Below are positions 1 through 64,000 of a stretch of DNA of 64,000 nt, in pieces. The translations under genes and the position numbers were made by a program. Position 1 is the first letter of the stretch. The number at the start of each line of letters is the position of its first letter. The notes beneath the pieces are model-generated. The model saw nothing but the letters and a program-made list of their open reading frames with translations, searched no databases and was not told the DNA's origin. Origin of the DNA: Roseateles sp. (GTDB taxonomy: Bacteria; Pseudomonadota; Gammaproteobacteria; Burkholderiales; Burkholderiaceae_C); NCBI GenBank assembly GCA_016790285.1, contig JAEUPJ010000050.1, positions 62,001 through 126,000 of the forward strand, in the 5' to 3' direction.

Positions 1-977
1 GAATCCAGCTGGACCCGGCCAAGCGCGGCCTGCCGGCGCAACGGCTGCACATCGGCCAACGGCAGGCGCAGCCGCTTGAAAGCCAGGAGTGGCTGGCCGT
101 CGGGTTGGTTCAGGGCCAGGTCATGCAACTGCAGCAGGCCGCTGATCTTGACGCCGGGCGTCTGCCGGGGCCGCTCGGCGAAGTCCAGCGCGATGTCCGC
201 GTCGAGCCGCCCCGTGGCCAGCCGCACCGGCAGGCTCGCCGGCAGGTAGGCCGCCAGCGGGGCGAGATCCAGCCCCGCGAGCTTGAAGGACAGCCGGGCG
301 CTGGCCGCATCCGCGAAGGGCAGCGCCTCGCCGCGGCTGTCAAAGGCGACGCCGTCCAGCGTGCCGCGCAGTTCAGGCTGCACCTTGACCGTGACATCGG
401 CCGGCAAGGTCGACAGGAATGGCAGCGACAGGTGCAGGCCCGCCAGCTCGTGCCGGCGCTGCACCGGGCGGTCGTCGAAGGCGACCCGCCCGTCGACCAG
501 CTCGATGTTGTAGACCGCGAACTCCGGGTCGGGCGTGTCCGGGGCGCCCGCGGTGGCGGGCTGGCCCGCCAGCCGCTTCAGGATGTCGTCCACGTCGTAG
601 TGGCCTTCCGACGTGCGGGCCAGCTGCAGGGTCGGCCGCGTCAGCACCAGGGACTCCACCACCGCCCGCCCACGCAAAAGCGAGCGCAGGGACAGCGCCA
701 CATCCAGCCGCTCCAAGGTGAACAAGGGCGCCGAGGCCGCCGTGAGGCCGCCCACGCGCACCTCTTGCAGGACGACGGCCAGCCGCCAGGGCTGCACCTG
801 CGCCTGTCCGACCTGCACGGGTCGGCCGAGCGCCTCGCTGGCGAGTGTGGCGCCGCGGCCCAAGATCCAACCCGGCAGGGCCAGCGTCGCGATCAGCAAC
901 AGCAGCGTGACCAGGGCCGACACGGCGGCCAGCGTCCAGAGGGCAAGGCGGGCGGGGGAACGGGAAGCTGTCGTCAC
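1..977 (-). CDS. DUF748 (AsmA-like) envelope protein, N-terminal part only
   Basis: The minus strand stays open from a GTG at 977 to the window edge, giving about 325 residues; the C-terminus lies outside. Residues about 10-36 form one hydrophobic segment (LALWTLAAVSALVTLLLL), followed by a periplasmic region with the alternating pattern of DUF748/AsmA-like proteins (GRPVQVGQAQVQPW, VVESLVLTRPTLQLAR, YNIELVDGRVAFDDR). Proteins of this family are long inner-membrane-anchored periplasmic proteins, thought to act in lipid or outer-membrane homeostasis. GTG 977 is chosen because a stop lies upstream in frame, no ATG precedes the membrane segment, and this start puts the segment at the N-terminus. 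The gene is divergent from the ydcF-like gene and almost touches it. The exact role is unknown. Confidence 0.8.
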   Translation of the reverse strand, partial: MTTASRSPARLALWTLAAVSALVTLLLLIATLALPGWILGRGATLASEALGRPVQVGQAQVQPWRLAVVLQEVRVGGLTAASAPLFTLERLDVALSLRSLLRGRAVVESLVLTRPTLQLARTSEGHYDVDDILKRLAGQPATAGAPDTPDPEFAVYNIELVDGRVAFDDRPVQRRHELAGLHLSLPFLSTLPADVTVKVQPELRGTLDGVAFDSRGEALPFADAASARLSFKLAGLDLAPLAAYLPASLPVRLATGRLDADIALDFAERPRQTPGVKISGLLQLHDLALNQPDGQPLLAFKRLRLPLADVQPLRRQAALGRVQLD

Positions 978-1017
978 GGCAGACGCATTATTGATGTCGG
1001 CGATGATGCCGACGGTG

Positions 1018-1803
1018 ATGCACCTCGACTATTCCGGCTTCAAGACCTTGCTGCTGGCGGTGGCCCTGCCGCCGGCCCCTTTCCTGCTGCTCGCCGCCTG
1101 GGGTGGCTGGCGGCTGCACCGGCGCCGCCGCGCGGGCGGCTGGCTGCTGGCCGTGGCGCTTGCGGGCATCTGGTTGTCCGGCACCGAGGCCGCCGCGGAA
1201 CTGCTGATCCGGGCCAGCGGCCGCCCTCCGATGTTGACCCCGGAGGCCGCCCAGGCCCTGCGCGGGCAACCGGGCGGCGCCGTGCTCGTGCTCGGCGGCG
1301 GCGTGCGGCAGCTGGCGCCCGAATACGGGGCCGGCGCGCCCAGCCCCATCACCAGTGAACGCCTGGCCTATGGCGTGTGGCTGGCTCGCCGCACCGGTTG
1401 GCCGCTCGGTTTTTCGGGCGGCATCGGCTGGACGGCGACCGAGCTCAAGCAGGCCGAATCCGTCACCGTGGGCCGCGTGGCCGCCCAGGACTACGGGCTG
1501 CCCCTGCGCTGGGCCGAGGGCAGTTCGCGTGACACGCGCGAGAACGCCATCCACACCCTGCCCCTGCTGGCGGCCGATGGCGTCAAGCAGGTCATCCTCG
1601 TGACGCACGACATGCACATGCGTCGGGCGCTGCGCGCCTTCGAAGGCGAAGCGGCGCGCCTGGGGATCCGGCTGCTGCCGGCGCCCGTGGGCGTGCGCGA
1701 GGACGGCATGGGCAGCTTCGACGACTGGTGCCCGTCTGTCACCGGCTTTGCCAGGGTCCGGTATGTCGTGTACGAAACGCTGGCCTGGTGGGCGGGGCGG
1801 TGA
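1018..1803 (+). CDS. YdcF/SanA/ElyC-family (DUF218) membrane protein
   Basis: About 261 residues. Two hydrophobic segments lie at the N-terminus (LLLAVALPPAPFLLLAAWGG and WLLAVALAGIWLSG). A DUF218 fold follows with the family signatures: VLVLGGGV near residue 84, FSGG, SSRDTRENA, and ILVTHDMHMRRA near the C-terminus. Family members such as E. coli ElyC and SanA affect envelope and lipid-carrier metabolism; the substrate is not clear from sequence. In-frame ATGs at 994, 1003 and 1006 are alternative starts. I chose 1018 because the protein then begins just before the first membrane segment, but no strong ribosome binding site decides it. The family call is firm, the function is not. Confidence 0.82.
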   Translation: MHLDYSGFKTLLLAVALPPAPFLLLAAWGGWRLHRRRRAGGWLLAVALAGIWLSGTEAAAELLIRASGRPPMLTPEAAQALRGQPGGAVLVLGGGVRQLAPEYGAGAPSPITSERLAYGVWLARRTGWPLGFSGGIGWTATELKQAESVTVGRVAAQDYGLPLRWAEGSSRDTRENAIHTLPLLAADGVKQVILVTHDMHMRRALRAFEGEAARLGIRLLPAPVGVREDGMGSFDDWCPSVTGFARVRYVVYETLAWWAGR

Positions 1804-1826
1804 AACGGCTGAGCCCCAAATAGAAA

Positions 1827-1854
1827 CCCCGCCGGGCTTTCGGGCCGGGCGGGG
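1827..1854. terminator. GC-rich inverted repeat after the ydcF-like gene
   Basis: CCCCGCC at 1827-1833 is complementary to GGCGGGG at 1848-1854, with a 14-nt loop. It lies between the 3' ends of two convergent genes (ydcF-like and ubiD). That position suits a terminator, but no T-run follows on either strand, so intrinsic termination is only possible. Confidence 0.35.
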
Positions 1855-1968
1855 CGGGTGGCGATGCCACCTTGGGGCTCCACGGCCATCTGCCGAGGGG
1901 CTCCTGGCGCGCAAAGATTGCGCCAGAGGGTGTGCCTGAATAGGCAACTCAACAATAGGCGACGCGCG

Positions 1969-3507
1969 TCACGCCTTCAAGAAGAGTTGCTGGAAAAGCG
2001 CTTCGGCCCGCTGGGTGACTTCGCTTGGCAGCGTGATGGCCCGGCCCCATTCCCGACTCGTTTCGCCCGGCCACTTGTTGGTGGCGTCCAGCCCCATCTT
2101 GCCGCCCAGGCCGCTGATGGGCGAGGCGAAGTCGAGGTAGTCGATGGGCGTGCTGTCCACGAGGGTGGTGTCGCGCACCGGGTCCATGCGGGTCGTGATG
2201 GCCCAGATCACCTCCTGCCAGTTGCGCGTGTCGATGTCGTCGTCCACCACGACGATGAACTTCGTGTACATGAACTGGCGCAGGAAGCTCCAGATGCCGA
2301 ACATCAGCCGCTTGGCGTGGCCGGGGTAGGACTTCTTGATGGACACGACCGCCATGCGGTAGCTGCAGCCCTCGGGCGGCAGGTAGAAGTCGACGATCTC
2401 GGGAAACTGCTTCTGCAGGATGGGCACGAAGACTTCGTTAAGGGCCACGCCCAGGATGGCCGGCTCGTCCGGCGGCTTGCCCGTGTAGGTGGAGTGGTAG
2501 ATGGGCTGGCGGCGCTGCGTCTGGCGAGTGATTTCGAAGACAGGGAACCAGTCCTGCTCGTTGTAGTAGCCGGTGTGGTCCCCGAACGGGCCCTCCAGCG
2601 CGTGCAGGTAGCCCCCCTTCTCTTTCAGCGCAACACCGTGGGCACTGACGCCCGTGAAGCCCGCAGCGGCGGGTGGGATGTACCCCTCCAGCACGATTTC
2701 GGCCGACGCGGGCGCCTGCAGCGGCAGGCCGTGACCGACGCCCGTGTTGACGAGCTCGGTGCGGGAGCCGCGCAGCAGCCCGGCGAACTGGTACTCCGAC
2801 AGGGAATCGGGCACGGGTGTGACGGCGCCCAGGATGGTGGCAGGGTCCGCCCCCAGCGCGACGGCAATCGGGAACGGTTCACCGGGGTGCGCCAAGGCGA
2901 AGTCCCGGAAATCCAGGGCGCCACCCCGGTGCGCGAGCCAACGCATGATGACCTGGCGCGGCCCGATGAGCTGCTGACGGTAGATGCCCAGGTTCTGGCG
3001 CGTGCGCGTCGGCCCTCGGGTGATGACGAGACCCCACGTGATCAGGGGGGCTGCGTCGTCAGGCCAGCAGGTCTGGATCGGCAGGCGGCCGAGGTCGATC
3101 TCGCTGCCTGCCATCACCTCTTCCTGGCAGGGCGCGCGACGCTGCACGGCGGGCTTCATGTCCCAGAGCGCCTTGACCATCTGCAGCAACTTGCCCGCGT
3201 CCTTCAGCCCCTTGGGCGGCTCGGGCTCCTTCAGGCTGGCCAGCACCCGGCCGACATCGCGCAGATCGGCGATGGAATCAGCGCCCATGCCGAGTGCGAC
3301 GCGGCGCGTTGTCCCGAAAAGATTGGTCAAGGCGGGGGTCGTGTGACCCGTCGGCGCCTCGAAAAGCAAAGCCGGCCCACCGGCGCGCAGCACGCGGTCG
3401 CTCAGGGCCGTCATCTCCAGCACGGGCGACACGTTTTCACGCACGCGCTTGAGCTCGCCAAGCCCTTCCAGGCCGGCCATGAAGTCCCGCAGGTCGCTGT
3501 ATTTCAT
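1969..3507 (-). CDS. ubiD: UbiD-family decarboxylase (3-octaprenyl-4-hydroxybenzoate carboxy-lyase)
   Basis: 512 residues, close to the usual 490-520 of UbiD. The protein begins [20 protein letters not shown], the standard UbiD N-terminus, which fixes the start at 3507 rather than at in-frame sites upstream. Typical stretches are visible: [29 protein letters not shown], and near the C-terminus [14 protein letters not shown] followed by SREWGRAI. UbiD uses prenylated FMN, made by UbiX, to decarboxylate the polyprenyl-hydroxybenzoate intermediate of ubiquinone synthesis; it is cytosolic or membrane-associated. ubiX is not in this window. The gene stands alone, divergent from the transglycosylase gene across a 217-bp gap and convergent with the ydcF-like gene. 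Confidence 0.95.
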
Positions 3508-3540
3508 AACCAAAAGTAGTATTGAGGAAGGCAAACAGCC

Positions 3541-3568
3541 TTGACGGGTTATCTTCGACCCGTAAAAT
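3541..3568 (+). promoter_or_regulatory. Sigma70-type promoter for the lytic transglycosylase gene
   Basis: TTGACG at 3541-3546 and TAAAAT at 3563-3568 are separated by 16 bp, a near-consensus housekeeping promoter. Transcription would start near 3575, leaving a leader of about 150 nt before the ATG at 3725. I see no recognisable riboswitch in that leader. Confidence 0.65.
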
Positions 3569-3724
3569 TCGCGGCTCCGGGTTTCCACTGAAGCCCAACC
3601 GGTCAGGCCCACCGGGCACGCAGATGCCACAGGCCAGAGCAATCGACCGGCAAATTATCACCGTCGCTCCACCCAGACCGCCCTGTAGGGGCAGCCTGTG
3701 GCGGGCCGCGACACAAGGAGTCGC

Positions 3725-4570
3725 ATGACGACACGTCAAGACCTGTACAGCCTGGCTCGCCACACGCGGGAAGCGGCGTCGCTGTTCGTGAAGGACATCG
3801 GCAACGGCCTGCTCGTGGTCAGCCACAACACGCTGGCCCTGGTGGGCCTGGCCGTGGTGTCGGTGCTGCTGGTGTTCACGAGCCAGGCCGGCCTGCGCGA
3901 GAAGGTCGAATCCGCCACCCTCGGCTGGCTGAGCGCCCGCCACGAGGCGCGTGCCGAAGCCGAGGGCAACACCCTGCTGGCCGCCGCCGAACCCGACGCC
4001 ATCGCCCGCGCCACGGCCACCGATCCCAAGGAACTCAGCCGCCAGCAGGCCGCCGTCGCCCACTGGCTGGCCCGCCGCTACAGCGTCGCGCCCGAGCCCA
4101 TCAGCCGCCTCGTGCAGGAAGCCTGGAGCGTCGGCCAGCGCGCCAAGGTCGAGCCCACCCTCATCCTGGCCATCATGGCCATCGAATCACGTTTCAACCC
4201 GTTCGCGCAAAGCGCCGTCGGCGCCCAGGGCCTGATGCAGGTCATGACGCGCGTGCACGACGACAAGTACGAGGCCTTCGGCGGCACGCTCGCCGCCTTC
4301 GACCCCGTCACCAACCTGCGGGTCGGCGTGCAGGTGCTCAAGGAGTGCATCCAACGCGCCGGCAGCCTGGAAGAAGGCCTGCGCTACTACGTGGGTGCCG
4401 CCAACCTGCCCGAAGACACCGGCTACACCGCCCGCGTGCTTGCCGAGCACGACCTGCTCAAGGCCGTGGCCGCCGGCCGTACGGTGCCGGCAACGACCAC
4501 CGTTCGTCCGCTGCGAGAGGCGGCTTCGTCTCCCAGTGGCGAATCTGCGCAGGTCGCACTGCTGCGCTGA
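3725..4570 (+). CDS. Membrane-anchored lytic transglycosylase (SLT domain)
   Basis: 281 residues. A hydrophobic segment at about residues 31-52 (LLVVSHNTLALVGLAVVSVL) anchors the protein in the inner membrane, with the rest periplasmic. Residues about 140-260 are a Slt-type domain: the catalytic Glu is E154 in AIMAIESRFNPFA, followed by GAQGLMQVM and, later, GLRYYVGAAN, the family's AYNAG-like motif. Such enzymes cleave peptidoglycan glycan strands to 1,6-anhydro-muropeptides. The start is supported by AAGGAG at 3715-3720 and a strong promoter upstream. It stands alone before the glyA riboswitch. It could serve general turnover or local wall opening for pili; nothing here decides. Confidence 0.88.
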   Translation: MTTRQDLYSLARHTREAASLFVKDIGNGLLVVSHNTLALVGLAVVSVLLVFTSQAGLREKVESATLGWLSARHEARAEAEGNTLLAAAEPDAIARATATDPKELSRQQAAVAHWLARRYSVAPEPISRLVQEAWSVGQRAKVEPTLILAIMAIESRFNPFAQSAVGAQGLMQVMTRVHDDKYEAFGGTLAAFDPVTNLRVGVQVLKECIQRAGSLEEGLRYYVGAANLPEDTGYTARVLAEHDLLKAVAAGRTVPATTTVRPLREAASSPSGESAQVALLR

Positions 4571-4582
4571 ACTACACTGGAA

Positions 4583-4690
4583 GCTCACGCGACTGGCGAT
4601 CAGGGTCACGAGCTGACCTGAGGTGGGCCACCACCGGGGAGCGTGAGGCGGTTCTTGCGAGCCGCTTTCAGCCGTTCGCCTGGGCAGCCC
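4583..4690 (+). ncRNA. ZTP (pfl-motif) riboswitch upstream of glyA
   Basis: The 5' region of glyA carries the conserved pieces of the ZTP/ZMP riboswitch in order: GACTGGCG (4591-4598), a pairing GGTGG/CCACC hairpin (4622-4635), CCACCGGGGAGCG (4631-4643), and after a variable arm CCGTTCGCCTGGGCA (4672-4686). This class senses the purine intermediate ZTP/ZMP, which accumulates when 10-formyl-tetrahydrofolate is short, and usually turns on folate one-carbon genes such as glyA. Downstream, CCCGG (4688-4692) can pair with CCGGG (4717-4721), which may be part of the expression platform. No T-run is present, so control of translation is more likely than termination. Confidence 0.9.
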
Positions 4691-4750
4691 GGTTTGTCGC
4701 GCCAGCGCGCGAGCGGCCGGGATTCACCGCCTGACCTTCGGAACACTGCC

Positions 4751-6004
4751 ATGTTTGACCGCAACACCTCCACCCTCGCCCTGGTCGACCCCGAACTCTG
4801 GACGGCCGTCCAGAACGAGAACCGCCGCCAGGAAGACCACATCGAGCTCATCGCCAGCGAGAACTACACCTCGCCGGCCGTGATGCAGGCCCAGGGCAGC
4901 CAGCTCACCAACAAGTACGCCGAGGGCTACCCGGGCAAGCGCTACTACGGCGGTTGCGAGTACGTGGACGTCGTTGAGCAACTCGCCATCGACCGCCTCA
5001 AGACGCTCTTCGGCGCCGAGTTCGCCAATGTGCAGCCCAATTCCGGCTCGCAGGCCAACCAGGGCGTGTTCTTCGCGCTGCTGCAGCCCGGCGACACCAT
5101 CATGGGCATGAGCCTGGCCGAAGGCGGCCACCTCACGCACGGCATGCCGCTGAACATGAGCGGCAAGTGGTTCAACGTCATCAGCTACGGCCTCGACGCC
5201 AACGAAGCCATCGACTACGACGCGATGGAGGCCCTGGCCCGCGAGAAGAAGCCCAAGCTCATCATCGCCGGCGCCTCCGCCTACTCCCTGCGCATCGACT
5301 TCGAACGCTTCGGCAAGATCGCCAAGGAGATCGGCGCCTACTTCATGGTCGACATGGCCCACTACGCCGGCCTGATCGCCGCAGGCGTCTACCCCAACCC
5401 CCTGCCCCACGCCGACGTCGTCACCTCCACCACGCACAAGAGCCTGCGCGGCCCGCGCGGCGGCATCATCCTGACGAACAAGGAAGACATCGCCAAGAAG
5501 ATCAACTCGGCGATCTTCCCCGGCATCCAGGGCGGCCCGCTGATGCACGTCATCGCCGGCAAGGCCGTGGCCTTCAAGGAAGCGCTGAGCCCTGAGTTCA
5601 AGGCCTACCAGCAACAGGTCGTCAAGAACGCCAAGGTGCTGGCCGACACGCTGATCGAGCGCGGCCTGCGCATCGTCTCCGGCGGCACGGAGAGCCACGT
5701 CATGCTGGTGGACCTGCGCCCCAAGAACCTGACCGGCAAGGAAGCCGAGGCCATCCTGGGCGCCGCCCACATGACCTGCAACAAGAACGGCATCCCCAAC
5801 GACCCGCAAAAGCCCATGGTCACCAGCGGCATCCGCCTGGGTACGCCGGCGATGACGACGCGCGGCTTCAAGGAAGAACAGTTGCGCGCCACCGCCCACC
5901 TGATCGCCGATGTGCTGGACAACCCCCACGACGAAGCCAACCTAGCCGCTGTGCGTGAGAAGGTCGCCGCGCTGACGGCTGCCTTCCCGGTCTACCGCGG
6001 TTAA
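4751..6004 (+). CDS. glyA: Serine hydroxymethyltransferase
   Basis: 417 residues, the usual length. PLP-dependent enzyme that interconverts serine and glycine and makes 5,10-methylene-tetrahydrofolate. The PLP lysine is K230 in [25 protein letters not shown] and [13 protein letters not shown] near the N-terminus and [16 protein letters not shown] near the C-terminus are family signatures. The start [13 protein letters not shown] is chosen by homology; longer in-frame extensions run into the riboswitch. nrdR begins 11 bp downstream, a common glyA-nrdR pairing. Expression is probably set by the ZTP riboswitch just upstream. Confidence 0.97.
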
Positions 6005-6015
6005 GTCGACTCGCC

Positions 6016-6459
6016 GTGCGCTGCCCGTTCTGCTCTCACACCGAAACCCAGGTTGCCGAAACCCGGGAGTCGGATGAGGGCGACGTGGTGCGGCGCCGGC
6101 GCCGCTGCCTGTCCTGCGACAAGCGCTTCACGACCTACGAGCGGGCGGACATCGCGCTGCCGTCCGTCGTCAAGAAGGATGGGCGGCGCGCAGATTTCGA
6201 CGCCACCAAGCTGCGCGCCTCGATGCAGCTGGCGCTGCGCAAGCGGCCGGTGAGCGTCGAGCAGATCGACGCCGCCATCAACCGCATCGAGGAAAAGCTG
6301 CTGGCCAGCGGCGCCCGTGAGATCGCCTCCACGCGGCTGGGCGAGCTCGTCATGCGCGAGCTCAAGCGCATCGACAAGGTCGCCTACGTGCGCTTCGCTT
6401 CGGTGTACCGCAGCTTCGAGGACGTGGACGAGTTCCGCCAGCTCATCCGCGAGATCTGA
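6016..6459 (+). CDS. nrdR: Transcriptional repressor NrdR
   Basis: 147 residues with a GTG start giving [13 protein letters not shown]. The N-terminal zinc ribbon has Cys pairs CPFC and CLSC (residues 3-6 and 31-34), followed by an ATP-cone domain (about 49-139) that senses ATP/dATP. NrdR represses ribonucleotide reductase genes by binding NrdR boxes. It lies 11 bp after glyA and is probably cotranscribed with it. Length and motifs match the family throughout. Confidence 0.96.
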
Positions 6460-6474
6460 GCCGGGCTTTCCCTA

Positions 6475-6541
6475 TCCCTCCACGGAGGGGCGCTTCGCCG
6501 GCGCGCCCTGTTCATCCCCCGCCGTTCCGCCGTTGGAGGGA
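6475..6541. repeat. Inverted repeat with tandem 8-mers after nrdR
   Basis: TCCCTCCACGG (6475-6485) pairs with CCGTTGGAGGGA (6530-6541), with one bulge, to form a long stem. An alternative short hairpin, CCCTC/GAGGG, lies at 6476-6489. Inside, CCGCCGTT occurs twice in tandem (6519-6526 and 6527-6534). The element fills most of the 144-bp gap between nrdR and the pilin operon. It may terminate nrdR transcription or be a short palindromic element; no T-run follows. Confidence 0.4.
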
Positions 6542-6603
6542 GGGACGCGACAAACCCGGCTTCCTAGAGTCCGTTGTCATGTCAACGAACCCAGGGAGGC
6601 CGC

Positions 6604-7149
6604 ATGGCTCGCACCGCACCCCTACGTCGATGCCGCGGCGCCACCCTCGTCGAGCTGTGCGCTGCGCTGGCGGTCGCCCTGACTCTGGCCGGGATGGCCC
6701 TGCCGTCCCTGAAGACATTTCGCGAGCGCCAGGTCTGGCGATCCACCAGCGAAGCGCTGGCCCTCGACCTGCGCCTGGCCCGCGCCGAAGCGGTTCGGCT
6801 GAATGATGCGGTGAATTTCCGCGTCAGCAACCGCGGCCAGGGCGGTTGCTACCTGCTGCACACCGGCCCGCGTGAAGGTTGCGATTGCGCGGGCGGCCAG
6901 GCCACGTGCAAGGCGGCCGGTGCGTTCGTGCTGCACGCCCAGTGGCTGCCGGCTGGTAGCGCGATCCAGCTCCGCAGCAATGTCGAGACGCTGGTGTTCC
7001 TTGCGCAGCAAGGCGTGGTCACGCCCACAGGCACCATCGAGGTCACCTTGCGCCAGGGCGACACGCTGCGGCATACGGTGGCCATCACGGGTCGGGTACG
7101 CACTTGCGCTGTCGGTGCGCGCCTCGGCGCCTTGCGCCGCTGCACCTGA
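6604..7149 (+). CDS. fimT: GspH/FimT-type minor pseudopilin
   Basis: 181 residues. The prepilin peptidase site is after G12 (CRG/ATLVE), followed by a hydrophobic helix (ALAVALTLAGMALPS), then GspH-type features (arginine-rich LRLARAEAVRLNDAV). The protein has a Cys-rich loop (GGCYLLH, EGCDCAGGQATCK) and a further Cys near the C-terminus (VRTCAVGARL). FimT/FimU-type proteins belong to the minor-pilin complex that primes type IV pilus assembly. GGGAGG a few bases before the ATG supports the start. It is first in the minor-pilin cluster; a 99-bp gap with a hairpin separates it from pilE. Confidence 0.85.
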   Translation: MARTAPLRRCRGATLVELCAALAVALTLAGMALPSLKTFRERQVWRSTSEALALDLRLARAEAVRLNDAVNFRVSNRGQGGCYLLHTGPREGCDCAGGQATCKAAGAFVLHAQWLPAGSAIQLRSNVETLVFLAQQGVVTPTGTIEVTLRQGDTLRHTVAITGRVRTCAVGARLGALRRCT

Positions 7150-7205
7150 CTCCCTCATTCGTGGTGGTTGCCGACCAACGGCACGCTTGGGCGGACGAGC
7201 GGTTA

Positions 7206-7222
7206 CCCGTCTGACAGACGGG
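7206..7222. promoter_or_regulatory. Perfect 7-bp inverted repeat upstream of pilE
   Basis: CCCGTCT (7206-7212) and AGACGGG (7216-7222) form a perfect stem with a 3-nt loop, 26 bp before the pilE ATG. It could attenuate transcription from fimT or bind a regulator. No T-run follows. Confidence 0.4.
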
Positions 7223-7248
7223 CCCCACCCCCTGACGAGAATCGAGAC

Positions 7249-7722
7249 ATGCGCACAATTTCACGCTCGCGGAATACCGGCTTCACCCTGGTCGAGCTGA
7301 TGGTCGTGCTTGTCATTGCGGGCATCCTGGCCGCCATCGCCTACCCCGCCTACACCGGCCACATGCAGCGCAGCCGGCGTTCGGACGCCATTGCCGCGCT
7401 GACGGCGGTCATGCAGGCGCAAGAGCGTTACCGGGGCAACCAGAGCCAGTACGCGACGTCGCTGGTGGACATCAATGTCGACGTGTCCAAGGTGGCGAGT
7501 CACTATCAACTCAGCCTGACGGGTGTGGGCAACCCGCCAAGCTTCACGAGCGGCTACGTCGTCACGGCGACGCCGCTGTCCACCAGCCCGCAGGCGACCG
7601 ACATCGCCTGCAAGACGCTCACCATGTCGATGGAGGGCGCCACGCCCACCTACAAGTCCACGGGCGACCCCGGGAACAGCGGAAGCGACAGCGACACATC
7701 GTCGCTGTGCTGGCCGAAATGA
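7249..7722 (+). CDS. pilE: Type IV pilin, PilE-like
   Basis: 157 residues. Classic type IVa prepilin: short leader cut after G11, then FTLVELMVVLVIAGILAAIA with Glu at +5. ALTAVMQAQERYRGNQSQYA is typical of PilE-like minor or major pilins. Two Cys near the C-terminus (IACKTL and SSLCWPK) can form the D-loop disulfide. The spaced tail (GNSGSDSDTSSLC) is flexible. Position between fimT and pilW suggests a PilE-type minor pilin, though a major pilin cannot be excluded. Its stop overlaps a possible ATG of the next gene. Confidence 0.87.
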   Translation: MRTISRSRNTGFTLVELMVVLVIAGILAAIAYPAYTGHMQRSRRSDAIAALTAVMQAQERYRGNQSQYATSLVDINVDVSKVASHYQLSLTGVGNPPSFTSGYVVTATPLSTSPQATDIACKTLTMSMEGATPTYKSTGDPGNSGSDSDTSSLCWPK

Positions 7723-8312
7723 TCATGAAGCGTCGTTGGCACGCCCTGAAGATCCGGCTGCTGGGCGTGACCCTGGTCGAGCTGATGGTGGGCGTCGCCG
7801 TCTTGGCCATCCTGGTGGCCGTTGCCATACCTTCCATGACCGACCTGCTGGAGCGTCGCCGCGTGATCGCCGCCGCGGACGAGGTGGGCAGCATCCTCAC
7901 CTATGCCAAGGCCGAGACCAACGCCACCAATTCGTTGCTCTTCGTCCGTTTCGACCCGGACCCGAGCCAGACCATGAGCTGCGCCGCCGTCGTCACGACC
8001 GCCGGCCTCAATACCTGCCGGTGCTACCTGCCGGCCAACGCCGTCTGCCCGGCCACGGCGTCCCGCTCACTGCGCCTGTTCCAGCTTCCGCTCGATCACG
8101 TGAAATTCACCGCTCACGCCACCACCTGGGCCGGCTCGGCCAACTACATCGTGTTCGAGCGCGAGCAGATGAGCCTGCAGACCGAGGGCTTCCATGTCGA
8201 CGTCGTCGGCCTCAAGAAGGGCTACAAGCTGCGTGTCGAAGTCAATGCCGCAGGTCGCGTGAAGATCTGTTCGCCCAATGGCGACATGACGGGGTACGCC
8301 GCATGCACCTGA
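7719..8312 (+). CDS. Second GspH/FimT-type minor pseudopilin
   Basis: About 197 residues from ATG 7719, which overlaps the pilE stop as ATGA; ATG 7725 is the alternative. Prepilin site G/VTLVELMVGVAVLAILVAVA, then GspH-family features (ILTYAKAETNATNSLLFVRF, a Cys pair in NTCRCYLP, and GRVKICSPNG near the C-terminus). Having two FimT/GspH proteins in one minor-pilin operon parallels the FimT/FimU pair of other type IVa systems. The distal end overlaps pilW by 10 bp. Confidence 0.83.
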   Translation: MIMKRRWHALKIRLLGVTLVELMVGVAVLAILVAVAIPSMTDLLERRRVIAAADEVGSILTYAKAETNATNSLLFVRFDPDPSQTMSCAAVVTTAGLNTCRCYLPANAVCPATASRSLRLFQLPLDHVKFTAHATTWAGSANYIVFEREQMSLQTEGFHVDVVGLKKGYKLRVEVNAAGRVKICSPNGDMTGYAACT

Positions 8313-9046
8313 TCACCTCCACCCCCGGGTCCACGCGGCGCAGCCGGCAGCGTGGTATCGGCCTTGTCGAGCTGATGGTCGGCATGACGGTCGGCCTGAT
8401 CGTCGCCGCGGGCGCCGCCATGGTGGCCACCCGGCAAATCAACGAGCACCGCCGCCTGATGCTGGAAGTGCAGATCCAGCAGGACCTGCGCGTGGCCGCC
8501 GACCTCATCCAGCAGGACCTGCGCCGTGCGGGCTTCCGTGGCCTGCCGGCCAATGGGGTCTGGGAGCCGGCGCACAACACGACGGTGGCAGTTCCTGAGA
8601 AGGCGGCCTCCGCCAACCCTTATGCATCGCTGTCCGTCAGCACCGGCGGCGATGCCCTGTACTACCAGTACGCCAAGGAAACGAGCGCGGGCCAGCCGAA
8701 TGCCACCAATGTGATGGCGAGCAACGAACAGTTCGGCATCCGCATGGTCAACAAGACCCTCTACCTCCAGCAGGGTCTCGTCAACGGCCAGCCCAACTGG
8801 CAGCCCATCACCGACCCGGACGCCGTCGAGATCGTTGGCTTCGTGCCCACCATTTCCTCCCAGCAAGTCTCGTTGGCGGACCTGTGCCCCTGCCCGTCGG
8901 GCGGCTGCGGCACGATGCCCACGATGTCGCTGCGACGAGTGACGATCACCATCCAGGGCGTCGCCAAGTCCGACCCTGACGTCAAGCGCACGCTTGTGGT
9001 CAGCGAGAAGATCCGTGCGGACGACGTCAGCGGAGCCTGCCCATGA
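8303..9046 (+). CDS. pilW: PilW-type minor pilin
   Basis: 247 residues. Leader cut after G18 (RQRG/IGLVELMVGM), hydrophobic helix LIVAAGAAMVATRQ, then QDLRVAADLIQQDLRRAGFRG, the characteristic PilW stretch. A Cys cluster (DLCPCPSGGCG) lies near residue 200. PilW acts with PilV and PilX in the priming complex. It overlaps the preceding gene by 10 bp and the next by 4 bp (ATGA), so translation is probably coupled. Confidence 0.88.
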   Translation: MHLITSTPGSTRRSRQRGIGLVELMVGMTVGLIVAAGAAMVATRQINEHRRLMLEVQIQQDLRVAADLIQQDLRRAGFRGLPANGVWEPAHNTTVAVPEKAASANPYASLSVSTGGDALYYQYAKETSAGQPNATNVMASNEQFGIRMVNKTLYLQQGLVNGQPNWQPITDPDAVEIVGFVPTISSQQVSLADLCPCPSGGCGTMPTMSLRRVTITIQGVAKSDPDVKRTLVVSEKIRADDVSGACP

Positions 9047-10353
9047 AGCCGCGCCTCCCGACCCAACGTGAGCAGCAGCGGGGCGCCGCGACGCTGGTCG
9101 TCGTCATGGTGCTGTTCCTGGTCATGGCACTGCTCGCCGCCTACGCCAACCGCAGCCTCGTCTTCGAACAGCGCATCGCCAACGGCTACTACCGGGCCAG
9201 CCTTGCACAGGAGATGGCCGAAGGTGGCCTGGACTGGACGGTCGCCATGCTCAACGGCACGGCGATCGACGGCAACTGCGAGCCCGTCGCCGCGGGCGGT
9301 ACACGGTTCGTCGACAAGTACCTCAACATCTCCGCTGCCGACCGCAGCGCCCAGCGCCTGGTCACGAAGACCGGTGCGCTGGCGGCCGACTGCGCTCGCG
9401 ATGGCAACGCCCTGGTCTGCCGTTGCCCGACCGCCGGCACGCGCACCGCGCAGCCCACCATCACGGTCGCTTCGAATCTCGTGCCGAGCTTCGGCATCCA
9501 GGTCGCCACCGACACGACGCCGCGCTACGGCAACTTCCTGATCAACTCCGTGGGATGCTCGGACGGCAGCATCGACACCTGCCGCAGCGGTGCCGAGGTG
9601 CGCAGCAAGAATGCCCTGTCGATCTCCGAGCAGATCGGCGGCGTGGCCTTCATCGCAGCCGTCCCGTCGTCGCCTGCCAGCCCGCTGACGGTCCGCGGCA
9701 CGCTGACGACGAGCGGCAGCGGCGGCCTTGGCCTGCACAACAGCGACCCGACCGCCTCGGGCAGCCTGCTGATCTCCGGCGGCCCGTCGCCGGGCACCCT
9801 GGTCGACAGCCGCATGGACACCCTGCCCGGCACGCCGGCGTACATGGCGCAGACGTTCGACGACAGCCGGCTCAGCGGCATGAACGCCACGACCTTCTTC
9901 CAGAGCTACATGGGCATGACACCCGCCCGGTACGCCAACCACCCTGCCCTGCGCAAGGTGACCTGCCCTGCGGGTGACTGCGGCGCGACACTGCAGGCCG
10001 CCTACGCGGCGGGGCAGCGGCTGCTGCTGGTGGACGGCCCACTTGAAATCAGCACCAACGTGACGATCGGCACGGTGGCGTCGCCCCTCGTCATCATCGC
10101 CAAAGGCGATGTGACCCTGAGCGGCCCCATGCAGCTCACCGGTCTGCTCGTGGTGCTCGGCGACCTGGACTGGACGAACACCGGCGGGCTGACCTCGCTT
10201 GTCACGGGCATGGTGCTCGTGCAGGACGACATGCACGCCACCGGGGCCATGGACATCGTCTACCGGCAGGACGTGGCCGACGAGTTGCGCAACCGCGTCG
10301 GAAGTTACGCCCGGGTCTCCGGCGGCCTGTTCCACGCCAACAACACCAAGTGA
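9043..10353 (+). CDS. pilX: PilX-type minor pilin with large C-terminal domain
   Basis: 436 residues, about twice the usual PilX. The N-terminus RG/AATLVVVMVLFLVMALL lacks the Glu at +5, as in PilX and GspK, and YANRSLVFEQRIANGYYRA is the PilX-like helix. Residues about 300-436 look like a beta-strand-rich solenoid (PLVIIAKGDVTLSG, MQLTGLLVVLGDLDWTN, GMVLVQDDMHATGAM), comparable to bactofilin-like layers. In GspK/PilX the missing Glu and bulky C-terminus fit a tip position. The added domain may replace the tip function of PilY1, for which no gene is present here. Confidence 0.8.
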   Translation: MKPRLPTQREQQRGAATLVVVMVLFLVMALLAAYANRSLVFEQRIANGYYRASLAQEMAEGGLDWTVAMLNGTAIDGNCEPVAAGGTRFVDKYLNISAADRSAQRLVTKTGALAADCARDGNALVCRCPTAGTRTAQPTITVASNLVPSFGIQVATDTTPRYGNFLINSVGCSDGSIDTCRSGAEVRSKNALSISEQIGGVAFIAAVPSSPASPLTVRGTLTTSGSGGLGLHNSDPTASGSLLISGGPSPGTLVDSRMDTLPGTPAYMAQTFDDSRLSGMNATTFFQSYMGMTPARYANHPALRKVTCPAGDCGATLQAAYAAGQRLLLVDGPLEISTNVTIGTVASPLVIIAKGDVTLSGPMQLTGLLVVLGDLDWTNTGGLTSLVTGMVLVQDDMHATGAMDIVYRQDVADELRNRVGSYARVSGGLFHANNTK

Positions 10354-10364
10354 CGAGGCTGGCC

Positions 10365-11696
10365 ATGCGTTCCCTCCCGCCCGCTTCCCTCTCGCGCCTG
10401 CGCCAGGCCGGCCAGCGCGGTGTCACGCTCATCGAGGCGCTGGTCGCCTTGCTGGTGATGTCCTTCGGCATGCTCGCGCTCGTAGGCCTCATGAGCAACC
10501 TCCGGTTTGGTGCCGACCTCGCCAAGCAGCGCAGCGAGGCCATGCGGCTGGCGCGCGCCGAGATCTCTCTCGCACGCGACTATTCCGAGCTGGAACGCGG
10601 CGCGGCCACGCCCGTCGGGGCAACCGTCTACGCGGAACTTGACAGTTTCAAGCAGCCCAAGCTGATCCAGCCGCGCGACTCCAACACCACCTACACCATC
10701 GACCGCACGGTCACCGACCTCGCCGCGGGCGGTGACGGCAAATCCGTGCGGGTGTCCGTGTCGTGGACGGACCGCACCGACACGACGCAATGGGTCAGGC
10801 TCGACACCGTCATCGCCAAGGTCGACCCCGTTTTCAGCGCGGCCGTCGGGTTCACCCCGCAGGGCGGCGCATTGACACCCGTCGCCGGCCGCAACCCGGT
10901 CATCCCGGAGGGTGCCAAGCAGCTCGACAAGAACAACAGCGCCTTCCGCCCCAGCGCCCTGGGCAGCACGGTCTGGGTGTTCAACAACTTCAGTGGCGCG
11001 ATCGTCGGCAAGTGCAGCGTCCCGGCCGGCACGCCGGTATCCACCCTGACCTCGGCCGACGTCGCCAGCTGCAACAACAACACGGTGGGCCTGCTGCTCA
11101 GCGGCACCGTGCGCTTCTCCAACACCAACCCCGCCAACCCGGCGCTGCCCGAGGCGATGGCGATTCCTCTGGGCATCGATTTCACCAGCGGCAGCTATGA
11201 CCTGCCCCAGCTGGACGCCAACGGCAAGCCGATCCGCAACGCGCAAGGCGTGATCCAGACCGACACCTACTCCGCGTCGCCGCCCACGCCCACCGGGGGC
11301 AACGCGCCGAACTTCGAGTGCTTCAACGACAGCCCGACCAGCAGCCCGAGCTCGCAGCCCTTCGTCAACTACTACTGCATCATCTACCAGAGCACGACGC
11401 CGCTGACGTGGTCGGGCAAGGTGGTGCTGACCGGCTTCAGCACCGGCACGAACTCGACGGACTACCGCGTCTGCCGCTACAGCGCCGACTACAACGAGAG
11501 CGGCGACATGTACACCGCTGACAAGCGGCTGCTGGACAACGCCGAGCACCCGGCCGTGTACGGCAAGGTTTCGGCGTCGCTCGCCCGGCAGAACTTCCTC
11601 GTCGTGCGCGGCGACCGCAGCTGCCCGACCGCTGCGGCCGTCAACCCGGCCGGTGGCGTCTTCGCCGACTACTCGACCGTGCAATTGCAGCCCTGA
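10365..11696 (+). CDS. pilV: PilV-type minor pilin with large C-terminal domain
   Basis: 443 residues against about 180 for typical PilV. Prepilin site after G19 (GQRG/VTLIEALVALLVMSFGMLA), the PilV-type helix, then LRFGADLAKQRSEAMRLARAE. The rest is a long Thr/Ser/Asn-rich beta region with several Cys (GKCSVPAG, VASCNNN, FECFNDS, NYYCIIYQ, RVCRYSADY, DRSCPTAA). ATG 10365 has GAGG at proper distance; GTG 10350, overlapping the pilX stop, is an alternative. Last gene of the cluster; ribD begins 20 bp later. Confidence 0.8.
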   Translation: MRSLPPASLSRLRQAGQRGVTLIEALVALLVMSFGMLALVGLMSNLRFGADLAKQRSEAMRLARAEISLARDYSELERGAATPVGATVYAELDSFKQPKLIQPRDSNTTYTIDRTVTDLAAGGDGKSVRVSVSWTDRTDTTQWVRLDTVIAKVDPVFSAAVGFTPQGGALTPVAGRNPVIPEGAKQLDKNNSAFRPSALGSTVWVFNNFSGAIVGKCSVPAGTPVSTLTSADVASCNNNTVGLLLSGTVRFSNTNPANPALPEAMAIPLGIDFTSGSYDLPQLDANGKPIRNAQGVIQTDTYSASPPTPTGGNAPNFECFNDSPTSSPSSQPFVNYYCIIYQSTTPLTWSGKVVLTGFSTGTNSTDYRVCRYSADYNESGDMYTADKRLLDNAEHPAVYGKVSASLARQNFLVVRGDRSCPTAAAVNPAGGVFADYSTVQLQP

Positions 11697-11716
11697 GCGC
11701 TGGCTAGACTGGCGGC

Positions 11717-12748
11717 ATGATTCCGCCAGACACCTCCGCCGCGCTGCAGCGCGCCCTCGAACTGGCCGGGCAGGCCGTCGGCCTGACCGACCCCAACCCG
11801 CGCGTTGGCTGCGTCATCCTGGCGCCCGACGGGCGTGAGCTGGGCGCCGGGCACACCCAGGCCGCCGGCCAGGCCCATGCCGAGGTGATGGCCCTGCGCG
11901 ACGCGGCCGCACGCGGCCACGACGTGCGCGGCGCGACCGCCGTCGTCACGCTGGAGCCCTGCTCCCACCATGGCCGCACCCCGCCCTGCTGCGACGCGCT
12001 GATCGCCGCCGGCATTGCCCGCGTGGTGGCGGCCGCCGAAGACCCCAACCCGCAGGTGGCCGGCCAGGGGCTGGCCCGCCTGAAGGCGGCCGGCATCTCG
12101 GTCGAGCTCGCCGGCCCGCAGGCGCAGCAGGCGAGCCGGGAGCTCAACATCGGTTTCTTCTCGCGCATGCAGCGCGGGCGGCCCTTCGTGCGGCTCAAGT
12201 CCGCCATCTCGCTGGACGGCCGCACGGCCCTGCCCGACGGCCGCAGCCAGTGGATCACCGGCGAAGCAGCCCGCACCGACGGCCACGCCTGGCGCCGCCG
12301 CGCGGGCGCCGTGCTGACCGGCATCGGCACCGTGCTGGCCGACGACCCGCGCCTGGACGTGCGCCTCGTACCCACGGCGCGCCAGCCGTTGCGCCTCGTG
12401 CTCGACCCGCAGGGCCGCATGCCCGCCGCCGCGCGGGTGCTCCAGCCGCCGGGCGAGGCACGCGTCATCGGGCCCGGTCGCGCCGACCTGCCTGCCCTGC
12501 TGGCCGAACTCGGCACCCAGGGCATCAACGAACTCCACGTGGAAGCCGGCCCGACGCTGTCCGGCGCCTTCCTGGACGCCGGCCTCGTGGACGAGCTGCT
12601 CGTCTACCAGGCGCCGATGCTCATCGGCCAGGGCCGGCCCCTGGCGGAACTCGCCCCGCTGGCCGGCCTGGGCGACGCCCGCCGCTGGCAGCTCGTCGAA
12701 GCCACACCGATCGGCCAGGATCTGCGTCTTCGCCTGCGGCCAACCTAG
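11717..12748 (+). CDS. ribD: Bifunctional riboflavin deaminase/reductase RibD
   Basis: 343 residues. The N-terminal deaminase domain (about 1-145) has zinc motif QAHAEVMAL with catalytic Glu and [16 protein letters not shown]. The C-terminal reductase domain (about 150-343) contains [18 protein letters not shown] and [17 protein letters not shown]. It converts the ring-opened pyrimidine from GTP cyclohydrolase II to 5-amino-6-ribitylamino-uracil in two steps. It heads the ribD-ribBA-ribH-nusB cluster. No FMN riboswitch is seen before it; only 20 bp separate it from pilV. Confidence 0.96.
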
Positions 12749-12758
12749 GGTCGCCACC

Positions 12759-12764
12759 TACAAT
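12759..12764 (+). promoter_or_regulatory. Possible -10 element very close to the ribBA start
   Basis: TACAAT at 12759-12764 lies 8 bp before the ribBA ATG. If used, transcription would begin at or just before the start codon, giving a leaderless or near-leaderless mRNA. No good -35 hexamer sits 16-18 bp upstream, so this is weak. Confidence 0.3.
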
Positions 12765-12772
12765 CGCGCGTT

Positions 12773-13870
12773 ATGCCCATCTCTCCCATTCCCGAGCTGG
12801 TCGCCGAGCTGGCGGCTGGCCGCATGGTCATCCTGGTGGACGAAGAAGATCGCGAAAACGAGGGTGATCTCGTCTTCGCGGCCGACCTCGTCACGCCCGA
12901 GGCCATCAACTTCATGGCCAAGTACGGCCGCGGCCTGATCTGCCTCACGCTGCCGCGCGAGCATTGCGAGCGGCTGCAGCTGCCGCCCATGACGCGCCGC
13001 AACGGCACGCAGCACGGCACCGCCTTCACCGTCTCCATCGAGGCCGCCACCGGCGTCACCACCGGCATCTCCGCCGCCGACCGCGCGCGCACCGTGCAGG
13101 CCGCCGTCGCGCCGGGCGCCAAGCCCAGCGACCTCGTTCAGCCGGGCCACATCTTTCCGTTGCAGGCCCAGGATGGCGGCGTGCTGATGCGCGCGGGTCA
13201 TACCGAAGCGGGCTGCGACCTCGCCCGCATGGCGGGCCTCTCGGCCACCTCGGTCATCTGCGAGATCATGAAGGACGACGGCAGCATGGCCCGCCTGCCG
13301 GACCTCGAGATCTTCGCGGCCGAACACGGCTTGAAGATCGGCACCATCGCCGACCTGATCGAGTACCGCAGCCGCCACGAAAGCCTCATCACCCGGGTCG
13401 CGGAGCGCCGCCTGCACACCGCCCAGGGCGAGTTCGCCTGCCAGGTCTTCACCGACCGCACCGGCGGCACCCACCTGGCGCTCAGCCACGGCGCCTGGCA
13501 GCCCACCGACGAAGTGCTGGTGCGCGTGCACGAGCCGCTGTCGGTGCTGGACCTGCTGGAAACCGGCAACTGCGGTCACTCGTGGGGCCTGCCCGCCGCG
13601 CTCACCGCCCTGCGGGCCAGCCCCGCCGGCGTGGCCGTGCTGCTGAACTGCGGCGAAGACGCCGCCGGCCTGCTCGGCCGCGTGAAGGCCAGCGAGACGC
13701 CGCCCGCCCCGCGCGGCGCGATGGACCTGCGCACCTACGGCGTCGGCGCCCAGATCCTCAAAGCCCTGGGCGTGCACCGCATGAAGCTGCTCGGCAGCCC
13801 GCGCCGCATGCCCAGCATGACCGGTTACGGGCTGGAAGTGACCGGCTTCGTGGCTTCCCCGTCCTGCTGA
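12773..13870 (+). CDS. ribBA: RibBA: DHBP synthase with degenerate GTP cyclohydrolase II domain
   Basis: 365 residues. The N-terminal domain (about 1-200) is an intact 3,4-dihydroxy-2-butanone-4-phosphate synthase: [44 protein letters not shown]. The C-terminal half keeps the RibA fold ([24 protein letters not shown]), but the zinc site is gone. Where GTP cyclohydrolase II has three Cys in an ECLTGDVFGSLRCDCG-like motif, this protein reads [20 protein letters not shown] (residues about 253-272), with one Cys. The RibA activity is probably lost and a separate ribA is expected elsewhere. It makes the four-carbon unit used by RibH. Confidence 0.93.
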
Positions 13871-13888
13871 CAACGAAAGAGGCACGCG

Positions 13889-14362
13889 ATGCAAGATTCC
13901 GATCAAGGCCTGCCCGCCTTCGAGGGCGCAATGGACGGCAGCGAGCTCACGATCGCCATCGTGCAGGCCCGTTTCAACGACTCCATCACCTCGGCCCTGG
14001 CCAGCGCCTGCCTGGCGGAGCTTTCGGTGCTGGGCGTGCCGGCCGAGGCCATCCGCCACGTCACGGTGCCTGGCGCGCTGGAAGTGCCGCTGGCGCTGCA
14101 AGCCCTGGCCGAGAGCGATGACTACGACGCGCTGATCGCCCTGGGCTGCATCATCCGCGGCGAGACCTACCACTTCGAGCTGGTGGCCAACGAGAGCGGC
14201 TCGGCCGTGACCCGCGTCGGGTTGGACCATGGCATCCCGATTGCCAACGCCATCCTCACCGTCGAGAACGAAGCCCAGGCCTGGGCCCGCGCCGAACCCA
14301 AGGGCCGCGACGCCGCACGCGTCGCCGTCGAGATGGCCAACCTCCTGAAAGACATCGAGTGA
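13889..14362 (+). CDS. ribH: 6,7-dimethyl-8-ribityllumazine synthase
   Basis: 157 residues, normal for lumazine synthase. Motifs include [22 protein letters not shown] and [18 protein letters not shown] with the catalytic His. It condenses 5-amino-6-ribitylamino-uracil with DHBP, the penultimate step to riboflavin, as a cytosolic oligomer. It lies 18 bp after ribBA and its stop overlaps the GTG of nusB, the common Burkholderiales order. Confidence 0.97.
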
Positions 14363-14862
14363 ACGCACCCAAGACCGCATCCAAGACGGCCACCGCGATG
14401 GGCAAGCCCCCGGCCGGCAAGAAAGCCCCCGTCAAGTCCGCACGCCGCCGCTCGCGCGAGGCCGCAGTGCAGGGCCTTTACCAGTGGCTGCTGACCGGTG
14501 AAGACCTCGGCGCCATCGTGGCGCTGGGCCGTGAGCAGGAAGGCTACGCCAAGCTCGACGTCAAGCACTACGACGCGCTGCTGACCGGCTGCGTGGCCGA
14601 GGCCGCCGACCTGGACGCGATCCTGTCCCGCCACGTCGACCGCCTGACGACCGAGCTCTCGCCCATCGAGCACGCCATCCTGATGATCGGCGCCTACGAG
14701 CTCAAGCACTGCCTCGACATCCCGTACAAGGTCGCCATCAACGAAGCGGTCGAACTCGCCAAGTCCTTCGGCGGCACCGACGGCCACAAGTACGTCAACG
14801 GCGTGCTCGACCGTGCCGCCGTCGACCTGCGCCCCCTCGAGGTGACGGCCAAACGCGGATGA
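14359..14862 (+). CDS. nusB: Transcription antitermination factor NusB
   Basis: 167 residues from GTG 14359, which overlaps the ribH stop; ATG 14398 would shorten it by 13 residues. The basic N-terminal tail precedes the all-helical NusB domain ([62 protein letters not shown]). NusB with NusE binds boxA in rRNA leaders for antitermination. Its stop overlaps the aminotransferase start by 4 bp. Confidence 0.95.
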
Positions 14863-16049
14863 AGCTTGCCGGCCGGCTCGATCGCATCGAGCCCTTCTAC
14901 GTGATGGAACTGGCCAAGGCCGCTGCCCGCATGGCGGCCAGCCCGGCCTGCGACCCTGCGCGAGGGGGCCGGCGCATGATCCGGCTGAATGTCGGCGAGC
15001 CCGACTTCGGCGCCGCCCCGGCCGTGCGCGAGGCCGTGGCACGCATCGCCCAGGGCCCCACGCCCTACACCGACTCCCTCGGCCTGCCCGCCCTGCGCGA
15101 AGCCATCTCGCGCTGGTATGGCGAGCGTTTCGGCCTGGCCATCGGGCCGGAGCGCATCGCCATCACGGCTGGCGCCTCCGCCGGGCTGCAGCTCGCCTGC
15201 CTCGCGCTCTTCGAGCGGGGCGACGAGGTGCTGATGCCCGACCCCTGCTATCCCTGCAACCGCCACTTCGTGTCGGCCACCGACGCCACGCCCCGGCTGC
15301 TGCCCACCGGCCCGGCGGAGCGCTTCCAGCTGGACGGCGCGCAGGTGCGGCAAGCCTGGACGGACGCCACCCGTGGCGTGCTGCTGGCCTCGCCCAGCAA
15401 CCCGACCGGCACCTCCATCGCGCCCGAGGTGCTGGCCGACATCGCCGACTTCGTGCGCGAGCGCGGCGGCGTGACCGTGGTCGACGAGATCTACCTGCCG
15501 CTGAGCTACGAGGCCCACTTCGGCCACTCCGCGCTCGGCCTGCCGGGCGGCCTGGGCGACGACATCGTCTCGGTCAACAGCTTCTCCAAGTACTTCGGCA
15601 TGACGGGCTGGCGGCTGGGCTGGCTGGTGCTGCCGCCCGCGCTGGTGCCCGCCATCGAGCGACTGGCGCAGAACTTCTACATCTGCCCGTCCACGCTGTC
15701 TCAGATGGCCGCGCTGGCCGCCTTCGAGCCCGACTCGATCGCCGAATTCGAGCGCCGCCGCGCCGTGCTGAAGGCGCGCCGTGACTACATCGTCGGCGCG
15801 CTGGGCGGCCTGGGCCTCACGGTGCCCGTCGCGCCCGATGGCGCCTTCTACGCCTGGATGGACGTGAGCCGCCATCACGCGGACAGCTGGGCCTTCGCCC
15901 ACGAGTTGCTGGACAAGGCCCAGGTCGCCCTCACCCCGGGCCGCGACTTCGGCGTGGCCGAGCCGCAGCGCTTCATGCGGCTGTCCTTCGCGTCGTCGAT
16001 GGAAGACCTCGAAGAAGCCGTGCACCGGCTGCGCGGGGTGCTGGCATGA
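14859..16049 (+). CDS. Class I/II PLP-dependent aminotransferase
   Basis: 396 residues, fold type I. The PLP lysine is K244 in [16 protein letters not shown]; other landmarks are [30 protein letters not shown] and the substrate-carboxylate Arg in [10 protein letters not shown]. The substrate cannot be fixed from sequence; relatives are annotated as aspartate or alanine/valine-type aminotransferases. It overlaps nusB and ybgC by 4 bp each, so it is part of the same transcript. Confidence 0.9.
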
Positions 16050-16444
16050 GTCACTTCCAGTTCCCGGTGCGCGTGTACTGGGAGGACACCGATGCCGGCG
16101 GCATCGTGTTCTATGCCAACTACCTGAAGTTCTTCGAACGCGCCCGCACCGAGTGGCTGCGCGCCGCCGGCGTCGAGCAACACCAGCTGCGCGAGGACAC
16201 CGGCGTCATGTTCGTCGTGGCCGACACGCGGCTGCGCTACGTGGCGCCCGCAAGGCTGGACGACCTGCTCACCATCACGGTGGACCCCGAACCCGCCGGC
16301 CGCGCCAGCCTTGTCGTGCGCCAGCGCGCGCTGCGCGGCGACACGCTGCTGTGTGAAGGCGAGATCCGCATCGGCTGCGTGCGCGCCGACGACCTCAAAC
16401 CCCAACGCCTGCCCGACACCGTCGTGGCAGCGATCACCGCATGA
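16046..16444 (+). CDS. ybgC: Tol-Pal-associated acyl-CoA thioesterase YbgC
   Basis: 132 residues with a 4-hydroxybenzoyl-CoA-thioesterase hot-dog fold. The active-site motif YWEDTDAGGIVFYANYLKF contains the catalytic Asp. YbgC hydrolyses short-chain acyl-CoA or acyl-ACP at the inner membrane and is genetically linked to tol-pal. It overlaps tolQ by 4 bp. Confidence 0.95.
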   Translation: MSHFQFPVRVYWEDTDAGGIVFYANYLKFFERARTEWLRAAGVEQHQLREDTGVMFVVADTRLRYVAPARLDDLLTITVDPEPAGRASLVVRQRALRGDTLLCEGEIRIGCVRADDLKPQRLPDTVVAAITA

Positions 16445-17118
16445 ACCAAGACCTCTCCATCGTCTCCCTGATCCTGCACGCCAGCTTCGCGGTGCAGCTC
16501 GTCATCGCGGGCCTGCTGCTCGTGTCGCTCGCGAGCTGGAGCGTCATCTTCGGCAAGCTCATCGGCCTGGGCCAGATCAAGCGCCGCAACGACGCCTTCG
16601 AGGCCGAGTTCTGGAGCGGCAAGAACCTCAACGACCTCTACCATTCGGTGGGCAACCGCACGGATGGCGCGCCGCTGGAGCGCATCTTCGCGTCGGGCAT
16701 GCGCGAGTTCCTGAAGCTGCGCGAGAAGCGCGTGAGCGACGCGAGCGCCTTGCTGGACGCCGCACGCCGGGCCATGCGCGCGAGCTTCCAGCGCGAACTC
16801 GACGCGATGGAGAGCAACCTGTCCTTCCTGGCCTCGGTCGGCTCGGTGTCGCCCTACGTGGGCCTGTTCGGCACCATCTGGGGGATCATGCACGCCTTCG
16901 TCGGCCTGTCCAACCTGACGCAGGTCACGCTGGCCACGGTGGCCCCGGGCATCGCCGAGGCGCTGGTGGCCACGGCCATCGGCCTCTTTGCCGCCATCCC
17001 GGCCGTGCTGGCCTACAACCGCTTCGCGCGCCAGATCGACCGCACGGCGATCACGCTGGAGACCTTCATTGAGGAGTTCTCCAACATCCTGCAACGCAAC
17101 GCAAGCACGCACCCCTGA
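16441..17118 (+). CDS. tolQ: Tol-Pal proton channel subunit TolQ
   Basis: 225 residues, MotA/TolQ/ExbB family with three membrane segments: about 12-40 (FAVQLVIAGLLLVSLASWSV), about 130-160 (SVGSVSPYVGLFGTIWGIM) and about 165-195 (GIAEALVATAIGLFAAIPAV). With TolR it forms the proton-driven motor that energises TolA for outer-membrane constriction at division. It shares its last base with the first base of tolR. Confidence 0.97.
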   Translation: MNQDLSIVSLILHASFAVQLVIAGLLLVSLASWSVIFGKLIGLGQIKRRNDAFEAEFWSGKNLNDLYHSVGNRTDGAPLERIFASGMREFLKLREKRVSDASALLDAARRAMRASFQRELDAMESNLSFLASVGSVSPYVGLFGTIWGIMHAFVGLSNLTQVTLATVAPGIAEALVATAIGLFAAIPAVLAYNRFARQIDRTAITLETFIEEFSNILQRNASTHP

Positions 17119-17552
17119 TGGCTGCCGTCAACGCCCGGGGCGGCCGTCGGCGCCGCACGATGAACGAGATCAACATGGTCCCGTTCATCGACGTGATGCT
17201 GGTGCTGCTCATCATCTTCATGGTCAGCGCGCCGCTGATCACCACCGGCCTCGTGGACCTGCCCAGCGTCGGCAAGAGCCGCCAGCAGCCGGAGCACGTC
17301 ATCCAGGTCATCGTGGGCACTGATGAAAAGCTCAAGATCAAGATCGACCAGCTCGAACCCGAGTCCATCCCGATGAACCGGCTCGCCGAGCGCGTCAAGA
17401 AGGGCCAGGGCAAGGACGCCACCAGCCCGGTCGTGATCTCGGCCGACAAGAACGTCAAGTACGAAGCCGTCGTGCAGGTCATGGACACCCTGCAGCGCGC
17501 CGGCATCCAGCGCGTGGGCCTGGCCGTGAAGAGCGGCGCTGCGTCGAACTGA
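17118..17552 (+). CDS. tolR: Tol-Pal motor subunit TolR
   Basis: 144 residues, ExbD/TolR family. A single N-terminal membrane helix MVPFIDVMLVLLIIFMVS carries the proton-conducting Asp; a periplasmic domain follows (VVISADKNVKYEAVVQVMD). It pairs with TolQ. The start overlaps the tolQ stop and its stop overlaps tolA. Confidence 0.96.
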   Translation: MAAVNARGGRRRRTMNEINMVPFIDVMLVLLIIFMVSAPLITTGLVDLPSVGKSRQQPEHVIQVIVGTDEKLKIKIDQLEPESIPMNRLAERVKKGQGKDATSPVVISADKNVKYEAVVQVMDTLQRAGIQRVGLAVKSGAASN

Positions 17553-18454
17553 TGGCTGCAGCCACCCTGCGTCCGCCGGAAGCGGCCGGCATCGGCCGGG
17601 GCCTCGTGCTGGCCCTGGTTGCGCACGGCCTGCTGATCCTGGCGCTCACCTACGGCCTGCATTGGCGCAGCGACAACTCGGCGGCCTTCGAGGCCGAGCT
17701 GTGGTCTGCCGTGCCGCAGGTGGCCGCGCCGCGCGAGGAAGCCCCGCCGGAGCCGGAGCCCGAAGCGCCCAAGCCCGACCTGAAGGCCGCGCAGCAGCGC
17801 GCCCAGCAGGAGGCGGCCGAGCAGCAACAGCAGCGCGACGCCGAGATCGCGATCGCCAAGGAGAAGAAGCGCAAGGAAGAGAAGGCCCGCGAGGACGCGG
17901 CCCGGCTCGAGCGCGAGAAGGCGGCCAAGGAAAGAGAAGCCAAGGAGAAGGCGGCCAAGGACGCCAAGGACAAGGACGCCAAGGACAAGGACGCCAAGGA
18001 CAAGGCCGCCAAGGAAGAGCAGGAGCGCAAGAAGGCGCTGGACGCCAAGGCGGCCAAGGAAGCCAAGGACACCAAGGAGGCCGATGCCCGCCGCGAGGCC
18101 CTGCGTCAGGAGAACCTGCGCCGCATCCAGGGCATGGCCGGCGGCACGCCGGGCTCCACGGGCGCGGCCGCCCAGAACTCGGCGCCGTCAGCGGGCTACG
18201 CGGGCCGCATCAAGGGCAAGATCCGCCCGCTCATCATCTACTCGGACGACGGCTCGGCCAACCCGACGGCGGAAGTCCAGGTCACGCTCGGTCCCGATGG
18301 CCGCATCCTCGGCACCAAGGTGCTCAAGGCCAGCCCCGACGCCGACTGGGACCGCGCGGTGCTGCGCGCCATCGAGAAGGCCGAGACGCTGCCGCGCGAC
18401 GTCGACGGGCGGGTGCCACCCGTGCTGATCCTGACCTTCAGGCCGCGCGAATGA
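17552..18454 (+). CDS. tolA: Cell-envelope protein TolA
   Basis: 300 residues. One membrane helix (about 14-36), a Pro/Glu-rich stretch, then a long Ala/Lys/Glu/Asp helical domain (about 85-200) with tandem AKDKDAKDKDAKDK repeats, and a C-terminal TonB-like domain (about 220-300, ending VLILTFRPRE). TolA spans the periplasm between TolQR and TolB/Pal. Unusually, tolB and pal do not follow: the 3' end overlaps the convergent bufD gene by 17 bp. Confidence 0.93.
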   Translation: MAAATLRPPEAAGIGRGLVLALVAHGLLILALTYGLHWRSDNSAAFEAELWSAVPQVAAPREEAPPEPEPEAPKPDLKAAQQRAQQEAAEQQQQRDAEIAIAKEKKRKEEKAREDAARLEREKAAKEREAKEKAAKDAKDKDAKDKDAKDKAAKEEQERKKALDAKAAKEAKDTKEADARREALRQENLRRIQGMAGGTPGSTGAAAQNSAPSAGYAGRIKGKIRPLIIYSDDGSANPTAEVQVTLGPDGRILGTKVLKASPDADWDRAVLRAIEKAETLPRDVDGRVPPVLILTFRPRE

Positions 18455-18920
18455 AGCGGTCCACCGACCAGCGGCCCGAGCCCCACAGCAGGATCACGAG
18501 CGCCAGCACGCCCCACAAGGTGTGCTGAGCCTCAGCGGCCGGCGAGAAGTCGTCCGCCGCCAGTGACAGTGCCGCCATCAGGTTCACGACGAAGAGCCCC
18601 GCCCCGGCGAACCGCCCGGCCAGGCCCAGCACCAGCAACACCGGCAGCACGAGCTCGCCGGCCGTGCCCATGTAGGCGGCCAGCACCGGCGGCAGCAGCG
18701 GCACCTGGTAGACGTCGTTGAAGAGGGCCAGGGTCGACGACCAGTCGCGCAGCTTGGTCAGCCCCGACAGGAAGAACACCTGCGCCACGTACAGCCGCGC
18801 CACCAGCAGCGCGAGGGACTGCGCGTGGCTGGCCACGGCGTCCAGCGGCGCAGGCAGCCGGGTGGGCTGCAGGCCGGGGTCGGTGAAGGTGCGCAGGGCG
18901 CTGGAGAGCAGAGCTTTCAT
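18438..18920 (-). CDS. bufD: DoxX-family membrane protein of the bufferin operon (BufD-type)
   Basis: 160 residues with four hydrophobic segments, DoxX pattern: VARLYVAQVFFLSGLTKL, ELVLPVLLVLGLAGRFAG, GLFVVNLMAALSLAAD, LWGVLALVILLWGSG. Many bufferin operons carry a DoxX gene as fourth member; its role is not settled, perhaps redox or membrane-linked handling of the modified peptide or metal. ATG 18920 overlaps the bufC stop by 4 bp. The 3' end overlaps tolA antiparallel by 17 bp. The symbol is by position and family. Confidence 0.82.
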   Translation of the reverse strand: MKALLSSALRTFTDPGLQPTRLPAPLDAVASHAQSLALLVARLYVAQVFFLSGLTKLRDWSSTLALFNDVYQVPLLPPVLAAYMGTAGELVLPVLLVLGLAGRFAGAGLFVVNLMAALSLAADDFSPAAEAQHTLWGVLALVILLWGSGRWSVDRFIRAA

Positions 18921-19615
18921 GGGGTCGTGTTCGGGTTCGGTGGCGTGGCCCTGACTGCTTGCAGCCAGGCGTTCTGCAGCGCGGCTTGCAGCCACGCTCC
19001 GAAATCGAAGTCGACTTCAGCGCCGGAACCTTTCACTGCCGCGCGTTCAAGCGCAACGCCGAGGTCGGCGCCAGACAGCACCGCGTCGAAGAACGCCGCC
19101 TCGACGGCCGGTAAGGCCTGCCATTCGCCGCGCCAGCGCGAGCGCCACACCAGCACCGCGCCCTCACGCTGCGCCAGCAGCCGCACGGCCGGGCGCAGCA
19201 CCAGCCAGAGCGAGTCCGGTGCCGTGGTGCCCAGCAGCTGCAGCGACTCAGCATCCAGCGCCGCGTCAGCCGAGCGTTCGGCCTCGTGCACCGCCCAGTC
19301 CAGGCGCGCCAGGTCCGGCAGGCCGGAGGCTTCGCCGGCACGCTCGACGAGAAATGGTGCAAGACCCGCGCCCCAGTCGCCGAGGTCGCCGCTGCGCGGT
19401 GGGTCGTGGCGCCAGTACGTCCAGGCCAGCGACGCGAATTCGTCCTCGCCCAGCTCGGCGCGCAGCCGCTCGAAGGCCACGCCCAGCGCCTGTGCAGACA
19501 GGAACCGCAGGTTGTTGCGGTAGACCTCCACGCCGCGGTCAGCGCCCCGCAGGCCCACGGGCGCCGGGCCGCGGCCGAGCACGGCGTCGACGAAGGCCTG
19601 TTGCTCGGTCTTCAT
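18917..19615 (-). CDS. bufC: DUF2063 partner protein of the MNIO maturase (BufC-type)
   Basis: 232 residues. The N-terminal domain (about 1-95) has the DUF2063 pattern: [14 protein letters not shown], then [22 protein letters not shown] and [13 protein letters not shown]. The C-terminal half is beta-rich with aromatic residues ([19 protein letters not shown]). In bufferin pathways BufC is thought to recognise the precursor and deliver it to BufB. It overlaps both neighbours by ATGA, so synthesis should be coupled. It is often mis-annotated as DNA-binding. Confidence 0.85.
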
Positions 19616-20463
19616 GGTTGCACCGCCCTCGCCCGCTCGGCCTCGGACAGCAGCACGGCAAGATCGGGCACGTCGGTGTCCCACTCGATGAGGGTCGGCA
19701 CGGCACCGAAGCGCCGCACGGCATGCGCGTAGACGCGCCAGACTTCCTCGCGCACCCGGCTGCCATGGTCGTCGATGACCCAACCATCGTCGCGTTCGCA
19801 GTGCCCGGCGAGATGGATCTCGCCAACGCTGCCCGGGCGGATGGCGTCCACCCAGCGCATGGCCTCGGCCGCGGCGGCGTCGGGCGCCAGGCCATCGTTG
19901 CGCGCGTTCACGAAGAGGTTGTTCACGTCCAACAGCAGGCCGCAGCCACTGGCGGCCGTCAGGGCGTTGAAGAACTCGGGCTCGGCCAGCGTGTCGCCGG
20001 CCCAGCCGACATAGGCGCTGAGGTTCTCCACCAGCATGCGGCGGCCCAGGCGCTGCTGCACCTGGTCTACGTGCCGGCGCATCAGCGCGAGGGATTCGTC
20101 GTTGAAGGGGATGGGCAGCAGGTCTGCTGCATGGAGCCCGCTGCCCACGCGGGCAAAGCAGGCGTGGTCGGACACCCAGTCGGGTTGAACACGCTGCACG
20201 AGCCGCGCCAGGCGGGCGAGGTGCTGCTCGTCGAGCCCGGCGGCCGAGCCCAGGGCCAGGCCCACGCCATGCAGGCTGACGGGATAGGCCTCGCGCCCGG
20301 CATCGAGCACCGCGAGGCTGATGCCGCCATCGGCAAAGAAGTTCTCGCTGTGGACCTCAATGAAACCGAGCGACGGCCGCTCGGCCAGCAAGGCGTCGTA
20401 GTGCGGCTGGCGCCAGCCGATGCCCACGGGGGCAGCGGCCGGCGCCGGGGTCTTGGCGGTCAA
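19612..20463 (-). CDS. bufB: DUF692 multinuclear non-heme iron oxidase (BufB-type peptide maturase)
   Basis: 283 residues, TIM-barrel DUF692/MNIO family. Metal-ligand-type motifs are in place: [11 protein letters not shown] near residue 35, [11 protein letters not shown] near 68, SDHACFAR near 107, [10 protein letters not shown] near 145, [14 protein letters not shown] near 180 and [10 protein letters not shown] near 212, then [12 protein letters not shown] enzymes use a di- or tri-iron centre to modify Cys residues of ribosomal peptides. Sitting between a Cys peptide gene (12 bp upstream) and bufC (4-bp overlap) argues that bufA encodes its substrate. The chemistry of the product cannot be read from sequence. 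Confidence 0.88.
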
Positions 20464-20475
20464 GACCTCAGGCCA

Positions 20476-20736
20476 TCACTTGGCCGGCGTCTTGGTGACG
20501 CCACCGGCCTTCTCGCAGGTGCCCTTGGGCACGTACTTCCATTCGTTGGGGTCGTTGTCCTTCTTGGCCTGGCCGGCGCAGGAGTGGCTGCCGTTGGCGC
20601 TGGCGCAGTCGTTCTGGCCGGCCTTGGCGATGCCGAAGCACTTTTCCTTGGCGGCATCGGCAGCCTGGACCTGGGCGACGAGGCCGAGAGACAGGGCGGC
20701 AGCCAGGGCCGAGGACAGGATGACGGGGTTCTTCAT
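20476..20736 (-). CDS. bufA: Bufferin-type Cys peptide precursor (DUF2282)
   Basis: 86 residues. A Sec-type signal peptide (residues 1-25, [17 protein letters not shown] before the probable cut) is followed by a short mature peptide with four Cys: C33 ([11 protein letters not shown]), C44 (QNDCA), C53 (HSCAG) and C74 (VPKGTCEK). This is the DUF2282/BufA1 pattern. Related bufferins are reported to be modified on Cys by an MNIO enzyme and to bind copper in the periplasm. The start at 20736 gives a proper signal peptide and has GGAGA upstream. It is first in the bufABCD operon, with an ECF-type promoter element 60-90 bp upstream. Confidence 0.87.
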
Positions 20737-20797
20737 GGACAGGTCTCCAAAGGGTTGAGAGGCAAAAGGCGGCCGATGATGCGGCGGCGAGGATGAA

Positions 20798-20823
20798 GTC
20801 GCAAGCACCGGCCGAGTCCTTAC
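20798..20823 (-). promoter_or_regulatory. ECF sigma-type promoter of the bufferin operon
   Basis: On the minus strand the sequence reads GTAAGG (20823-20818), exactly 16 bp, then CGAC (20801-20798). This resembles the GTAACC-N16-CGAA site reported for Caulobacter SigF, which controls DUF2282/MNIO operons there. Transcription would start near 20791, about 55 nt before bufA. The GTAAGG box overlaps TACACT (20821-20826), a possible -10 of the divergent sigma gene, so the two promoters may interfere. Confidence 0.65.
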
Positions 20824-20849
20824 ACTGCCTTTTCCCTTTCGTCGCGACC

Positions 20850-21431
20850 ATGAGCACTGCACCGGATTTCCATCACCAGATCGAGGCCCTGCGGCCCGTG
20901 CTGCTGAAGTACGCACGGCTGCAGTTGCGCAATGCGGCATGGGCCGAAGACGCTGTCTCCGAGACCGTCCTGGCCGCCCTCGAGAAGCCCCAGGCCTTCG
21001 GCGGCGCGAGTCAACTCAAGACCTGGCTCATCGGCATCCTCAAGCACAAGCTCGTCGACCAGATCCGCAAGAACAGCCGCGAGCTGTCCACCACCGTGAC
21101 GAACGAGGACGGCGAGGACCTCGACGACCTCCTCTTCGCCGCCGACGGCCATTGGCGCGAAGCCCAGCACGACTGGGGCAACCCTGAAGACGCCCTGCGC
21201 CAGCTCGATTTCATGAAGGTGCTGGAGGCTTGCGTGGACAAGCTCCCGGGCCAGCAGGGGCGGCTCTTCATGATGCGCGAATGGCTGGAGCTGGAATCCG
21301 ACGAAATCTGTAAGGAACTCGCCATCACGCCGACCAACCTCTGGGTCATGTTGCACCGGGCCCGCCTGCGCTTGCGGGAGTGCCTGCAGATGGGCTGGTT
21401 CGGTGCAGCTGCCACTGGAGGGGCGAATTGA
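20850..21431 (+). CDS. ECF-type RNA polymerase sigma factor
   Basis: 193 residues. Region 2 spans about 10-75 ([44 protein letters not shown]), and region 4 spans about 130-185 ([40 protein letters not shown]). Start [10 protein letters not shown] is chosen because it immediately precedes region 2; no clear ribosome site is seen, and a TACACT -10 would leave a leader of about 17 nt. Divergent from bufA and followed by an anti-sigma gene, it is the probable activator of bufABCD under metal or oxidative stress. Confidence 0.92.
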
Positions 21432-21622
21432 TCAAGCCGATGATCACCTGCCGGGAGGCCACACAGCTCACGCTGCAGGCCGAAGACCGCACACTGCCGC
21501 TGGTTGAGCGGCTGTCCGTGCGGCTGCATCACCGGGTTTGCGGCAACTGCCGGCGCTTTGCACGGCAAGTGGCGCTCATGCGCCAGGCCAGCGCCCGCTG
21601 GCGGCAGTACACCGACGAATGA
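21428..21622 (+). CDS. Small zinc-finger anti-sigma factor
   Basis: About 60-64 residues with a ZAS-type motif: MITCREATQLTLQAED, then LHHRVCGNCRRF, giving H-x3-C-x2-C plus the early Cys. TTG 21428 overlaps the sigma stop and has GGAGG at good distance; ATG 21440 lacks a well-placed site, so the TTG start is preferred. No membrane segment, so it is a soluble anti-sigma factor that may release the sigma factor on metal binding or thiol oxidation. Its stop abuts the convergent pcp stop with no gap. Confidence 0.82.
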   Translation: MIKPMITCREATQLTLQAEDRTLPLVERLSVRLHHRVCGNCRRFARQVALMRQASARWRQYTDE

Positions 21623-22276
21623 TCAGGCGGTCGGCGCGCCTTCGTCTCGCAACGAGGCGTGCGCGGTGCCGTCGGGCTGCAGCGCCGTGGCGATCGCCAG
21701 CCTGATCGCTTCCACCTGCGCGGCCAGGCCCATGCTCGGCACCACCGGTTGCGCGAGAGGAGCCTGCTGCGGCAGCGCCGGCACATGGATGAAGCCACTG
21801 CGCCGCCCCTGCCCGGCCAACTGGTGTTGCAGCTCGTAGAAGACCTGGTTGCACACGAACGCCCCCGCGGAGAGCGACAGGCCGGCGGGATGCCCGGCGG
21901 CACGCAAGGCGTCGCGCATGGCCTTGATGGGCAGGGTGGAGAAGTAGGCGGCGGGTCCGTCCGACCGAACGGGCACGTCCTGCGGCCGATGTCCAGCGTT
22001 GTCTGGGATGCGGGCGTCGATCAGGTTCACGGCCACGCGCTCGATGGAGACCTCCGCGCGCCCGCTGGCCAAGCCGAGCGCAATGACCACCCCGGGCTCG
22101 TGCCGGGCCAGCGCCTCCCGCAACGCAGCGGGCGCGCCGTCGAAGGTCGTCGGCAGGCAGCAGGCGTGCACCCGACCGCCTGCCACCACCTCGCCATGCA
22201 GGGCGCGCGCCACTTCCCATGACGGGTTGACCGAGTCGCCACCGAAGGGCTCGAAGCCCGTGAGCAGGATGTTCAT
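21623..22276 (-). CDS. pcp: Pyroglutamyl-peptidase I
   Basis: 217 residues, C15 peptidase family. MNILLTGFEPFGGDSVNPSWEVA is the conserved N-terminus (shown in part here as the GFEPFGG motif); the catalytic Cys lies in GAFVCNQVFYEL and the His in GFIHVPALP. It removes N-terminal pyroglutamate from peptides in the cytosol. It stands alone on the minus strand, tail to tail with the anti-sigma gene; no functional link to the bufferin operon is evident. Confidence 0.93.
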   Translation of the reverse strand: MNILLTGFEPFGGDSVNPSWEVARALHGEVVAGGRVHACCLPTTFDGAPAALREALARHEPGVVIALGLASGRAEVSIERVAVNLIDARIPDNAGHRPQDVPVRSDGPAAYFSTLPIKAMRDALRAAGHPAGLSLSAGAFVCNQVFYELQHQLAGQGRRSGFIHVPALPQQAPLAQPVVPSMGLAAQVEAIRLAIATALQPDGTAHASLRDEGAPTA

Positions 22277-22394
22277 CGCGCCCATTCTGCTGGAGTGCGA
22301 CGCGGGTCATCTGGCGGTGAGGCTGCTTGCTTTTCGATGCCAGCCCGCACGTCACCGACCTCCATAATCGACCGGATTCCATCAGCCCTTGTCC

Positions 22395-24929
22395 ATGCAC
22401 GATCCGTCCCAGCCCATTCCCTGGCCCCATGGCACAGCCGACGCACCCACCGCCGGCGCGGGCATGCCGGCTTCGGGCTTCCTGTGGCCCTGCCCGCCTT
22501 ACGTCGCCTACCCGCAACCCGAGGTGCAGCGCGGCCCGGAGGCCTGCGAGATCCTGGGCTTGAACAACAGCCGCAGCCCGGGCCAGCTGCTGCGCGTGGA
22601 TGCAGGCGAGCGCCTGGTGCACATCAACGTCCCGCCGGCACGCAACAGCATGCCGCTCAAGTTCAGCCAGTTCCGCGCCATCAAGCTGCAGCGGCCTCTG
22701 GCGGTGCCACCACGCGACAGCGTCGACCACGACTCGGCACTCAGCCTGGACCAGCGCCCGCGCACGCCCTTTCGCATCGTCTTCCAGGGCGGCGACGAGC
22801 TCAAGGGCGTCACCATCGGCCATCACCACGACACGCTCGGCCTGTTCCTCTTCCCGCCGGTCTCCGACACCGACGACTCGGTGCGGCGCGTGTTCGTTCC
22901 CCGGGAGGTGCTGACGCATTTCGAGATCGGTGAGCGCATCGGCGAGATGCTGCTGAAGGACCAACTCGTCACGACCGAGCAGCTCGCCGCCGCCGCGACG
23001 GAGCAGACCCAGCTGCGCCAGCGCCGGGTGGGCGACATCCTGGTCGAGCAGCACATCGTGACGGCCGAGCAGCTGATGCAGGCCATCGAGCAGCAGGCGC
23101 GCATGCCCATGGTGCGCATCGGCGAGGCGCTGCTGGCTCTGGAGCTGGTGACCCAGGAGCAGTTGGAGCTGGCCCTGGTGCAGCAGCGCGACGACCGCTC
23201 GGTGCCGCTGGGCGAGCTGCTGGTGCGCAAGGGCGTGATCAGCCGCGCCCAGCTGCAGTCGGCCCTGGCCCGCAAGATGGGTTACCCGGTCGTGGACGTC
23301 GAGAACTTCCCCGTCGAGCCCGACGCCGTGCGCAAGCTGCCCTACGCCGTCGCCCGCCGCCTGGAGGTCCTGCCACTCGTGCTGCGCGACGGCAAGCTCG
23401 TCGTGGCCATGGAGGACCCGACCCGGCGCGACGCCCTCGACGAGGTCGAGTTCATCACGCAGGTCAAGGTCGTGCCCACGCTCACGCGGCTCGGCACGCT
23501 GCAGTTCGCCATTCCGGCGGCGTTCGACCGCTTCGGCTCCGACGCCCTGCCGCGCGGCAACGTGGATGTCCTGCCCGACCTGCAGCCAGACTTTTCGCTG
23601 GACTCCTCCAACAAGCTCATCGAGAGCCTGGAGCGCGACAGCAGCGAGCGCGCCGGCAGCGAGGACGACTCGGCCATCGAGCAGAGCGACAACTCCCTCG
23701 TGCGCCTCATCAACACGATGATCATCGAGGCGCACGGCCAGGGCGTGTCCGACATCCACATCGAGACCTACCCCGGGCGGGAGAAGCTCAAGATCCGCTT
23801 CCGCCGCGACGGCGTGCTGCAGCCCTACCTGGAGCTGCCGCACACCTACCGCAACGCCATGATCGCCCGCATCAAGATCATGTGCGACCTCGACATCTCC
23901 GAGCGCCGCAAGCCACAGGACGGCAAGATCAATTTCGCGCGTTTCTCGGCCCAGCACCGGCTGGAGCTGCGCGTGGCGACCATCCCGACCAACAACGGCC
24001 TGGAGGACGTCGTCATGCGCCTGCTGGCCAGCAGCAAGCCCATGCCGCTGGAGCGCATCGGCCTCGCGCCGGCCAACCTGGCGGCGCTGCAGTCGGCCGT
24101 GGCGCGCCCCTACGGCATGGTGCTGTGCGTGGGCCCGACGGGTTCGGGCAAGACGACCACGCTGCACTCGGCGCTGAGCTACATCAACACGCCCGAGCGC
24201 AAGATCTGGACGGCCGAGGACCCGGTGGAAATCACGCAGGCCGGCCTGCGGCAGGTCCAGGTCAACCCGAAGATCGACTGGACCTTCGCCAAGGCGCTGC
24301 GTGCCTTCCTGCGCGCCGACCCCGACGTCATCATGGTGGGCGAGATCCGTGACCAGGAAACCGCCGAGATCGCCGTCGAGGCCTCGCTCACGGGCCACCT
24401 GGTGCTGTCCACCCTGCACACCAACAGCGCACCCGAGACGATCACGCGGCTGCTGGACATGGGCATGGACCCGTTCAACTTCGCAGACTCCCTGCTGGCC
24501 GTGCTCGCGCAGCGCCTGGTGCGGCGCAGCTGCACGGCCTGCCAGACCAGCGAGCCCATCAACGAAACCGATCTTGGCGAGCTGCTGGATGACTATCTGC
24601 ACGTTTTCCCGGCAGACGCACGCCCCTCCAAGCTCGCGCTGATGGCCGAGTGGATCAAGAATCACGGGCAGCAGGGCCGGCTCATGAAGTTCACGAGCCC
24701 CGGCTGCGCCGCCTGTGGCAACACGGGCTTCAAGGGGCGCGCCGGCCTGCACGAACTGCTCGCCGTCTCCAAGAACATCCGCCGCATGATCCAGACCGGT
24801 GCCCGCGCCGAGGAACTCCAGCACACCGCCCTCGGCGAGGGCATGCGCACGCTGCGCCAGGACGGCATCGTCAAGGTCCTGCAGGGTGTGACGACCCTGG
24901 CCGAGGTCCATGCGACGAGCAACTCCTGA
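22395..24929 (+). CDS. GspE/PilB-family ATPase with four tandem MshEN-like motifs
   Basis: 844 residues, much longer than MshE or PilB (about 570). Residues 1-170 hold a domain I do not recognise (TPFRIVFQGGDELKGVTIGH). Residues 181-300 hold four copies of an MshEN-type motif at residues 181 (RIGEMLLKDQLVTTEQL), 211 (RVGDILVEQHIVTAEQL), 241 (RIGEALLALELVTQEQL) and 271 (PLGELLVRKGVISRAQL), exactly 30 residues apart. The ATPase core follows: Walker A GPTGSGKTTT at 580, Walker B region DPDVIMVGEIRD, and zinc-type CTACQ and CAACG pairs. It is 21 bp upstream of mshE, so likely a second assembly ATPase or a c-di-GMP-responsive regulator of the MSHA pilus. Confidence 0.85.
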   Translation: MHDPSQPIPWPHGTADAPTAGAGMPASGFLWPCPPYVAYPQPEVQRGPEACEILGLNNSRSPGQLLRVDAGERLVHINVPPARNSMPLKFSQFRAIKLQRPLAVPPRDSVDHDSALSLDQRPRTPFRIVFQGGDELKGVTIGHHHDTLGLFLFPPVSDTDDSVRRVFVPREVLTHFEIGERIGEMLLKDQLVTTEQLAAAATEQTQLRQRRVGDILVEQHIVTAEQLMQAIEQQARMPMVRIGEALLALELVTQEQLELALVQQRDDRSVPLGELLVRKGVISRAQLQSALARKMGYPVVDVENFPVEPDAVRKLPYAVARRLEVLPLVLRDGKLVVAMEDPTRRDALDEVEFITQVKVVPTLTRLGTLQFAIPAAFDRFGSDALPRGNVDVLPDLQPDFSLDSSNKLIESLERDSSERAGSEDDSAIEQSDNSLVRLINTMIIEAHGQGVSDIHIETYPGREKLKIRFRRDGVLQPYLELPHTYRNAMIARIKIMCDLDISERRKPQDGKINFARFSAQHRLELRVATIPTNNGLEDVVMRLLASSKPMPLERIGLAPANLAALQSAVARPYGMVLCVGPTGSGKTTTLHSALSYINTPERKIWTAEDPVEITQAGLRQVQVNPKIDWTFAKALRAFLRADPDVIMVGEIRDQETAEIAVEASLTGHLVLSTLHTNSAPETITRLLDMGMDPFNFADSLLAVLAQRLVRRSCTACQTSEPINETDLGELLDDYLHVFPADARPSKLALMAEWIKNHGQQGRLMKFTSPGCAACGNTGFKGRAGLHELLAVSKNIRRMIQTGARAEELQHTALGEGMRTLRQDGIVKVLQGVTTLAEVHATSNS

Positions 24930-24950
24930 GCCCTGCCCTACCGACGACTG

Positions 24951-26675
24951 ATGCCTGACACCCACGACGCCGCCCCCCGTCCCAAACTGCGTCTCGGCGA
25001 CGTCCTCGTCGAGCAGCAGCTCATCTCGGCCGACCAGCTCACGCAGGCGCTGGAGCTGCAGCGCGCCACCGGCAAGAAGCTCGGGCGCATCCTGATCGAG
25101 GCCAACCTCATCACCGAGGAAGCCCTCGCCCACGTGCTGGCCCGCCAACTGCGCGCGCCCTTCGTCAACCTCAAGACGTTTCCCCTCAAGACCGAACTCG
25201 TGCGCCTCCTGCCCGAGACGCCCGCACGGCGCTTTCGGGCACTGGTGCTGGAGGAGCGCGGCGACACCCTGCTGGTGGCCATGGCCGACCCGCTGGACCT
25301 GTTCGGCTTCGACGAGCTCGCCAAGATCCTCAAGCGCCGCCTGGCCATGGCCGTGGTGGCCGACAGCCAGCTCGCCGCCGTCTACGACAAGCACTACCGG
25401 CGCAGCGACGAGATCTCGGGCCTGGCCAAGGCGCTCGAGAAGGACATTGGCGACGCGGTGGACTTCGGCACGCTGCAGGCCGCCGTGGGCCAGGAAGGCG
25501 CGCCGGTCGTGCGGCTGCTGCAGTCCGTCTTCGAGGACGCGACCCGTGCCGGCGCCTCCGACGTGCACATCGAGCCCCAGGAGGGCGACCTCGTCATCCG
25601 CAACCGCGTGGACGGCATCCTGCAGACGCTCACCCAGGCCGACAAGCGCATCGCGCCGGCCCTGGCCCAGCGTCTGAAGCTGATGGCGGGCCTCGACATT
25701 TCCGAGAAGCGCCTGCCGCAGGACGGCCGCTTCACGCTGCGGCTGTCCGACCGCACGCTGGACGTGCGCCTGTCCACCATGCCCAGCCAGTACGGCGAGT
25801 CGGTCGTCATGCGCCTGCTGGGCCAGGGCTCGGCGCTGCGCCGCCTGGGCGACATCGGCATGCCCGACGACATGCTCAAGCGCTTTCGCGAGCTGCTCGG
25901 GCGCGACGCCGGCATGATCCTCGTCACTGGCCCCACGGGCTCGGGCAAGACCTCCACCCTCTACGCGGCCCTGGCCGAGATCGACGCCGAGCAGCAGAAG
26001 ATCATCACGGTCGAGGACCCGGTCGAGTACCGGCTGCCCGGCCTCACGCAGGTGCAGGTCAACGACAAGATCGAGCTCGACTTCGCCCGCGTGCTGCGGG
26101 CCGCGCTGCGCCAGGACCCGGACGTGATCCTCGTGGGCGAAATGCGCGACGCCGAGACCGCCGAGATCGGCCTGCGCGCGGCCATCACCGGCCACCTGGT
26201 GTTGAGCACGCTGCACACCAAGGACACCGTCTCCACGCCGTTCCGCCTGCTGGACATGGGGGCGCCGCCCTTCATGGTGGCCACGTCGCTGCAGGCGGTG
26301 CTCGCCCAGCGGCTGCTGCGCGGCGTGTGCAAGCACTGCGCCGAGCCGCACATCGCCACGCCCCAGGAACAGGCCTGGGTGCACGAGGTGCAGCGCCTCA
26401 ACGGCGAGCCGCACAGCCCCGTGCAGAGCGTCAAGGGCCGCGGCTGCGCCGAATGCAACGGCACCGGCACGCAGGGGCGCCGTGGCATCTACGAGATGCT
26501 CGAGATCGACCCCGACATGGCGCTGGCCATCCAGAGGAGTGACGCGGGCGCCTTCCTCGCCGCCGCACGGCGGTCGCTGAAAGGCAAGACGCTGGCCGAC
26601 CGCAGCCTGGCACTCGTGCGCGCGGGCAAGACCTCGCTCGCCGAGGCCGTGCGCATCAGCGTGGACGCTGAATGA
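24951..26675 (+). CDS. mshE: MSHA pilus extension ATPase MshE
   Basis: 574 residues. Two N-terminal MshEN motifs (RLGDVLVEQQLISADQL from residue 14, KLGRILIEANLITEEAL from 43) match the family of c-di-GMP-binding MshE domains, though Gln or Asn replaces the usual Gly in the loop. The ATPase core has Walker A GPTGSGKTST at residue 327, DPDVILVGEMRDAETA, and Cys pairs CKHC and CAEC. MshE powers pilin polymerisation at the inner membrane. Its stop overlaps the mshG ATG by 4 bp. Confidence 0.9.
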   Translation: MPDTHDAAPRPKLRLGDVLVEQQLISADQLTQALELQRATGKKLGRILIEANLITEEALAHVLARQLRAPFVNLKTFPLKTELVRLLPETPARRFRALVLEERGDTLLVAMADPLDLFGFDELAKILKRRLAMAVVADSQLAAVYDKHYRRSDEISGLAKALEKDIGDAVDFGTLQAAVGQEGAPVVRLLQSVFEDATRAGASDVHIEPQEGDLVIRNRVDGILQTLTQADKRIAPALAQRLKLMAGLDISEKRLPQDGRFTLRLSDRTLDVRLSTMPSQYGESVVMRLLGQGSALRRLGDIGMPDDMLKRFRELLGRDAGMILVTGPTGSGKTSTLYAALAEIDAEQQKIITVEDPVEYRLPGLTQVQVNDKIELDFARVLRAALRQDPDVILVGEMRDAETAEIGLRAAITGHLVLSTLHTKDTVSTPFRLLDMGAPPFMVATSLQAVLAQRLLRGVCKHCAEPHIATPQEQAWVHEVQRLNGEPHSPVQSVKGRGCAECNGTGTQGRRGIYEMLEIDPDMALAIQRSDAGAFLAAARRSLKGKTLADRSLALVRAGKTSLAEAVRISVDAE

Positions 26676-27904
26676 GCAACTTCGCCTTCAAGGGGCGCAA
26701 TGGCCGCGGTGAGCTCGTCGAGGGCATCGTCGACGCGGCCAGCGGCGACGCCGTGGCGGCCCAGTTGATGGCTGGCGGTGTCGTCCCGGTCAGCATCGAG
26801 CCCACGACCGAGGCCGTCAGCGTGGCGGGTGGCCGCAACTGGCTCGAGGCCCTGCTCGCCCGGCCCGTGACCCAGGAAGACGCGCTGGTGCTCACGCGCC
26901 AGCTCTACACGCTGCAGAAGGCCGGCGTGCCCATCCTGCGCGCCCTCGCCGGCCTGGAGGCGTCCACGGGCCACCCCGGCATCGTCAGCCTGCTGCAGGA
27001 CGTGCGCGCCAGCCTCGACCAGGGGCGCGAACTCGCCACCGCCTTCGCGCGCCACCCGGCCGTGTTCAGCACCTTCTATGTGGCCATGACGCGTGTGGGC
27101 GAGCTGACGGGCCGCCTCACCGAGGTCTTCCATCGGCTGGCCGAGCACCTGGAGTTCGAGCTCGACATCCGCGCGCGCATCAAGCAGGCGCTGCGCTACC
27201 CGTTCATGGTCATCATCGCGATGGCCATCGCGCTGATGGTCATCAACCTCTTCGTGCTGCCCAAGTTCGCGGAGGTCTTTGCCCATTTCAAGAGCGAGCT
27301 GCCGCTGATGACGCGGCTGCTGCTGGGCTTCTCCTCCTGGACCGTGAAATGGTGGCCCATGGTGCTGGGCGCGGGCATCGCGCTGATGCTCCTGTGGCGC
27401 AACTGGCTGGCCACGCCCGGTGGGCGCTACGCCTGGGACCGCTTCAAGCTGCGCCTGCCCATTGCCGGCAACATCGTGCTCAAGGCGACGCTGGCCCGCT
27501 TCGCGCGCAGCTTCGCGCTGGCCTCCAGCTCGGGCGTGCCCATCAGCCAGGCCATGACGGTGGTCGCGCAGACAGTGGACAACGCCTACATCGGTGCCCG
27601 CATCGAGCAGATGCGCGACGGCGTGGAGCGCGGTGAAAGCATCTCGCGCTGCGCCACGGCCACGGGTGTCTTCACGCCCATCGTGCTGCAAATGATTGCC
27701 GTCGGCGAGGAAACCGGCGAGCTCGACACCCTCATGACCGAGATCGCGCAGATGTACGAGCGCGAGACCGACTACGCCATCAAGGGCCTGTCGGCGGCCA
27801 TCGAGCCCATCCTGCTGGCCATCATCGGTGCGCTGGTGCTGGTGCTGGCGCTGGGCGTGTTCCTGCCGCTGTGGAACCTCGGCCAGGCTGCGATGGGCCG
27901 CTGA
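26672..27904 (+). CDS. mshG: MSHA pilus inner-membrane platform protein MshG
   Basis: 410 residues, GspF/PilC family. Two GspF domains (about 70-195 and 275-400) with three main membrane segments (PFMVIIAMAIALMVINLFVL, PMVLGAGIALMLLW, ILLAIIGALVLVLALGVFLP). Motifs LTRQLYTLQKAGVPILRAL and FARSFALASSSGVPI are typical. It is the membrane platform on which MshE acts. A 147-bp gap with a small hairpin separates it from mshA. Confidence 0.93.
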   Translation: MSNFAFKGRNGRGELVEGIVDAASGDAVAAQLMAGGVVPVSIEPTTEAVSVAGGRNWLEALLARPVTQEDALVLTRQLYTLQKAGVPILRALAGLEASTGHPGIVSLLQDVRASLDQGRELATAFARHPAVFSTFYVAMTRVGELTGRLTEVFHRLAEHLEFELDIRARIKQALRYPFMVIIAMAIALMVINLFVLPKFAEVFAHFKSELPLMTRLLLGFSSWTVKWWPMVLGAGIALMLLWRNWLATPGGRYAWDRFKLRLPIAGNIVLKATLARFARSFALASSSGVPISQAMTVVAQTVDNAYIGARIEQMRDGVERGESISRCATATGVFTPIVLQMIAVGEETGELDTLMTEIAQMYERETDYAIKGLSAAIEPILLAIIGALVLVLALGVFLPLWNLGQAAMGR

Positions 27905-27923
27905 GCCCGCGCGCCGTGTGAAG

Positions 27924-27941
27924 CCTGCAACGGTTTGCAGG
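27924..27941. promoter_or_regulatory. Hairpin between mshG and the pilin gene mshA
   Basis: CCTGCAA (27924-27930) pairs with TTGCAGG (27935-27941) around a 4-nt loop. It lies in the 147-bp gap before mshA. It may attenuate read-through from mshG or stabilise a separate mshA transcript. Confidence 0.4.
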
Positions 27942-28051
27942 CCCTTGTCGACAGCGCGCCAAAGTTGTGCGCTTTTCACTCGCCACCACTGGGGCGCTGG
28001 CCGATAGTGCCCCCATCCCCGGACCACAGCGCACGGCGCAGGAAGGCACCC

Positions 28052-28432
28052 ATGAACAAGTCTCAGCAGGCAGGTTTCACCTTGATCGAACTGGTGATGG
28101 TCATCGTCATCCTCGGCGTGCTCGCCGCGGTGGCGCTGCCCAAGTTCGTCACGGTGGATGACGACGCCAAGCAGGCGGCCGTCAACGGCGTGGCCGGCGC
28201 CCTGAGCTCGGCCTCGGCCATCAACTACGCCTCGCGCAAGGCCAACAGCAGCAAGGGCGTGGCCGTCACGACCTGCGCCGGCGTGGCCAGCGCCCTGCAA
28301 GGCGGCCTGCCCAGCGGCTACTCGATCACCGAGCCGGCCAGCGGCAGCCCCTTCGCGGCCGACGTCACCATCACCAACTGCTCCGTGACGGCCAACGGCA
28401 AGACGGCCCCCTTCACGGCCACCGGCATCTGA
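28052..28432 (+). CDS. mshA: MSHA-type major pilin
   Basis: 126 residues. Leader cut after G8 (QQAG/FTLIELVMVIVILGVLAAVA), Glu at +5. The globular part is short, with two Cys (TTCAGVAS and ITNCSVTA) that can form the C-terminal disulfide loop. AGGAAGG just before the ATG is the strongest ribosome site in this cluster, and the gene has its own upstream gap, both in keeping with a major pilin. MshA builds the thin pilus used for surface attachment. Confidence 0.88.
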   Translation: MNKSQQAGFTLIELVMVIVILGVLAAVALPKFVTVDDDAKQAAVNGVAGALSSASAINYASRKANSSKGVAVTTCAGVASALQGGLPSGYSITEPASGSPFAADVTITNCSVTANGKTAPFTATGI

Positions 28433-28884
28433 TGCCCCTGCCACGCAGCTCGCGTGGCTTCACGTTGATCGAGCTCATCCTCGTTCTCGTGATCACAGCC
28501 GCCCTGGCGGTGTTCGCCCTCCCGAAGGTGGTGGACACGACGCTGTGGCGGCTGCGTTCGTTTGGCGACGAGCTGCAGGCACGCCACCAGGCCATGCTGC
28601 GCCTGGCACTGCAGCAGCGCCGGCCCATCATCGCCACCATCACCGGTGGCGGCGTGAGCTGGGCCTACGGCGGCGGCGCGAGCCTCGGCAGCCTGCCCTG
28701 CCCCGCCACCGAGTCGCCCTGCATCGCCGAGGGCGGCAGCCGCACGGTGACGTTCAACAGCGCCAACAGCGGCGCCGTCAGCACGAGCACCGCGGCCGAC
28801 ATGACGGTGACCGTGGCCTACGGCGGCTACAGCCAGGCCTACCGCATCGCCGCGGACACGGGCCTGATCTACCCCTCTCCTTGA
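28432..28884 (+). CDS. mshC: MSHA minor pseudopilin, MshC-like
   Basis: 150 residues. Prepilin site after G9 (SSRG/FTLIELILVLVITAALAVFA). A GspH-like body follows (LRSFGDELQARHQAMLRLALQQRRP) and a beta region with one Cys pair (LPCPATESPC). It starts on the last base of mshA. MshC-type proteins are minor pseudopilins of the MSHA system; assignment is by order and size. Confidence 0.8.
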   Translation: MPLPRSSRGFTLIELILVLVITAALAVFALPKVVDTTLWRLRSFGDELQARHQAMLRLALQQRRPIIATITGGGVSWAYGGGASLGSLPCPATESPCIAEGGSRTVTFNSANSGAVSTSTAADMTVTVAYGGYSQAYRIAADTGLIYPSP

Positions 28885-28913
28885 CCCTTGGCCGGGCGCG
28901 CCCCTGGGCTAGC

Positions 28914-29474
28914 ATGAAGCGCATGCACCTCCCCCGCCGGGCCCAGGGCCTCACGCTGATCGAGCTGCTCCTGTTCGTCGTCGTGGTCGGCATCGCGCTG
29001 GCGGCGATGCTGCGCGTCTTCGTCACGGCCACGACGGCCAGCGCCGACCCCATGATCCGCCGCCAGGAATTGGCGATCGCGGAGTCGCTGCTGCGCGAGG
29101 TGCAGCTCATGCCCATCACGTGGTGCGACCCCGCCGACCCGAACGTGGAGGCCGCCACCTCCAGCGCCGGCTGCAGCCAGCCTGAAGGCGCAGGCCCCGA
29201 GAGCGGGGAGACGCGCTATGGCCCGACCTACTTCGACAACGTCAGCGACTACGCGGGCTTTTCGATGTCAGGCATCCGTGACCTCGGCAACAACGCCGTC
29301 GCAGGTCTCAGCGGCTACGCGGCCAGCGTGGCCGTTGCCGCAGCCACCCTCGATTCGTTGACCGCCGGCAGCGGCGACGCGCTGCAGATCACCGTCACCG
29401 TGACCGGCCCCGACAGCAGCACGCTCGTGCTGCAGGGCTGGCGAACCCGCTATGCGCCGCAGTCGCCCTACTGA
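28914..29474 (+). CDS. mshD: MSHA minor pseudopilin, MshD-like
   Basis: 186 residues. Prepilin site after G12 (RRAQG/LTLIELLLFVVVVGIALAA). The stretch IRRQELAIAESLLREVQLMP followed by a Cys (ITWCDPADP) is typical of MshD. ATG 28914 chosen; ATG 28923 is an alternative. The 3' end overlaps mshO by 23 bp. Probable minor or tip pseudopilin. Confidence 0.82.
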   Translation: MKRMHLPRRAQGLTLIELLLFVVVVGIALAAMLRVFVTATTASADPMIRRQELAIAESLLREVQLMPITWCDPADPNVEAATSSAGCSQPEGAGPESGETRYGPTYFDNVSDYAGFSMSGIRDLGNNAVAGLSGYAASVAVAAATLDSLTAGSGDALQITVTVTGPDSSTLVLQGWRTRYAPQSPY

Positions 29475-30249
29475 GCGGGGTTTCACCCTCATCGAGGCGG
29501 TGATGGTCATCGCCGTGACGGGCGTCGTCATCGCGATGGTGGCGATCTTCATCGTGCCGGCCACCACCGCCTACTTCGCCACGTCCGCGCGCGCGCAGCT
29601 CGGCGACGAAGCCGACACCGCTCTGCGCCGCATCGCCCGCGACCTCGCCGCGGCGCTGCCCAACAGTGCCCGCATCACCGGCCGCAGCCTGGAGCTCATC
29701 CCCGTGAGCGGCACGGCGCGCTATGCCGTGCAGTCGGGCGACCCGCTGCTGTTCGGCACCGCTGACACGAGCTTCGGGATCGTCGGCCCGGCCCTGCGGC
29801 TGAGCGCCGCCAACCAGCGCCTGGCCTGGTACAACCTCGGCGCCGGCGTGCCCGACGCCGATGCCTACACGCAGTCCAACGTGCGCGTCGCCACCAGCGC
29901 CGCTGGCAACGCGACCAGCATCAGCCTCAGCGGCGCGGCGCTGCCCACGCCGCTGCAGGCACCGCCCTACCGCGTCTACGCCATCGAGCAGCCCGTCACC
30001 TACCGCTGTGACCTCACCGCCCAGACGCTCACACGCTACAGCGGCTACGGCTTCCTCGCCGCGCAGCCCGACCCGCCTGGCGGCGGCAGCGCCGCCATCC
30101 TCGCCCGCCACGTGAGCGGCTGCAGCTTCAGCTACGACCAGCCGGCCATCACGTCCCGCTATGCGCTGGTCACGCTCACGTTGCAGCTCACCGCCCAGGG
30201 CGAGACCGTGACGCTGTACCACACGGTCCACATCGACAACCTGCCATGA
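29452..30249 (+). CDS. mshO: MSHA minor pseudopilin, MshO-like
   Basis: 265 residues. Leader cut after G10 (TERG/FTLIEAVMVIAVTGVVIAM), then a MshO/PilW-type helix (QLGDEADTALRRIARDLAAALPNSARI). The body is a beta-rich domain with Cys in TYRCDLTAQT and VSGCSFSYD. It overlaps mshP by 4 bp. Confidence 0.83.
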   Translation: MRRSRPTERGFTLIEAVMVIAVTGVVIAMVAIFIVPATTAYFATSARAQLGDEADTALRRIARDLAAALPNSARITGRSLELIPVSGTARYAVQSGDPLLFGTADTSFGIVGPALRLSAANQRLAWYNLGAGVPDADAYTQSNVRVATSAAGNATSISLSGAALPTPLQAPPYRVYAIEQPVTYRCDLTAQTLTRYSGYGFLAAQPDPPGGGSAAILARHVSGCSFSYDQPAITSRYALVTLTLQLTAQGETVTLYHTVHIDNLP

Positions 30250-30689
30250 CCGCGCGCGCCCACGGCTTCACGCTGATGTCCATGCTCTTCATCCTGGTGG
30301 TGCTGGCTGCCCTGGGCACGGCGCTGGCCGCATTGAGCCAACGCCAGCAACTGGGCTCGGCCGGCGAGCTGGCCGCGGCCAAGGCCTATCAGGCGGCCTT
30401 TGCTGGCCTGGAATGGGGCAGCCACCAGGTCCTGCGGCCGGCCTCGCAGCCAGGTTGCTTCGCCACACGCAGCTTCACGCTGCCCGACCAACTCGCCGGC
30501 TACACGGTCACGGTCACATGCACGCGCACGCCCTCGTCGGGCACCGTCACGGACGGCGACCAGAGCCTGGCCTTCTACACGCTGGTGGCGACCGCCTGCA
30601 ACATCGCCGCCAGCGGCGCCTGCCCGAACACCGGCACGACGGAGCCGGCCTACGCCGAACGGCAACTGACGCGGGGGCTCAGCCGATGA
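30246..30689 (+). CDS. mshP: MSHA minor pseudopilin, MshP-like
   Basis: 147 residues. The N-terminus G/FTLMSMLFILVVLAALGTAL lacks the Glu at +5, as in PilX, GspK and MshP. LAAAKAYQAAFAGLEWGSHQV is typical of the PilX/MshP group. Three or four Cys in the body (GCFATRS, VTCTRT, ATACNIAASGACP). Start overlaps mshO as ATGA and the stop overlaps mshQ. Confidence 0.82.
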   Translation: MTARAHGFTLMSMLFILVVLAALGTALAALSQRQQLGSAGELAAAKAYQAAFAGLEWGSHQVLRPASQPGCFATRSFTLPDQLAGYTVTVTCTRTPSSGTVTDGDQSLAFYTLVATACNIAASGACPNTGTTEPAYAERQLTRGLSR

Positions 30690-33600
30690 TGCGCCGCGTA
30701 CTGTCGACCTTTGCATGCCTGTTGCTGGGTAGCCTGTGGGCTGCGGCAGCGAGCGCCGCGACGTACACGCTCCCCGGCGCCCTGCCGCCCGGCTGCAGCG
30801 GCACCGGGCCGAGCTACACCTGCACGGCGCTCACGCTGGGCTACAACGACGTCATCGTCGTGAACTCGCCCAAGCCCGCCACGCTGACCATCAACGGCAA
30901 CTTCAGCACCGACACGTCCCAGATCAACCAGGCCGGCACCGCCAGCGACCTGACCCTCGTCGTCAACGGCACGCTCACCCTGGGCTACCAGGCCAAGATC
31001 AAGGCCAACATCACGGCCACCAGCGTCAACGACGCCGGCGGCGGCAACGTCGTCATCACCGGCAACCTTGCGGCCAACGGGGGCAACGTGTCGCTGGCCT
31101 ACCAGACGACGGTCAGCGGCAATCTCTCCACGACCGGCACCGGCACCCTCACGACCGGACAGAGCGGCAGCATCGGCGGCAACGTGTCGGGGGGCAGCGG
31201 CAGCATCAGCATCAGCGAGTCCGGCACGGTCTCGGGCAACGTCACGGGCACCGGCAGCATCACGGTCGTGCAGAGCGCCACCGTGTTCGGCAACGTCAGC
31301 GCCGGCAGCGGGGCGGTCAGCGTGGGCTACCAGGGCAAGGTCAATGGCAACCTCGGGACCACCGGCACCATCAGCCTGGCGCAGGCCTCGCGCATCGGCG
31401 GCAACGTGACGGGCGGAGCCGGCAACGTCTCGGTGGGCTATGGCGCCACCGTCGTCGGCACGCTCACCACCAGCAGCGGCACCATCGACATTGCGCAAAG
31501 CGCGGTCCTGTCGGCCTGCGTCAAGTCCACCGCCAGCGCCAACATCACGCTGGGCTACCAGAGCAGCGTCAACAGCGTCTGCTGCGGCACGAGCTGCACG
31601 AGCAGCTGCGTCGTCAACAACTCCACCTACGCGATGCCGCCGCTGTGCGCCGCCGCCACGACGCTGCTGGCCGACTACCGCATGGACGAGTCCCTGTGGA
31701 ACGGCACGGCGGCCGAGGTCAAGGACGCGAGCGGCAACGCCTACCACGCCCGCTCGGCCACCGCCTCCACCGGCGTGCCCGTGGCCATCACGGTCAGCGG
31801 CTCGCCGGCCTACGGCACCACCAGCAACGGCAGCTGCGGCTACGGCCTCTTCAACCGCTCGTCGCCCTCGCCCGGCGCCACGCATGCCTATGTGCAGCTG
31901 CCGTCGAACTTCCCCGCGTTGAGCGGCAGCTTCACGGTGCTGGGCTGGATCCGCAGCACCGCGCCGACCCAGTCCGGGCAGCGCATCCTCGTCAACGACG
32001 ACAGCCAGGACGGCTGGGCGCTGAGCCTGGGCGACGCCGGCAACGCGTCGGTGCGGCTCTTCAACCGCAACCTCAACGCCAGCGGTGGCGTCCTCACCAG
32101 CGGCAGCAGCGGTACGGGGGCCACCACGGCCAATTGCGGCAGCGGCACCTTCTGCCTGGACAGCGCCCCCGTCATCGCGGCCAACACCTGGTACTACGTC
32201 GCCGCCCTCGTCGACACGACGGCCAAGCAGGTCCAGACGCTCATCTACAACACCAGTGGCACGCTGCTTGCCGGCGCCACGTCTGCCTACACGGGGACCT
32301 GGGTGGCCGGCAGCGGCGGCACGGCCATCGGTGGGGAATCGGGCAGCTCCAGCGAAGGTCAGGGCAGCAACTTCCACTTCTACGGCAACATCGACGAGCT
32401 GCAGGTCTACAGCGGCGTGCTGGCCGGCAGCGCCATCACGGCCCAGTTGAGCCGCTCGCGCAGCTGCCCCGTGCCCGCCATCGCGAGTTTCACCATCAGC
32501 GGGACGGGCAGCGCCTCCACCTGCAGGGCGCAGACGCTCACCATCACGGCCAAGGATGCCGCCGGCAACACGCTCACCAACTACACCGGCACCATCAACC
32601 TGAGCACCAGCAGCGGCCGGGGCGACTGGTCGCTCGGCAGCAGCCTGACGCCCTCAGGCAGCTTCACCGCGGGCAGCGCCAACAGCGGCACGGCCAGCTA
32701 CACGTTCTCGACGGGGGACGCCGGGATCGTCAAGCTGCAGCTGGCGCACAGCCTCGCGCAGAACGTGAGCGTCACCGTCGTGGACAGCGCGCTGGCCAGC
32801 ACGAGCAGCACCTCGGCCAGCGTCAACTACCGTGACAACGCCTTCGTCTGGGCCGAGGACATGACCGGCAAGATCGCGGGCACGAACGTCGTCGTCGCCG
32901 GCCGCAGCCACGACATGCAGGTGTCCCTCATCAAGAAGGACGCGACGACGGGCAGCTGCGGCGTCGCGACTGACTTCAGCGGCACCCGCAACCTCAAGCT
33001 CTGGCGCACCGACAGCGCCGGCAGCTGGACGGCGCCCAGCGTCGTCGTGGGCCCGAGCAGCACCACCGTGCCCGCCGCCCGGCCGGGCAGCAACAACCTG
33101 GCGCTGAGCTTCGCCGCCGGGGTCGCCACCCTCAACCTGGCCACGACCGACATCGGCAAGTACACCCTGAACCTCGACGACGACTCCGGCACCTACGCCG
33201 CCGGCACCATCAGCGGCAGCATCGGCGACCTGACCGTGCGCCCCTACACCATCACCGTCTCCGGCATCAGCCGCGGCAGCACGCCCAACCCCTCGGGCAG
33301 CACTGCCACCGACGGCGTGCTCGGCCCGGCTGGCGCCAGCTTCAGCGCCACGGTCGCGGCCTGGCGCTGGGCCTCTGCGTCCGATGCCAACAGCGACGGC
33401 GTGCCGGACAACGGCGCCAACTTCACCAACGTCACCGCCGGGGGCCTGGCGCCGTCGTTCAACAGCACGGTCACGCTGAGCCTGCTGGCAGGCTCGCAGA
33501 CACCGGCCGGCGGGGTGCTGGGCACCCTGGCCAATGGCGCCGTCACCGGCTTCAGCGGGGGCACCGTCACCGTGAGCAACCTGCAGTACAGCGAGGTGGG

Positions 33601-34711
33601 CAGCTTCCAGTTCAACAACGCGGGCGTGGTCAGCAACTTCCTGGGCACCGCGGGGCTGTCGCTCGACGCCTTGACCTTCGCTACCAACGGCACGCAGAAC
33701 CGCCGTGTCGGACGCTTCGTGCCCGCGGGCTTCGCGCTGAGCAACCCGAGCGTGGTGCACCGGACCGACCTCAGCTGCGGGACGGCCCCCACCGTGGCCT
33801 CGACCTTCACCTACCTCGACGAGAACTTCCGCCTCGGCTTCACGCTGACGGCCCGGAACGCCGCGGGCGCCACCACGGCGAACTATGTCGACGACCCCAG
33901 CACGACGAACTACCAGGGCAACTTCGCCCGCCTGGACCTGACCACCGCGGCCAACTTCCGCCTGGCCGGCATCAGCGGCAGCACCGCCTTCAAGACCGGC
34001 GTCGGCGGCCGGCTCAGCGTGTCGGCTTCCAGCGGCAGCTGGGCCAACGGCGTGGCCAGCAACATCACGCTCACCGCCAAGGCCCTGCGCACGCTGACGC
34101 CCGACGGTCCCTTCACGGCTGCCTTCGGCATCGTGCCGGTGGATGCCGACGGCGTGACCATGTCCACGCTTGATCTCGACACCGACACCCCGGCCAACGG
34201 CAACGACCGCACGCGTGTGAGCACAATCCCTCTGCACTGGGGGCGGCTGCGCCTCCAGAATGGCATGGCGGCGGCCAACCGGCCCGTCTACCTGCCGCTC
34301 GCGGCCCAAAGCTGGAACGGCAGCATCTTCACCACCAACACCTTGGATTCCTGCACCCGCATCGCGAGCACCCATCTGAGCTTCGGCAACCTGCGCAAGT
34401 CGCTGGCGGCCAGCGATGCCGTCATGAGCAACAGCCCCGTCACGTTGAACGCAGGCGTCGGCAACATCACGCTGGCAGCGCCGGCCTCCGGCCATGTGGG
34501 CACCCTGGACGTGGCCCTGTCGCTGGACACGGCGGCCGACAGCTCCTGCCTTGGCTGGACCCCCACCAAGGCTGCCACGGCCGGTGCGGGCCTGCTGCCC
34601 CTGCGCGGCCTGTGGTGCGGCACCACGGCCACCAAGGACCCGAGCGCACGCGCGACCTGGGGCCTGTACCGCGGCGACAACGGCGTGATCTACCAAAGGG
34701 AAAACTACTGA
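30686..34711 (+). CDS. mshQ: Large secreted MSHA protein MshQ with beta-solenoid and LamG-like domains
   Basis: 1341 residues. A signal peptide (residues 1-24, ending AAAASA) leads into a Gly/Ser/Thr-rich repeat region: residues 145-276 hold seven units of about 19 residues beginning GN(V/L)S or GT(L)T. Residues about 325-593 look like a LamG/concanavalin-like domain (LADYRMDES, YVQLPSNFP, SFTVLGWIRS). The C-terminal half (about 700-1341) is the MshQ/DUF6701-type region (IPLHWGRLRLQNG near residue 1185). MshQ is secreted or pilus-associated and may act as an adhesin. It overlaps mshP and mshI, so it is an integral operon member. Confidence 0.85.
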   Translation: MMRRVLSTFACLLLGSLWAAAASAATYTLPGALPPGCSGTGPSYTCTALTLGYNDVIVVNSPKPATLTINGNFSTDTSQINQAGTASDLTLVVNGTLTLGYQAKIKANITATSVNDAGGGNVVITGNLAANGGNVSLAYQTTVSGNLSTTGTGTLTTGQSGSIGGNVSGGSGSISISESGTVSGNVTGTGSITVVQSATVFGNVSAGSGAVSVGYQGKVNGNLGTTGTISLAQASRIGGNVTGGAGNVSVGYGATVVGTLTTSSGTIDIAQSAVLSACVKSTASANITLGYQSSVNSVCCGTSCTSSCVVNNSTYAMPPLCAAATTLLADYRMDESLWNGTAAEVKDASGNAYHARSATASTGVPVAITVSGSPAYGTTSNGSCGYGLFNRSSPSPGATHAYVQLPSNFPALSGSFTVLGWIRSTAPTQSGQRILVNDDSQDGWALSLGDAGNASVRLFNRNLNASGGVLTSGSSGTGATTANCGSGTFCLDSAPVIAANTWYYVAALVDTTAKQVQTLIYNTSGTLLAGATSAYTGTWVAGSGGTAIGGESGSSSEGQGSNFHFYGNIDELQVYSGVLAGSAITAQLSRSRSCPVPAIASFTISGTGSASTCRAQTLTITAKDAAGNTLTNYTGTINLSTSSGRGDWSLGSSLTPSGSFTAGSANSGTASYTFSTGDAGIVKLQLAHSLAQNVSVTVVDSALASTSSTSASVNYRDNAFVWAEDMTGKIAGTNVVVAGRSHDMQVSLIKKDATTGSCGVATDFSGTRNLKLWRTDSAGSWTAPSVVVGPSSTTVPAARPGSNNLALSFAAGVATLNLATTDIGKYTLNLDDDSGTYAAGTISGSIGDLTVRPYTITVSGISRGSTPNPSGSTATDGVLGPAGASFSATVAAWRWASASDANSDGVPDNGANFTNVTAGGLAPSFNSTVTLSLLAGSQTPAGGVLGTLANGAVTGFSGGTVTVSNLQYSEVGSFQFNNAGVVSNFLGTAGLSLDALTFATNGTQNRRVGRFVPAGFALSNPSVVHRTDLSCGTAPTVASTFTYLDENFRLGFTLTARNAAGATTANYVDDPSTTNYQGNFARLDLTTAANFRLAGISGSTAFKTGVGGRLSVSASSGSWANGVASNITLTAKALRTLTPDGPFTAAFGIVPVDADGVTMSTLDLDTDTPANGNDRTRVSTIPLHWGRLRLQNGMAAANRPVYLPLAAQSWNGSIFTTNTLDSCTRIASTHLSFGNLRKSLAASDAVMSNSPVTLNAGVGNITLAAPASGHVGTLDVALSLDTAADSSCLGWTPTKAATAGAGLLPLRGLWCGTTATKDPSARATWGLYRGDNGVIYQRENY
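31118..31513 (+). repeat. Tandem beta-solenoid-like repeats inside mshQ
   Basis: Seven consecutive units of about 18-20 residues (54-60 bp) encode GNLSTTGTGTLTT, GNVSGGSGSISIS, GNVTGTGSITVV, GNVSAGSGAVSVG, GNLGTTGTISLAQ, GNVTGGAGNVSVG and GTLTTSSGTIDIA. The pattern of short hydrophobic strands with Gly-Asn turns suggests stacked beta-helix coils as in bactofilin-like proteins. Confidence 0.75.
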
Positions 34712-35697
34712 TGCGCTGGCCCTGGACCCCTCGCCGCAGCGGCCACCGCCTGCTGCTGCGCCGCGTCGGCAACGGCCATGCCTTCGTGCTGACCGATGGC
34801 GAACCCGGCCCCAACCAGCCGGCGCGGCTGCTGCGCTGGGGCCTGCTGCCGCAGGCAAGACCCGTCCCCGCGGGTGAAGCCATCGCGCTGCTGGACCCGG
34901 CGGACTACCAGGTCCTCAAGGTCGACACCCCGAACGTGCCGCCCGAAGAACTCAAGTCCGCCGCCCGCTGGCAGATCAAGGAGCTCGTGGATGTCGACGT
35001 CGCGCAGCTGACGCTGGACGTGATGCACGTGGGCGGCGATGTCGACCGCGCCCAGCGCCAGCTGTTCGTCGTGGCGGCGCGCAACGCAGCCATCCAGGCG
35101 CTCACCGACGGCGCGGCGGCCGTGAACACCAGCATCGGCATCGTCGATGTCTGGGAGACGGCGCTGCGCAACCTCGTCACGCGCCAGGCCGCCGTCGACG
35201 ACCTGTCCACCCGCGCCTTTGCCGCCGTGCTCATCCATGAGTCGCACTGCCTGCTCGTCGTGTGCAGCGGGGACGAGCTTTACTACACCCGCCGCATCGA
35301 GCCTGACCCAGGCCTGCTCGCCCGCGCTCGCGGCCAGCAGCCCGAGGCCAGCGTGGCCGAGCTGCCGCTGGGCTTCGAGTACCAGCCGGGTGGCGCCTTC
35401 GACGCCGGTGCCGCGCAGGAGTCGCCCCTCGTCGTGGAGCTGCAACGCTCCATCGACGTCTGGGAGCGCAGCTGGCCGGAACTGCCGCTGGCGCGCCTGT
35501 ACGTCGTGACGGCGGCGCACGGCACCGAGGTCGCATCGCTGATCCAGCGCGAGCTGGGCCAGCGCACTGTGGCCCTGGACCCGCTCGCCAGCTTCGCCCC
35601 CGAACGGCCCGCCGCCGAGGGCGAGCCCGCCGAAGCGCTGGCCGCCTGCATCCCGCTGCTCGGCGCGGCGCTGCGAACCGAAAGCAGGCAGCTCTGA
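34711..35697 (+). CDS. mshI: MSHA biogenesis protein MshI (PilM/GspL-like)
   Basis: 328 residues with no clear membrane helix. It resembles the actin-like cytoplasmic PilM/GspL domain of MshI: YQVLKVDTPNVPPEELKSAA, WQIKELVDVDVAQLTLDVM, VVAARNAAIQAL, GIVDVWETALRNLV. It likely links the cytosolic face of the assembly platform with the PilN-like protein. The start shares bases with the mshQ stop (TGATG) and the stop shares one base with the next start. Confidence 0.85.
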   Translation: MRWPWTPRRSGHRLLLRRVGNGHAFVLTDGEPGPNQPARLLRWGLLPQARPVPAGEAIALLDPADYQVLKVDTPNVPPEELKSAARWQIKELVDVDVAQLTLDVMHVGGDVDRAQRQLFVVAARNAAIQALTDGAAAVNTSIGIVDVWETALRNLVTRQAAVDDLSTRAFAAVLIHESHCLLVVCSGDELYYTRRIEPDPGLLARARGQQPEASVAELPLGFEYQPGGAFDAGAAQESPLVVELQRSIDVWERSWPELPLARLYVVTAAHGTEVASLIQRELGQRTVALDPLASFAPERPAAEGEPAEALAACIPLLGAALRTESRQL

Positions 35698-36383
35698 TGG
35701 CCCAGCAAATCAACCTGCTGACGCCCATCCTGCTGGCTCCACGGCGCTACTTTTCAGCGCTGACGCTGCTGCAGGCCACCGGGCTGCTCGTCGTCGCCGG
35801 CATCGCCGCTTCGGTGTGGCTGCAGTACCGCGACCGCCAGGCCGAGCAGGAGCACCAGGCCCTGCTCGCCCAGTACGCCACCCAGCGCCAGCAGCTGCTG
35901 ATGGCACGCGCCAACCTGCCCGCACCGCTGGACGCCAACGCCCTGGCGCAGCAAATGCAGGCACTGGAGGCCGGCAATGCCCAGCGGCAGGCCCTGCTCG
36001 CCTCGCTTGGCACCGAGGGCACGCGCCGGCTGGGGCAGCGCCACTCCGACCTGCTGGCCCTCGTGGCCCGTACCCTGCCCGATGCGGCCTGGGTGACCGA
36101 GCTGCGCTATGCGCCCGGGCGTGTCGAGATCGCCGGCGGAACGCTGGACACCGCCGTGCTGCGCCCCTGGCTGGGCCAGCTGGCGGCCAGCCCCTTGCTC
36201 GCCGGCCAGGAACTTTCCGCGCTGCGCGTGGAGCGCCTGGGCGCCCCCGGCACTGAAACCGCCGCCAACCCGCTGCTGGAGCGCGGCGCCTCACTCGCCC
36301 AGAGCCGGCTGCCCGTGTGGGCGTTTCGCGTCGTCAGCGCGCCGGACGCGCCGGCCGGCGCCGCCTCCGGAGGGTCGCGATGA
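35697..36383 (+). CDS. PilN-like assembly protein (MshI2 type)
   Basis: 228 residues. MAQQINLLTPILL is the PilN-family N-terminus that docks to a PilM-like partner (here MshI). One membrane helix at about 22-43 (TLLQATGLLVVAGIAASVWL), then a coiled-coil Gln/Ala-rich segment and a ferredoxin-like periplasmic domain. It continues the MshI-PilN-PilO type alignment subcomplex and overlaps mshJ by 4 bp. Confidence 0.82.
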   Translation: MAQQINLLTPILLAPRRYFSALTLLQATGLLVVAGIAASVWLQYRDRQAEQEHQALLAQYATQRQQLLMARANLPAPLDANALAQQMQALEAGNAQRQALLASLGTEGTRRLGQRHSDLLALVARTLPDAAWVTELRYAPGRVEIAGGTLDTAVLRPWLGQLAASPLLAGQELSALRVERLGAPGTETAANPLLERGASLAQSRLPVWAFRVVSAPDAPAGAASGGSR

Positions 36384-37090
36384 CCGCTGCCAAGCCCGTG
36401 AATGCCGCGGCCCTGCGCCGCGCCCTGGCCCCGCTGCTGTCGCTCTGGGAGCGCCAGGCCCGTCGCATCGACGCCCTGAGCCTGCGCGAGCGGGCCATCC
36501 TGTTCGGCTGCATCGTCGCCGTGCTGGCCGCGGTGTTCGACACCCTGGTGCTGTCCCCGCACGCCGAGCGCGCCCGCCAGCGCCAGCAGGCCCAGGCCCA
36601 GCAGGCGCAGGAACTCACCCAGCTGCGTGAGCAGTTCGTCGCCGCCAGCCGCGACACCGGCGAGCCCGAAGGCCCGCTGCGCAGCCAGCTCGACGCCGCG
36701 CGCAGCGAACGCACGCGGCTGGACGACGCGCTGCGGCGTGCCGGCTCCGTCAGTGAAGGCGAAGGCCTGGCCGTGGTGCTGCAACGCCTGCTGGCGAGCC
36801 AGCCGGGGCTGGTGCTGGAGCGGCTGAGGCTCCTGGACGACGTGCCCGTGGCCGTTCAGGCGGCTTCCGCACCCGGCGCCCCGCCGCAGCCCGTGGCCTT
36901 TGCGGGCATGAGCTGGCAAGGCGTAGAGCTGCATGTGCAGGGCGGCTATGCCGACACCCAGCGCTATCTGCAGGCCTTGGAACGCGAACTCCCTGGCCTG
37001 CGCTGGGGCGAACTCAAACTCACGGGCAGCGACGGCCAGGCCCTGCCGCGGCTGCAGGCCCAGGTCTTCCTGCTGAAGGTGCAGCCATGA
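36380..37090 (+). CDS. mshJ: MSHA biogenesis protein MshJ (PilO-like)
   Basis: 236 residues. One membrane helix at about 40-58 (RAILFGCIVAVLAAVFDTLV) follows LSLRERAILFG, the MshJ/GspM signature; a Gln/Ala/Arg-rich coiled coil and a periplasmic domain follow (WQGVELHVQGGYADTQRYLQ). GGAGGG before the ATG supports the start. It pairs with the PilN-like protein as the alignment subcomplex. Confidence 0.83.
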   Translation: MTAAKPVNAAALRRALAPLLSLWERQARRIDALSLRERAILFGCIVAVLAAVFDTLVLSPHAERARQRQQAQAQQAQELTQLREQFVAASRDTGEPEGPLRSQLDAARSERTRLDDALRRAGSVSEGEGLAVVLQRLLASQPGLVLERLRLLDDVPVAVQAASAPGAPPQPVAFAGMSWQGVELHVQGGYADTQRYLQALERELPGLRWGELKLTGSDGQALPRLQAQVFLLKVQP

Positions 37091-37491
37091 ACGCCCGCCT
37101 GGCCCTGCTGCTCGCCACGCTTTGGGGCAGCGTCCTGCCCGCCCTGGCCGCCGCCCCCCGCGACCCGACCGCCTGGCCCACCGCCCTGCGCTCGTCCATC
37201 GCAGCCGCACAGGCAGCGTCGGCGGCTTCCGGCGCCGACAGCCCCGAGACCGCCATCCGCCAGGTCGTCTTCGCCGATGGCCGCGCCTACGTCGTGCAGC
37301 GGGGCAGGCGCTACGGCGTCGGCGAGCAGCTCGACGGCGCACGCATCGAGCGCATCACCGAGCAGGCCGTGTGGCTGCGCGAAGCCGGTCAGCTCCGGCG
37401 CGAACCCCTTTATGGCGGCGTCGAGAAACGCCCGCCCGCCGCGGCGGCCCCGGCCGCGTCCGGCGTCAAGAAATCCAAGGAGAAGCCATGA
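37087..37491 (+). CDS. mshK: MSHA biogenesis protein MshK-like
   Basis: 134 residues. Signal peptide (about 1-22, LLLATLWGSVLPALAAA), then a short periplasmic domain resembling PilP/GspC-type (AIRQVVFADGRAYVVQRG, YGVGEQLDGARIERITEQAV). It probably bridges the inner-membrane platform to the secretin MshL, whose gene overlaps it by 4 bp. The Lys-rich C-terminus is unusual only in composition. Confidence 0.78.
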   Translation: MNARLALLLATLWGSVLPALAAAPRDPTAWPTALRSSIAAAQAASAASGADSPETAIRQVVFADGRAYVVQRGRRYGVGEQLDGARIERITEQAVWLREAGQLRREPLYGGVEKRPPAAAAPAASGVKKSKEKP

Positions 37492-39266
37492 AGGCCCCCG
37501 CCCCCCGTCTCCTGCTGCTGAGCACCGCCGTGCTGCTGGCTGCCTGTGCGGACAAGCCGCTGCGCGTCGCCCAGCCCAGCCAGGCCGTGCGTGAAGAGCT
37601 GCAGGCCCAGCGCGCCAATCCGCCCGCGCCGGCGGCCTCGCAAGCAAGTGCCGCGCAGCCGCAGCCCGTGCCCGCACCTGCCCCGGCGCAACCGGCCCTG
37701 CCGCCGGAGCCGCGTTTCGACCTCATCGTCAATGGGGCGCCGGCACGCGACGTGTTCCTGTCCCTCGTCAGCGACACCCGCTACAGCATGCTCGTGCATC
37801 CAGCCGTGGCGGGCCAGCTCTCGGTCACGCTCAAGGGCGTCACATTGCGCGAGTCGCTGGACGCCATCCGCGACGTCTACGGCTTCGACTACGCCATCGA
37901 CGGCCGCCGCATCACGGTCTTCCCGCCCACGCTGCAGACGCGCGTCTTCACCATCAACGCGCTGGCCCAGCAACGCACCGGCCGCAGCGAGGTGCGCGTG
38001 AGTTCAGGCGCCGCACCGGCCAGCAGCCAGGGCGGCAATGGCACCGGCAACAGCGGCACGGGCACCACGCAGACCGTGCAGCAGCAGGAAAGCAGCCAGC
38101 TCACCACCAAGGTCGCCAGCGACTTCTGGAGCGAGACAAGCACCGCGCTGAAGGCCCTCGTGGGCAACGGCGAGGGCCGCACCGTCATCGCGAGCCCGCA
38201 GACCGGCACCGTGGCCGTGCGCGCCATGCCGGAAGAACTCCGTCACGTCGAGGCCTGGCTCAAGGCCACGCGCGTGGCCGTCGAGCGCCAGGTCATGCTG
38301 GAGGCCAAGATCGTCGAGGTCGAGCTGCGCGAGGGCTACCAGAGCGGCATCGACTGGTCTCGCGTGGGCGACCGCGGCGCCATCGGCCAGACGAGCGTGA
38401 ACCCGTCCATCCCGAGCGGCGTGGGCAGCATCATCAACCCGCTGGTGAGCAACACCCGCGGCCTGCCGGTGCTGTCCACCGGCACGCAAAGCCCGGCGTG
38501 GTCGGACCTCATTCCCCTGCCCTCGGCCGGCGGCGGCACCCTCGGGCTGGCGCTGTCGCGCGGGGGCTTCCAGGCGCTGCTGAGCTTCATCGAGAGCCAC
38601 GGCGACACGCAGATCCTCTCCAGCCCGCGCATCGCCACGCTCAACAACCAGAAGGCCGTGCTCAAGGTCGGCACTGACGACTACTTCATCACCGGCCTGA
38701 GCGGCAGCAACAGCTCCAACGCCACCAGTACCACGGGCACGACGGGCACGACCAACCAGATCCCGACGCTGACGCTGACGCCCTTCTTCAGCGGTGTGGC
38801 GCTGGACGTGACGCCGCAGATCGACGCCGCCGACATGATCACGCTGCACATCCACCCCTCGGTGTCGTCGGTCACCGAGAAGATCAAGCAGGTCGACCTC
38901 GGCTCCATCGGCAACTTCCGCCTGCCCCTGGCCAGCGCCAACATCAACGAGAGCGACACGGTCGTGCGCATCCCCGATGGCCAGATCGTGGCCATCGGTG
39001 GCTTGATGCAGATGGAGGCCTCGCGCCGCGGCTCGGGCGTGCCCGGCGCCGACAGCAACCCGCTCACGTCCATGCTCTTCGGCAACCGCGCCAACAGCGG
39101 GCGCAAGCGCGAGCTGGTGGTGCTGATCAAGCCCAGCATCATCCGCAGCAACGAGGACTGGGCCCAGCACAACCGCCTGATCAGCGAATCGCTGCAGGAC
39201 ACCGAGAACCGCGCCCACCGAGTGATCCGGCTCGACGGCAGCGCCGCCGCTCCGGCCACCAAGTGA
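37488..39266 (+). CDS. mshL: MSHA pilus secretin MshL
   Basis: 592 residues. Lipoprotein signal with lipobox LLAAC (Cys 20), then a Pro/Ala/Gln linker, N-domains (FDLIVNGAPARDVFLSLVSD, RESLDAIRDVYGFDYAID) and a GspD-type secretin core (LEAKIVEVELREGYQSGIDW, ILSSPRIATLNNQKAVLKVG, VRIPDGQIVAIGGLMQ, KRELVVLIKPSIIRS). It forms the outer-membrane channel for the pilus. It is the last gene of the cluster; selD is convergent 18 bp away. No mshM or mshN follows. Confidence 0.92.
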   Translation: MKAPAPRLLLLSTAVLLAACADKPLRVAQPSQAVREELQAQRANPPAPAASQASAAQPQPVPAPAPAQPALPPEPRFDLIVNGAPARDVFLSLVSDTRYSMLVHPAVAGQLSVTLKGVTLRESLDAIRDVYGFDYAIDGRRITVFPPTLQTRVFTINALAQQRTGRSEVRVSSGAAPASSQGGNGTGNSGTGTTQTVQQQESSQLTTKVASDFWSETSTALKALVGNGEGRTVIASPQTGTVAVRAMPEELRHVEAWLKATRVAVERQVMLEAKIVEVELREGYQSGIDWSRVGDRGAIGQTSVNPSIPSGVGSIINPLVSNTRGLPVLSTGTQSPAWSDLIPLPSAGGGTLGLALSRGGFQALLSFIESHGDTQILSSPRIATLNNQKAVLKVGTDDYFITGLSGSNSSNATSTTGTTGTTNQIPTLTLTPFFSGVALDVTPQIDAADMITLHIHPSVSSVTEKIKQVDLGSIGNFRLPLASANINESDTVVRIPDGQIVAIGGLMQMEASRRGSGVPGADSNPLTSMLFGNRANSGRKRELVVLIKPSIIRSNEDWAQHNRLISESLQDTENRAHRVIRLDGSAAAPATK

Positions 39267-39284
39267 GCAAAGCCCCGCGCTGAC

Positions 39285-40358
39285 TCAGCCCTGCACGCGC
39301 AGGGCGTGGTCGCCGCGTGGGAGCACGCGGCCAACCACGGCGGCCGCCTCGAAGCCATGGCGTGCGAAGGTGGCCAGGACGGCGTCCACCGCACCCGGCT
39401 CGCAGGACACGAGCAGGCCGCCACTGGTTTGCGGGTCGGTCAGCAGCGCGCGGTCTTCGGCCGCGAAGTCAGCCGGCAGGCCCACGTCCTGCCCGTAGCC
39501 GGCCCAGTTGCGCCCCGAGGCGCCCGTGACAAAACCGCCCTGGGCCAGCGCCCGCACCCCGGCCAGCAGGGGCACGCTGCGCCAGTCGATCTCCACCGTG
39601 CAGCCGGCACCCCGCGCCAGCTCCAGCCCATGGCCGGCCAGGCCGAAGCCTGTCACGTCGGTCAGCGCATGCACGCCATCAAGCGCGGCGAGGTCGGGGC
39701 CCGGCGTGTTCAGCCGGGTGGTGGTGTCGATCATGCGTGCATAGCCCTCGTCGCCCAGCGCGCCTTTCTTGAGCGCGGCGCTCATGACGCCCACACCGAG
39801 CGGCTTGCCCAGCACGAGCACGTCCCCCGGGCGCGCGTCTGCATTGCGCTTGACGCGCTTGGGGTGCACGAGGCCGAGAGCCACCAGGCCGTAGATCGCC
39901 TCTACCGAGTCGATCGTGTGCCCGCCCGCCACCGGGATGCCTGCTGCCCGGCACACGGCAGCGCCGCCCTCCAGCACCCGGCCAATGGTTTGCGTGGACA
40001 GCACGTTGATCGGCATGCCCACCAGCGCGAGCGCCAGGATGGGCCGGCCACCCATGGCGTAGACGTCGCTGATGGCGTTGGTGGCGGCGATGCGGCCGAA
40101 GTCGAAGGGGTCGTCGACGATGGGCATGAAGAAGTCCGTCGTCGCGATCAGGGCCTGCTCGTCGTTGAGCTGGTAGACGGCCGCGTCGTCCGAGGTCTCG
40201 ATGCCGACGAGCAGCTCCTTCGGGATGGGCATGGCGGTGGTGCCCTTGAGGATCTCGGACAGCACGCCCGGGGCGATCTTGCAGCCGCAGCCGCCGCCGT
40301 GGGAGAGCGACGTCAGCCGGGGTTCGGCACTGGGGTTTGTGTTGACGGGTGCGTTCAT
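39285..40358 (-). CDS. selD: Selenide, water dikinase SelD
   Basis: 357 residues, AIRS/PurM fold. The selenium-handling loop is GGGCGCKIAPG with Cys 24 and Lys 27 (the positions of E. coli C17 and K20), encoded with Cys and not selenocysteine. Other motifs: IATTDFFMPIVDDPFDFG, MGGRPILALALVGMP and TDVTGFGLAGHGLEL. It makes selenophosphate from ATP and selenide for selenocysteine and 2-selenouridine tRNA. It is divergent from a phosphonate-type ABC transporter, 29 bp apart. Confidence 0.97.
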   Translation of the reverse strand: MNAPVNTNPSAEPRLTSLSHGGGCGCKIAPGVLSEILKGTTAMPIPKELLVGIETSDDAAVYQLNDEQALIATTDFFMPIVDDPFDFGRIAATNAISDVYAMGGRPILALALVGMPINVLSTQTIGRVLEGGAAVCRAAGIPVAGGHTIDSVEAIYGLVALGLVHPKRVKRNADARPGDVLVLGKPLGVGVMSAALKKGALGDEGYARMIDTTTRLNTPGPDLAALDGVHALTDVTGFGLAGHGLELARGAGCTVEIDWRSVPLLAGVRALAQGGFVTGASGRNWAGYGQDVGLPADFAAEDRALLTDPQTSGGLLVSCEPGAVDAVLATFARHGFEAAAVVGRVLPRGDHALRVQG

Positions 40359-40364
40359 GCCGCC

Positions 40365-40380
40365 ACTCTACCGATAGAGT
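40365..40380. promoter_or_regulatory. Palindrome between selD and the ABC transporter operon
   Basis: ACTCTA (40365-40370) and TAGAGT (40375-40380) form a perfect inverted repeat with a 4-bp centre in the 29-bp space between divergent starts. TAGAGT reads as a loose -10 on each strand. It could be an operator or a shared bidirectional promoter core. Confidence 0.4.
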
Positions 40381-40387
40381 GCGGCCC

Positions 40388-41215
40388 GTGAAGATCACCT
40401 TGAAAGACCTGTCAGCCCGCCATGCCACCGCGCGGCGCAGCGTGCGCGACGCCCTGGCTGGCCTGACGCTGGACATCGCGGCTGGCGAGCAGCTCGCCGT
40501 CATCGGGCCTTCCGGCGCCGGCAAGACGACCTTCCTGGAGGTGCTGGCCTGCGCGCGCCCGCCGGCGGCCGGGCAGCTGCTGCTGGACGACACCGCCCCG
40601 TGGGCCCTGCCCCGCCGCGCCCTGCAGCGGCTGCGCGGCCGCCTCATCCTCGTGCCGCAGGTGCCGCCGCTGCCGCCGCGCCAGCGCGTCGTCACCGCGG
40701 TGCTGGCCGGCCGCCTGCCGAGCTGGAGCCTCTGGACAGCGCTGCGCTCGCTGTTCTACCCGGTGGACATCCCCGCGGCCGATGAAGCCCTGGAGGTGTT
40801 CGACCTCTCCGACAAGCTCTTCGAGCGCGTGGACCGGCTTTCCGGTGGCGAGCGCCAGCGCGTGGGGCTGGCCCGGGCCCTGGTGTCGCCGGCCCGGCTG
40901 TGGCTGGTGGACGAGCCGCTCTCGGCGCTGGACCCGACCCGCGCGCGCCAGGCCGTGCAGGCCCTCGTGCGCGAGGCCGGGCAGCGTGGGGTGTCCCTGG
41001 TGGCCACGTTGCACCAGGTGGACGTGGCCCTCGCGCATTTCCCGCGCGTGCTCGGCCTGCGGGAGGGCCGGCTGGTGTTCGACCTGCCGGCCAGCCAGGT
41101 GACGCCCGAGCTGCTGGCGCGCCTGTACGCATCGCACGAGCACGAGCTGCTCGGCGCCCCGCCGGCCGACGAGCCGCCCGCGCCAACGCCGCCCGTGGTG
41201 ATGCAATGCCGGTGA
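40388..41215 (+). CDS. phnC: Phosphonate/selenate-type ABC transporter ATP-binding subunit
   Basis: 275 residues from GTG 40388. PhnC-type ATPase: Walker A GPSGAGKTT near residue 41, signature LSGGERQRVGLARAL, Walker B LWLVDEPLSALD, and switch His in ATLHQVDVAL. It drives import with the two following permeases. Overlap with the permease gene is 10 bp. The substrate is inferred only from neighbours: with selD next door, a selenium oxyanion is plausible alongside phosphonate or phosphite. Confidence 0.87.
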   Translation: MKITLKDLSARHATARRSVRDALAGLTLDIAAGEQLAVIGPSGAGKTTFLEVLACARPPAAGQLLLDDTAPWALPRRALQRLRGRLILVPQVPPLPPRQRVVTAVLAGRLPSWSLWTALRSLFYPVDIPAADEALEVFDLSDKLFERVDRLSGGERQRVGLARALVSPARLWLVDEPLSALDPTRARQAVQALVREAGQRGVSLVATLHQVDVALAHFPRVLGLREGRLVFDLPASQVTPELLARLYASHEHELLGAPPADEPPAPTPPVVMQCR

Positions 41216-42030
41216 ACCCTGCGCAGCGCGACCCGGCGTGGGTCGGGCGCCTGGGCCTCACGCTGGCCGGCCTCGTGCTGCTGTGGCCCTTGTTGGTGGC
41301 CACGGAGTTCCGGCCCTGGCTGCTGCTGGAGCCCGACGCGCTGCGGGTCGCGGGCCGGTTCGTGGCGAGCTTCCTGCCGCCCGCGCACGGCAGCGAGTTC
41401 CTGTTGATGCTCGCCCGCGAGACCTGGCGCACCGTCGCCATCGCCACGGCCGGCATCACGCTGGGCCTCGTCATTGCCGTGCCGCTCACCCTGCTGGCCA
41501 CGCGCACGCTGTCGGTCTCGGCGCTCACCGGGCGCATGGCCGCCCTGCCCTGGGCCGTGCGCCAGGCAGTGCGGCTGCTGCTGATCCTGCTGCGCTCGAT
41601 GCCCGAGCTGGTGTGGGCGCTGGTGTTCGTGCGCGTCGTGGGCTTAGGCCCGGCCGCGGGCGTGCTGGCCATTGCGCTCACCTACGGCGGCATGCTGGGC
41701 AAGGTCTACGCCGAGATCCTGGAGAGCGGCGACGCCCAGGTCACCCAGACCCTGCTGCGCAATGGCGCCGGGCGGCTGCAGGCCTTCGCCTACGGGCTGC
41801 TGCCGCAAAACGCGGCGGAGTTGACGAGCTACACCGTCTACCGCTGGGAATGCGCCATCCGCAGCTCGGTGGTGCTGGGCTTCGTCGGCGCGGGCGGCCT
41901 CGGCCAGCAGATGGACAGCTCCATGAAGATGTTCGCCGGCGGCGAGGTCATGACCATGCTGCTGGTGTTCATCGCCCTGGTGGCCCTGGCCGACCAGCTC
42001 AGCGCAGCCCTGCGAAAGGCCCTCGGATGA
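41206..42030 (+). CDS. phnE: PhnE-type ABC transporter permease 1
   Basis: 274 residues with about six membrane segments and the inner-membrane BPD_transp_1 domain. The cytoplasmic EAA-like loop reads AEILESGDAQVTQTLLRNGAG; VLGFVGAGGLGQQM is typical of PhnE. It overlaps phnC by 10 bp and the second permease by 4 bp. Forms the channel with the next protein. Confidence 0.86.
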   Translation: MPVNPAQRDPAWVGRLGLTLAGLVLLWPLLVATEFRPWLLLEPDALRVAGRFVASFLPPAHGSEFLLMLARETWRTVAIATAGITLGLVIAVPLTLLATRTLSVSALTGRMAALPWAVRQAVRLLLILLRSMPELVWALVFVRVVGLGPAAGVLAIALTYGGMLGKVYAEILESGDAQVTQTLLRNGAGRLQAFAYGLLPQNAAELTSYTVYRWECAIRSSVVLGFVGAGGLGQQMDSSMKMFAGGEVMTMLLVFIALVALADQLSAALRKALG

Positions 42031-42848
42031 CCACGCCCCGCCCCAAGGCTGCCAACCGGCCCTACCGCCTGCCCCCGCCCCTGTTCGACGCGCGCAGCCG
42101 CGCGGCGTGGTTGGTGGCGGGCGTCGTGGGGCTCGTCATCGCGAGCTTCGCCTCGCTCGACCTCAAGCTCGGCAGCTTCCTGTCGGGCGAGGCGATGGCG
42201 AGCATGTCGCGCTTCCTGGGCGAGTTCGTGCCGCCTGATTTGAGCGGCCCCTTTGTCGCCCGCGTCGCGCAGGGCGCGTGGGAGACGCTGGCCATGTCGG
42301 CCCTGGGCACGCTGCTGGCGGCGGCCGCCGGCGTCGCGATGGCCCTGCCCGCCAGCCGGCTGCGCGGGCCCGCGCGCGGCGGCGTGCGGCTGCTGCTCAA
42401 CGCCTTGCGCTCGGTGCCGGAGCTGGTGTGGGCGTCGATGCTGCTCATCAGCGCCGGCCTCGGGCCCTTCGCGGGCACGCTGGCCCTGGCCATCCACACG
42501 AGCGGTGTGCTCGGCCGGCTGTTCGCAGAGGCCATCGAGAACGCACCGCCGGGTCCGGCCGCAGCGCTCAGGGCGCAGGGCGCCGGCACGCTGCTGGTGT
42601 TCCTGTACGCCACGCTGCCCCAGGTCGTGCCGCAGCTGATGAGCTACACGCTCTACCGCTGGGAGAACAACATCCGCGCCGCAGCCGTGCTGGGCGTGGT
42701 GGGCGCCGGTGGCCTGGGGCAGCTGCTGATGTTCCACATGGGGCTGTTCCAGATGGACAAGACCGCCACGGTGTTGGCCGCCATGCTGGTGCTGGTGGCG
42801 GTGGTGGACGGCGCGAGCTTCTCGCTGCGGCGCTGGCTCACGCGCTGA
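42027..42848 (+). CDS. phnE: PhnE-type ABC transporter permease 2
   Basis: 273 residues, same family as the preceding permease: EAIENAPPGPAAALRAQGAG, YTLYRWENNIRAAAVLGVVG and GAGGLGQLLMF. The paired permeases suggest a heterodimeric channel. No periplasmic binding protein (PhnD type) follows; the next gene is convergent 12 bp downstream. Confidence 0.86.
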   Translation: MTTPRPKAANRPYRLPPPLFDARSRAAWLVAGVVGLVIASFASLDLKLGSFLSGEAMASMSRFLGEFVPPDLSGPFVARVAQGAWETLAMSALGTLLAAAAGVAMALPASRLRGPARGGVRLLLNALRSVPELVWASMLLISAGLGPFAGTLALAIHTSGVLGRLFAEAIENAPPGPAAALRAQGAGTLLVFLYATLPQVVPQLMSYTLYRWENNIRAAAVLGVVGAGGLGQLLMFHMGLFQMDKTATVLAAMLVLVAVVDGASFSLRRWLTR

Positions 42849-42860
42849 AACCCCGCAGGC

Positions 42861-44681
42861 TCAGTAGGCGCCCGGCAGGTGCGTCGGCGCCTGCCAGCCC
42901 AGCAGCTTGCGCACGGGCTCGGGCACGGGCAGCGGCTGTACGCCCTCGGGCACACGGGCCAGCTCGAAGCGCCTGAGCTCGGGGCTGCGGAACACCGCGC
43001 CCGCGGGCGCCGGCAGCGCGCGGCCCTGGCGCTCCACGCCCGGCACCACGGCGCGGAAGGCGTCCAGCGTGGCGAACGAGGCCTGGCAGGGCGTGGCTGC
43101 CAGCGGCGCCCAGCTCACCAGCGGCTGGCCGCTGCCGGCGCGCGCATAGACGTTGCCATCCACACGCGTGAGCATGGGCGCCGTCACCTTCCCGCAGGTG
43201 ACGGGGGACTGCTCCACCCGCAGCAGCGGGCCCTTCACCGAGGCGCTGGCCACCAGCAGGTTGCCCTCGAACACATGGCCCACGCGCTCGTTCACGTCCG
43301 GCCCGGTCTGCGGGTGCCAGCCGAAGTGGTCGCCCTGGGCGCTGCGCTCGTTGCGGTCGATCAGCACCGGCGAGTCGACGAAGGTGTTGTGGTGGATCCT
43401 GGCGCCTGCGCTGTTGAGGATGCGCGCGCCCTGCTGGTTGTTCACGAACACGTTGCCGGCGACGGTGAGGCCCTTGGAGATCTCGAAAAACACGCCCGCC
43501 TGCGTGCCCTCGACGTGGTTGTTCACGAAGACCCCGTCGTGGTTGCCCACGTCCCACCACACGCCGTTGGAATGCGGCTGCTCGATGACGAGGTTGTCGC
43601 GCACCACCACGCGGTGGGACTGGTTGAAGATCTTGACTGCGGCGGGGTAGTAGCCCGTGAGCCGGTTGACGTTGTTGCGGCGGATGAGGTTGCGCTCCAG
43701 CAGCACGTCGGCCGAGCCGATGACGTAGATGCCTTCGGTGCCGGTGTCGCTGATCAGGGAGTTGCGGATGACGAGCTTGTCGCCACGGAAATAGCCGGCC
43801 ACGCGCGAGCAGTGGCTGATGGTGACGTTCTCCAGCACCGTGCCCACCACCTCCTTGCCGTGCTCGCTTTCGGGCGAGGGGCCGACCGGGTCGTCGGTGG
43901 GCTCTTCGGAGACCAGGGTCGAGGGCTTCTTGCCCTCGATGTCGATGGCGCGATAGGCGTACTGCGTGAACGTGAGGCCGCGCAGCGTCGGGCCGCGGCG
44001 GTCGGACGCCTTGCCGTGCACGGGGCGCGACGGGCGGTGCAGCGCGATGTCGTGCGCCGTGATCTCCACGGTGCGCCCGCTGGGGTCGGTGCCGATGTAG
44101 ACGTAGCCCTTGGCGTAGTCGATGAAGAAGCCCCGCGCGCTCAATTCGCCCTCCCAGCCGGCGGACTGCAGCGGCTCACCGTCGATGAAGACCATGTCGT
44201 TGTTGAAGCGGTGCAGCGGCGTGAGCATGCCCTCGCGGTCGCGGTGCCACCAGGCCAGCGGCTGCGCGGGGAAGAGCGTCGCCCAGCGCGTGCGCCAGAC
44301 GTTGTGGCCCAGCGGCTGCCAGTCGGTTGCGACGCGCGTGCCCTTGAGCACTGGGGCTTCGTCTTCGTAGGGCTGGAGGGTGACGCCCTGGTTGAGCTGC
44401 AGCCCGCCTGTGCGGTAGGTGCCGCCGCGCATGACGATGGCGTCGCCCGTGACGACGCGCGCCACGGCCGCCTCGATCGTCGTGGGCTCACCGACCGAGG
44501 TGCCGGCCGCGTCGGCCCGGCCGTCGGGTGCCACGAAGTAGACATGGGGTGCCTTGGGCACCGCATAACGCTGCGGCACCGGGCCATAGGGGCCGCCCGA
44601 AGGCTGGGCGTGGGCCGCGGCCAGGAGTTGGCACAGCGCGAAGGCGCCGACCCAGCGGCGCAGCGAGAACAGGGGCTTCAT
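42861..44681 (-). CDS. Secreted right-handed parallel beta-helix protein
   Basis: 606 residues. Signal peptide (about 1-24, ending AAAHAQ), then a DUF1565/NosD-like N-terminal part (YFVAPDGRADAAGTSVGEP, TIEAAVARVVTGDAIVMRGG) and repeated beta-helix coils (VLENVTISHCSRVAGYFRG, LVIRNSLISDTGTEGIYV, VLLERNLIRRNNVNRLTGYY, VVVRDNLVIEQPHSNGVWW, GVFVNNHVEG, LTVAGNVFVNNQQGARI). This fold is typical of polysaccharide lyases and related carbohydrate-binding proteins; no specific catalytic set can be assigned. A LacI-type operator upstream suggests sugar control. Start 44681 gives the signal peptide. Confidence 0.8.
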   Translation of the reverse strand: MKPLFSLRRWVGAFALCQLLAAAHAQPSGGPYGPVPQRYAVPKAPHVYFVAPDGRADAAGTSVGEPTTIEAAVARVVTGDAIVMRGGTYRTGGLQLNQGVTLQPYEDEAPVLKGTRVATDWQPLGHNVWRTRWATLFPAQPLAWWHRDREGMLTPLHRFNNDMVFIDGEPLQSAGWEGELSARGFFIDYAKGYVYIGTDPSGRTVEITAHDIALHRPSRPVHGKASDRRGPTLRGLTFTQYAYRAIDIEGKKPSTLVSEEPTDDPVGPSPESEHGKEVVGTVLENVTISHCSRVAGYFRGDKLVIRNSLISDTGTEGIYVIGSADVLLERNLIRRNNVNRLTGYYPAAVKIFNQSHRVVVRDNLVIEQPHSNGVWWDVGNHDGVFVNNHVEGTQAGVFFEISKGLTVAGNVFVNNQQGARILNSAGARIHHNTFVDSPVLIDRNERSAQGDHFGWHPQTGPDVNERVGHVFEGNLLVASASVKGPLLRVEQSPVTCGKVTAPMLTRVDGNVYARAGSGQPLVSWAPLAATPCQASFATLDAFRAVVPGVERQGRALPAPAGAVFRSPELRRFELARVPEGVQPLPVPEPVRKLLGWQAPTHLPGAY

Positions 44682-44713
44682 GCAGTCTCCGAAACGGTGG
44701 CGGGCAGGCAAAA

Positions 44714-44725
44714 GGTAGCGCTACC
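44714..44725. promoter_or_regulatory. LacI-family-type operator upstream of the beta-helix gene
   Basis: GGTAGCGCTACC is a perfect 12-bp palindrome with central GC, the form bound by LacI/GalR-family regulators. It lies 33 bp before the ATG of the beta-helix gene. A related half-site GGTACCACCG follows at 44743-44752. No LacI regulator gene is in the window. Confidence 0.6.
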
Positions 44726-44790
44726 ACTTTTTGTGGGGCGCACGGTACCACCGTTTCGCCCTGCCGCCCAGCGTGCGGGCGGCAGGTGCG

Positions 44791-45672
44791 TCAGCGCGGT
44801 TTCGGGCCGACGAGGCCCAGCGCCAGCGCAATGCCCACGAGCACGATGCCCCCGCCCAGCACCATCTGGGCGGTGATGGACTCGCCCAGGAAGAGCGCGC
44901 CCCACAGCATCGCGAAGAGCGGGATCAAGAACGTCACCGACACCGCGTTCGTCGGGCCGACGCGGCTCATGAGCCGGAAGTACAGGATGTAGGCCAGGGC
45001 CGTGCACAGCGCCGCCAGCGCCAGCGCTGCGCCCCAGGCGGTGCCGCTGGGCAGGGTGGCGGGCCAGAGCAGGCCCGCCGGCAAACCCAGCAGCAATGCG
45101 GCGGCGAACTGGCTACCCGTGGCCACCGCCAGCGGTGACGCTCCGGTGAGGAAGCGCTTGGTGGCGTTGGCCGCGAGGCCGTAGCACAGCGTGGCGCCGG
45201 CGCAGGCCAGCACCGCCCAGAAGCCGCTGTGGTCGGCACCGGGCTTGAAGCTGGCCTTGTCCCAGGCCAGGAAGGCCACGCCGCCAAAGCCGATCACCAG
45301 GCCCAGCACCCGCCATGGCGTCAACCCCTGGCGCAGCCACACGAAGGCCACGATGGCCGTCCACAGCGGCGTGGTCGCGTTGACGATGCTGGACAGACCC
45401 GCCGTGATGGAAAGCGCCGCGAACGAGAACAGCGCGAACGGGATGGCGCTGTTGAGCGCACCCACCACGAGCAGGCCGCGCCAGTGCTCGCGCAACTGGC
45501 CGAGCTGCCCGCGCGAGGCGAGCAACGGGATGAGCATGGCGCTCGCCAGCCCCACGCGCACGGCAGCCAGCACGACCGGCCCGAACTCGTGGGCCCCGAG
45601 GCGCATGAACAGGAAGGACGCGCCCCAGAGCGCGGCGAGCAGCACGAGCTCGCCGATGTCGAATGCCTTCAT
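44791..45672 (-). CDS. EamA/DMT-family transporter
   Basis: 293 residues with ten predicted membrane segments in two EamA repeats (first repeat LLAALWGASFLFMRLGAHEF, second SGFWAVLACAGATLCYGLAA). It ends in a basic tail (LVGPKPR). DMT transporters export metabolites; the substrate is unknown. It overlaps ogt by 4 bp, so it belongs to the alkylation-repair operon. Confidence 0.88.
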   Translation of the reverse strand: MKAFDIGELVLLAALWGASFLFMRLGAHEFGPVVLAAVRVGLASAMLIPLLASRGQLGQLREHWRGLLVVGALNSAIPFALFSFAALSITAGLSSIVNATTPLWTAIVAFVWLRQGLTPWRVLGLVIGFGGVAFLAWDKASFKPGADHSGFWAVLACAGATLCYGLAANATKRFLTGASPLAVATGSQFAAALLLGLPAGLLWPATLPSGTAWGAALALAALCTALAYILYFRLMSRVGPTNAVSVTFLIPLFAMLWGALFLGESITAQMVLGGGIVLVGIALALGLVGPKPR

Positions 45673-46163
45673 GCCGCCCCGCCTTCCAGCGTGAGCAGCG
45701 CCTGCTTGCGGGCCAGCCCGCCCGCGTAGCCCGTGAGCGAGCCGTCGGCCCCGACGACGCGGTGGCAGGGCACCAGCACGGAGATGGGGTTGCGGCCGAC
45801 CGCCGCCCCCAGCGCGCGCGCGGCGCTGGCGCGGCCCAACCGGCCGGCGAGCGCGCCGTAGGTGGCCGGCTGGCCGGGTGCGATGGTGAGCAGGGCCTGC
45901 CACACCTCACGTTGGAAGGCGGTGCCGGCCGGGTCCAGCGGCGGCAGCGTGAAAGGCCGGCCGCTGAAGTAGGCCGCCAGGGCGTCGGCGGTGGCCCGCA
46001 GGACCGGGTCGCTGCCGTCGTCGTGCGGCACGCTCAGCGGACCGGGGTGGTGCTTCTGGTCGTCGAACCAGAGGCCCGACAGGCCGGCTGCGCTGCGCGC
46101 CGCGGTCAGCGGGCCCAGGGGCGAGTCGATGCGCCGCTGCAGGATGTGGTGGTGGCGGGTCAT
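45669..46163 (-). CDS. ogt: Methylated-DNA--protein-cysteine methyltransferase
   Basis: 164 residues, Ogt/MGMT. The acceptor Cys is in SVLVPCHRVVGADGS; TAFQREVWQALLTIAPGQPATYG is the DNA-binding helix-turn-helix region (shown in part). It transfers the methyl group of O6-methylguanine to itself. It overlaps the Ada-AlkA gene and the EamA gene by 4 bp each. Confidence 0.95.
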   Translation of the reverse strand: MTRHHHILQRRIDSPLGPLTAARSAAGLSGLWFDDQKHHPGPLSVPHDDGSDPVLRATADALAAYFSGRPFTLPPLDPAGTAFQREVWQALLTIAPGQPATYGALAGRLGRASAARALGAAVGRNPISVLVPCHRVVGADGSLTGYAGGLARKQALLTLEGGAA

Positions 46164-47608
46164 GCGTGTCTCCAGAGGTGCAGCACGGCGTAGCTGCGAA
46201 AGGGTCGGTAGCGCTCGGCAGCCGCCAGGTAGGCCTTGGGTGGCAGCGGCGGGCCGTCGCCGCTCAGCGCCTTGCGCAGGACGACGTCGCCGGGTGGGAA
46301 AGCGTCGGGCCAGCTCCAGCCGCGCATGAGCATGTAGCCGGCGGTCCAGGGCCCGATGCCCGGGATCTGTGTCAGTGCCTCGGCCGCAGCCTCCGGGGTG
46401 CCGTCGCGGCGGGCGAATGCGAGCGTGGGCCAGGCCTGGGCCAGGGCGATGAGGCTGTCGGCGCGCCGGCCGATGATGCCGAGCGAGGCGATGTCGTCGC
46501 GCGTGGCCACGGCGATGCGCTCGGGCGTGGGAAACAGCCGCCCGCACCCCTCGGGCGCGTCGGGCAGCGGCTCTCCGAAGCGCTCCACGAAGCGCCCCGC
46601 CAGCGTCCGCGCCGCCGCCACCGTGACCTGCTGCCCCAGCACCGCGCGCACGGCCAGCTCGAAGCGGTCCACGCAGCCCGGCAGGCGCTGCCCCGGCACG
46701 GCGCCCTCCCCCAGCGCGGCCGCGATGGCGTCGGGGTCGGCGTCCAGGTCCAGCCAGCGGCGCAGCAGCGGCAGCAGCGAGCCCACGGCCGGCCACAGCG
46801 ACGGCGACAGCGCCACGCTCACCTCGCCGGCCCGCTCGAAGCTGACCGACACCCAGCCTGCGTGACGCTGGCCCGCATGCGTGAGCGCCAGGCTGCGCGT
46901 GACGCTGCGGGCGGCCACGACCTCCACCCCCGCCACGGCGCGCGGCGCGAGGAAGGCCAGCACACCGTCGACGTCATACGGTGCCCGGTAGGCCAGGCGA
47001 AGCCGCGAGGCCGCCGCGGCGCCGCCTTCGCGCCCGGCCCGGCGCAAGGCCGTGGGCTGCAGGCGGTAGTGCTCCACGAAGGCGGCATTGAAGCGCCGCA
47101 GGCTCGCGAACCCGGCGGCATAGGCCACCTCCTGCACGGGCAGCACGCTGTCGGTCAGCAGGGCCTTGGCGAGCAGCAGCCGGCGGGTCTGCAGGTATTG
47201 CAGCGGCGAGACGCCGTGCTCGGCCTGGAAGATGCGCCGCAGGTGGCGGCTCGTGATGCCCAGGTGCCGGGCGAGGTCTTCGACGCTCGCGTCGGCGTCG
47301 TCGCAGGCGTCCAGCCAGGCGGCAGCCTGCTGCGCGAGGGTGCGCGAGGCGTCGGTCGTCGTCCACGGCAGGGCGCGCGGCGCGAGCTCCGGCCGGCACT
47401 TCATGCACGGGCGAAACGCCGCGGCCTCGGCCTGGGCGGCGGTGGGGAAGAAGCGGCAGTTCTCCCGCCGCGGCAGCCGCACGCGGCAGACGGGGCGGCA
47501 GTACACGCCGGTGGACGTGACGCCCACGTAGAGCCGGCCGTCGAAGCGCGCGTCATGCGCCTGCAGGGCGGCGTAGGCGGCGTCGGGGGGCAGGAGGTCG
47601 GTGAACAT
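46160..47608 (-). CDS. alkA: Ada-AlkA fusion: methyl-sensing regulator with 3-methyladenine glycosylase
   Basis: 482 residues. The Ada N-terminal zinc domain has C37, C41, C68 and C71 (GVYCRPVCR, PCMKCRPE), the methyl-phosphotriester acceptor site. An AraC-type HTH (about 85-190) follows (SVEDLARHLGITSRHLRRIF). The C-terminal part is an AlkA glycosylase: AlkA_N domain about 200-310, and an HhH-GPD domain with ITQ-like LTQIPGIGPWTAGYML and the catalytic Asp in FPPGDVVL. It combines adaptive-response regulator and repair enzyme. Confidence 0.93.
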   Translation of the reverse strand: MFTDLLPPDAAYAALQAHDARFDGRLYVGVTSTGVYCRPVCRVRLPRRENCRFFPTAAQAEAAAFRPCMKCRPELAPRALPWTTTDASRTLAQQAAAWLDACDDADASVEDLARHLGITSRHLRRIFQAEHGVSPLQYLQTRRLLLAKALLTDSVLPVQEVAYAAGFASLRRFNAAFVEHYRLQPTALRRAGREGGAAAASRLRLAYRAPYDVDGVLAFLAPRAVAGVEVVAARSVTRSLALTHAGQRHAGWVSVSFERAGEVSVALSPSLWPAVGSLLPLLRRWLDLDADPDAIAAALGEGAVPGQRLPGCVDRFELAVRAVLGQQVTVAAARTLAGRFVERFGEPLPDAPEGCGRLFPTPERIAVATRDDIASLGIIGRRADSLIALAQAWPTLAFARRDGTPEAAAEALTQIPGIGPWTAGYMLMRGWSWPDAFPPGDVVLRKALSGDGPPLPPKAYLAAAERYRPFRSYAVLHLWRHA

Positions 47609-47676
47609 GGCGCCAGTCTAGGAGGCGCACCTGCCAGATCCTGGCAGTTTTCGGACATGCCCCTGCCGGGGCGAGG

Positions 47677-48399
47677 TCAGCGGATGTAGCGGCGGCGCAG
47701 GCGCATGACGACGCCTTCGTCCTCAAGCTGCCGGTAGGCCGACACCCAGCGCTGTGCTTCGGCCGCGTCCAGCCCCAGCGAAGCGGCCATGTAGAGCGTG
47801 GCCTCGCCCAGCGTCGTCTGCAGCGCGAACTGGATGCGGGGATGGCCGTACTCGTCCATGGCGGCTTCCAGCATGGGTGTGCCGGCGTAGACGGCATCCA
47901 GGGTGCGGTCGCGCAGCAGGCGCAGCAGGTCGCGGTAGTCCTTGGCCTCGATGACGGTCTTGAAACTCTCGGCGCGCAGGTTGGCCGCGATCGGCGAGCC
48001 GCGCAGCACGCCCACACGCAGCGGGCGCAGCTGGTCCAGCTCCAGCCGGGACTCGGTGGCCAGTGTGTAGAGCCCATAGCGCACGGTCATCAACGGCACC
48101 AGCCATTGAAAACTGGCCTCGCGGTCGGGCGTGCGGGCCAGCGGGAAGATGCCGTAGTTGGGCCCATGCTCGGTCATGCGCACGGCGCGCGCCCAAGGCA
48201 CATAGCTCACGGTGCCTGGCCGGCCCAGCCGCTGGGCCATGGCCAGCGCCAGGTCGTGGGCGAACCCCCGCGCGCCTTCCGGCGCATCCCACGCGAACGG
48301 CGGCAGGTTGCCCGCCACCCATTGCAGCGGCGGCGAGGCCCAGGCCGTGCCCAGCCAGGCGGCGGGGGTCATCAGCAGGCAACGGCGGGCGACGGACAT
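47677..48399 (-). CDS. Periplasmic substrate-binding-like protein (SBP_bac_3)
   Basis: 240 residues. Signal peptide (about 1-21, ending GTAWA), then an amino-acid-binding-protein-type fold: QWVAGNLPPFAWDAPEG, GFAHDLALAMAQRLGR and YGIFPLARTPDREASFQWL. It has no transporter genes beside it and may be a sensor or signalling partner. It ends in a basic tail (RLRRRYIR). It lies 30 bp downstream of the response regulator gene. Confidence 0.8.
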   Translation of the reverse strand: MSVARRCLLMTPAAWLGTAWASPPLQWVAGNLPPFAWDAPEGARGFAHDLALAMAQRLGRPGTVSYVPWARAVRMTEHGPNYGIFPLARTPDREASFQWLVPLMTVRYGLYTLATESRLELDQLRPLRVGVLRGSPIAANLRAESFKTVIEAKDYRDLLRLLRDRTLDAVYAGTPMLEAAMDEYGHPRIQFALQTTLGEATLYMAASLGLDAAEAQRWVSAYRQLEDEGVVMRLRRRYIR

Positions 48400-48429
48400 G
48401 CCCCGACTCTAAACCCGCGCAACTGGCGC

Positions 48430-49182
48430 CTACATCGCCTTGAACAGGTGGACGTAAGCCCGGCTCACGGGCAGCTCCCGGCCATGGCCGCGCACGCGCA
48501 CGAACAGCCGGCTCTGCTCGTCGCGCCGGGTGCCGGCGAGGTGGTCGAGGTTGATGATGGTGGAGCGGTGCACCTGCCAGAAAAGCTCGGGGTCGAGCTG
48601 GCTGGCGAGCTCGAAGATCGGCGTGCGGATCAGGTGCTCGGCCGTGGCCGTCTGCACGACGGTGTACTTGTCGTCGGCATGGAAGAACAGCACCTCGCCG
48701 ACCGGGATCTGGTGCATCAGCTCGCCCTGGGCAGCGCGGATGAACCGCAGCCGCGCCTGGGTGGCCGCCGCGCCGGGCAGCAGCCGCTTGAGGGTTTCGG
48801 CCAGCGCGCCCTCGCCGTCTGCCGCTGGGGCGGCCTGGCGCAGCCGCGCCACGCAGGCTGCCAGGCGCTCGCTCTTGAGCGGCTTGAGCAGGTAGTCCAC
48901 GGCGCGGGCCTCGAAGGCCTCGATGGCGTACTGGTCGTAGGCCGTGACGAACACGACGCGGGTCGAGCCCTCGATGCCCTGGGCCACTTCCAGGCCGGTC
49001 AGGCCGGGCATCTGGATGTCAAGGAAGGCCACGTCGGGCTCCAGCGCCGCGATGGCCTCGGCGGCCTCCACGCCGTTGGCGGCCGTCTTGATGACCTCCA
49101 GCTCCGGCCAGGCCTGCGCCAGCTGGGCCTTGAGGTACTGCACGAGGTGGGGTTCGTCGTCGGCGATGAGTGCGGTGGTCAT
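48430..49182 (-). CDS. LytTR-family response regulator
   Basis: 250 residues. Receiver domain (1-120): acidic pair D9-E10, phospho-acceptor D55 in VAFLDIQMPG, T in VFVTAYD and K in LLKPLKSERL. LytTR DNA-binding domain (about 145-250): HADDKYTVVQTATAEHLIR, FWQVHRSTIINLDHL, RELPVSRAYVHLFKAM. Such proteins bind pairs of direct repeats. It overlaps its kinase gene by 4 bp. Confidence 0.92.
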   Translation of the reverse strand: MTTALIADDEPHLVQYLKAQLAQAWPELEVIKTAANGVEAAEAIAALEPDVAFLDIQMPGLTGLEVAQGIEGSTRVVFVTAYDQYAIEAFEARAVDYLLKPLKSERLAACVARLRQAAPAADGEGALAETLKRLLPGAAATQARLRFIRAAQGELMHQIPVGEVLFFHADDKYTVVQTATAEHLIRTPIFELASQLDPELFWQVHRSTIINLDHLAGTRRDEQSRLFVRVRGHGRELPVSRAYVHLFKAM

Positions 49183-50312
49183 GGTGCGGTCCTGGAGAGC
49201 GGGAACTGGATGAGGGCGCGGGTGCCGCCGCCATCGCGCGGCAGCAGCTCGAGGCTGGCCGACGCGCCGAAGCGGGCCTGCAGCCGGGCGCGGATGTTGT
49301 CGAGCGCCACGCCGTTGCCGCCGCGCCGGCGCGGGCCGTCCAGCCCCTGGCCGTCGTCGGCGACCTCGATGTGCAGCCGGCCGTCGACGTCACGCGCCGT
49401 CACCGTGACGCGACCGCCCTCGATCTTGGGCTCCAGGCCGTGGTGGATGGCGTTCTCGACCAGCGGCTGCGCCAGCAGCGGCGGCAGCTCCACGTCGCGC
49501 AGCGCGGCGGGCAGGTCCAGCGTCACCTGCAGGCGCTCGCCCATGCGCAGCTGCATCAGCGCGAGGTAGGCCTCCAGCATGGCGAACTCCTGGGCGAGCG
49601 TCGTCGTGTCGCCGCGCAGCTGGCCCAGGCTCGCGCGCAGGTAGTCGGTGAAGCGCTCCAGCATCAGCTTGGCCCGGTCGGGGTCGAAGTCGATGAGGCT
49701 TTGCACGTTGGCCAGCGTGTTGAACAGGAAATGCGGTTCGATCTGGCCCTGCAGCAGCTTGAGTTGCGCCTCGGTGACGCGGGCCTGCAGCACCTCCTGC
49801 TTCCAGCGGGCGCGGTAGCGCAGGGTCAGCACGACCGAGATGATGGCCGACACGATGAAGAACTGCCGCCAGAAACCGGCCGAGGAGAGGATCGTCGGCA
49901 CCGGGCGATCGATCCCCCAGATGAGGTCGATGATGTAGATGCCGATGATGACGCCGAGCAGCGCCAGGCAGATCGACAGCGTCGAGAAGAACAAGCCCGA
50001 GCGCCAGTCCCGCCAGCTGATGATGGCGTCCAGCCAGCGCTGCGGCGCCAGCAGTTCGAGCCCCCGGTAGCCGAAGAAAAAGCACACCGTCACGCACAGG
50101 CTCATGAGCATGTTGCTCGGCACCTGCTCGCTCCACCAGGCCAGCGTGCCCAGGTTGCGGGCCTGCACGCCCGCGAAGACCGAAAAAAACGTGCCGAAGC
50201 CCAGGGTCCAGATCAAGTAGATCAGCAAGCGGAAGCGCAGCCGGTCCGGGCGGCGCTTCATGAGCAGGCGCTGGTTGCGCAGGGCCTGGGTGAATTCTTC
50301 GGTGAACGTCAT
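49179..50312 (-). CDS. LytS/YehU-type sensor histidine kinase
   Basis: 377 residues. Four membrane segments in about 25-165 (LLIYLIWTLGFGTFFSVFA, MLMSLCVTVCFFFGYRG, LFFSTLSICLALLGVIIG, FFIVSAIISVVLTLRYR), a His_kinase domain with H194 in GQIEPHFLFNTLANVQSL, then a HATPase (PLVENAIHHGLEPKIEGG, ADDGQGLDG). No extra sensor domain is seen, so the membrane part probably senses. Start MTFTEEFTQ fixes 50312. It is divergent from the phosphomannomutase gene. Confidence 0.9.
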   Translation of the reverse strand: MTFTEEFTQALRNQRLLMKRRPDRLRFRLLIYLIWTLGFGTFFSVFAGVQARNLGTLAWWSEQVPSNMLMSLCVTVCFFFGYRGLELLAPQRWLDAIISWRDWRSGLFFSTLSICLALLGVIIGIYIIDLIWGIDRPVPTILSSAGFWRQFFIVSAIISVVLTLRYRARWKQEVLQARVTEAQLKLLQGQIEPHFLFNTLANVQSLIDFDPDRAKLMLERFTDYLRASLGQLRGDTTTLAQEFAMLEAYLALMQLRMGERLQVTLDLPAALRDVELPPLLAQPLVENAIHHGLEPKIEGGRVTVTARDVDGRLHIEVADDGQGLDGPRRRGGNGVALDNIRARLQARFGASASLELLPRDGGGTRALIQFPLSRTAP

Positions 50313-50358
50313 GGGGCCGGAGTGTAGGAAGCGGCCCCGCCCTCCCCCCTCGGATGAA

Positions 50359-50390
50359 CGACGGATCGACAGCCGGCGCGACGGATCGAC
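50359..50390. promoter_or_regulatory. 12-bp direct repeats between the two-component genes and algC-like gene
   Basis: CGACGGATCGAC occurs at 50359-50370 and again at 50379-50390, a 20-bp period (about two helical turns). The pair ends 13 bp before a TACAAT -10-like element of the downstream gene. LytTR regulators bind direct repeats about 21 bp apart, so this is a candidate site for the neighbouring response regulator. Confidence 0.5.
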
Positions 50391-50403
50391 GGGCGGCGCA
50401 TGC

Positions 50404-50409
50404 CTACAA
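50404..50409 (+). promoter_or_regulatory. Probable -10 element of the phosphomannomutase gene
   Basis: TACAAT at 50404-50409, with no strong -35, and the direct repeats just upstream. This pattern suggests activator dependence. Transcription would start near 50416, about 30 nt before the ATG at 50447. Confidence 0.45.
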
Positions 50410-50446
50410 TCCGCCGCGCTTTTCAAACCCGATCACCGAGGCACTC

Positions 50447-51844
50447 ATGCAGGTTCACGCATCCATCTTCAAGGCCTATGACATCCGCGGCGTCGTCGGC
50501 CAGACCTTGAACGAGGAACTCGCCGAGCACTTGGGCCGCGCCTTCGGTACGGAGGCCAAGGCCGCTGGCGAGAAGGCCGTGGCCGTGGGCCGCGACGGTC
50601 GCATCTCCGGCCCCGGCCTCGTCGCCGCCCTCGTGCGCGGCCTGAAGTCCACCGGCCTTGACGTCGTCGACATCGGCGCCGTCACGACCCCCATGCTGTA
50701 CTACGTCGCCGCCACGCGCGGCGCGCACGGCTGCAGCTCCGGCATCCAGGTCACGGGCAGCCACAACCCCAAGGACTACAACGGCTTCAAGATGGTGCTC
50801 AAGGGCGCCGCCGTCTATGGCGAGCAGATCCAGGGCCTGCGCCGCCGCATCGAGACCGAGGACTACGCCAAGGGCAAGGGCCGCGTCGCCAAGATGGACA
50901 TCGGTGCCGAGTACGCCGCCCGCATCGTGTCCGACTGCAAGCTGGCCCGCCCGATGAAGGTCGTGGTCGACAGCGGCAACGGCATCCCGGGCGCCTCCGC
51001 GCCGGCCATCCTGCGTGCGCTGGGCTGCGAGGTCATCGACATCTACTCCAAGGTCGACGGCGACTTCCCCAACCACCACCCGGACCCGAGCCGCCCGGAA
51101 AACCTCGAAGACCTCAAGCGCATCGTGCACGCCACGGGCGCCGAGCTGGGCCTGGCCTTCGACGGCGACGGCGACCGGCTGGGCATCGTCACCGCCGACG
51201 GCGAAATGATCATGCCCGACCGCCAGATCATGCTGCTGGCCGCCGACATCCTCAAGCGCAACAAGGGCGCGCAGATCATCTTCGACGTCAAGTGCACGCA
51301 GCGCCTGGCCCCGTGGATCAAGAAGCACGGCGGCAAGCCGCTGATGTGGATGACGGGCCACTCGCTGGCCAAGGCCAAGCTCAAGGAGACCGGCGCCCCG
51401 CTGGCGGGTGAACTGTCGGGCCACATCTTCTTCAGCGAGCGCTGGTACGGCTTTGACGACGCCATGTACACCGCCGGCCGCATGCTGGAGATCCTGTCCC
51501 GCGCCAAGGACCCGAGCGCCGTGCTCAAGGGCCTGCCCAACAGCTTCAACACGCCCGAGATCAACGTGCCCTGCGCCGAAGGCGAGCACCACGAGGTGGT
51601 CAAGCAGCTCAAGGCACTGGTGACGCTGGCCGACCTGCCCGGCGCGCTGGAGATCAACACCATCGACGGCATGCGCTTCGAGTACGCCGACGGCTTCGGC
51701 CTGATCCGCCCGTCCAACACCACGCCGGTGCTGGTGCTGCGCTTCGAGGGCCACACGCCCGAGGCGCTGGAGCGCATCCAGCACGACGTACTGGCCCAGC
51801 TCAAGCGCGTCAAGCCTGACGCCACCTTCGCCGCGGGCCACTGA
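50447..51844 (+). CDS. algC: Phosphomannomutase/phosphoglucomutase
   Basis: 465 residues, alpha-D-phosphohexomutase family. The phospho-serine is S105 in VTGSHNPKDYNGFK; the metal loop is AFDGDGDRLGIV; the sugar loop is GELSGHIFFSERWYG; the phosphate-binding loop is IRPSNTTPVLVLRFEG. It interconverts mannose- or glucose-1- and 6-phosphates for LPS and exopolysaccharide. Start at 50447 fits the PMM/PGM N-terminus (IFKAYDIRG). It overlaps waaA (TGATG), suggesting an LPS link. It could also be named manB. Confidence 0.94.
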   Translation: MQVHASIFKAYDIRGVVGQTLNEELAEHLGRAFGTEAKAAGEKAVAVGRDGRISGPGLVAALVRGLKSTGLDVVDIGAVTTPMLYYVAATRGAHGCSSGIQVTGSHNPKDYNGFKMVLKGAAVYGEQIQGLRRRIETEDYAKGKGRVAKMDIGAEYAARIVSDCKLARPMKVVVDSGNGIPGASAPAILRALGCEVIDIYSKVDGDFPNHHPDPSRPENLEDLKRIVHATGAELGLAFDGDGDRLGIVTADGEMIMPDRQIMLLAADILKRNKGAQIIFDVKCTQRLAPWIKKHGGKPLMWMTGHSLAKAKLKETGAPLAGELSGHIFFSERWYGFDDAMYTAGRMLEILSRAKDPSAVLKGLPNSFNTPEINVPCAEGEHHEVVKQLKALVTLADLPGALEINTIDGMRFEYADGFGLIRPSNTTPVLVLRFEGHTPEALERIQHDVLAQLKRVKPDATFAAGH

Positions 51845-53124
51845 TGGCCCTGTGGGTCTATGCCGCCCTGCTGCGGCTGCTGACCCCGCTGTACCTGCTG
51901 CGCCTGTGGCGGCGCGGCGCCAAGGAGCCGCTCTACCGGCAATCGCTGGGCGAGCGGCTCGGCTTTTATGGCAGCGCGTCGACCCAACCCGGGCGACTCT
52001 GGATCCACGCGGTGTCGCTCGGCGAGACGCGGGCGGCCAGCGCGCTGATCGCCGCCCTGCGCGAGCGCGAGCCGGGTCTGCGCATCCTGCTGACCCAATC
52101 CACCGCCACGGGCCGCGAGGCCGCTCAGGCCCTGCTGCGCGAGGGCGACGCCCTGGCCTGGCTGCCCTACGACACGCCGGGCGCCGTGCGCCGCTTCCTG
52201 CGCCACTGGCAGCCGCGCCTGGGCGTGCTGATGGAGACCGAAGTCTGGCCGACGCTGCAGCGCGAGGCCGAGCGTGCCGGCGTGAAGATGGTGCTGGCCA
52301 ACGCGCGGCTGTCGGAGAAGAGCCTGCGCCAGGGCCAGCGTTTCGCCGCACTGCTGCGGCCGGCGGCCCGGCGCATGACGCTGGCCCTGGCCCAGACGGA
52401 AGCCGACGCCCAGCGCATCCGCGCGATGGGCACGGCGCGCGTCGAGGTGGCTGGCAACCTGAAGTACGACATCGCCGTGGACGCCGGCCTGATCGCCCGT
52501 GGCCAGGCCTGGGCCGGGCGCGTGGCGCGCCCGGTACTGATGTTGGCCGTCAGCCGCGAGGGCGAGGAGGCGGCGCTGCTGCGTGAATGGCAGTCGCAGC
52601 CCCAGCCCCGGCCGCTGCTGGCCATCGTGCCGCGGCACCCGCAGCGTTTCGACGAGATCGCCGGCCTCGTCACCGCATCGGGCTTCACGCTGGCGCGGCG
52701 CAGCACCTGGGGCGACGAGCCCCCGGCCGAGGCGCTGGCGGCCGAGGTGTGGCTGGGCGACTCGATGCGCGAGATGCCGCTGTACTACGGCCTGGCTGGC
52801 GTCGCGCTGCTCGGTGGCAGTTTCGAGCCGCTGGGCGGGCAGAACCTCATCGAGGCCGCCGCCTGCGGCTGCCCGGTCGTCACCGGCCCGCACACCTTCA
52901 ATTTCGCAGAGGCCACCGAACTGGCCGTTGCCGCGGGCGCAGCGCAGCAATGCGCCGGCCTGCCCGAAGCCCTGGCGGCCGGCCTGTCCCTCTGCCATGA
53001 CGACGCCGCACGGCAGGCCACGGCCGCGCGCGCCCTCGCCTTCTCGCGCGCCCACCAGGGTGCCGCGACCCGCATGGCAGCAGCCCTGCGGCCCCTGCTC
53101 CACCCTCAGCCCGCCATGCCATGA
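51844..53124 (+). CDS. waaA: 3-deoxy-D-manno-octulosonic acid transferase
   Basis: 426 residues, GT30 family. An N-terminal hydrophobic segment precedes the WaaA motifs: RLGFYGSA, HAVSLGETRAASALI, GVLMETEVWPTLQREAERAG, and GSFEPLGGQNLIEAAACGCP near the C-terminus. It adds Kdo to lipid A at the inner membrane. It overlaps algC and the next gene by a few bases each. Confidence 0.95.
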   Translation: MALWVYAALLRLLTPLYLLRLWRRGAKEPLYRQSLGERLGFYGSASTQPGRLWIHAVSLGETRAASALIAALREREPGLRILLTQSTATGREAAQALLREGDALAWLPYDTPGAVRRFLRHWQPRLGVLMETEVWPTLQREAERAGVKMVLANARLSEKSLRQGQRFAALLRPAARRMTLALAQTEADAQRIRAMGTARVEVAGNLKYDIAVDAGLIARGQAWAGRVARPVLMLAVSREGEEAALLREWQSQPQPRPLLAIVPRHPQRFDEIAGLVTASGFTLARRSTWGDEPPAEALAAEVWLGDSMREMPLYYGLAGVALLGGSFEPLGGQNLIEAAACGCPVVTGPHTFNFAEATELAVAAGAAQQCAGLPEALAAGLSLCHDDAARQATAARALAFSRAHQGAATRMAAALRPLLHPQPAMP

Positions 53125-56100
53125 CCCTGAATCGAGCCGCCCGCACCACGCGCTGGACCCTGCAGCTGCTCTTCGTGCTCTCCGGCGCGGCCGCGCTCAT
53201 TTACCAATCGATCTGGACGCACTACCTCGGCCTGACGCTGGGCCACGCAGCCTACGCGCAGACCCTGGTGCTGATGATGTTCATGGGCGGCATGGCACTG
53301 GGCGCCTGGGCAGTCAGCCGCATCACCGCCGGCCTGTCGAAACCCATCGCGGCCTACGCTGGCGCCGAGGCGCTGATCGGCCTGTGCGGCTTCGCCTTCC
53401 ACACCGTGTTCGTGGCCTACAGCGCCTACAGCCAGGACCATGTCCTGCCGGCCCTCCCCGGCGCCGGCGCCGCGCGCGCCTGGCAGTGGCTGAGCGCGGC
53501 CGCGCTGATCGCGCCGCAGACGGTGCTGCTGGGCGCCACCTTCCCGCTGCTGGCCGTCGGCGTGCTGCGCCTGCCCGGCAGCCAGCAGGGGCAGACCCTG
53601 GGCGGGCTCTACTTCACCAACGGCATCGGTGCCGCGATGGGCGCCCTGGCTGCCACCTTCATGCTGCTGCCGGCCGTCGGCATGCCCGGCGCGCTGCAGA
53701 CGGCGGCGGTGCTCAACCTGGCGGTCGCGCTGGTGAGCTTCGGGCTGAGCCGCGCCTGCCAGGAAGGCCGCCCGAGTGCGCCGCCCGTTGATGCGCCGAC
53801 CCCTGACGATGCCAACGAGGAAGCCGCCCCAGCCCAGGTCGGCCGACTCCTGCCGGCGCTGCTGGCCGCGACCTTCCTGTCCAGTGCCGCGTCGTTCGCC
53901 TACGAGCTCGGCTGGGTGCGCATGCTCAACCAGGCCCTGGGCAGCAGCCTGCACAGCTTCGAGCTGATGCTGGCCGCCTTCATCGCCGGCCTGGCGCTGG
54001 GCGGCCTGTGGGTGCGGCGCGTGGGCGACCGCATCGGCGACCAGGTGCGCTACGCCGGCTTCGTGCAGGTGGCGATGGGGCTGAGCGCGATGCTGTCGGT
54101 CGGCGTGCTCAGCCAGGCCTACCACTGGGTGCCCGTGCTGCTGCGGGCTCTGGCGCCCAGCAGTGCCGGCTACGACCTGTACACGCTCGCCACCGCGGCC
54201 ATCGCCATGCTCATCATGGCGCCGACGGCCTTCTTCGCTGGCATGACGCTGCCCCTGTTCACCGCCGCGCTGCTGCGCCGCGGCGCGGGCGAGCGGGCCG
54301 TCGGCCAGGTCTACGCGGCCAACACACTGGGTGCCATCCTGGGCGTGCTCGTGGCGGCCCATCTGCTGATGCCGGTCATCGGGGTGTCGCTGATGCTGCT
54401 GGCGGCCGGCGCGGTGGACGTGCTCATCGGCCTGGCCCTGCTGCGCGGCCCCAGGCCGGGGCGCTGGACGCCCGCGGCCGTGGTCGCTGCCGGGGCGAGT
54501 GCCGTCGTGCTGGGAAGCATGATGCACTGGGGACTGCCGGACCGGCTGCTGCAATCGGCGGGCGTGTTCCGCTACGGCAAGACCGACGTCAGCGGGCGCG
54601 AGCTGAAGTTCTACCGCGACGGTGCTACGGCGAGCATCTCGGTCGTGGCGCTGTCGGGCGCCACCGTCATCTCGACCAACGGCAAGCCGGACGCCGGCCT
54701 CAACGCCGCGAACCAGCCGCCCACCAAGGACGAAATCACGATGCTGATGCTGGGTGCCATGCCCCTGGCCGTGCATCCGCAGGCCCGCGACATCGCCGTG
54801 ATCGGCTGGGGCTCGGGGCTGAGCACCCACACGCTGCTGGGTTCACCCCGGCCGCGCCGCGTGGACACCATCGAGATCGAACGCGCGGTCTGGGAAGGCG
54901 CCTGGCAGTTCGCCGAGCGCAACGGCCGCGCCTATGTCGACCCGCGATCGCAGGTGCATTTCGAGGATGCCCGCGAGTTCTTCGCGCGCGGGCGCCAGCA
55001 CTACGACGTGGTGGTGTCGGAACCGTCCAACCCCTGGGTCAGCGGCGTGGCGAGCCTGTTCACGCAGGAGTTCTACCAGGGCGTGAAGCGCAGCCTCAGG
55101 CCCGGTGGCGTGCTGGTGCAGTGGGTGCACAGCTACGAAATCTCCGATCGCCTGCTGGCCGAGATGATCGCTGCGCTGCTGACCGAGTTTCCGCAGAGCG
55201 AGATCTACGCGACCAACGCCGCCGACCTGATCATCCTCGCGCCGCGCGACCGCCTGCAGCCGCTCGGCGACGAGCCCTGGCAGACGCCAGCGCTGGCCGG
55301 CGAGATGCGCCGTGTCGGCCTGGCCTCGCCGGCAGACCTGACCGCACGACGCATCGGCGGGCCGGCCGCGCTGCGCACCTACGTGCGGCTGCAGGGCGTC
55401 ACGCCCCACTCAGACTTCTACCCGACCGTGTCGCTGCAGGCTCCGCGAGAGCGCTTCAGCGCCAGCCGGGCCGACCTGCTGCAGCGCCTGGCTGCTGACG
55501 GCATGCCGGTGCTGCAGGTGCTGGAATGCCGCCGGCCCGTGGCGGCGGACACCAAGGTCGTCTATGACCCCGACCACCCGCTGCTGCGCGCCCGCCAGGA
55601 GGCCCTGTGGGCGGCCGAGCGGCTCGCCGGCAGGGGGCCGGGGCAAACCTATGGCGGCGGGCTGACCCGGCTCGTCGATGGCCTGCGGCTGCAGCGCGAG
55701 CGCAGCACAACGCTGGATGCGCAGGCCGTGGTCGTCTATGCCGCCAACCTGGCGCAGGCGGCGCTGGCCCACATGCCGGCAGCCGACCAGCAGGCCCTGT
55801 GGGACCCGGCCGCCTGGCGCCAGGCCCACCCGGCCCTGCCCGACGGCGTGCAGGCCCTGCTGGCGCTATATGGCGCGACCGCGCTGGAGGACTGGCCGGC
55901 GGTGGATGCCGCGGCCACACGCATCCTGGACCGCGCCGTGGGCGACATGCCGCCCGGCGTGCAGGAGCAGGCCCTGGTGTTGAGCATGCTGGCCGGTCTG
56001 GCGCAGGGCCAGGCTGACGCGGTCACGTCGCGTGAAGCCCGCTGGGGTGCCCGCGTGCCGCCAGCCGCCGGGGCGGACGCGCGCCGCTTCCTCAAGGCCT

Positions 56101-56150
56101 GGGCTGACGGTGGCGAGGTGGCTTGCGCCGCCCGCCCGCCTGCTCGCTGA
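53121..56150 (+). CDS. Polytopic membrane protein fused to a spermidine-synthase-like domain
   Basis: 1009 residues. Residues about 10-470 hold roughly twelve hydrophobic segments with fused transporter-like organisation. A Rossmann-fold PABS-like domain lies at about 555-690: IGWGSGLSTHTLLG, VDTIEIERAVWEGA, and VVVSEPSNPWVSGVASLFTQ. The usual Asp of spermidine synthase (DSTDP-like) is replaced by SEPSNP, so polyamine synthesis is doubtful. The C-terminal 170 residues are helical without a named domain. The gene overlaps waaA by 4 bp and is convergent with the efflux operon. Function unknown. Confidence 0.8.
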   Translation: MTLNRAARTTRWTLQLLFVLSGAAALIYQSIWTHYLGLTLGHAAYAQTLVLMMFMGGMALGAWAVSRITAGLSKPIAAYAGAEALIGLCGFAFHTVFVAYSAYSQDHVLPALPGAGAARAWQWLSAAALIAPQTVLLGATFPLLAVGVLRLPGSQQGQTLGGLYFTNGIGAAMGALAATFMLLPAVGMPGALQTAAVLNLAVALVSFGLSRACQEGRPSAPPVDAPTPDDANEEAAPAQVGRLLPALLAATFLSSAASFAYELGWVRMLNQALGSSLHSFELMLAAFIAGLALGGLWVRRVGDRIGDQVRYAGFVQVAMGLSAMLSVGVLSQAYHWVPVLLRALAPSSAGYDLYTLATAAIAMLIMAPTAFFAGMTLPLFTAALLRRGAGERAVGQVYAANTLGAILGVLVAAHLLMPVIGVSLMLLAAGAVDVLIGLALLRGPRPGRWTPAAVVAAGASAVVLGSMMHWGLPDRLLQSAGVFRYGKTDVSGRELKFYRDGATASISVVALSGATVISTNGKPDAGLNAANQPPTKDEITMLMLGAMPLAVHPQARDIAVIGWGSGLSTHTLLGSPRPRRVDTIEIERAVWEGAWQFAERNGRAYVDPRSQVHFEDAREFFARGRQHYDVVVSEPSNPWVSGVASLFTQEFYQGVKRSLRPGGVLVQWVHSYEISDRLLAEMIAALLTEFPQSEIYATNAADLIILAPRDRLQPLGDEPWQTPALAGEMRRVGLASPADLTARRIGGPAALRTYVRLQGVTPHSDFYPTVSLQAPRERFSASRADLLQRLAADGMPVLQVLECRRPVAADTKVVYDPDHPLLRARQEALWAAERLAGRGPGQTYGGGLTRLVDGLRLQRERSTTLDAQAVVVYAANLAQAALAHMPAADQQALWDPAAWRQAHPALPDGVQALLALYGATALEDWPAVDAAATRILDRAVGDMPPGVQEQALVLSMLAGLAQGQADAVTSREARWGARVPPAAGADARRFLKAWADGGEVACAARPPAR

Positions 56151-56159
56151 GGGCGCGCT

Positions 56160-57581
56160 TCAGCTGCCTCGGCCGGCCTCGGCCCAACCGCCGCCCAGCG
56201 CCTTGACGAGCTGGGCCGTCGCCGCCCACTGCGCACCGCGCAGTTGCGCCAGCGCACGCTCGGTAGCCAGCGGCGTGCGCTCGGCTTCGGTCACGTCCAG
56301 GTAGCTGACGGCGCCCTTGTCGTAGCGGCTCTTCGCCACGGCCAGGGCCTGGCTGCTGGAGGCCAGCGTGCGGTTCTGGGCGTCCATGGTGGCGGCACGG
56401 CCCTGCAGCTCCGCCAGGGCGTCGTCCACCTCGCGCAGCGCCTGCAGCATGCGGCCGCGGAAGGCGGCGAGCGACTCGTCGACCTGGGCCTTGGCGCCGG
56501 CGAGGTTGGCCTTGTTGCGGCCGCCCTCGAACAGCGGCAGCGAGATGCTGGGGCCGATGTTGTAGAGGCGAGCCGGCGCCGAGACGAGGGAGCCCAGGTC
56601 TTCGCTGGAGTAGCCGAAGCTGCCCGTCAGGCGGATGGACGGGTAGAACGCCGCCTCGGCGATGCCGACCTGGGCCGTGGCGGCGTGCAGCTGCGCCAGG
56701 CTCTGCGCCAGGTCGGGCCGGCGCTGCAGCAGCTCCGACGGCAGGCCGGCACGGATGGCCGGCGGCAGGGGCAGGCTCGTCGTGGCCTCGAGCTTGAGTT
56801 CGGCGGCGCCCTGCCCCGTGAGCGCGGCGATCTGGTTGAGCACCAGAGCCTGGCGACGCGGCAGGTCGGCCACGTCGGCATCGGCCGCGGCCAGCTCGGC
56901 GCGCACGCGCTCCAGGTCCTGCGTCGTGGAAGCGCCCGCGTCGAAGCGGGTCTGCGCCACCTGGAAGGCCTTGGCGCGGCTGTCGCGCAGGCGCTGCAGC
57001 GCGGCGGCCTCGTCGGCCAGCGCGCGCCACTGCCAGTAGGCGGCCGCGACATCGGCGGTAAGTGCGACACGCGCGGCGGCAGCGTCCAGCGTCGACGCCT
57101 CGAGCTGGGCCTGGGCGCTCTCGGCCTGGCGCCGCACGCGGCCCCAGAGGTCCAGCTCCCAGCCGACGCTGGCGGACAGGCCGAAGCTCTCGCCCTCGAA
57201 GGTGATCGCCCGGCCGTTGAGCACCGGCGTGGTGGTGGCCTTGGCCGACGTGCGCAAGCCGCCGGCGGTGGCACCCACGTCCACCCGCGGCAGCTCATCG
57301 GCCTGAGTGGCGCCGTACACGGCCCGGGCGCGCTGCACGCGTGCAGCCGCAGCGGCCAGCGTCGGGCTGGCCTGCAAGGCCTGGGCTTCGAGCGCATTGA
57401 GCTGGGCGTCGCCGAAGACCAGCCACCAATCCCGCTGGAGCTCGCTGCCGGCGGTGGGTGCCGCCGCGCGGTAGCTGGCGGGCGCATGTGCCGCCGGCGC
57501 CTGGTAGTTGGGGCCGAGCGTGGTGCAGGCGGCCAGGGCCGCCGTGGCGACCAGGGTGAGGATGGAGTTGAGTCGGATCAT
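56160..57581 (-). CDS. Outer-membrane efflux lipoprotein (OprM/NodT family)
   Basis: 473 residues. Lipobox LAAC with Cys 19, then two OEP domains (about 60-250 and 270-460): WWLVFGDAQLNALEAQAL, RLYNIGPSISLPLFEGGRNKANL, and YDKGAVSYLDVTEAERT. It forms the TolC-like outer-membrane channel for EmrAB. It is last in the operon, 17 bp after emrB, and ends 9 bp from the convergent membrane-protein gene. Confidence 0.92.
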   Translation of the reverse strand: MIRLNSILTLVATAALAACTTLGPNYQAPAAHAPASYRAAAPTAGSELQRDWWLVFGDAQLNALEAQALQASPTLAAAAARVQRARAVYGATQADELPRVDVGATAGGLRTSAKATTTPVLNGRAITFEGESFGLSASVGWELDLWGRVRRQAESAQAQLEASTLDAAAARVALTADVAAAYWQWRALADEAAALQRLRDSRAKAFQVAQTRFDAGASTTQDLERVRAELAAADADVADLPRRQALVLNQIAALTGQGAAELKLEATTSLPLPPAIRAGLPSELLQRRPDLAQSLAQLHAATAQVGIAEAAFYPSIRLTGSFGYSSEDLGSLVSAPARLYNIGPSISLPLFEGGRNKANLAGAKAQVDESLAAFRGRMLQALREVDDALAELQGRAATMDAQNRTLASSSQALAVAKSRYDKGAVSYLDVTEAERTPLATERALAQLRGAQWAATAQLVKALGGGWAEAGRGS

Positions 57582-57598
57582 GGGTTGATCTCCGGGGT

Positions 57599-59182
57599 TC
57601 AATGCGCGGCTTCCGCTGACGCGGCACCGCCCATGACCTTCTTGGTCATCCAGACAATCAGCACGCAGCTGATGAGCGCGATGCCGAGGATGAGGAAGGC
57701 GTCGTTGTAGGCCATCACGAAGCTGTCGCGGCGCACCACGTTGTCCAGCGCCTTCAGGGCCATGTCCTGCGCGGTGGCGGGGTCGAAGCCCTTGGCGCTG
57801 AAGTTCTGCGCCAGCGCGTCCAGCCGAGCCTGCGTGGCGGGTTCGTACAGGTTGACGGACTCGCCGATGCGCGCGCTGTGCAGGTGCTCGCGGTTGGTGA
57901 GCAGCGTGGCCAGCGTGGCGATGCCCACCGAGCCGCCGAGGTTGCGCATCATGTTGAACATGCCCGAGGCACTGGGCAGCAGGTTCGGCGGGATGCCGTT
58001 CACCGCGAAGTTCGTCAGCGTGATCATGATCAGCGGCTGCCCCAGCGCGCGCACGATCTGCGCGGCGATCAGCTCGGGCCCGGCGGTGTCGGCGCTCATG
58101 TGGGTGTTCATGAAGCAGGACGTCGCGAACAGCAGCAGGCCCACGCTCATCATCACGCGGTTGTCGAGCTTGGTGGAGAGCTTGGCGGCAAACGGCATGA
58201 TGAACAGCTGCGGCAGGCCCATCCACATGATCACCAGGCCGATCTGCATCGGCGTGTAGTTGGCGATCTGGCCCAGGTACAGCGGCAGGATGAAGGCCGA
58301 GCCGTACAGGCCCATGCCGGTCGTGAAGGCGATGACGCCCGCGATCAGGAAGCTTGGGCGGCCGAGGATGTGCAGGTCGATGAAGGTGTTCTTGCGCGTC
58401 AGGCCCCGCCAGGCCCAGCCGTAGATGCCCACCACGGCCAGCACGGCCGCCGTGATGATGAAGCGGCTCTGGAACCAGTCCTTGGCGTTGCCTTCCTCGA
58501 GCATCGCGGTCAGCGACCCGAGGCCCACGGCCATGAAGACGATGCCCCACCAGTCGACGTCGCGCAGCAGCTGCAGGTTCATCGGCTCCTTGTCCAGGCC
58601 GATGCTCACGCCCAGCACCAGCAGCACGCCGGGCACCCAGTTGATGTAGAAGATGCTGGGCCAGCCGTAGAGCTCGGTCAGGTAGCCGCCGATCGTCGGC
58701 CCGAGCGTGGGCGCGAGCGTGGCCGTGATGCCGAACAGCGCCAGGCCGATGGGCCGCTTCTTCAGCGGCAGCTTGCGCGTGACCAGCGTCATCGCCATCG
58801 GGATCATGACCCCGCCGGTGAAGCCCTGGGCCGCGCGGAAGGCGATCATGCTCTCCAGGCTCCACGCCATGCCGCACAGCGTGCTGAACACGAGGAAGAG
58901 CACCACGTTGACGACGAGGTAGCGCCGCGTGGAGAACACCATCGCCAGGAAGCCCGCGAGCGGGATGACGATGATCTCGGCCACGAGGTAGGCGCTGGAG
59001 ATCCAGGAGCCCTCCTCCTGCGTGGCCGACAGCGCGCCGAGGATTTCCTTGAGCGAGGAGTTGGTGATGGCGATGTCCAGCACCGCCATGAAGGCGCCCA
59101 GCAGGCTGGCCAGCACCGCCAGCCACGTGCGCCCGCTGACCTTCTCGCCCGGGGGAGGCGGCAGGTAGTTTTCGTTGCCCAT
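57599..59182 (-). CDS. emrB: EmrB/QacA-family multidrug exporter (DHA2)
   Basis: 527 residues with about 14 membrane segments. MFS DHA2 landmarks: LLGAFMAVLDIAITNSSL (motif D type), LGPTIGGYLTELYGWPSIF (motif C) and the internal repeat of the MFS fold. With EmrA and an outer-membrane factor it exports hydrophobic compounds. It lies 12 bp after emrA. Confidence 0.94.
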   Translation of the reverse strand: MGNENYLPPPPGEKVSGRTWLAVLASLLGAFMAVLDIAITNSSLKEILGALSATQEEGSWISSAYLVAEIIVIPLAGFLAMVFSTRRYLVVNVVLFLVFSTLCGMAWSLESMIAFRAAQGFTGGVMIPMAMTLVTRKLPLKKRPIGLALFGITATLAPTLGPTIGGYLTELYGWPSIFYINWVPGVLLVLGVSIGLDKEPMNLQLLRDVDWWGIVFMAVGLGSLTAMLEEGNAKDWFQSRFIITAAVLAVVGIYGWAWRGLTRKNTFIDLHILGRPSFLIAGVIAFTTGMGLYGSAFILPLYLGQIANYTPMQIGLVIMWMGLPQLFIMPFAAKLSTKLDNRVMMSVGLLLFATSCFMNTHMSADTAGPELIAAQIVRALGQPLIMITLTNFAVNGIPPNLLPSASGMFNMMRNLGGSVGIATLATLLTNREHLHSARIGESVNLYEPATQARLDALAQNFSAKGFDPATAQDMALKALDNVVRRDSFVMAYNDAFLILGIALISCVLIVWMTKKVMGGAASAEAAH

Positions 59183-59194
59183 GCCGGCCTCGAA

Positions 59195-60298
59195 TTACTC
59201 TTTGACTTCCACTTCGACCTGGGCCGACAGGCCAGGCACGATGCGGCTCGCCGCTTCGCCCAGGGCCTTCAGGCTGTCCGGCTCGAACACGAGCTTGACC
59301 GGCACGCGCTGGACGATCTTGGTGAAGTTGCCCGTGGCGTTGTCCGGCGGCAGCAGCGCAAAGCTCGCGCCCGAGGCGGGGGCGAAGCTGTCGACCTTGG
59401 CCAGCAGGTCCTGGCCCGGCAGCGCGTCGACCTTGACGTGCACCTTCTGGCCCGGCTTCATGCGGGCGAGCTGGGTTTCCTTGAAGTTGGCGACGATCCA
59501 GATCTCGGGCTCGACGATGGCGGCCAGTTGCTGGCCCGGCTGCACGCGCTGGCCCACTTCGACCGTGCGCTTGCCGATGCGGCCCTCGCTGGCGGCCTTC
59601 ACTTCGACATAGCCGAGCTGGTTCTGCGCGTCCTTGAGCTGGGCGAGCGTGGCGGCCTTCTGGGCCGCGGCCGACTGGCGCGCGCTCTCGGCGGCCACGA
59701 TGGCCTCCTTGGCGGCATTGGCGCTGGCTTTGCGGGCGGCCAGGTCGGCGCGGGCGACGTCGCGGGCGGCCAGCGCACCGTCAAGTTCCTGCTTGCTGGT
59801 GGCGCGCAGTTCCGCGCCGAAGAGGGCCTGGCTGCGCTTGGCGTCCAGCTCCGTGCGGGCCAGCACCGCCTCCGCCTGCGTCACTTGCGAGCCGGTGGCA
59901 GCCGCCTGGGCACGGGCCTGGGCAATCTGCGCGGCGCTGGTGGCGATGGCGGCATCGGCCTGGGCGACCTGGGCCTTCAGGCGCTCGATCTGCACGGCAG
60001 CATCCGCCGGGTCCAGGCGCAGCAACACGTCGCCGGCCTTGACGGCCGCGTTGTCCTGCATGCGCATCTCGGTCACGACGCCGGCCACGCGCGTGGCCAC
60101 GGGGTGGATGCGCCCGGCGATGAAGGCGTTGTCGGTTTCCACGAGGTGCTGGCTGCGCCACCACATGCGCCCACCCAGGCCGATGCCGCCGATCAGCAGC
60201 AGTGCGCCGACGATGATCAGCGGCACCGGAGGGCCGCTCTTCTTGGCCTTGTCGGCGGGCTGGGGCGCGGCGTGGGTGTTGTCTTGCGGTGCGTTCAT
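59195..60298 (-). CDS. emrA: EmrA-type membrane fusion protein
   Basis: 367 residues. One N-terminal membrane helix (VPLIIVGALLLIGGIGLGG), then HlyD-type domains: the lipoyl half-motif VVTEMRMQDNAAVKAGDVLL, a long Ala/Gln-rich coiled coil (about 95-215), and QRVQPGQQLAAIVEPEIWIV. GAGGAA precedes the ATG. It links EmrB to the outer-membrane channel. It follows pirin by 31 bp. Confidence 0.94.
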   Translation of the reverse strand: MNAPQDNTHAAPQPADKAKKSGPPVPLIIVGALLLIGGIGLGGRMWWRSQHLVETDNAFIAGRIHPVATRVAGVVTEMRMQDNAAVKAGDVLLRLDPADAAVQIERLKAQVAQADAAIATSAAQIAQARAQAAATGSQVTQAEAVLARTELDAKRSQALFGAELRATSKQELDGALAARDVARADLAARKASANAAKEAIVAAESARQSAAAQKAATLAQLKDAQNQLGYVEVKAASEGRIGKRTVEVGQRVQPGQQLAAIVEPEIWIVANFKETQLARMKPGQKVHVKVDALPGQDLLAKVDSFAPASGASFALLPPDNATGNFTKIVQRVPVKLVFEPDSLKALGEAASRIVPGLSAQVEVEVKE

Positions 60299-60329
60299 TC
60301 GAGTTCCTCTCGTGCCTCGGGTCGGGCGT

Positions 60330-61148
60330 TCAGCGTTGTTCTGGGGTGTTGCGGGCAGACAGGCGGCCCATGGCGCCGGTCTGGAAACGTTGCAGGGCGG
60401 CGACCACCTGGCCCTCGTCGCTCATGACGAAGGGGCCATGCCGCACGATGGGTTCGGCCAGCGGCCGCCCGGAGAAGACGGCCAGCCGCAGCGGCTCGTC
60501 GGCTCGCAGGCTCACGGGTGCCGGCAGGTGCAGCGCGCGGCCCGTCGCCAGCGGCAGGGCATCGGCCTGCCCACTGCCCTGCACGACGATGGCAAAGCCC
60601 TGCTCGCCGTCAGCGAGATGGGGCCGGTAGCTTGCGCCGGCCTCCACGTCGACGATGGCCAGCGCCGTCGGCCAGGGCAAGGCCAGTTCGGCCGTCCCGC
60701 CAAACACCTGCACCGCGCGCCAGCCGTCGCCCGTGCGGCGCGGCATCTGCTCGGGCGAGAGCCGCATGACGGCGGGCTCGCGCAGCTTCTGCTCGGCCGG
60801 CAGGTTCACGAAGATCTGCAGGCCGTGCGCCTGCCGGCCGGCTTCCGCCGGGTATTCGTCGTGGATGACGCCCCGCCCGGCCAGCGTCCAGTGCAGGCCG
60901 CCGGGCAGGATCTCGTGCTCGCCGCCGAGCGAGTCGCGGCTGACCATGCCGGTGCCCGAGTCGTCGAACAGGTAGGTGACGGCCGAGAACCCCGCATGCG
61001 GGTGTGGGGCGAACACCGACTCGACCATGCGGAAGTGGTCCACCAGGATGAACGGGTCCAGCAACGCCAGCGGCTCGCGCAAGCCCTCGGCCTGGAAGCC
61101 GGTGCCGATGCTGTGCCGCTGGGGCGTCAGGAGTCGAGGCGTTGACAT
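60330..61148 (-). CDS. Pirin family protein
   Basis: 272 residues, bicupin. The metal-binding His residues are in FAPHPHAGFSAVTYLF and in GGLHWTLAGRGVIHDEYP (His and Glu). Pirins bind iron and some act as quercetinases or redox-linked regulators. The gene is divergent from a LysR regulator and precedes emrA by 31 bp, so it may be the first gene of the efflux operon, perhaps detoxifying an aromatic substrate that the pump also exports. Confidence 0.92.
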   Translation of the reverse strand: MSTPRLLTPQRHSIGTGFQAEGLREPLALLDPFILVDHFRMVESVFAPHPHAGFSAVTYLFDDSGTGMVSRDSLGGEHEILPGGLHWTLAGRGVIHDEYPAEAGRQAHGLQIFVNLPAEQKLREPAVMRLSPEQMPRRTGDGWRAVQVFGGTAELALPWPTALAIVDVEAGASYRPHLADGEQGFAIVVQGSGQADALPLATGRALHLPAPVSLRADEPLRLAVFSGRPLAEPIVRHGPFVMSDEGQVVAALQRFQTGAMGRLSARNTPEQR

Positions 61149-61207
61149 GGTGGCCCGGACTGTAGAGAGTTCCATTTCCGGCGAACAGCCACAAAATACA
61201 AACGCTC

Positions 61208-61225
61208 CGTTCCATAAACGAAACG
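61208..61225. promoter_or_regulatory. Palindromic operator between the pirin operon and the lysR gene
   Basis: CGTTCCATAAACGAAACG is an imperfect 18-bp palindrome (CGTT ... AACG) lying 12 bp before the lysR ATG. A related GTTCCATTT lies at 61168-61176. LysR proteins bind such T-N11-A type sites in divergent promoters. Confidence 0.5.
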
Positions 61226-61237
61226 CCAAAGGCGACC

Positions 61238-64000
<2,763 letters not shown>

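Follow-up and report, generated by a model that had tools for sequence, protein, structure and literature searches.

Closest described systems

In Cupriavidus metallidurans the gigPABT operon faces rpoQ-rsqA, so that genes for a four-cysteine periplasmic peptide, an MNIO, a DUF2063 protein and a DoxX protein diverge from those for an ECF sigma factor and its anti-sigma factor; the gig operon is induced by copper (PMC10304878, in the parts cited here; locus L150). The same divergon is present in the window (the whole 64,000-nucleotide stretch of Roseateles sp. DNA that was analysed). A preliminary description of the window stressed how recently MNIO/bufferin systems were described. Novelty of the arrangement is not supported, since systems of this kind are known and the layout is already published. 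The two loci differ in that the C. metallidurans sigma factor fits PRK12536 and its anti-sigma factor resembles NrsF (E 6e-38, under the model cut-off), whereas the anti-sigma factor of the window is of the ZAS type. No GTAA-N16/18-CGAC was found in the 7-kb C. metallidurans stretch, which comes from a PLSDB record without gene annotation.

Related regulons have been published for Neisseria (PMC2893595, PMC3240639), Haemophilus (PMC7907618) and Caulobacter (PMC3511200), and are compared here as far as the cited parts of these reports go. Sigma-E/MseR of Neisseria meningitidis (NMB2140-2145) likewise combines an ECF sigma factor and a ZAS anti-sigma factor with a DoxX/MNIO cluster and a methionine-sulfoxide reductase in the regulon (PMC2893595, PMC3240639). 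Its consensus agrees with the window in -35 element and spacing (PMC2893595; also L306), but the promoter class is GTMAG/CGTC, with CGTC as the -10 element where the window has CGAC, and the genes form a single co-directional, positively autoregulated operon (PMC2893595, PMC3240639). In the genome L306, which has the Neisseria gene order, the peptide carries EGKCG repeats. RpoE2/HrsE of Haemophilus influenzae, also an ECF sigma factor with a ZAS anti-sigma factor, controls msrAB and a DoxX/MNIO cluster and responds to HOCl; it differs in having the DoxX cluster away from the sigma gene and msrAB in place of msrP (PMC7907618). In Caulobacter a single ECF sigma factor, sigma-F, controls two MNIO operons and YedY (MsrP type), but the anti-sigma factor is the membrane protein NrsF and the promoter is GTAACC-N16-CGAA (PMC3511200). 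The main text of the MNIO-cluster survey, as far as cited here, mentions NrsF but at no point ZAS or zf-HC2; the ZAS branch may therefore have escaped notice so far. SigH-RshA of Corynebacterium glutamicum, from another phylum, with another promoter sequence and no bufferin genes in the cited parts of its report, matches the wiring proposed below: housekeeping promoters drive the sigma gene, within which the anti-sigma gene has a promoter that depends on the sigma factor (PMC3489674).

Gene content of the window locus

The genes and promoter elements considered below are the following.

18438..18920, minus strand: doxX, DoxX membrane protein (PF07681, 60.6 against a cut-off of 23.6)
18917..19615, minus strand: bufC, DUF2063 partner (PF09836, 54.3 against 27.2)
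19612..20463, minus strand: bufB, TTG start (NF050167 MNIO_BufB, 322.5 against 310; PF05114, 317 bits)
20476..20736, minus strand: bufA, DUF2282 (Buf1) precursor of 86 aa (PF10048, 92 bits against a cut-off of 22.4)
20798..20823, minus strand: predicted ECF promoter of bufA, GTAAGG-N16-CGAC (spacing class shared in 54/55 intergenic regions)
20821..20826, plus strand: TACACT, which overlaps the bufA -35 element and is the probable -10 element of the sigma gene (conserved sequence)
20850..21431, plus strand: ECF sigma gene (NF009173, 295.5 against a cut-off of 255)
21310..21334, plus strand: predicted promoter inside the sigma gene, GTAAGG-N15-CGAC, facing the anti-sigma gene (codon constraint)
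21440..21622, plus strand: ZAS-type zinc anti-sigma gene (NF052368, 66.9 against 50)

All six genes of the layout given in the preliminary description are present, each exceeding its family-model cut-off in profile matches, and its reading as a bufferin-1 operon facing genes for an ECF sigma factor and a zinc-motif anti-sigma factor is backed by family models and conservation. Two gene starts were revised. The sigma gene holds as an ECF sigma gene, with ATG 20850 a more likely start than 20793, while the anti-sigma gene, also retained, begins at ATG 21440 (or TTG 21428) instead of 21380 and encodes about 60 residues. The four cysteines ascribed to BufA are there, and the signal sequence was accepted by eye from a hydrophobic, signal-like N-terminus.

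An MNIO maturase and a DUF2063 partner share one operon with a DUF2282 precursor, the composition of a Buf1 cluster; bufA and bufB are spaced by 12 nt, and there is a 4-nt overlap both between bufB and bufC and between bufC and doxX. bufA is the sole PF10048 match of the genome in a genome-wide profile search. The strict four-cysteine motif occurs in 49/56 relatives, and the remaining 7 also have four cysteines. In searches against PDB by sequence, bufB matched 3bww (E 1.2e-33) and bufC had no clear match. The DoxX protein, which contains no cysteine, scored 55 bits against the HvfX model NF050144, below its cut-off of 80.

Directly after the sigma gene, as in systems of the Neisseria sigma-E/RpoE2 type, lies the small anti-sigma gene. 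The motif of its product, Cys4-x25-His-x3-Cys-x2-Cys, identifies it as a small ZAS protein of the redox type, and the ZAS motif is kept in all 78 relatives read. NrsF, the partner in the sigma-F/NrsF switches of Caulobacter and gig, is not among the family-model matches of the window protein, which instead combines NF052368 with the ZAS motif. The sigma factor has relatives in sigma-E of Neisseria and RpoE2 of Haemophilus. Among 80 named sigma loci, 54 have a divergent bufA no more than 900 bp from the sigma gene and 26 do not; the divergent pairing therefore occurs more often than by chance.

Predicted promoter elements at and within the sigma gene

The predicted promoter upstream of bufA, GTAA(G)-N15/16-CGAC, was found in the window and 53 relatives (54/55 intergenic regions). 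Its -35 element overlaps TACACT, which is probably the housekeeping -10 element of the sigma gene, a role assigned with no -35 element evident. AGT precedes GTAA in all 54 bufA sites, in none of 39 msrP sites and in one of 17 sites of the buf2 type. As to positive autoregulation of the Neisseria type, no GTCAG-type site points toward the sigma gene in the window. Across 141 loci just four such sites were found upstream toward the sigma gene, which we read as chance, and sigma-gene autoregulation was rejected.

The second copy of the promoter, inside the sigma gene, was first read as a coding artefact, a reading dropped after synonymous-codon tests. At the codon of its -35 element TGT outnumbers TGC by 38 to 13, against 17 to 122 in the comparison, and at its -10 element codon 161 is xCG in 49/51 cases, whatever the residue, against 653/2093. 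This codon bias recurs in 60 distant loci. Both halves of the site were retained in 41 cases and both lost in 15, with one half alone in 4; the site is missing in 43/141 loci. The nine-codon stretch around it is unexceptional overall (0.098 against a mean of 0.055, sd 0.052), and the synonymous-codon constraint at the site itself appears strong.

It is rather unlikely that the site is no promoter at all, with TGTAAGGA kept as a Shine-Dalgarno-like pause or a codon-pair habit and codon 161 matching by chance. TAAGGA resembles a Shine-Dalgarno sequence, which speaks for a pause, and TGT before AAG is also commoner in other genes (16 TGT, 28 TGC), which makes the -35 half of the promoter claim weaker than the -10 half. 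However, a pause or codon-pair habit would leave unexplained both xCG at codon 161 in nearly every case, for any residue, and the joint retention or joint loss of the halves. Because the bufA -35 element overlaps TACACT and a promoter copy lies inside the sigma gene, the two features together suggest a self-limiting response. In the open-licence papers searched, neither the overlap nor the in-gene promoter was found described for such a system.

Predicted regulon and trigger

Searched genome-wide, TGTAAG-N17/18-CGAC has four matches, each 35-113 nt before a gene start: those of bufA, a Buf2 operon, the MsrP gene and a TlpA-like gene. The preliminary claim that the whole circuit is contained in 3.2 kb is thus not supported. 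A reversed control pattern, with five matches, is no rarer across the genome than the real pattern, so the case for a regulon rests on the location of the matches. A looser pattern gave ten matches against 45 for its control, and four of the ten were examined. The promoter sequence is carried by 16/17 Buf2-type operons; in relatives, 14 sites lie upstream of genes without evident link.

MsrP is a periplasmic methionine-sulfoxide reductase. Its gene carries the predicted promoter in the window's own genome and in 20/20 best orthologues of sigma-bearing relatives, and in 15/16 matches where the sigma gene has no bufA neighbour. In genomes without the sigma gene the site was found in 0/12 matches, a contrast partly confounded by relatedness, as this set comprises 11 genomes, only 2 of them of the same family. 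Among nine more distant sigma-positive genomes with MsrP, four have the exact site, two have GTAAT and three have none.

These patterns make it probable that a redox-type sigma switch runs a small, self-limited regulon comprising the bufferin-1 arm, Buf2, msrP and the TlpA-like gene; most likely, oxidant or thiol stress throws the switch, and bufferin production and methionine repair follow. At rest, the small zinc (ZAS) protein would hold the sigma factor until it is disarmed by oxidants or by copper, the latter through oxidising thiols or displacing zinc. The freed sigma factor would then transcribe bufA-bufB-bufC-doxX, the Buf2 operon, msrP and the TlpA-like gene from GTAAG-N15/16-CGAC. By analogy with homologues, BufB and BufC would modify the cysteines of BufA, which would be exported and bind copper, while MsrP would repair oxidised methionines. 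Judging from the conserved sequences, polymerase on the bufA -35 element would cover TACACT, and the promoter inside the sigma gene would raise the anti-sigma factor. Such a regulon would connect two bufferin types with MsrP by way of a redox-type anti-sigma factor and would lend itself to a direct test.

A wider proposal stands, in our judgement, at even chances. Order-wide, the region-4 codons of the sigma gene would contain a sigma-dependent promoter that serves the cognate anti-sigma gene, and beside bufferin operons the -10 element of the sigma gene would be fused with the -35 element of its main target. The two together would form a pulse-like, self-limiting switch by which the making of copper peptides is coupled to methionine-sulfoxide repair; operons of the co-directional, Neisseria-like kind would instead use positive feedback without the in-gene promoter. 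A promoter embedded in the codons of a sigma gene and kept throughout an order would neatly show how protein and regulatory codes can overlap.

A metal-centred trigger is not favoured, because MsrP is the best conserved trans target found and the anti-sigma factor has a redox-type ZAS motif; metals can nevertheless act via thiols. We consider improbable a dedicated copper circuit in which the anti-sigma factor senses copper, the sigma factor serves mainly the adjacent bufferin operon and MsrP is a side target. Bufferins bind copper, copper induces gig in C. metallidurans (PMC12452194, PMC10304878, in the parts cited), and two bufferin operons share the promoter; against this, the MsrP site persists where the sigma gene has no bufA neighbour, and the ZAS relatives MseR and HrsE belong, in the reports cited above, to regulons that are linked to peroxide or HOCl and include methionine-sulfoxide reductases. 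Of the 13 NF009173 matches in the genome only the window sigma factor exceeds the cut-off of 255; the other 12, weaker, matches would supply candidates for another ECF sigma factor that reads these promoters, leaving the adjacent one other targets. This is very unlikely: the MsrP site tracks the window sigma factor (with relatedness as a partial confounder) and copies of the site adjoin and lie within its own gene. In a plasmid search with the sigma factor, all 340 records were below 60% identity.

The bufferin block and its setting

Reinspection of the block bore out the six genes as placed by the preliminary description: bufA (DUF2282), bufB (MNIO), bufC (DUF2063) and doxX on the minus strand, and the genes for an ECF sigma factor and a small zinc-motif anti-sigma factor on the plus strand. 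The doxX product is devoid of Cys and matches the HvfX model below its cut-off. The block is flanked on one side by TolQ/ExbB-, TolR/ExbD- and TonB-like genes, and on the other by a pyroglutamyl-peptidase gene and two GspE-like genes. Because these flanking genes recur among the 80 named sigma loci (TolQ-like at 43, peptidase at 33, first GspE-like at 37), the block is long established at this place and not newly acquired. Its nearest relatives belong to Roseateles/Pelomonas, unclassified Burkholderiales and one MAG labelled Methylotenera. Thioesterase, TolQ-, TolR- and TolA-like genes (16046-18454) lie on the strand opposite to doxX and converge on it, the two gene ends overlapping by 17 nt (18438-18454), and the two successive GspE/PilB-type ATPase genes (22389-26675) each contain an MshEN domain.

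The core gene set and chemistry of bufferins have been described (PMC12452194, PMC13097082), and the divergent bufferin/sigma arrangement is already published for C. metallidurans, where gigPABT, induced by copper and encoding a periplasmic 4-Cys peptide, diverges from rpoQ-rsqA as in the window (PMC10304878). Unlike in the window, however, the C. metallidurans anti-sigma factor matches NrsF (E 6.1e-38; 130 bits, below the model cut-off of 300), and its sigma factor fits a different model, PRK12536. The window anti-sigma factor displays Cys4-x25-His-x3-Cys-x2-Cys, the ZAS motif as quoted in PMC7907618; this motif was present in 78/78 relatives read, with no anti-sigma match at 2 of the 80 loci. 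In its main text, the survey PMC12452194 mentions NrsF but neither zf-HC2 nor ZAS.

A shared promoter pattern at bufA and elsewhere in the genome

AGTGTAA, followed by CGAC toward bufA, was detected in 54 of 55 bufA-sigma regions (54 loci and the window), a count made on the same bufA sites from which the pattern was derived; the tests on msrP, buf2 and codon usage were separate from it. In the sole exception (L062), bufA is approximately 700 bp away and AGT is absent. GTAAGG is the -35 sequence at 49 of the 54 sites, and the spacer past these six letters is 16 nt in 42 and 15 nt in 12. The window holds two GTAAGG-N15/16-CGAC sites, against 0.05 expected. The -35 and overall spacing are common to the Neisseria sigma-E consensus, given as GTMAGBWTT, spacer 12-13, CGTCTAAH (PMC2893595). 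At L306, in a genome of the same order, doxX, EGKCG peptide, MNIO, sigma (36% identity) and ZAS genes are all co-directional, and the row is preceded by GTAAGTTTT...CGTCTAA. An extra Buf1-like operon (L237, in the Roseateles puraquae genome of L007) carries the site with CGTC, as GTAAGA...CGTC, i.e. with a -10 of Neisseria type; its 4-Cys precursor is encoded some 475 nt upstream of the MNIO match.

The window's own genome (95% complete, 107 contigs) contains four TGTAAG-N17/18-CGAC matches, against five for the reversed-pattern control. All four are located 35-113 nt upstream of gene starts.

Genes preceded by the promoter match in the window's own genome
bufA
BufA2 precursor of the second MNIO operon, contig C11 (NF050166, 87.9 vs cut-off 60)
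MsrP (NF003767, 477 vs 207)
TlpA-like gene (best model below cut-off)

A looser pattern gave ten matches (four of them examined) vs 45 for its control. In 20 relatives, TGTAAGGA-N14/15-CGAC yielded 58 matches across 19 genomes, compared to 12 for the control. The loci read among them (L103-L132, L137-L149) comprise bufA, the site inside the sigma gene, 11 Buf2 precursors, MsrP, an MsrB, and genes resembling TlpA or thioredoxin (the last three identified by eye), and 14 sites that precede genes with no obvious connection. These 14 include sites in four of the 20 relatives (L117, L131, L142, L148) where a LysR-like gene, named by eye, follows the pattern by 20-40 nt, either by chance or as a further regulon member.

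The best MsrP match of sigma-bearing relatives was preceded by GTAA[GC]-N16/17-CGAC in 20/20 cases, 53-106 nt upstream of the match start; a 21st MsrP locus (L171), a paralogue, is without the site. Among 20 genomes with the sigma factor but no adjacent bufA, 16 encode MsrP and 15 of these have the site (one as CGTC), the remaining match (L194) being truncated. At E 1e-30, the sigma factor is present in 72 of 150 genomes of the order. In sigma-negative genomes the site preceded MsrP at 0/12 loci (11 genomes with MsrP among 20 listed of 78), with relatedness as a partial confounder, since only two of these 11 belong to the same family. Fourteen sigma-positive genomes of the order included nine with MsrP: four with the site, two with GTAAT and three with neither. 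The site also precedes 16 of 17 operons with a Buf2-type MNIO (57-92% identity to the C11 MNIO) in a survey covering 18 of 38 MNIO places, and was found at 5/7 loci of TlpA-like genes. A third MNIO gene of the window's own genome (L003; contig C107, 9112-11601; NF050167, 328 vs 310) is accompanied by partner-like and HvfX/DoxX-like genes at the contig end, past which any precursor and promoter would fall.

Regulons of related composition are reported elsewhere: Caulobacter sigma-F governs two MNIO operons and YedY (PMC3511200), and Neisseria sigma-E/MseR and Haemophilus RpoE2/HrsE govern a DoxX/MNIO cluster and methionine-sulfoxide reductases (PMC2893595, PMC3240639, PMC7907618).

Apparent overlap of the bufA and sigma promoters

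AGT stands directly before GTAA in 54/54 motif-bearing bufA sites, 0/39 msrP sites and 1/17 buf2-type sites, the bufA sites being anchored on AGT (L062 lacks it) and the trans sites found without requiring it. On the opposite strand this extension reads TACACT, located 9-51 nt upstream of the start chosen for the sigma gene at 51 of 53 buf-adjacent loci and before the sigma gene at 9 of 27 others. TACACT may represent a housekeeping -10 of the sigma gene, for which no -35 was evident. The CC required by the bufA -35 is kept beside TACACT at 46/51 buf-adjacent loci vs 1/9 others; the bufA -35 and, probably, the sigma-gene -10 thus seem to be fused as two elements.

A predicted promoter within the sigma gene

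21310-21334, plus strand: predicted promoter within the sigma codons, the second of the two GTAAGG-N15/16-CGAC sites of the window, ending 105 nt before the anti-sigma ATG

Codon usage at this site was evaluated on 51 of 81 sequences, thinned at 85% protein identity, a step applied to the first sigma set only; the loci throughout share descent. The Cys codon of the site is TGT in 38 and TGC in 13 sequences, vs 17 and 122 at the gene's other Cys codons (p 5e-16), but the contrast is weaker (p 4e-5) against other long frames, because TGT before AAG is commoner there too (TGT 16, TGC 28). Codon 161 supplies the CG of the -10 and takes the form xCG in 49/51 irrespective of residue, compared to 653/2093 Pro/Ser/Thr/Ala codons elsewhere in the sigma gene and 778/2093 before ACC/ACG in other long frames. 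Measured as observed minus expected synonymous identity, codon 161 is the top codon of the gene; the nine-codon stretch as a whole is unexceptional (0.098 vs mean 0.055, sd 0.052). The distant second set (60 loci, 39-63% identity) displayed the same pattern (TGT 43, TGC 13; xCG 45/52), with both site halves kept at 41 loci, both lost at 15 and a single half at 4. Overall, the in-frame site was found in 98/141 loci, with a median of 96 nt between the end of the site and the anti-sigma start (n = 95).

In-gene site by arrangement of the MNIO gene (145 loci; the first class is small, and the lineages are related)
MNIO upstream, co-directional: 1/7 (L075, whose MNIO is ~4 kb away)
Divergent MNIO: 48/58
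MNIO downstream, co-directional: 11/13
Convergent MNIO: 1/4
No MNIO found: 37/63

Beyond the genes, promoter sequences, co-occurrence and codon constraint observed here, we infer a circuit in which the adjacent ECF sigma factor would read the predicted promoters, triggered by oxidation of the ZAS Cys or by metal attack on the ZAS zinc. Polymerase at bufA would block the sigma gene, and in-gene transcription would supply extra anti-sigma factor. Similarly, the anti-sigma gene rshA of C. glutamicum has a SigH-dependent promoter within sigH, proven there, with sigH itself transcribed from housekeeping promoters (PMC3489674).
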